Source: a virus | IMG/VR virus record: IMGVR_UViG_3300038660_000028 | Location: 1 to 20,995 of that record | Length of the DNA stretch: 20,995 nt | Reading direction: 5' to 3' (one strand) | Part shown: piece by piece, positions 1-20,995 of the stretch | Layout: every line of letters begins with the position of its first letter | How positions within the stretch are numbered: position 1 is the stretch's first letter | The notes under the pieces: generated by a model | Told to the model about the DNA's origin: nothing | Seen by the model: the letters and a program-made list of their open reading frames with translations, nothing else | The model's database searches: none | Program-made: the position numbers and the translations under genes

Positions 1-2091
1 GTCCGAGCTGATGAAGCCGCCGATGCCCCGGTTGTTGCCCCGGAACAGGGCCACGCCCTTGCTCAAGCAATGCAGATGTCCGAGGGCAGTCGCGGACTTG
101 CCCACGTTCAGGACATGGTCGGCACCAGCAACGGAGACCCCAGATAGGAACACCCAAGCACGTTCGGAGACCGTGACGCCCCGCTGGAACCCACGAAAGA
201 ACGCCCCGATCAGCGAAGAGCCACGCAGCGGGGCATACTTCGGCTGGTAGACAGCGTTGTAGCCCGAGTATCCCGTTCGGGTTCCCTTGTGTGTGGCGGA
301 CACGCCGACCACAGGGACACCGTCAGCTTCGCCTTGGGCATACACACCAATAACCGTCGCGGAAGCGCCGGTGCTGGACTGACTGATCGTGTCGCCCGGC
401 TTCGGCAGCTTGTCATGTTCCTCGGTCGAGACGTCGATCAAGGTCATCACGTTGTTGGTGATCTGGTGGACGTATGCGGTCTGGGGGCCGGTCCCGGTAT
501 CGAACTGAACTTCCTTGGCTTCATCGAAGCCGCCTGTGCTGTCTAACTCATAGTCGCGCGGGCCACTCATCCAGATGCCGTCTTCCATTGCGTTGTCGAT
601 CGCGACAAGGCCGACCACTCCGCGCCTCTGCCCATCTTCGATGTGGATGGCGTCCCGGCGGCTGCCTTTGATGAGGCCTCCAACAATGGACCACGTCTTC
701 GAGTTGGCGTTGCCGAATGCGAACCCTGCGGTTCCGCCGCTGCCAGCGAGGCCCCCGCTGACGATGTCCCCCATTGAAATGAGGTAGTTCGCGTTCACGT
801 CGGGGAAGTTCCACTCGTGACCGTCAGCCCGGCTCGTGTAGATACGGTTGCCCACGCTCTGAAAGCTGCTGAAGCCAGCAGCGGCCTCGTTCAGGAGTAC
901 GGCATAGCTGTCCGAAATGAAGTCACTGTCATACATTCGGATGTTGTTGACGCCCGGCGCGTTGACCATCATCGCCATGCCGTCTGTGTTCAGGTTCTGG
1001 ACGCTGGCACGGGAGAAGACCACATCTCTCGCGTCGGTCTTCGCGCTCACAAGCGGGCCGGCCATGTCGCCTTTGATGTCGATGTTCTCTATGCTCCACC
1101 CGTCTTCAAGGTCGATCCGTGTGTCCACGCTCACGACGTCGCCCCAGCGATACTTGGACGCACGGAGGAAGCGGATCAGCTCGGTCCACGCACTTGTCAC
1201 GCCGTCAATAGCGCCGCCGAGGGCTTTCACACCTTGCGTGGTGTCCCGAATGTTGGACGCGATGTTGACCTCCACGCCACCTGCTGTCGTCAGCTCGACG
1301 TTCTTTACACCCGCTTCAGCAACAATGAAGGTAATGTCCCCGACCAACCACTTGTCTCCCGCGACCGCGCCGCTGTTGGCATACGTAAGAGAGCTGTTGG
1401 CAACCATTTCTGCAGCATCGGAAAACCGGATGAAGGGGTTGGTGAATTGCAACTTGTATACAAGGCTGCCGCTCTCCACCCGATACCGGGTGCGGAGGTT
1501 GCCGCGTGTCTCGTCGTTGAAGACCTCGACCACAGACCCGTTCGCGAGACCGCTTGATGCGGCATCGGCGTCGGCCTTGTCGTCGAAGAAGGTGATGTTG
1601 CCGGATGCCTGAGCCGCAGCTTCTGCGCGGGCCGCACTGGCCGCAGCTCGGTTCTCGGTGCCTTCCTCCCGGTTGATGACCCAGCCCTTTGTGACGGCGT
1701 CCTCGTCATATTCCGGTTCCTTGAGGTTCTCAATCCGAAGGCCCTTGGCGTCGAAGTGCCCCTTGTAGGACAGCCCCAAGACATTGCGCGTCTTCTCAAC
1801 CACGGCGTAGATCGCCTGCTTGGCGAGGACGTCGAGAGTCCGTGCGGTAAGTGTCGTGCCGTTGGCCCAATCGACTAGAGGGTTCTCGACCGGGGTCTCC
1901 CGGCGGATCTGAACAGTCGAACCCCCTTCAGGGGCGGGCGTGATGCGAACGGTGCTGTCGCCTTTGAACTTGAACCCGGTCAGGACGCCATCGACATAGA
2001 CAGCGATGTGGTCGTGCATGAGGTAGGGGAACGTGATCGAGAAGTTCTTCGTGCTCCCGTCCCCTGTGTAGGTGTCGTAAGAATTGGCCAT
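1..2091 (-). CDS. Tail fibre / tailspike protein, T7 gp17-like N-terminus (3' end cut by window edge)
   Basis: This is an open frame of 697 codons without a stop, running off the left edge. It starts at the ATG at 2091, behind a GGCAGGAG ribosome site. The first ~80 residues (MANSYDTYTGDGSTKNF, then FPYLMHDHIAVYVDG) match the T7 tail-fibre N-terminal domain, which joins the fibre to the tail tube. An alanine-rich stretch at about residues 138-165 looks helical and could be a trimeric shaft. From about residue 380 the protein has short strand-turn repeats (AIHIEDGQ, GLVAIDNAMEDGIW), as in right-handed beta-helix tailspikes. That fold suggests host polysaccharide binding or cleavage, but this is inference and no catalytic residues were identified. 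The partial length already exceeds the 553 residues of T7 gp17. The gene is the last of the morphogenesis module and has its own promoter-like motif at 2149-2168. Confidence 0.88.
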   Translation of the reverse strand, partial: MANSYDTYTGDGSTKNFSITFPYLMHDHIAVYVDGVLTGFKFKGDSTVRITPAPEGGSTVQIRRETPVENPLVDWANGTTLTARTLDVLAKQAIYAVVEKTRNVLGLSYKGHFDAKGLRIENLKEPEYDEDAVTKGWVINREEGTENRAAASAARAEAAAQASGNITFFDDKADADAASSGLANGSVVEVFNDETRGNLRTRYRVESGSLVYKLQFTNPFIRFSDAAEMVANSSLTYANSGAVAGDKWLVGDITFIVAEAGVKNVELTTAGGVEVNIASNIRDTTQGVKALGGAIDGVTSAWTELIRFLRASKYRWGDVVSVDTRIDLEDGWSIENIDIKGDMAGPLVSAKTDARDVVFSRASVQNLNTDGMAMMVNAPGVNNIRMYDSDFISDSYAVLLNEAAAGFSSFQSVGNRIYTSRADGHEWNFPDVNANYLISMGDIVSGGLAGSGGTAGFAFGNANSKTWSIVGGLIKGSRRDAIHIEDGQRRGVVGLVAIDNAMEDGIWMSGPRDYELDSTGGFDEAKEVQFDTGTGPQTAYVHQITNNVMTLIDVSTEEHDKLPKPGDTISQSSTGASATVIGVYAQGEADGVPVVGVSATHKGTRTGYSGYNAVYQPKYAPLRGSSLIGAFFRGFQRGVTVSERAWVFLSGVSVAGADHVLNVGKSATALGHLHCLSKGVALFRGNNRGIGGFISSD

Positions 2092-2103
2092 AGGCGTCTC
2101 CTG

Positions 2104-2128
2104 CCCCCCGCCCCGGCATTCACCGGGA
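2104..2128 (-). other. GC-rich hairpin in the tail-fibre leader
   Basis: The arms cccgg (2112-2116) and ccggg (2123-2127) are separated by six bases. The hairpin lies between the promoter-like motif and the tail-fibre start codon. No U-run follows it on the minus strand, so a terminator is unlikely. It may be a leader structure affecting mRNA stability or processing. Its function is unknown. Confidence 0.4.
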
Positions 2129-2148
2129 CGGAGGGAAATAAGAGTTTG

Positions 2149-2168
2149 TTTATGTTATGGTGGAACTC
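2149..2168 (-). promoter_or_regulatory. Candidate phage RNA-polymerase promoter upstream of the tail fibre (phi17-like)
   Basis: The minus strand reads GAGTTCCACCATAACATAAA. It shares the core GTTCCACCAT and a trailing CAYARA with the sites at 13603-13622 and 17383-17402, and 17 of 20 bases match the 13603 site. It overlaps the stop codon of the upstream core-protein gene and lies about 57 nt before the tail-fibre ATG. T7 has its phi17 promoter at the equivalent place. The assignment rests on repetition, orientation and position; no polymerase gene is visible here. Confidence 0.7.
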
Positions 2169-5100
2169 AGTCCGCGCCGAGTTCAGCAATCCCCGAAAGC
2201 ATCGAGCGGCCATTCTGGGCGGCCTGTGCTTCCCGCTCCCGCACCGCCCTGCGGAGGTCGGGGTGCCGCTGAAGAAGCTCGTTCCGGGCGGCTTGGCGGT
2301 AGCTGGTGATTACCTTGCGAACCATCTTGATGCGGGGGTTGAGGCTCGGATCGCTGTCGTCAGCGTAGCGCTCCCGGCCTCGGTCGTAGGCTGCCGAATT
2401 GAACACCCGTTCCAGCTCCTGATACAGGGTCCGGTGGGTGGACGGGTTGCGGTACTGGCCGTGCAGGGCGATGTACTCGCTGTACTGCTCCGGTGTCATC
2501 TCCACACCCATGAGCTTCCGGCTTGGGTAGCCCGTCACGCCTTCGCCAAGCTGCGCCAGCTCGTCCAAGACAGTGTCTGCCCGGTACTCGCTCTCATAGA
2601 TCGGCTGCATGGACGCATAGGCATCCGCCAGAGGACCGAATGCGTCTTCGCCAAACCCCTTCGGGAGAGTGATCGGCTCTCCCGTAATCATCGAACGCCG
2701 GGCCGGAAGTGTCGCCGAATATCCGGGGACCGTGTCCTTGATCGCGTCGAGGATTGAGCGGACCTCTCGCATGGCATCGTCGTTGAACCGACGAGACTCT
2801 CGGATCGCTCCAGAGTACGGCATGAAGCTCGTGGTGAGCCGCTGGACGTAGCGCTGCATGAACATCTTCGGCCCGGAGACCGCCTGCGCGAGGTCGACGC
2901 CCCCTTGCAGATAGGTCTTGGAACCTAGGTTGTTCATCACGGCAGTAAGTGCCGCAACACCGACCTCTTCGCCGGTCTTGTCGTCCACCTGCCCGAGGAT
3001 GTCCGCGCTGTCTGCGGCGATGCCGAGAATCGTAGCAAAGGGGTCAAGCCGCCGGTACTCGACGTACTTCTTGTTATCCCCCTCGCCCATGACGAAACTG
3101 TAGGGTCTCCACCCAGTTTCCATGAGACGGCTCCGGGCTTCGGGATCAACAGGCCCGTTGCCGGTGATCCGACCGTCCAAGGCTGCCATGATGGCCGCTC
3201 CCCAGATAAGATTGCCTGTCACCTGCTTACCCCGCGCCGAAGCACGGGTGGCACGATCAGGACTTCGGAGCTGCTCCATGAAGTTCTGAGAGGCCCTGCG
3301 CAGGATAGGCGTCCGTTGTACCGAAGCGACGATCAGGTTGGTCGGTGTCCTGACGAACGGGAACACCACCTTGAGGTAGGGGTGCTTGTTCGTGAGGTTC
3401 TGGAAGCCCCGCGAGAACGAGTTGGGACGCAGTTCGTCGGTGAAGGTCGCCTCCCGAGCGTAATCAATATCCGGCTTCGACCGACCTGTGCCGTCCCGGT
3501 TCACAGCCTGCGCCATGCGGTCTTGGACATAGCCTGCAAGGTCGTCCTTGGTTATCCTCCCCTGCGACACGAGATCAGTCCCCTGCTCCATCAACCGAGC
3601 GTATAGGCTGGACCTGTAGTTGAGCTGCTTGAAGAACTCGTCCCCTGTGGACCGAAGACGGCTGGGGATGCGGATCGCGGTCCCGAGACCGTTGATCAGG
3701 TTGCGAGCGATAGCGTTTTCGGAGGTGGACTGAATAGCCCGGAAGTCCACGCCATTCGCTTCGAGGATCGCGGCCTCGGGGTCCAAGATGTTCCGGCCAG
3801 ACCGCAACGCCAGACTCGCAGCCTGAAGGCTGTCGGATAGGGCCATGCGAAGTCCGTCGAGCTGACGTGCGCCCTGCCTGACGGACTTGGGATCGAGGTT
3901 GACCATGCCACCTAGCATCCGCTCTGTCGGAAGCAGGCCAGTATGGACACTTGAGGATATCAAGTCGATCATGAGCGACCGGGGACCTGACAACAGACCG
4001 TTGATGCGCACCTCGTTGATTACGTCCCAGACCCGGCGGTGGCGCCGTCCAGCGACGCGGAAGATGTCAGACGTAGTGCCGCCCATCTTCTTCTTGGTCA
4101 CGATGTCCCGTGCGAGGCTGTCAAGCTCGCCAATCCCGCCGCCGCGCTCCATCACGTCGTCGAGCTGACGCTGTATGTCCAGATTGGTCAGGTCTTCGCC
4201 GGTCAGGAAGTCAGTAGTCCTGACGCGCCCCGCCGCTGTCGTCTGCGCTGCAGACTTCTGGATCGACTTCACGTCCGACGTAAGCTCAACCACATGCCGA
4301 CGCATCCGGTCGAACCGTGCGTAGATGGCCTTCGGTGCGTTGCCGGTGTCGATCTGTAGGGCGAGGTTCTCGACCTCCCGAGACATGCTCTGGATCAGCC
4401 CCTTGCCCGCCAGAAGAGCGGCCTGTTGCCTGTCGGCGTCCACGGCAGTCCTGCGGAGGAACGTCGAAATGTCGTCAGCAGACCCGTCGATGCTGTCCGC
4501 GAGAAGATCCGTGGCTTCCGAGATCATACCGTCGAAGGACTTTGTCGGCTGAAGAGCGTCTTCAGGAACCGCATCGACAGCCATCCGCAGGAAATCCTGG
4601 GTGGTCATGTCGCTGTCCATCTTCGACCAGTTGAAGAAGTCGAAGTCGAGTGTGTTCGTCGGCACCGTAGGCGCACCGGCCCGGCGAAGGCCAAGCTCTC
4701 GGTAGATCGACTGCTGAAAGCCCTCCTGATCGAACTCGGGCCGGTTGTTGGTGACCTGACTTCGGATGTTGCTTCGCTCTTGGGCGGTGCGGGCAGCGAT
4801 ACTCGCGCCTTCCGAAGCTGCTTCCCCTAGTTCAGAATTGGCCGCGATGGTCGGGGTCGGCTGGCCGTCTGCGTTCTGACCAGTCACACGGACGTCGGGC
4901 CGCGCCGTAGCTGCTTCCCCTAGTTCAGAATTGGCCGCGATGGTCGGGGTCGGCTGGCCGTCTGCGTTCTGACCAGTCACACGGACGTCGGGCCGCGCCG
5001 CATCGGGCACGGGCAGGTTGCTGTCGGAGATTTCATCGAACAGCTCAAGCTGCTCTGGCTCCAGTATGTCGGGGTCGATCTGCGACACCTGCTCTTCCAT

Positions 5101-5880
5101 GAAGTCCGCAGCCGCCTCGTCACCTTGCTCGGCTTGGATGCGCTTGGCACCCTTGAATGCCCGTACCAGCCTGAAAACACCTTCGGTCGCGGCGCCGAGT
5201 CCAGCACCTTCAAGTGCGTTCTTGAACCGTCCTTCCAGATCACTGTCGTCTTCACTGGCGGCAAGGTACGAGGTGATCGGGTCACGCAGACCGATATGGT
5301 CCTGCATGAGGTTCGCCATCCGTTGCTCGTGTGGGTCGAAGCTGGAGAAGTCTACGGCAGCACCGGCAGCCATTGAACGAGAGAACGCACCAACAGCCGT
5401 ACTGGCCTGATTGACGCGAGCCAGACGCGCCGCGCCTGCGTAGGGGACGAGGAACTGCGATATGCCGCGTGTCAGTTGGCCTGCTGTGGTCTCCTGTTCG
5501 GGCACCTGTGGAAGAGCGAGGATACCCTCGTCGCCTTCTCCGAAGACCTGCCGATCATCCATCCCGGAGTGTTCACGGAACTCTTCATCGGTCATCCACT
5601 TGACGCCGCTGTCGGTCCAGACCGGGAACGGGATGCGCCCGCCGGTGTTGTCCACCACCCATTCTACAGTCTCAGCCGTGTTCTGAATGCCGTCTCGGGC
5701 ACCGCCGATGACGCCCATTCCTACGTCCGCGGCCCCGGACCAGAAGCGCTGCGTCAATGTGCGCTCGGCTTCCCTCTCGTCCGGTTGCGGGCCGGAATTG
5801 CTCCGACCCGCCGCTTGTTGCTCTGCCAACGCGACCGCTTCAAGCGGATCGAGTAGCTGCTGCTGCTGTTCTTCAGCCAT
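2167..5880 (-). CDS. Large internal virion (core/ejection) protein, gp16 position
   Basis: This protein has 1237 residues against 1318 for T7 gp16. It begins at the ATG at 5880 after an AAGGAAC ribosome site, 16 nt after the previous gene stops. It is the last and largest of three consecutive core proteins, so it probably forms part of the internal core that is ejected into the cell envelope at infection. The N-terminal third carries the FDPHEQRM and EDSDLEGRFKNALEG patterns that I recall from large core proteins of other podoviruses. A lytic transglycosylase domain, present at the N-terminus of T7 gp16, is not seen here; it occurs in the neighbouring 792-aa protein. Residues ~294-355 consist of two consecutive 31-residue units encoded by an almost perfect 93-bp tandem duplication. 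Function comes from position and size more than from recognised domains. Confidence 0.82.
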   Translation of the reverse strand: MAEEQQQQLLDPLEAVALAEQQAAGRSNSGPQPDEREAERTLTQRFWSGAADVGMGVIGGARDGIQNTAETVEWVVDNTGGRIPFPVWTDSGVKWMTDEEFREHSGMDDRQVFGEGDEGILALPQVPEQETTAGQLTRGISQFLVPYAGAARLARVNQASTAVGAFSRSMAAGAAVDFSSFDPHEQRMANLMQDHIGLRDPITSYLAASEDDSDLEGRFKNALEGAGLGAATEGVFRLVRAFKGAKRIQAEQGDEAAADFMEEQVSQIDPDILEPEQLELFDEISDSNLPVPDAARPDVRVTGQNADGQPTPTIAANSELGEAATARPDVRVTGQNADGQPTPTIAANSELGEAASEGASIAARTAQERSNIRSQVTNNRPEFDQEGFQQSIYRELGLRRAGAPTVPTNTLDFDFFNWSKMDSDMTTQDFLRMAVDAVPEDALQPTKSFDGMISEATDLLADSIDGSADDISTFLRRTAVDADRQQAALLAGKGLIQSMSREVENLALQIDTGNAPKAIYARFDRMRRHVVELTSDVKSIQKSAAQTTAAGRVRTTDFLTGEDLTNLDIQRQLDDVMERGGGIGELDSLARDIVTKKKMGGTTSDIFRVAGRRHRRVWDVINEVRINGLLSGPRSLMIDLISSSVHTGLLPTERMLGGMVNLDPKSVRQGARQLDGLRMALSDSLQAASLALRSGRNILDPEAAILEANGVDFRAIQSTSENAIARNLINGLGTAIRIPSRLRSTGDEFFKQLNYRSSLYARLMEQGTDLVSQGRITKDDLAGYVQDRMAQAVNRDGTGRSKPDIDYAREATFTDELRPNSFSRGFQNLTNKHPYLKVVFPFVRTPTNLIVASVQRTPILRRASQNFMEQLRSPDRATRASARGKQVTGNLIWGAAIMAALDGRITGNGPVDPEARSRLMETGWRPYSFVMGEGDNKKYVEYRRLDPFATILGIAADSADILGQVDDKTGEEVGVAALTAVMNNLGSKTYLQGGVDLAQAVSGPKMFMQRYVQRLTTSFMPYSGAIRESRRFNDDAMREVRSILDAIKDTVPGYSATLPARRSMITGEPITLPKGFGEDAFGPLADAYASMQPIYESEYRADTVLDELAQLGEGVTGYPSRKLMGVEMTPEQYSEYIALHGQYRNPSTHRTLYQELERVFNSAAYDRGRERYADDSDPSLNPRIKMVRKVITSYRQAARNELLQRHPDLRRAVREREAQAAQNGRSMLSGIAELGAD
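4816..5001 (-). repeat. 93-bp in-frame tandem duplication inside the core-protein gene
   Basis: Bases 4816-4907 are identical to 4909-5000 (92 of 92), giving two copies with a period of 93 bp. The duplication is in frame and repeats a 31-residue unit containing RPDVRVTGQNADGQPTPTIA, so the reading frame is kept. The absence of third-position differences suggests a recent event. The unit is polar and rich in proline, threonine and asparagine, and looks like a linker. Confidence 0.97.
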
Positions 5881-5896
5881 GCCTGTTCCTTAGATA

Positions 5897-8275
5897 TTAC
5901 TCGGGTTCAGTGTGGGTGGACGCTGCGACCATCTCTTCCCATTGTTCGAAGGTCAGGTTCTCTCGTCCCGTCCGCTGCTTATACCCCTCGTAGGCTTCCC
6001 GACGCCGTGCCTGGACGACCGTCTGTGCGAAGTCTTCGAGGCTCCGTTCAGTGTCGGGGTTTCGCTCGCTGTAGAGCTCATAGGCTGTGACCATGATGCC
6101 GCGAGACGGAGCGAAGGTGTCCTGCAGGATCGGCGTCAGGGCGTCGGACGGAGCGTCGTCTTCCCCTGTCGCAACTGCAGCCGCAGATGCGTCGGACCCT
6201 TGACCTTCATTCGAGAGGGAGCCGGAGTTGCCCGGAGTGTTTGATGCACCTTGGGGAGTCCTGTTCGTCTGCTCTGGTTGAGCTGGAGCTGCGCCCTCAC
6301 CTGTCGGTCTGCGGAGCTGGTATTCAGGCTTCCTGAGAACTTCGCGAGTGATGTTGCGCGTGGCCCTGCGGACCTCTGCCTTGGAGCTGTCGGGGTTGGC
6401 CTCAAGGAAAACTAGAAGCTCGTCCATGGCCTCGTCCCGTGCCCGCAATGCGACCTCGCCGCCGTTCACGACGACCTCTCCGGTGATCCAGTCTTGGAAC
6501 TCGGTGTTGGTCTCGATCGTGTCCATCATCAGTGAAATCTCTTCACGGACACCCGGCAGCCGCGCCCGCTCAAGGTTCGGCTCGACGTCGTCAAGCTCGT
6601 CCATCAGCGATTGTGCAGTTCCCGTGGAGATCACACGCGATGTCGCAAGCCCTGTGATCTGGTCAACCTTCTCGTCATAGGAGACGCCAAGGTCTCGCAC
6701 CAGACGCTCCGCTTCCATGATCGAAGTAGGATCGTTGGAAGGCTCGTTGGCCCGGTCAAGCTGGGCGTCCGACAGGGACCGGATGGTGGTTGCCAGTTGG
6801 GGGAGTCCAGCGTCGAGGGCACGTTGGACATGCTGACGGTGGTCAGCATACGGGTTGTTGATGATCTCTTGATACGCTTCCGTCTGAATGCGCCGGGTCT
6901 GATCCTCTCTTTCCCACTGTTCCATGGCCCGCGCCCGGCGCTCGTCATCGTATCGGTTCTGCTCGATCCGGTCTTCAGCTTGCGTCCGGGCTTCCCTGAC
7001 CCAGCCGATATTCCCGAGCGGCCCGTTGCCGGTGTCGATCTCGTCGAGGATGGCCAAGGCTGCCGGGTTACCCATCTCAAGGGCCTGCGCCACGATGCTG
7101 TTGACCACGGTCTTGTTGACGTCGGTCGGGTTCACACCGTTTCGGACAGCCTGGTCGGCCTGCGACTGGATCTCGGTAGTAGGTGCCCCGGAGAATCGCC
7201 GGTAGTAGTCCGACAGGTTTGTGCCGTTGCTGTCTGCCGGGTCGTGCGATCCGCCGCTTGCAACCCAACTGTCGAGACCCCCATAGCCGCCGAGGTGGGC
7301 GATTGCCCGGAGACCGTCTCGGCTATAGCCTTGCTCGATGTAGCCATTCGCGTCGATGTGACGGTCGATGTCCTGGACGTGCCAGATGTTCACCATGTTC
7401 TGTATGGCGTTCGTCGTGCGGAACTGTTCCAGAGATATGTTGCTGCCGGTCGCCCGGTTGTAGTCGTCCAGCCGGGCCTGCCCGAATTGTAGCAGTCCGG
7501 TGTAGCCTTCGTCGTTGACAATGCGGTAATCGCCGCCGCTCTCTGCCCCGGCGAGCCGGTTGATGAACCGACCGACCGAGCTTGAGGCGTTCCCCCCACC
7601 AGTCAGGGCGAGGCCGACGCCGGAAGACAGCTCTCTGCTGAACTCTTCCACACGCGCCCGAGAACGGTAGCTCATGTGGTTGCTCAGGAGCTGCTCTTGG
7701 GCCGTCGCCAGATAGGGCGTGTAGTTCTCGGCAAGGATGACAGGGTCGATCCCGCTGATGCCCACACGCTCGGTGTAGGCATTGGTCTGTTCCTGTAGCC
7801 AGTTCTGGACCGCCGCCGGATCATCGACATCCTTGATCCCGCCGTCGTTCTGCTGCCACTGGTTGTTCAGGTGGGCGCGGAGGCCAAGGCCGAGACGCTT
7901 CGTCCGCGCCTGCACAAGGCCCCGTCGGAAGTGAGGTGACGCGCCCACAAGCTCTGTGGCTTGGTCTGTCCCGCGTTCTCGGTCGCGGCTGCGGACGTCG
8001 CTTATGAGCTTCTGCCATCCGTCCCGGTTCGCCTCAAGCTGCAGCGCCGGGTCAATCTGCTGCTCGGCCATCTGACCTGCGGCAGTCTCTTCGGCTGCTT
8101 GCTCGTTGTAGCGATCTTCTAGGAAGTTCTGGTACTTCGGGTATGCCCGCTCAAGGGCCTTGGCGAACGACATGAGGCCGCTCGGAGCCGGGCGTGTGGA
8201 TGTGGGGCGGACGAACCTCTCAACTGGAGAGGCTACCGCCCGCAAAGACGGGTCGGCAACGACGTTTTCTACCAT
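5897..8275 (-). CDS. Internal virion protein with lytic transglycosylase domain (gp15 position)
   Basis: This protein has 792 residues, against 747 for T7 gp15. It starts at the ATG at 8275 behind an AAGGATC ribosome site, 9 nt after the 191-aa gene stops. Residues ~235-345 form a lysozyme-like SLT transglycosylase domain. The motif AGAESGGDY supplies the catalytic glutamate at residue 245, and GYTGLLQFGQARL and AHLGGYGG follow. Such domains cut the glycan strands of peptidoglycan so that the ejected core can cross the cell wall. The N-terminal part (1-230) is charged and probably helical. The region around 655-720 is rich in Pro, Gly, Ser and Glu and is likely disordered. In T7 the transglycosylase is part of gp16, so its location here is a rearrangement relative to T7. 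Confidence 0.87.
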   Translation of the reverse strand: MVENVVADPSLRAVASPVERFVRPTSTRPAPSGLMSFAKALERAYPKYQNFLEDRYNEQAAEETAAGQMAEQQIDPALQLEANRDGWQKLISDVRSRDRERGTDQATELVGASPHFRRGLVQARTKRLGLGLRAHLNNQWQQNDGGIKDVDDPAAVQNWLQEQTNAYTERVGISGIDPVILAENYTPYLATAQEQLLSNHMSYRSRARVEEFSRELSSGVGLALTGGGNASSSVGRFINRLAGAESGGDYRIVNDEGYTGLLQFGQARLDDYNRATGSNISLEQFRTTNAIQNMVNIWHVQDIDRHIDANGYIEQGYSRDGLRAIAHLGGYGGLDSWVASGGSHDPADSNGTNLSDYYRRFSGAPTTEIQSQADQAVRNGVNPTDVNKTVVNSIVAQALEMGNPAALAILDEIDTGNGPLGNIGWVREARTQAEDRIEQNRYDDERRARAMEQWEREDQTRRIQTEAYQEIINNPYADHRQHVQRALDAGLPQLATTIRSLSDAQLDRANEPSNDPTSIMEAERLVRDLGVSYDEKVDQITGLATSRVISTGTAQSLMDELDDVEPNLERARLPGVREEISLMMDTIETNTEFQDWITGEVVVNGGEVALRARDEAMDELLVFLEANPDSSKAEVRRATRNITREVLRKPEYQLRRPTGEGAAPAQPEQTNRTPQGASNTPGNSGSLSNEGQGSDASAAAVATGEDDAPSDALTPILQDTFAPSRGIMVTAYELYSERNPDTERSLEDFAQTVVQARRREAYEGYKQRTGRENLTFEQWEEMVAASTHTEPE

Positions 8276-8284
8276 GGTTGATCC

Positions 8285-8860
8285 TTAATCGAAGGTTCGA
8301 TCTCCGGTCATTGGGTCTCTGACCGAGTATTTCCGATATGCCCCGAGAGCATCGCCACCGAAGTCAGCCAAAGCACCGGCTGCTGACGGCTTCGCGACAG
8401 GGTTCTGGGGGACCGTGTTCACACGCGTCTCAGCCTCGGCCTCGATCCCCTCGCGAGTGCGCCCGATCTGATCAACGGTGAACCCGAGCTGCGTCAGTTG
8501 GGACGACGCATAGTCAGCGTACTGCCGGTCATAGTCGGACAGGAGGGCGTCGATGGATAGGCCAGCGCTTTCGCTTGTGGCCCTCGCTGTGGACTGGGCT
8601 TCCCTGACCTGATCCCTCGCGGCGGTGGTCTTTAGGGCTGTCGAGGCTCGCTCCTGCAACTCGCGCTGCTGAATGTCTTGGGCCTTCTGGTTCATGGAGC
8701 GGATGGACGCGATGCGAGTGGCCTCTTTGTTGGCCTCGTTTGCGGCTTCCTGCGCCTCTGCCTGTTGCTTCTCCGCCGCGTAGCTGACGGCTGATGTCAC
8801 GCCTGATACTGCCAGCGATGCGTAGAACATCGGGGCAGCGGCGACTGTCGGTGCGCACAT
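8285..8860 (-). CDS. Internal virion (core) protein, T7 gp14-like
   Basis: This protein has 191 residues, against 196 for T7 gp14. The start at 8860 has AGGTAGAG just upstream and lies 3 nt after the stop of the gp13-like gene. Residues ~11-29 (FYASLAVSGVTSAVSYAA) are hydrophobic and resemble a membrane-inserting segment. Residues ~30-130 are Ala/Gln/Glu-rich and predicted by eye to be a long helix. The tract DYDRQYADYASSQLTQLG and the following DQIGRTREGIEAEAETRVN match, from memory, the C-terminal half of podovirus gp14-type core proteins. In T7 this protein makes the outer-membrane part of the ejection channel. It is the first of three consecutive core genes. Confidence 0.8.
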   Translation of the reverse strand: MCAPTVAAAPMFYASLAVSGVTSAVSYAAEKQQAEAQEAANEANKEATRIASIRSMNQKAQDIQQRELQERASTALKTTAARDQVREAQSTARATSESAGLSIDALLSDYDRQYADYASSQLTQLGFTVDQIGRTREGIEAEAETRVNTVPQNPVAKPSAAGALADFGGDALGAYRKYSVRDPMTGDRTFD

Positions 8861-8863
8861 ACT

Positions 8864-9325
8864 CTACCTCATTCGTTGGAAGGGGGTGACGCTGATCTTG
8901 CCGACGCCATAGCCTTCAATGGGGGAACCGAAATCGAAGCCCATGAATTGGATCAACCGTCGGTGCGTGGTGTTCGACGTGGCCACCACGTTCGCAAGGG
9001 CATCGAACTCCCCGGTCGAGAGAAGAGCATCAAGATGCCATCGGCAGGCCTCGACCAGCTCCCTCACGTTTTCCCTTATGTCGTCTGCACAGAGAAGCCA
9101 GACCGCTCCGTAGCCGGGCGTCTGCGGACGCGGCACCACGCCTGCCATGGCCGTGACAGTTCCGCTCTTGCCGATCATGGTCAGGCAGTTAATGGACTCC
9201 AGCAGGCCTAGGCTCAAAGCGGCGAGGGGCGAGAGACCGAGTGTGTCCTCGATCTCTTGCCTGTCCTCTTCCCGCATTGTCTCAGACAACTCGATTGCGT
9301 CGTTGGCTACGGAAGATCTGATCAT
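8864..9325 (-). CDS. T7 gp13-like protein (GNAT-like fold)
   Basis: The protein has 153 residues when started at the ATG at 9325. That start has AAGGA at good spacing and lies 2 nt after the tail tubular B stop. The frame stays open 14 codons further upstream to 9367, but that would overlap the previous gene and lacks a comparable ribosome site. The pattern SETMREEDRQEIEDTLGLSP, then GVVPRPQ, GAVWLLCADDI, and TTHRRLIQFMGF near the end, is that of the phage T7 gp13 family, which resembles GNAT acyltransferases. T7 gp13 is needed for virion assembly. Whether any member is enzymatically active is unclear, and I see no evidence of activity here. Its position between tail tubular B and the core proteins is the same as in T7. 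Confidence 0.82.
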   Translation of the reverse strand: MIRSSVANDAIELSETMREEDRQEIEDTLGLSPLAALSLGLLESINCLTMIGKSGTVTAMAGVVPRPQTPGYGAVWLLCADDIRENVRELVEACRWHLDALLSTGEFDALANVVATSNTTHRRLIQFMGFDFGSPIEGYGVGKISVTPFQRMR

Positions 9326-9327
9326 TC

Positions 9328-11736
9328 CTAAATCCTTGATGTCTTGCGTTCGAACCGCCCCTCCCATTCGGCTGCCGTAAGATACACAGGGAGGAAGCTG
9401 TCGCTGACGACGCGGACCTTCACTCGGTCGGATCGTCCGTTGACGCGGAAGGGAAACTCACCGCTCCCGAGCTTGGAGATGCCGAGGGTCGGGTATGGCA
9501 GCATGTTCGCGTTGTAGTGGTAGGTGTACGTTTTCCGTCCGGGCTGCTCGACCTCGACACGGAAGTAGCCGGTGTCGTCGAACATGACCGTCCACCGCTG
9601 TAGCTGCAGACGACCGAAGGCCACTGTGGCAGAGCCACCGCCTTGGTTGCTCGTCTTGAGCACCTGCTCGGAGAACTCGTAGATGAAGTCGTAAACCTCC
9701 CCCACGTAGAACAGCGCCCCGGTGATGTCACCAGAAACGACTACCTCCGTGCTTCCCGTACTGGACGAGACCACAGGAACCTCCCGCCCAGCATCGGCTG
9801 CACCACGCTGGATCACGCGGATGCTGTCGGCCCGGCTGGGCTTGTACGGCAGAGTGAGCGTCGTCTGATCACTCAGGCTGTCGTAGGTCTTAGACACTTC
9901 TACATTGGATAGGCGCCGGTCGAGGCAGACGGGGAAATCGAGACCGCCCTCGTCGTAGTTATCCGGGTCGAACTCCATCTGGAGAAGGTGCTTTGACCCC
10001 TCTTCATCCTCGTCGAAGCCGGTGTCTCGGACAACCACAAGGAGCCTGTTCTTGATGAAGGACACATGCCGGATCAAGCATGTGTCCGGCAGCTTCCATT
10101 CTGACCAGCTTGACTGGAGCTTCTCTGTGCCCTGCCAATGGTGCTTGTAGATGAAGAGCTTGCTCTTCTCCTGTTGGGACCAACAGACGATCATGTCCTG
10201 CATGTTGCTGGCCACGATCTCTTGCAGCTTGTTAGGGATCAGGGATGGCACATGCTTGTTGATGGTCGCAGCTTCCATCGTCCCGGCTATGGACTCCGGA
10301 GTGACGAAGTATTCCATCACGCGAGAGTGCCGCTCGTTGGACATGGAGAAGTACAGAAGCTCCCCTGATGTCGCAGGCTCGACCTGCTGGTCGATGCGGT
10401 ATCGCGTGATTGGAAGGATCGCGGGAGGCTGGGACGCGACGAGGAACTCGCTGTCGATCAGGAACTGTGTCTCGTCTGAGAACAACACGATCTTCCCCCG
10501 GAAGGGAACCGCGTGGCGCAGTTTCGCGCTTTCCTTGCTGGACACGCTGACGTCAATACGATCTCCGTCCAGGAGCGTGGTCAAGGTTGAGGGGAAGAAG
10601 TCATAGAAGCGCCCGACTGCGGACATGCTCACGCCGCGTCCGGCCACAAGGCATAGGCGGTCTCGGTCAACGTAGACCTCGGAGATCCGGCGGAAGATGA
10701 AGTTGGGAGAAGGCGCTGTCGTCCCGTCGCCTACCGTCCGGTCGGCCCATGGGACTTGATCGAAGGTGAATGTTCCATCCTCGTTTCGGTCGAGCTTGTG
10801 GGGCATGGTTGCCGGGTCGATCCGGTAAACGCTGTTGGGTGCATTCGTCTCTTCCCAGATGCCCGCACCGACCTCGCCAGCGAAAGCGCCTGTGCGCTGG
10901 AACCGCAGCCAGTATGAGTTGGACGAACGGGCGCCTGTGGTGTCAGCCACAACCTCTACCACGAAGCCGGTCGGCCCATAGGTTGGAAGGTCCGTGAAGC
11001 TCTGGATTTTCCGGTAGATCGTGCGGACGTTGGCACCGCCTGCGTTATCCGTGATTGAGATATTGAAGTCGTTCCCGTTGACCTCTTTGATGTATACCAC
11101 TGGGCCGCTCGCATGGACCTCGAAGTCGGCGGTTACGTTGCTTTCCGCTTGGGTCTTCAGGTCTTCTACCACGGTCTCGATAGACGTCGCATCCCCCTCT
11201 CCTGTCCCGTCCGGGGTCGTGTGAGTGGCGATAGCTGTGCCGTTCAGCTTGATCTTGTAGGTATTGTTGAAGGCTGTCGCCCGGACGAAGAGCATGGCAT
11301 CCCCGACGTTGTCCGGGGTCCGGACACCCCGCATAAGGCACTGGACCTTCTTGTTCACGACGAATGTCGTGTCAGCCACCGTGACCAGAGAGAAGTCTGT
11401 GTGAGGCGTGGTGCTGTCTAGATAGGACTTCCCGTCTGGGAAGCTGACCGTCTTGGCGGCCCCTGTCTGGGCGTCGAATACGGAAAGGTCTCCGTCCTCA
11501 ATTGCGACTAGATACTGCTCCTGCTCATCCCGGTTGATCGTGTGCATCTTCGCGTTTAAGCTGTCGAAATTCGCCATGGTCGCGATGTGCTTGAGCGGAG
11601 GCCGCTTGCCGACGCCGCGCAGGAGGGACGACAATCCGTTGACTTGCAGCTCGCATTGCGAACTCATGCGCATGGTCTTGGACTGCTCACTCATGCCGTT
11701 CATCAGGTTTGGCAACTGCTCGCTAATGAGGGGCAT
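9328..11736 (-). CDS. Tail tubular protein B (T7 gp12-like nozzle)
   Basis: This protein has 802 residues, against 794 for T7 gp12. The start chosen is the ATG at 11736 with GGAGGAACC upstream. It gives the N-terminus MPLISEQLPNLMNGMSEQ, followed by NGLSSLLRGVGKRPP, the family's standard opening. The frame is open further upstream to 11955, but that stretch lies inside the preceding gene and is compositionally unlike the protein. The start overlaps the end of tail tubular A by 14 nt, suggesting translational coupling. The C-terminal region (WTVMFDDTGYFRVEV, then GRSDRVKVRVVSDSF) also fits gp12. The protein forms the distal nozzle of the short tail. Confidence 0.93.
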   Translation of the reverse strand: MPLISEQLPNLMNGMSEQSKTMRMSSQCELQVNGLSSLLRGVGKRPPLKHIATMANFDSLNAKMHTINRDEQEQYLVAIEDGDLSVFDAQTGAAKTVSFPDGKSYLDSTTPHTDFSLVTVADTTFVVNKKVQCLMRGVRTPDNVGDAMLFVRATAFNNTYKIKLNGTAIATHTTPDGTGEGDATSIETVVEDLKTQAESNVTADFEVHASGPVVYIKEVNGNDFNISITDNAGGANVRTIYRKIQSFTDLPTYGPTGFVVEVVADTTGARSSNSYWLRFQRTGAFAGEVGAGIWEETNAPNSVYRIDPATMPHKLDRNEDGTFTFDQVPWADRTVGDGTTAPSPNFIFRRISEVYVDRDRLCLVAGRGVSMSAVGRFYDFFPSTLTTLLDGDRIDVSVSSKESAKLRHAVPFRGKIVLFSDETQFLIDSEFLVASQPPAILPITRYRIDQQVEPATSGELLYFSMSNERHSRVMEYFVTPESIAGTMEAATINKHVPSLIPNKLQEIVASNMQDMIVCWSQQEKSKLFIYKHHWQGTEKLQSSWSEWKLPDTCLIRHVSFIKNRLLVVVRDTGFDEDEEGSKHLLQMEFDPDNYDEGGLDFPVCLDRRLSNVEVSKTYDSLSDQTTLTLPYKPSRADSIRVIQRGAADAGREVPVVSSSTGSTEVVVSGDITGALFYVGEVYDFIYEFSEQVLKTSNQGGGSATVAFGRLQLQRWTVMFDDTGYFRVEVEQPGRKTYTYHYNANMLPYPTLGISKLGSGEFPFRVNGRSDRVKVRVVSDSFLPVYLTAAEWEGRFERKTSRI

Positions 11737-12316
11737 AGCGGTTCCTCCGAAGACGGTGGAAATCAGGAGTGTCGAAGAGCATGTTGTTATCCCGGTCCTC
11801 GGACTGCTCCTGCACGAACACTGAACGCATCCAGTTCTCGTCTCTCTGGTTAAAGCGGTGGAGTGTGTTAGACCCAAGCTGTGTGGACTGGAACTTCCGC
11901 GCCGCCCGGTAGGCGACATATGAACGGGCGCTCTCGGGCATGTCGTCGAAGTCAAGAAAGACGATCAGGTCAGACTTGATAGGACCAGAGAACTCATACG
12001 TCCTGTTTGCCCGGTCGTAGATGCGGCCCCCACGGATCACAGGGTCGGTGTCATCCTGCGGGGAGACCTCCAACCGAAGCGTGTTGTGCGGCAGGTAGAT
12101 GTAGCCGCTCGGGTCGGGCAGAAGGGCGACCTCATGCTCGGTGTTGAAGATCCATCCTTCAAGCAACACCGCCCGCTGAACTTCGTCCAGTGTTCCGGTT
12201 GCCGTCTCAATGTCGAGGCCCATGCCTTCGACTTCGCTCAGGTCCGTGACCGGGGCCTCGCTGATGGCGCGGAGCATCTGGTTCACGGCTGCGAGCCGGG
12301 TAGTGGTTCCACTCAT
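11723..12316 (-). CDS. Tail tubular protein A (T7 gp11-like adaptor/gatekeeper)
   Basis: This protein has 197 residues, against 196 for T7 gp11. The ATG at 12316 has AAAGGA upstream. Recognisable family features are AAVNQMLRAISEAPV near the start, LDEVQRAVLLEGWIFNTE, and a C-terminal YVAYRAARKFQSTQLGS. In the virion this protein forms the ring between the portal and the tail nozzle. The gene is the first after the strong terminator that follows the capsid gene, and its end overlaps the start of tail tubular B. Confidence 0.93.
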   Translation of the reverse strand: MSGTTTRLAAVNQMLRAISEAPVTDLSEVEGMGLDIETATGTLDEVQRAVLLEGWIFNTEHEVALLPDPSGYIYLPHNTLRLEVSPQDDTDPVIRGGRIYDRANRTYEFSGPIKSDLIVFLDFDDMPESARSYVAYRAARKFQSTQLGSNTLHRFNQRDENWMRSVFVQEQSEDRDNNMLFDTPDFHRLRRNRYAPH

Positions 12317-12333
12317 CTGTCGGTCCTTTGGAG

Positions 12334-12365
12334 AAAAAAAAGGGACACCCCATGTGGGGTGCCCC
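12334..12365 (-). terminator. Strong intrinsic terminator after the major capsid gene (T-phi-like)
   Basis: Read on the minus strand, a 10-bp GC-rich stem (arms 12356-12365 and 12342-12351, with one G-U pair) encloses a 4-nt loop and is followed directly by eight U residues (12334-12341). It lies 41 nt after the capsid stop codon and 17 nt before the next start codon. T7 has its T-phi terminator at the same place, between genes 10 and 11. Partial termination there would keep capsid transcripts above those for tail proteins. Confidence 0.93.
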
Positions 12366-12406
12366 TAGTTGGTCAGGAGACCTTGTTATTGTCGTTCTTG
12401 GCGGTC

Positions 12407-13369
12407 CTAGCCGGTTGCCAGCTCGATGGCGCATTCAGGGCGAAGAACGCCGTGGCCCATCGCGTACTTCGCGACCATCAGGGTGCCCTGATACATGATC
12501 TCGAAGTCAGCACCGGACTTCTGTAGAGCGAGATCCATCAGCTTGACGGTGCCGACAGCCGACTTCTGGAAAACCAGACCGGCGGTCGTCTGCGCGTCAA
12601 CGGCGTAGGTGTTCTGCTCGCCCGCGTTGGCCGTGATATCGGTCGTCGGGACGTTGTTCGACTTCTCGATCTGGATACCGGCAACCTGCGGCAGGGTGCC
12701 TTCGGCGTAGGAGCCACGGCCGTCCCAATCGCGATTCAAGTTGTCCTTGTTGCGGACCAGGAGCCAATACTGCGCTGGCTTGAACGTCGCATAGCGCTCG
12801 CCTTCCCACACGTCCTTCTCGTCGAACTTCTGGGCAGCGTCGAACAGCATACCAGCCAGCACGTCGCCGTCGGTCTTTGCGCTCGCATCGGTAATCCGCG
12901 AGCCACCCGGCAGAGTCGAGATCTTGTTGTTCGAACGGGCCGCAAGGGTGATGACCTTGGCGATGTTCTGGTCGAAGGTGCGGGACAGGGCCGCGCCAAT
13001 CTGCTTGGTGTATTCAGAGCGGACGTCGTAGTGATTCTTCGCCTCTTCCAGCTCGTCGATGAATACGTCAGCGATTAGCTTGTCGTCGATCTTGATGACC
13101 GTCTCGTTGTGCGCGACCGTGTTGTCGCCAACGATGGGCTTACCGGCGGTGTGATACCGCGCGTTCGCCTTGCCGGTGTGGTTGAACGAAGCCGACTTGC
13201 CTTGCGAAATGGTCCGCACCTGATGAAGCGGCATGAAGATGTTCATTTCGTTGAAGGCTGTGATGACTTCGCCAGCGAAGGTCTTGAGGAAAAGCGCGTT
13301 GCTATCGTCCCAGTTGGACGGGGAAGCGCCATCGACAACACCCAGTTGGGACAGGACTGCATCTACCAT
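12407..13369 (-). CDS. Major capsid protein (T7 gp10-like)
   Basis: This protein has 320 residues, against 345 for T7 gp10A. It starts at the ATG at 13369 behind AAAAGGAAAC. Diagnostic segments are LFLKTFAGEVITAFNEMNIF, then MPLHQVRTISQGKSASF, the ID(D)KLIADVFIDELEE tract and KPAQYWLLVRNKD. These correspond to T7-type major capsid proteins with an HK97 fold. A structured leader and a promoter-like motif lie upstream and a strong terminator lies downstream, so the gene appears to be a separate high-expression unit. I see no slippery site and no continuation after the TAG like the frameshifted 10B product of T7. Confidence 0.95.
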   Translation of the reverse strand: MVDAVLSQLGVVDGASPSNWDDSNALFLKTFAGEVITAFNEMNIFMPLHQVRTISQGKSASFNHTGKANARYHTAGKPIVGDNTVAHNETVIKIDDKLIADVFIDELEEAKNHYDVRSEYTKQIGAALSRTFDQNIAKVITLAARSNNKISTLPGGSRITDASAKTDGDVLAGMLFDAAQKFDEKDVWEGERYATFKPAQYWLLVRNKDNLNRDWDGRGSYAEGTLPQVAGIQIEKSNNVPTTDITANAGEQNTYAVDAQTTAGLVFQKSAVGTVKLMDLALQKSGADFEIMYQGTLMVAKYAMGHGVLRPECAIELATG

Positions 13370-13602
13370 GGATGTTTCCTTTTGCTGAGCTTCGGGGATT
13401 GCTCCCGTCGATGCCTTTCACTTGCCGTTACACAGGGTTGTCCTCCGCAGAGGGCCAAGCGCCGCTTCGTGTATCATCGGGGTGCCTACTCGCTAAAAAG
13501 CGATGGAGGCTGCCGTCTCAGCATTCAGATGCTCCGAAGACCCCGGCAATGCCGGGGCCTCCGCAGGACCCATGAACGCAACCCAAAGAGGGCCAAAGCC
13601 CT
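13370..13602 (-). promoter_or_regulatory. Structured 233-nt leader of the major capsid mRNA
   Basis: No convincing gene fits between the promoter motif and the capsid ATG. The stretch holds consecutive perfect stem-loops: 13589-13602 (5-bp stem, loop 4), 13541-13557 (7-bp stem of C and G, loop 3), 13520-13533 (5 bp, loop 4), 13490-13503 (5 bp, loop 4) and a weaker one at 13442-13453. None is followed by a U-run, so they do not look like terminators. They may act as mRNA stabilisers, processing sites or translational control elements. This is inference from base pairing by eye. Confidence 0.6.
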
Positions 13603-13622
13603 TCTATGGAATGGTGGAACTC
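13603..13622 (-). promoter_or_regulatory. Candidate phage RNA-polymerase promoter upstream of the capsid gene (phi10-like)
   Basis: The minus strand reads GAGTTCCACCATTCCATAGA. It matches 18 of 20 bases at 17383-17402 and 17 of 20 at 2149-2168. It lies just after the o-spanin stop codon and just before a perfect 14-nt hairpin, which would be at the very 5' end of a transcript starting near the right-hand end of the motif. T7 phi10 has both this position and a 5'-terminal hairpin. Confidence 0.75.
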
Positions 13623-13624
13623 AA

Positions 13625-13852
13625 TCAATTGCAGTTGCGCCGGTACAATTCGTTGTGGTCTCCGATCTGGTTAAAGTCTTCGAAGGCACTGTCGGGCCAG
13701 TCTTCAGACCCCAGCCATTCCTTCGTTTCGTCGGAGAACTCGATGGGCGCCGTCCAGACGCATTCGTCCGGGGCGTCCCGCATGAAGCTACATCCGGTCG
13801 AGAACGCCAGACTTGTCACGAGGAATAGGGCGCGAGCGGAGATCATATGCAT
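13625..13852 (-). CDS. Outer-membrane spanin lipoprotein (Rz1-like o-spanin)
   Basis: This protein has 75 residues. The N-terminus (MHMISARALFLVTSLAFS) is a short signal peptide followed by TGC, giving a lipidation cysteine at residue 21. The lipobox is not ideal, with Ser at the -3 position. The mature part contains WTAPIEFSDETKEWL, then DFNQIGDHNELYRRNC, a pattern I recall from small phage lipoproteins in the o-spanin slot. Such proteins join an inner-membrane partner to fuse the two membranes at the last step of lysis. The gene starts 65 nt inside the i-spanin gene in another frame, the usual nested Rz/Rz1 arrangement. A second in-frame ATG (M3) lies at 13846. Confidence 0.75.
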   Translation of the reverse strand: MHMISARALFLVTSLAFSTGCSFMRDAPDECVWTAPIEFSDETKEWLGSEDWPDSAFEDFNQIGDHNELYRRNCN

Positions 13853-13988
13853 CCGACCTCGCCTTCTCGTCCCTGAGACGTTCCTGCGCCTCGTCGGCTT
13901 TCGCCTTCTCCGCTCGCCAGAGACCGTAGGCGATCAGCATGAGAAGGCCGAGGATCGCCACCAGAGCTACCGCAATGGATGTGAACAT
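13788..13988 (-). CDS. Inner-membrane spanin (Rz-like i-spanin)
   Basis: This protein has 66 residues from the ATG at 13988, which has GGAG upstream. It starts MFTSIAVALVAILGLLMLIA, a single N-terminal transmembrane anchor. A charged, coiled-coil-like periplasmic part follows (WRAEKAKADEAQERLRDEKA). This is the topology of an i-spanin. The frame is open upstream to 14102, but that 38-residue extension (rich in Arg and Pro) lies inside the previous gene and is probably not translated. The 3' end overlaps the o-spanin gene by 65 nt and the 5' end overlaps the preceding membrane-protein gene. The protein is short for the family, which lowers certainty. Confidence 0.65.
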   Translation of the reverse strand: MFTSIAVALVAILGLLMLIAYGLWRAEKAKADEAQERLRDEKARSDAYDLRSRPIPRDKSGVLDRM

Positions 13989-14259
13989 GGATGCTTTTCT
14001 CCGTGGTTTCAGTGTAGACAGGTGGGCCAGACACAGGCTCGGGCTGCCATGCAGCGCCTTCGCGTTCACCGGGCTTTTCCTTGGCGGTCTCCGTGAAGAC
14101 ACCGCCGATGCGCTCGACCCACTTGTAGACCCGTCCCACGATGCGGTTATCCGCAGGGGTCGGGGTCAGGTTGACGATAGCCACCGCGAAGGCATGGGTC
14201 GCCACCAGAAGGACTCCGATGGCGTTCCTGTTCGCGATGACCCATGCAAGAATATCCAT
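13843..14259 (-). CDS. Small membrane protein of the lysis cassette (holin candidate)
   Basis: This protein has 138 residues. The ATG at 14259 has AAGGAAGGGAAG upstream. Residues ~10-32 (NRNAIGVLLVATHAFAVAIV) form one transmembrane segment, followed by NLTPTPADNRIVGRVYKWVE, a pattern common in small phage membrane proteins of unknown function. The second half (from ~65) is hydrophilic and low in recognisable structure. It is encoded over the i-spanin gene in another frame and ends within the first codons of the o-spanin. Its place directly before the spanins makes a holin or lysis-timing role plausible, as with the one-segment T7 holin gp17.5, but no sequence motif proves it. The length of the C-terminal half in relatives would need comparison. 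Confidence 0.6.
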   Translation of the reverse strand: MDILAWVIANRNAIGVLLVATHAFAVAIVNLTPTPADNRIVGRVYKWVERIGGVFTETAKEKPGEREGAAWQPEPVSGPPVYTETTEKSIHVHIHCGSSGGDPRPSHADRLRSLASGEGESRRGAGTSQGREGEVGCI

Positions 14260-14272
14260 GGGCTTCCCTTCC

Positions 14273-15133
14273 TTACCGGGTCTTCATAATGTTGCTGGAA
14301 TTGGCCAGCTTCTGGGAGACCTCAGAACGGTAGGCTGCCGACGTCTTGTAGCGCTTGTCGGCCATGGCTTCAAGGTAGTCGGCCTCGCTGGCGAAGCCGC
14401 TCACATTGGCGCCGGGGCGCCTGCCACCCACCATCCTCCCTTCGCTGCCGAAGCTCTCAAGGTAGGCCCGGTATGCCCCGGAGACGGCCTCGGTCGCCTT
14501 GGTGACGTCGCCGCTGGACACCGCCTCGTTGTAGGCCTCAATGTCCGCGTCTTCCCAGCTTCCCTTGATGAAGTCCCGCACCTTTGAGAAGCCGTCGTCG
14601 CCCCCGGCAACAGCCTTGACCTGCGCGATCTGGGCTGCCGTCATGGACGTGGCCGTGTCACGCTGGGACGAGACACCGTTCAGGTAGGCGTCAACGACAG
14701 CGCGAGGGAAGCCAGCCTTTTCGAACTTCTCGTAGGTCTCGTCCTTGAGGATGCCTTCGTTCTTTTCAAACTCTTCGGCGGCTTCCCCCGGATCGACACC
14801 AGCCGACTTGAGAGCGTTCGCTACGGCTTCGCCATAGGGGGTCTCGTCGTCGTCATTGGTGTCGTCAGGGGTCTCTTCGGAGCCGGCACCTTCACCATCG
14901 GTGCCGTCCTGGGCGTCCGTGTCCGTGCCGTTGTCGGAAGTGTCATCCCCGGTCGTCTGTCCCTCACCACCGAGCTTACGCTCCAGTTCTTTGTAGGATG
15001 TCAGAAGGTCATCGACAGACTTGAACTTCCCGCCGATCAGCTCTTCGGAACTGTCGGTCTCCGTCGAGACGTTCACGGTCTCTGCGGCCTGCCCCTCTTG
15101 GACATTCGGGTGGCTGTTCTGGCCGTCAGCCAT
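14273..15133 (-). CDS. Capsid assembly scaffold protein (T7 gp9-like)
   Basis: This protein has 286 residues, against 307 for T7 gp9. I chose the ATG at 15133, with GGAGG 10 nt upstream; a TTG two codons earlier is too close to that site. GGKFKSVDDLLTSYKELERK near the N-terminus is typical. A strongly acidic Asp/Thr/Gly-rich tract follows at about residues 58-100. The C-terminus (SGFASEADYLEAMADKRY, then TSAAYRSEVSQKLANS) is the family's conserved capsid-interacting end. The protein guides prohead assembly and then leaves the particle. Its position between portal and capsid genes agrees, although here the lysis genes intervene before the capsid gene. Confidence 0.9.
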   Translation of the reverse strand: MADGQNSHPNVQEGQAAETVNVSTETDSSEELIGGKFKSVDDLLTSYKELERKLGGEGQTTGDDTSDNGTDTDAQDGTDGEGAGSEETPDDTNDDDETPYGEAVANALKSAGVDPGEAAEEFEKNEGILKDETYEKFEKAGFPRAVVDAYLNGVSSQRDTATSMTAAQIAQVKAVAGGDDGFSKVRDFIKGSWEDADIEAYNEAVSSGDVTKATEAVSGAYRAYLESFGSEGRMVGGRRPGANVSGFASEADYLEAMADKRYKTSAAYRSEVSQKLANSSNIMKTR

Positions 15134-15135
15134 AA

Positions 15136-15357
15136 TCAATAGTCCTCCACATAGACGCCGGGGCGCAGCTCGTAGTGTTGCTTTCGCCCTTGGGCCGGTG
15201 TGTCAGGGGTGCCGAGGTTGCCGACCACAGCGTTGGGCGAGGCCTCGGTTGCCTCGTCTTTCTTGGGGGCAATCGTGTTCTCGGTGTGCTCCTCGGTTAC
15301 CTCAGTGGTCGTCTGGTCAGTTGCCTGTTGGGACTGCTTGCGCTGGCGCTGTGCCAT
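15136..15357 (-). CDS. Small hypothetical protein between portal and scaffold
   Basis: This protein has 73 residues. It starts at the ATG at 15357 with AAGGAAGCG upstream, 41 nt inside the end of the portal gene, and stops 2 nt before the scaffold ATG. It is hydrophilic: a basic, Gln-rich start (MAQRQRKQSQQATDQ), an acidic Thr/Glu middle and the ending YELRPGVYVEDY. There is no membrane segment and no recognised domain. Tight coupling to both neighbours and good ribosome sites make it a real gene. Similar short proteins in this place occur in related phages, so a minor role in head assembly is possible but unproven. Confidence 0.72.
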   Translation of the reverse strand: MAQRQRKQSQQATDQTTTEVTEEHTENTIAPKKDEATEASPNAVVGNLGTPDTPAQGRKQHYELRPGVYVEDY

Positions 15358-16939
15358 TTTCGCTTCCTTCCATTGATTTTTCAGCCATAGATGCGCCCTG
15401 CCGGATCAGCTCTGGTCCTAGCTTGTCCATCATCTGCGCCTGCTGGGCCGCTTCCTGCGACTGCTGTCGGTCCTGTGCCGTCACCAGTAGCCCGCTTGTG
15501 TCGATGCCGTCCGCGACTGCCAGACGGGCGTTCAGCTCATCAGCATTGATGAACTTCGGGAGCTGCTCGGGTCCGTAAATCTCGGCCAGAGTCCGCGCGT
15601 ACCGGATCAGCTTCTCGCGGTCGTGCCCGCGCCCCAGAGCTGCGAACCCGGTCACGATCACCGGTTTCACCTCGGGCGGTATCTCGGGCATGTTCTCCCG
15701 CTTCCTCAAGAGGAACAGACGCCGCTTGACGTAGGGCATCTGGAACTCTTTGGACTGTAGCGAGTAGATGCCGCCGAGACTGTCATCGAGTTCCTGCGCG
15801 ACAAAGCGCACCTCTTCTGCCGTCACACGCTCGGCGTCGCGCAGAACCTCAGAGTTGATCATAAAGGCATGGGCGAGCTGCCGCTCGATCCGTGTGATCA
15901 TGTCCTGAGCGATCCGCAGATCGTTGTACTTGTCGAGCCGCAGGACACTCACGTCGTCAGCGTTACCGCTTCGGATAGAGTTGTTGGGCGCCTTCGCAAG
16001 GGCCTTGGCACTGGTGGTGCCGTTCGGGTTTACCATCCAGACCGTCTTGGCCCCAGCTGTCGCGCTGTCCCTGACGGCTTGTGTCAGAACTTCGAGGCTG
16101 TCCAAGTCGCCAAGGTACATCTCGACGTAGCTACGCCCGTAGTCTTCACCGTCCACGCGGAGGAAGCGCATCGGTATCCACGGGTTCCCGCTCTCGGGCA
16201 CATTGCTTTCGGTGTCGGGAACCTTGCTGCCGTTGATCGACTGGTGCCACTTAACGCGGCCCTTGGACCGGTTGACGTGCGTGTAGACTCGAACGGTCGC
16301 GTTGGGAGATGCCGTCTCAGCTGTCTGCTCGTCGTTCAGAAGCCCCCTCTGCTCTTCGGACAAGGATGCTGGGGAAGTCTCTTCGCAGACAACGACCTCC
16401 AGCCATTTGCCTTGAGGATCGCGGACGACGACGTACTTGTTCAGGTCGAATATCCGGGCGTTGCCCTCTTCAGAGACGTAAAGCAGGCAGTTGCCTGTCA
16501 CCAGAAGGTGCTTCATCGCCTCGAAGACAGCAGTCGTGTCACCTGCCTCTTCGATGTCAGCGACTACGGAGCGTTCGATCACCCCGAGGCCTTTCATAAC
16601 TTCGGCCTTGAGGCTTGCCCCTTCGGCCTCGTCCTGGACACCTGCCTCCTGTTCCATGGCCTGCATCGCAAGCTCGTCCACGTTTAGCTTGAAGAACGGT
16701 GTGTTCATCGGAAGCAGGGAAATCAACAGCTTGGACGCGAGGTTGTTGACGCCACGGGCGCCGAGGCTGTGGACAGGGTCTTTGATGTTGCCCCGGTTGC
16801 CTTTGGTTGTCAGGTTCCGGTCGTAAAGCGTCGGCAGCGTCAGCTTAGCACAGCGGTCAGCACGTTGCTCAAACTCTGAACGCTCGGACTGGAGTTGGCT
16901 GTACCGGCTGGCGGCGTTGCCTTTGTTCTCTGCTGCCAT
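15317..16939 (-). CDS. Portal / head-tail connector protein (T7 gp8-like)
   Basis: This protein has 540 residues, against 536 for T7 gp8. The ATG at 16939 has GAGAGGG upstream, and the previous gene stops 6 nt before it. Diagnostic segments include RSEFEQRADRCAKLTLPTL, LGARGVNNLASKLLISLLP, NTPFFKLNVDE, the VRDPQGKWLEVVV tract and the INSEVLRDAERVTAEEVRF stretch. The protein forms the ring at the unique capsid vertex through which DNA is packaged and ejected. The C-terminal ~60 residues are Gln/Ala-rich and probably flexible. The start of the 73-aa gene is nested in its last 41 nt. Confidence 0.94.
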   Translation of the reverse strand: MAAENKGNAASRYSQLQSERSEFEQRADRCAKLTLPTLYDRNLTTKGNRGNIKDPVHSLGARGVNNLASKLLISLLPMNTPFFKLNVDELAMQAMEQEAGVQDEAEGASLKAEVMKGLGVIERSVVADIEEAGDTTAVFEAMKHLLVTGNCLLYVSEEGNARIFDLNKYVVVRDPQGKWLEVVVCEETSPASLSEEQRGLLNDEQTAETASPNATVRVYTHVNRSKGRVKWHQSINGSKVPDTESNVPESGNPWIPMRFLRVDGEDYGRSYVEMYLGDLDSLEVLTQAVRDSATAGAKTVWMVNPNGTTSAKALAKAPNNSIRSGNADDVSVLRLDKYNDLRIAQDMITRIERQLAHAFMINSEVLRDAERVTAEEVRFVAQELDDSLGGIYSLQSKEFQMPYVKRRLFLLRKRENMPEIPPEVKPVIVTGFAALGRGHDREKLIRYARTLAEIYGPEQLPKFINADELNARLAVADGIDTSGLLVTAQDRQQSQEAAQQAQMMDKLGPELIRQGASMAEKSMEGSENGTAPAQAVPTGN

Positions 16940-16945
16940 GTCGGA

Positions 16946-17185
16946 TTACCCTCTCGGTACGCTCAAGCCGCTGTCGCGTCTCGCCTCGCGGGAGAGAGGA
17001 ACAACCAGCGAGCTAGTGTCTGTGGGTCGGACGGAGCCGGGCCGCATGTTTCTGGACCGACGCGGGCCTCTTCGGCCTGCCCCTACGCGAAAGCCTTCGG
17101 CGGTATCTGCGGGAGGTGGCGGCGCGTCGGGCGTGACCGGCGGCGGTGGGGTATTCGGGGGCTTAGGCGGCGAAGGTGCACACAT
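16946..17185 (-). CDS. Small proline-rich conserved phage protein
   Basis: This protein has 79 residues. It begins MCAPSPPKPPNTPPPPVTPD, a proline-rich arm. A basic tract (GRRGPRRSRNMRPG) follows and the end is SREARRDSGLSVPRG. The ATG at 17185 directly abuts the stop of the 60-aa gene (TGAATG), with GGGGAGG inside that gene as ribosome site, so translation is probably coupled. It stops 6 nt before the portal ATG. Proteins with a Cys-Pro-rich start and a Gly-Leu-hydrophobic-Pro end before the portal are familiar to me from other T7-like phages. They are always annotated as hypothetical. A virion-associated or assembly role is a guess from location. The start MCAP is shared with the 191-aa core protein. 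Confidence 0.75.
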   Translation of the reverse strand: MCAPSPPKPPNTPPPPVTPDAPPPPADTAEGFRVGAGRRGPRRSRNMRPGSVRPTDTSSLVVPLSREARRDSGLSVPRG

Positions 17186-17368
17186 TCAGTCCTCCCCTTC
17201 TTCTTGACGTTTCTGGACAGCCCGTAGATGACGGATCACCTCCGCATTCCCAAATACAACGGACGGGTCCGCTTTCGACGGATCAACGGCCCGATCTGGG
17301 AATACATTCTCAAGGTAGCGAATGAGTGCGGTGGGTATCTCGGGGCATGTATGAGTGGCGTGGTCCAT
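17186..17368 (-). CDS. Small conserved phage protein, first gene of the late module
   Basis: This protein has 60 residues. The ATG at 17368 has GAGAGAGGT upstream and lies 14 nt after the promoter-like motif, so it would be the first gene of that transcript. The segment CPEIPTALIRYLENVFPDR and the later EVIRHLRAVQKRQEE resemble a family of short uncharacterised podovirus proteins. The predicted structure is mostly helical with no membrane segment. Codons 49-57 lie in a 26-bp sequence that is repeated, with one mismatch, in front of the DNA methyltransferase gene at 19061-19086. Function unknown. Confidence 0.78.
   Translation of the reverse strand: MDHATHTCPEIPTALIRYLENVFPDRAVDPSKADPSVVFGNAEVIRHLRAVQKRQEEGED
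17198..17223. repeat. 26-bp direct repeat, copy B (inside the 60-aa gene)
   Basis: The plus-strand sequence starts TTCTTCTTGACGTTTCTGGA and ends AGCCC. It is identical to 19061-19086 at 25 of 26 positions; the mismatch is C at 17218 against A at 19081. In this copy the sequence codes for AVQKRQEE near the C-terminus of the 60-aa protein. The two copies are in the same orientation, 1863 bp apart, and bracket the methyltransferase. Confidence 0.95.
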
Positions 17369-17382
17369 GGTGCGGACCTCTC

Positions 17383-17402
17383 TCTGTGGAATGGTGGAAC
17401 TT
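17383..17402 (-). promoter_or_regulatory. Candidate phage RNA-polymerase promoter at the start of the late module
   Basis: The minus strand reads AAGTTCCACCATTCCACAGA and matches the 13603-13622 site at 18 of 20 bases. It lies between the methyltransferase stop and the 60-aa gene, so it would drive the small proteins, the portal and the genes after them. A transcript starting near its end would have a leader of only about 15 nt containing the ribosome site. Confidence 0.75.
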
Positions 17403-17416
17403 TAGGTGGAACCTAA
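17402..17416. repeat. 15-nt inverted repeat beside the promoter motif
   Basis: The arms ttaggt and acctaa are separated by gga. Within it, the 8-mer GTTCCACC (minus strand, 17405-17412) repeats the promoter core (17393-17400) exactly 12 nt upstream. It could be a partial second promoter, an operator, or a relic of duplication. It is seen only at this site. Confidence 0.6.
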
Positions 17417-17449
17417 TCGGAGAAAGGCCCGGTTCACGCTGGAAATCGA

Positions 17450-19039
17450 CTAGGCGGGCAAGCGTTGCCGCCGGTCGCGCAGGGTGGCCCACGCCGCTAG
17501 CAGGTCCATCTGTTCGGCCTTGGTGAGCGCCCCCAGCACCGCCTCAGACTGCACTTCCATCGTGTCGGCAACTGTGTCCTCGCGGACCATGCGGTCCAGC
17601 CGTTCCACGTCTGGCATGATGCCTTCGGGGGCGGGCAGTGGTAGCTTCTTTACCTCGGAAGGCATCAGTTCCAGCACGCCACCACCGGAGTGACGTCCTT
17701 CCAGTTCCGCGCTTAGGGCGGTGAGGCTGTTGAAGAACCCGTACACCAGCCCCCGCGATGTGCCGCGCAGCGCCCGGATGCGGTAGACGGTATCCGTCGT
17801 GTAAGCCCCGGCGCGGTTGAGGATAAGGCGCGGCGTGTCGTGGATGCACCTGGGCATTCCGACTTCAGTGGCAGACACCGAGCGCACCGTATACCACGGC
17901 TTGCGGATGCGGCACGCGTATCGCTTATGCAAGTTTTCGTACTCGCCCGATGCGATGTAGGCGCGGCCCTTGGCAGTGTCTTCCACCGACCCGTCCAGCC
18001 ATAGGAAATTGGTTGGCTTGCCGGTGGCCGCGTTCCTAGCGTGCTGTGCGTCATCGTAGATAACGCCGGGGCAGTGGGCGCTGCGCCCGAACATCGGATG
18101 CGCCCACTCCTGCAAACCGTACCGCTGTACTACGTCGTCGGTGACGAGGAAGAACTTGTTGGCCCCAGTGCTGATGCCTACACCCACCTTGGCAGCATCG
18201 TCGAACCGACAGAATCGGTCACTGGCCTCTATCTCATCCAGAATCGCCAACGTGGCAGGCGGCACCAGTGCTCGGGTCCATTTGCCCTGCACCGTCTTGC
18301 CGTTGATCGCGCGAGGCGCTGCGAACACTGCCTCCGGATCTTGCCACAGAAAGTCGCGGCCCGCCACGCGGTGGATGCCTAACCCTTCGCCATAAACATC
18401 CGGGCGGGCCTTCTTTTCGGCCAAGAGCAGCACCGTACCTTGTTGGGTGCCCTCGAACCAGATTTCTTGGGGGTCCACGATGACTGTGCGGCGGCACTGC
18501 TCGCCCAGATAGGTCCGCAGTGACTGCGCTTGTATGGCGTGTACGATCTCGGACGGCACCACCATCGCGAGCCGTCCGCCGGGCCGCAGCAATTCCATAG
18601 ACGCAAGGATAAAAGTAACCCAAGCGTTCGTGTACTTCGTGAATTTGCACCCCAGCCGCGCGAACACACGTTCCGCGTTGGTCTGAAAGGCGGCAGACAG
18701 GTACTGGAAGCGGACGAAAGGCGGATTGCCGACCACCGCGTCGAACTGTCCACCCTGGCTTTCCAGCGCCCAACCGAGAAAGTCACGGTTGTGGACGGTG
18801 CAGTTGGACAGGCCCCGTGCGGCTGCCTTGGCGGCTTCCTCCGGTGCCAGCTCGAACGCGGTGACGCTTGCCCCTGTGCCCTGCAATGTGGGGAAAAACG
18901 CGCCATCGCCACAGCTAGGTTCTAGAACGCGCGTGTCCGCCGTGGGCGCGACCCAGCGAGTCAGGAATGCGGCGAGGTCGTCGGGAGTGTAGTATCCACC
19001 GCGCAGTCTCTGCTCTGTTTCCAACGCTATGAAGTTCAT
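17450..19039 (-). CDS. Solitary N6-adenine DNA methyltransferase
   Basis: This protein has 529 residues. The ATG at 19039 has CAGGAG at 8 nt. Near the N-terminus RGGYYTPDDLAAFLTRW leads into the SAM-binding motif I, VLEPSCGDGAFF (38-49). The catalytic motif IV is NPPF (105-108). This order and the NPPF signature indicate a gamma-type N6-adenine methyltransferase, like those of type II systems with a C-terminal target-recognition region (here ~250-480). The N-terminus resembles methyltransferases that I recall paired with XamI-type endonucleases. No endonuclease gene is present on either side, so the likely role is protection of phage DNA against host restriction. It sits between the reductase and the first late promoter and is bracketed by 26-bp repeats, which suggests acquired cargo. 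The target sequence cannot be read from the protein. Confidence 0.9.
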   Translation of the reverse strand: MNFIALETEQRLRGGYYTPDDLAAFLTRWVAPTADTRVLEPSCGDGAFFPTLQGTGASVTAFELAPEEAAKAAARGLSNCTVHNRDFLGWALESQGGQFDAVVGNPPFVRFQYLSAAFQTNAERVFARLGCKFTKYTNAWVTFILASMELLRPGGRLAMVVPSEIVHAIQAQSLRTYLGEQCRRTVIVDPQEIWFEGTQQGTVLLLAEKKARPDVYGEGLGIHRVAGRDFLWQDPEAVFAAPRAINGKTVQGKWTRALVPPATLAILDEIEASDRFCRFDDAAKVGVGISTGANKFFLVTDDVVQRYGLQEWAHPMFGRSAHCPGVIYDDAQHARNAATGKPTNFLWLDGSVEDTAKGRAYIASGEYENLHKRYACRIRKPWYTVRSVSATEVGMPRCIHDTPRLILNRAGAYTTDTVYRIRALRGTSRGLVYGFFNSLTALSAELEGRHSGGGVLELMPSEVKKLPLPAPEGIMPDVERLDRMVREDTVADTMEVQSEAVLGALTKAEQMDLLAAWATLRDRRQRLPA

Positions 19040-19060
19040 ATGGTCAGCTCCTGTATCGTG

Positions 19061-19086
19061 TTCTTCTTGACGTTTCTGGAAAGCCC
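19061..19086. repeat. 26-bp direct repeat, copy A (between reductase and methyltransferase)
   Basis: This matches 17198-17223 at 25 of 26 positions. It fills nearly half of the 55-nt gap between the reductase stop and the methyltransferase ATG. Its QKRQEE codons happen to be in frame with that ATG, but no start codon precedes them, so they are probably not translated. It may be the remaining 3' end of a duplicated 60-aa gene. Confidence 0.95.
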
Positions 19087-19094
19087 ACGCACGA

Positions 19095-20804
19095 TCAGTC
19101 GCAGGATCGATGCCCGGTCTCTGGGTTGATGTAGCAGGCGGCGCCTTCTGCCTCCGCTTCCTGCGTAGGCTCTTCGACGGCGTTCATAATGCCGTAGCGC
19201 TTGCCCGCTGCGCGGAACGTGGTGCATCCCTTGGCGCCCAGTCGGTAGGCCTCCAAGTAGACGTCCTTGAACTCTTCAAAGGTGACGTCGTCCCCGATGT
19301 TGCAGGTCTTGGAACAGGCGCTGTCCACCCATCGCTGAAATGTGGTCAGGACTGCGACATGCTCTTTTGGGGATAGCTCGTTTGCTGTCCGACCAGCCAC
19401 GCCGCAGTTCGCATAGGCATAGTCCTGCAGCTTCACGACGCGGTTGCCGTCCCATTCCTTGACCGTTCGGCTCATGTCGAGCATGAACGGCGGCTCAAGT
19501 GCGCTGGAGATATTGTCAGCCGCGAAAGAGATCGAGCCGGTCGGGGCGATGGACGTCAGGTGCGAATTGCGGATGCCATGCACCTTAATCAGGTCGAGTG
19601 TCTCGCCTTCCAGCTTCTGGATGAACGCGCCTTCCATGTACCGATCTTTGTCGTACAACGGGAACGCGCCCTTCTCGCGGGCGAGGTTTGCAGATGCGCG
19701 GTAGCATTCGTTCACGAAGACCTGCATCACACCGTCACACCAGTCGAGGTAATCGGGGCTAGCATAGGGCATCCCCATGACTTCGCCCGCATTGGCGACC
19801 CCGGTCGCGCCGAGACCCATGCGCCGCTTCGCACTCGCCTCTGCCTCTTGCTCGGGCAGGGGGTAGACCGTCCGGTCGATCACGTTGTCCATTGCTCGGA
19901 CCATGACGTGAACATCTTCGCGCAACTGTTCGACATCAAAGTACGGGGACAGAGCCACGCTCCTGACGTACTTGATCCAGTTGAAGCTGCCCAACAGACA
20001 CGCGCCGTATGGTGGCAGGGGCTGCTCTCCGCAGGGGTTGGTCGCGGCAATGCTCTCGCAGTACCAGAGGTTGTTCATCTGGTTCACGCGGTCGATGAAG
20101 ATGACGCCCGGCTCGGCATAGTCCCAAGTCGCAGCCATGATCTCTTCCCACAGGTCGCGGGCGCGGAGGGTCTCGTAGACCGCTCCCTCGAAGACCAGGT
20201 CAAAGTCGCCGTCTGTCTCGACAGCGTCCATGAAAGCGTCGGTGACGCCGATCGAGACATTGAAGTTGGTGAGGTTGTGGTCGTTCATCTTGGCTTTGAT
20301 GAAGGCCCGGATGTCTGGGTGATCGACCCGCAGGACGCCCATCTGTGCGCCCCGGCGATCCCCTGCCGAAGCCACTGTCCCGCAAGTCGCGTCGAACGGC
20401 GTCATAAAGGACACGGCTCCTGACGCCTTGCTGCCGAGGGTCTTGATTAGGTCGCCGCGCGGGCGGATCGTCGAGAAGTCGTAGCCAATGCCGCCGCCCA
20501 TCTTCATCGTCAGCGCGGCTTCCTTCACACGGTCCATGATGCCCGACATGCTGTCAGGCAGGGTTCCCGAGACGAAGCAGTTGAACGCCGTCACGGTTCG
20601 GAAGCTGCCAGCGGCTGCCTGTACGCGACCCGCAGGAAGGAAGCGGTGGTCCACGAGGATCTCGTAGATCGCCCGCTCGTGGGCAGCATCATCGGCCAGC
20701 GCATGGGCAATCCGTGTCATGGCATCGGTGAAGCTCTCGCCCGGCTGCCAGTGCTTCTCTTCGGCAACCTGCCGACATTCGGGGACTTGTGGTCCGTATC
20801 TCAT
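19095..20804 (-). CDS. nrdJ: Class II (adenosylcobalamin-dependent) ribonucleotide reductase
   Basis: This protein has 569 residues. It starts at the ATG at 20804 with AAGGA upstream. It reduces ribonucleotides to deoxyribonucleotides for phage DNA synthesis. Visible features are LPAGRVQAAAG, the FNCFVSG cysteine (C76), KMGGGIGYDFSTIRPRGD (101-118), GDRRGAQMG (148-156), and the NPCGEQPLPPYGACLLGS block (256-273). That block includes the radical-site cysteine C258, the glutamate E260 and the redox cysteine C269. A further cysteine pair near the C-terminus (C557, C568) could pass electrons from thioredoxin. The size, the single-chain gene and the absence of a small radical subunit beside it indicate class II. 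Activity would then depend on cobalamin in the host cell. It lies just upstream of the methyltransferase and the late module. Confidence 0.92.
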   Translation of the reverse strand: MRYGPQVPECRQVAEEKHWQPGESFTDAMTRIAHALADDAAHERAIYEILVDHRFLPAGRVQAAAGSFRTVTAFNCFVSGTLPDSMSGIMDRVKEAALTMKMGGGIGYDFSTIRPRGDLIKTLGSKASGAVSFMTPFDATCGTVASAGDRRGAQMGVLRVDHPDIRAFIKAKMNDHNLTNFNVSIGVTDAFMDAVETDGDFDLVFEGAVYETLRARDLWEEIMAATWDYAEPGVIFIDRVNQMNNLWYCESIAATNPCGEQPLPPYGACLLGSFNWIKYVRSVALSPYFDVEQLREDVHVMVRAMDNVIDRTVYPLPEQEAEASAKRRMGLGATGVANAGEVMGMPYASPDYLDWCDGVMQVFVNECYRASANLAREKGAFPLYDKDRYMEGAFIQKLEGETLDLIKVHGIRNSHLTSIAPTGSISFAADNISSALEPPFMLDMSRTVKEWDGNRVVKLQDYAYANCGVAGRTANELSPKEHVAVLTTFQRWVDSACSKTCNIGDDVTFEEFKDVYLEAYRLGAKGCTTFRAAGKRYGIMNAVEEPTQEAEAEGAACYINPETGHRSCD

Positions 20805-20823
20805 ATTTTTATTTTCCTTGACG

Positions 20824-20851
20824 AAAAGGCCCCCGCCGTTGTCTGGCAGGG
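20824..20851 (-). terminator. Weak intrinsic terminator before the reductase gene
   Basis: On the minus strand a 7-bp stem (20845-20851 with 20831-20837, one G-U pair) encloses a 7-nt loop. It is followed within three bases by four U residues (20824-20827). It lies after the partial right-edge gene and about 20 nt before the reductase ATG. The short U-run makes it weak or leaky. It might instead be a processing site. Confidence 0.5.
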
Positions 20852-20884
20852 ACTTCGCGTGTGATTGATGTCTCCGGGCCGTCT

Positions 20885-20995
20885 TCAGAGAGGCTTGCCG
20901 TCCTTTGACATATCCTTCAGACGGTTGGCGAAATAGATGATCTTGTTTAGGTCGTAGGCAGCGTCCACGCCTTGCTTCTCACCGAGCCGGAACAC
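20885..20995 (-). CDS. C-terminal end of an unidentified gene (start outside the window)
   Basis: An open frame enters from the right edge and stops at TGA (20885-20887), giving 36 residues in the window. It contains LGEKQGVDAAYDLNKIIYF and ends ANRLKDMSKDGKPL. The sequence is hydrophilic and probably helical. The orientation and frame fit the operon, but no family is recognised. The first codon visible is GTG, so a short complete protein starting there cannot be excluded, although no upstream sequence is available to judge. Confidence 0.55.
   Translation of the reverse strand: MFRLGEKQGVDAAYDLNKIIYFANRLKDMSKDGKPL

Follow-up and report, generated by a model that had tools for sequence, protein, structure and literature searches.

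Morons are extra genes inserted in phage genomes, and Murphy et al. (2013; cited in PMC10286901 and PMC12707154) are said to have described phage orphan DNA methyltransferases of bacterial origin. The established role of orphan methyltransferases is protection against a cognate nuclease (PMC10286901; PMC12707154). Homeologous or illegitimate recombination contributes to phage mosaicism, as studied with lambda Red and genes about 22% diverged (Martinsohn et al. 2008, PMC2327257). Here we analysed a 20,995-nucleotide stretch of viral DNA (IMG/VR record IMGVR_UViG_3300038660_000028; hereafter the window) in which a methyltransferase gene is enclosed by a 26-nt direct repeat. Like phage orphan methyltransferases, this predicted enzyme is a solitary type II enzyme, nested among bacterial restriction-modification enzymes and without an adjacent nuclease gene. 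Unlike them, it retains the end of a nuclease gene and part of a bacterial leader, so that one can read off both edges as well as the arrangement at the source. It is moron-like in being a single cargo gene, absent from relatives, between two conserved genes; unlike morons, it has no promoter or terminator of its own that we could find and no deviant G+C, and its insertion destroyed a phage hairpin rather than bringing one. As in the recombination described by Martinsohn et al., diverged sequences seem to have been joined at a similar stretch, but here that stretch is about 14 nt and the phage is T7-like. A phage orphan methyltransferase of bacterial origin is a known kind of gene; the detail preserved at both edges is unusual, and our literature search found no retained nuclease remnants beside phage orphan methyltransferases.

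By gene content and order, the virus is a T7-like podovirus. The contig, which lacks the early region, encodes a portal, a T7-type capsid and internal virion proteins in T7 order (Autographiviridae-type), an assignment based on PF12236, PF21703, phrog_449, phrog_267 and phrog_6651 together with synteny. The minus strand reads, in order, a class II-type ribonucleotide reductase (RNR; 19095..20804; Pfam PF02867, E=4e-110), the methyltransferase, a 60-aa gene (phrog_4970; 17186..17368), a 79-aa proline-rich small gene (MCAPSPPKPP..; 16946..17185) and the portal, or head-tail connector (15317..16939; PF12236, E=8e-73). The reductase C-terminus is intact (ending ..GHRSCD at its stop) and aligns with those of L059, L102 and L103, and the 79-aa gene is syntenic in relatives (compare MCSAPDIKAPPPPP in L059). 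Family match and alignments identify the 60-aa gene as conserved in T7-like phages: it aligns with small pre-portal genes of Autographiviridae phages of Prochlorococcus, Pelagibacter, Roseobacter and Aeromonas, and is matched (E < 0.01) in 69 of the first 80 portal-containing contigs retrieved, most of the remaining 11 starting too near the portal to judge. Elsewhere in the window, a 1237-aa internal virion protein gene carries an in-frame 93-bp tandem duplication (4812-4997; 99% identical; 31 aa, ARPDVRVTGQNADGQPTPTIAANSELGEAA..).

The first-pass annotation had reported a direct repeat around the methyltransferase, 25/26 identical and in the same orientation, and we confirmed it on the minus strand at 19061-19086 (copy 1) and 17198-17223 (copy 2). 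On the transcribed strand the sole mismatch is G/T (GGGCTGTCCAGAAACGTCAAGAAGAA vs GGGCTTTCCAGAAACGTCAAGAAGAA). Even when three mismatches are tolerated, the repeat is present at two places only within the 20,995 bases (0/100 shuffles), and BLAST of copy 1 against the copy-2 region gave E = 4e-7. In agreement with that annotation, copy 1 lies in the gap between reductase and methyltransferase and copy 2 is coding. We place copy 1 at 8 nt past the reductase stop (19095-19097) and 21 nt ahead of the methyltransferase ATG; copy 2 encodes AVQKRQEE at the end of the 60-aa gene, in the conserved C-terminus (..VIRHLRAVQKRQEE). The copies do enclose the methyltransferase, one phage promoter and most (~80%) of the 60-aa gene. 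The 8-nt spacer between reductase stop and copy 1, read from the sequence as TCGTGCGT (19087..19094, minus strand), has no match within the relatives' intergenic region. At the copy-2 site L103 reads CGGGCTGTCCAGCTGGAGCAAGAGGAA (CGGGCTGTCCAG......CAAGAGGAA), which implies that, for the phage gene, both the left part (CGGGCTGTCCAG) and CAAGARGAA represent the ancestral state. Judged by this comparison, the 60-aa gene has its native 3' end in copy 2, and copy 1 is a duplicate derived from it; the middle of the repeat (AAACGT) varies among relatives and alone does not decide the direction of copying.

Searches beyond the window gave little further trace of the repeat. Phage and plasmid BLAST yielded chance-level matches only, and a 20-mer search of viral contigs found one match, in L003. 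There, 24 nt exact to copy 2, plus GGGG, occur at 2323-2346 of an unrelated 65.8-kb viral contig; the match is apparently non-coding, opposite to local transcription and otherwise without similarity, and is followed by an inverted repeat GGGGGTGAC...GTCACCCCC. It is probably due to chance. Taken at face value, this match would join the shared orientation and high identity of the two copies in favouring a functional element (a regulatory site, a recombination site or a transposon target duplication) that flanks the methyltransferase by chance. We consider such an element very improbable: there are only two copies in 21 kb, relatives do not carry the sequence as a repeat, and copy 2 encodes part of a conserved gene. 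We saw neither integrase nor transposase genes at the site and found the 20-mer in none of 84,980 genomes, and the true cassette edges, a nuclease tail and a leader, do not coincide with the repeats. Particular roles were also considered and dropped. The phage promoter is a different motif, no terminator-like site (nor any sigma-70-like site) rose above chance in 16900-19300, a target-site duplication is at odds with copy 2 lying inside a native gene, beyond the right edge of the cassette (~17427), and a homing or integrase site was likewise set aside.

Relatives of the phage provide a view of the site without its cargo. We located the nearest ones by scans with reductase and portal alignments, which were needed because a single-protein portal scan returned no close relative. 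Identities for reductase, 60-aa gene and portal are 60%, 70% and 57% in L102 (= L232), 62%, 69% and about 59-61% in L103, and 63%, 43% and 56% in L228. In all three, what comes after the reductase stop is a short hairpin region, then the promoter motif (R)GTKCCACCATYCY and then the 60-aa gene; a methyltransferase and a second copy of the 60-aa gene end are both absent. The simple reductase/60-aa junction recurs in thirteen loci beyond L102/L103; the reductase is the gene immediately ahead of the 60-aa gene, at most about 110 bases away, in L059, L115-L117, L127, L143, L155/L160, L164, L167, L169, L172 and L175. This is the outcome anticipated by the first-pass annotation, which had proposed comparing the reductase-portal interval and expected relatives lacking the methyltransferase to hold a single copy at a simple junction. 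The outcomes it had named as contrary, both copies persisting in such relatives or the repeat scattered without cargo, did not materialise: the repeat is not scattered, and among the relatives examined none has a second repeat copy or a matching methyltransferase. The gene ahead of the 60-aa gene varies, being an exonuclease in 24/60 cases, a large or small reductase chain in 13/60, PhoH in 4/60 and others besides, in a sample that includes a few loci picked for their reductase or for nearness; the boundary between metabolic and structural modules is therefore a variable place. Near the same slot, the T7-like marine phage L014 (KT997847) carries a cytosine-5 methyltransferase in two annotated pieces (L014:2274-3110), possibly an independent methyltransferase gain.

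The captured gene (17450..19039, minus strand) is predicted to encode an N6-adenine-type DNA methyltransferase of 529 aa. It matches PF22837, PF02384 and PF07669 and, over its full length, the PADLOC MTase_II model PDLC03267 (E=7e-171), with the catalytic NPPF motif aligned at residues 105-108. The protein is 81-86% identical to Rhodobacterales enzymes (86% to L184) and about 60% identical to plasmid relatives, and it nests within a Rhodobacterales clade with support 99/99; no relatives were found in 50,697 phage records. Its G+C is not deviant (0.629 vs 0.607). Comparison with L184, which includes the bacterial branch, gave dN 0.075 and dS 0.73 (dN/dS about 0.1), consistent with purifying selection, and a dS of this size to the nearest known donor implies that the true donor is unsampled. 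At the bacterial loci checked, a convergent PLD-like nuclease gene overlaps or abuts the methyltransferase stop, whereas the phage gene adjoins no cognate nuclease gene and has the reductase and 60-aa genes as neighbours. One Roseovarius chromosome record (OX638333) holds this methyltransferase locus in five near-identical copies (L186-L190).

Both edges of the insertion can be delimited by alignment. Past the methyltransferase stop, TCGATTTCCAGCGTGAACCGGGCC is identical to L184 over 17 nt, or 20 nt counting a TAG (TAGTCGATTTCCAGCGTGAA). Its opposite strand encodes ARFTLEID followed by a stop, the C-terminus of the nuclease (NPACFTLEID in L184, DPSRFTLEID in L186, DPTRFTLEID in L192). This plus-strand scar (17427..17453), the last 8-9 codons of the convergent PLD-like restriction nuclease gene with the two stops overlapping, indicates that the gene was lost save its end. 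Beyond it comes GGCCTTTCTCCGATTAGG, the 3' arm of an intergenic phage hairpin (GGCCTTTCTCC; 17419..17429, minus strand) that is intact in L103 and L235 (GTGGCCTTCCGATTAGG); here the 5' arm is missing, which marks where the cassette meets phage DNA on the right. Next comes a partial extra copy of the promoter (TTAGGTTCCACC), ahead of the phage promoter-like motif itself (AAGTTCCACCATTCC) (17384..17416, minus strand); the motif occupies the same place in L102, L103, L228, L233 and L235. On the left, a retained bacterial leader with a ribosome-binding site (CACGATACAGGAGCTGACCAT; 19040..19060, minus strand) aligns with the leaders of L184, L185, L186, L191, L220 and L017, with CACGATACAGGAGC upstream of the ATG corresponding to CACGAAACAGGGGC in L184. 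The similarity runs on into copy 1 (AACGTCAAGAAGAA vs AACGCAGTAAGAG or AACGTAATAAGAA), where leaders of bacterial methyltransferases can be aligned with the right 14 nt as well (19061-19074). It exceeds 500/500 shuffles for L184 and L186, and the two repeat copies are the only 2 of 41,962 window 14-mers that fit the L186 leader as well. Because the similarity continues into copy 1, the left joint lies inside the repeat, in a stretch over which the end of the 60-aa gene resembles the bacterial leader. A further 'ATCGT..CGTGGG' match to the L185 leader, left of copy 1, was rejected as too weak, the local alignment having stopped short of it.

These alignments show a cassette of ~21-35 nt of bacterial leader, the methyltransferase and 27 nt of nuclease-gene tail, flanked by the reductase stop on one side and the 60-aa/portal operon promoter on the other, where relatives have a hairpin and promoter only. 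Its insertion broke the phage hairpin and left the 3' arm, and copy 1, by the same alignments, is a 26-nt duplicate of the 60-aa gene 3' end joined to the left edge of the cassette. The bacterial phylogeny, the retained nuclease-gene tail and the retained leader mark the methyltransferase as cargo independently of the repeat; on this evidence it is the predicted methyltransferase of a Rhodobacterales type II restriction-modification pair. Together with the empty site in relatives, they bear out the earlier proposal that the repeat is a scar of cargo insertion. The scar points to Rhodobacterales as host or gene source, and the hosts of the virus are probably Rhodobacterales bacteria. An assembly artefact fusing two related templates might be suspected in an uncultured-virus contig, but it is scarcely credible here: the parts at the junctions are biologically sensible (an intact reductase end, a leader, a nuclease tail and a conserved promoter), and usual assembly k-mers are longer than the 26 nt of the repeat.

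How the duplicate arose can be approached from the arrangement of the joints. The first-pass annotation had offered two routes, arrival of the methyltransferase by recombination at the repeated sequence or duplication of the 60-aa gene with erosion of the first copy. The former fits best, because the repeat resembles the methyltransferase's own leader; duplication and erosion may be its by-product. We propose that a T7-like phage took up one half of a Rhodobacterales type II pair, the methyltransferase, and lost the other, the nuclease, save its last codons. On the left, the 60-aa gene end (AACGTCAAGAAGAA) would have recombined with the bacterial leader that resembles it (AACG(C/T)AATAAGAA); on the right, the joint would have formed in the hairpin that precedes the 60-aa gene. 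The cassette adjoins phage sequence from the downstream end of that gene at its left edge and sequence from upstream of it at its right edge, and an insertion with joints crossed in this way would bring with it a duplication of the promoter and the 60-aa gene. The two routes of the first-pass annotation are thereby combined. The opposite order would delete the conserved 60-aa gene, and such products would probably be lost. The left duplicate would later have been deleted down to its last 26 nt, leaving the methyltransferase to be read through from the reductase. We found no intermediate in which more of the left duplicate survives, so duplication followed by deletion is argued from geometry alone.

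We favour this whole account, capture by recombination at the repeat with duplication of the 60-aa gene and loss of the first copy except 26 nt, with moderate confidence. The same capture could instead have left copy 1 as a short templated patch, in which a microhomology-mediated join or a later gene-conversion tract transferred ~26 nt from the end of the 60-aa gene to the leader and a full 60-aa duplicate never existed. Such a patch would look alike: copy 1 is exactly the stretch flanked on the right by leader similarity, no larger piece of the 60-aa gene survives there, and high identity suggests a recent short tract. The 25/26 identity of a non-coding copy 1 indeed suggests that the repeat is young, and set against the dS of 0.73 to the nearest donor it means that the repeat could postdate capture. 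We nevertheless regard the patch as rather unlikely, since it requires an additional template switch, whereas the crossed joints on the phage map alone predict a duplication. Going back to capture with duplication, we suggest more tentatively that one non-allelic, similarity-guided recombination with host DNA allowed a lytic T7-like phage to gain a gene, duplicate a conserved neighbour and then shed the duplicate, with a 26-nt footprint left behind. If true, such a footprint would let one read how lytic phages acquire cargo while keeping their conserved genes. The edges of a capture are seldom both readable; in this case one can still see the tail of the lost nuclease gene, the bacterial leader and the phage-side duplicate, which together provide a model of cargo capture in T7-like phages that is concrete and testable.

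By analogy with the established role of orphan methyltransferases, the phage enzyme may premethylate phage DNA against a cognate host nuclease. It is likely expressed by read-through from the reductase, because our search revealed neither a promoter nor a terminator belonging to it and the hairpin that follows the reductase was broken by the insertion. Recombination between the 26-nt copies would delete the methyltransferase, the promoter and most of the conserved 60-aa gene, so that it is unlikely to serve as a switch and is probably a dead end. A motif AGTTCCACCATTCC/AACA recurs before genes on the minus strand (17384-17403, 13603-13621 and 2149-2167), is syntenic in L102, L103, L228 and L233-L235, and is likely the promoter of a phage RNA polymerase. 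Beside the right joint of the cassette, the promoter core has a partial tandem copy (TTAGGTTCCACC TAAAGTTCCACC; 17384-17416), where relatives have a single one. A long hairpin is also predicted on the minus strand at 17366-17429, in which GGGCCTTTCTCC pairs with GAGAGAGGTCC around the promoter in a layout not found in relatives; the whole-gap fold around the promoter has a predicted energy of -23.9 kcal/mol.
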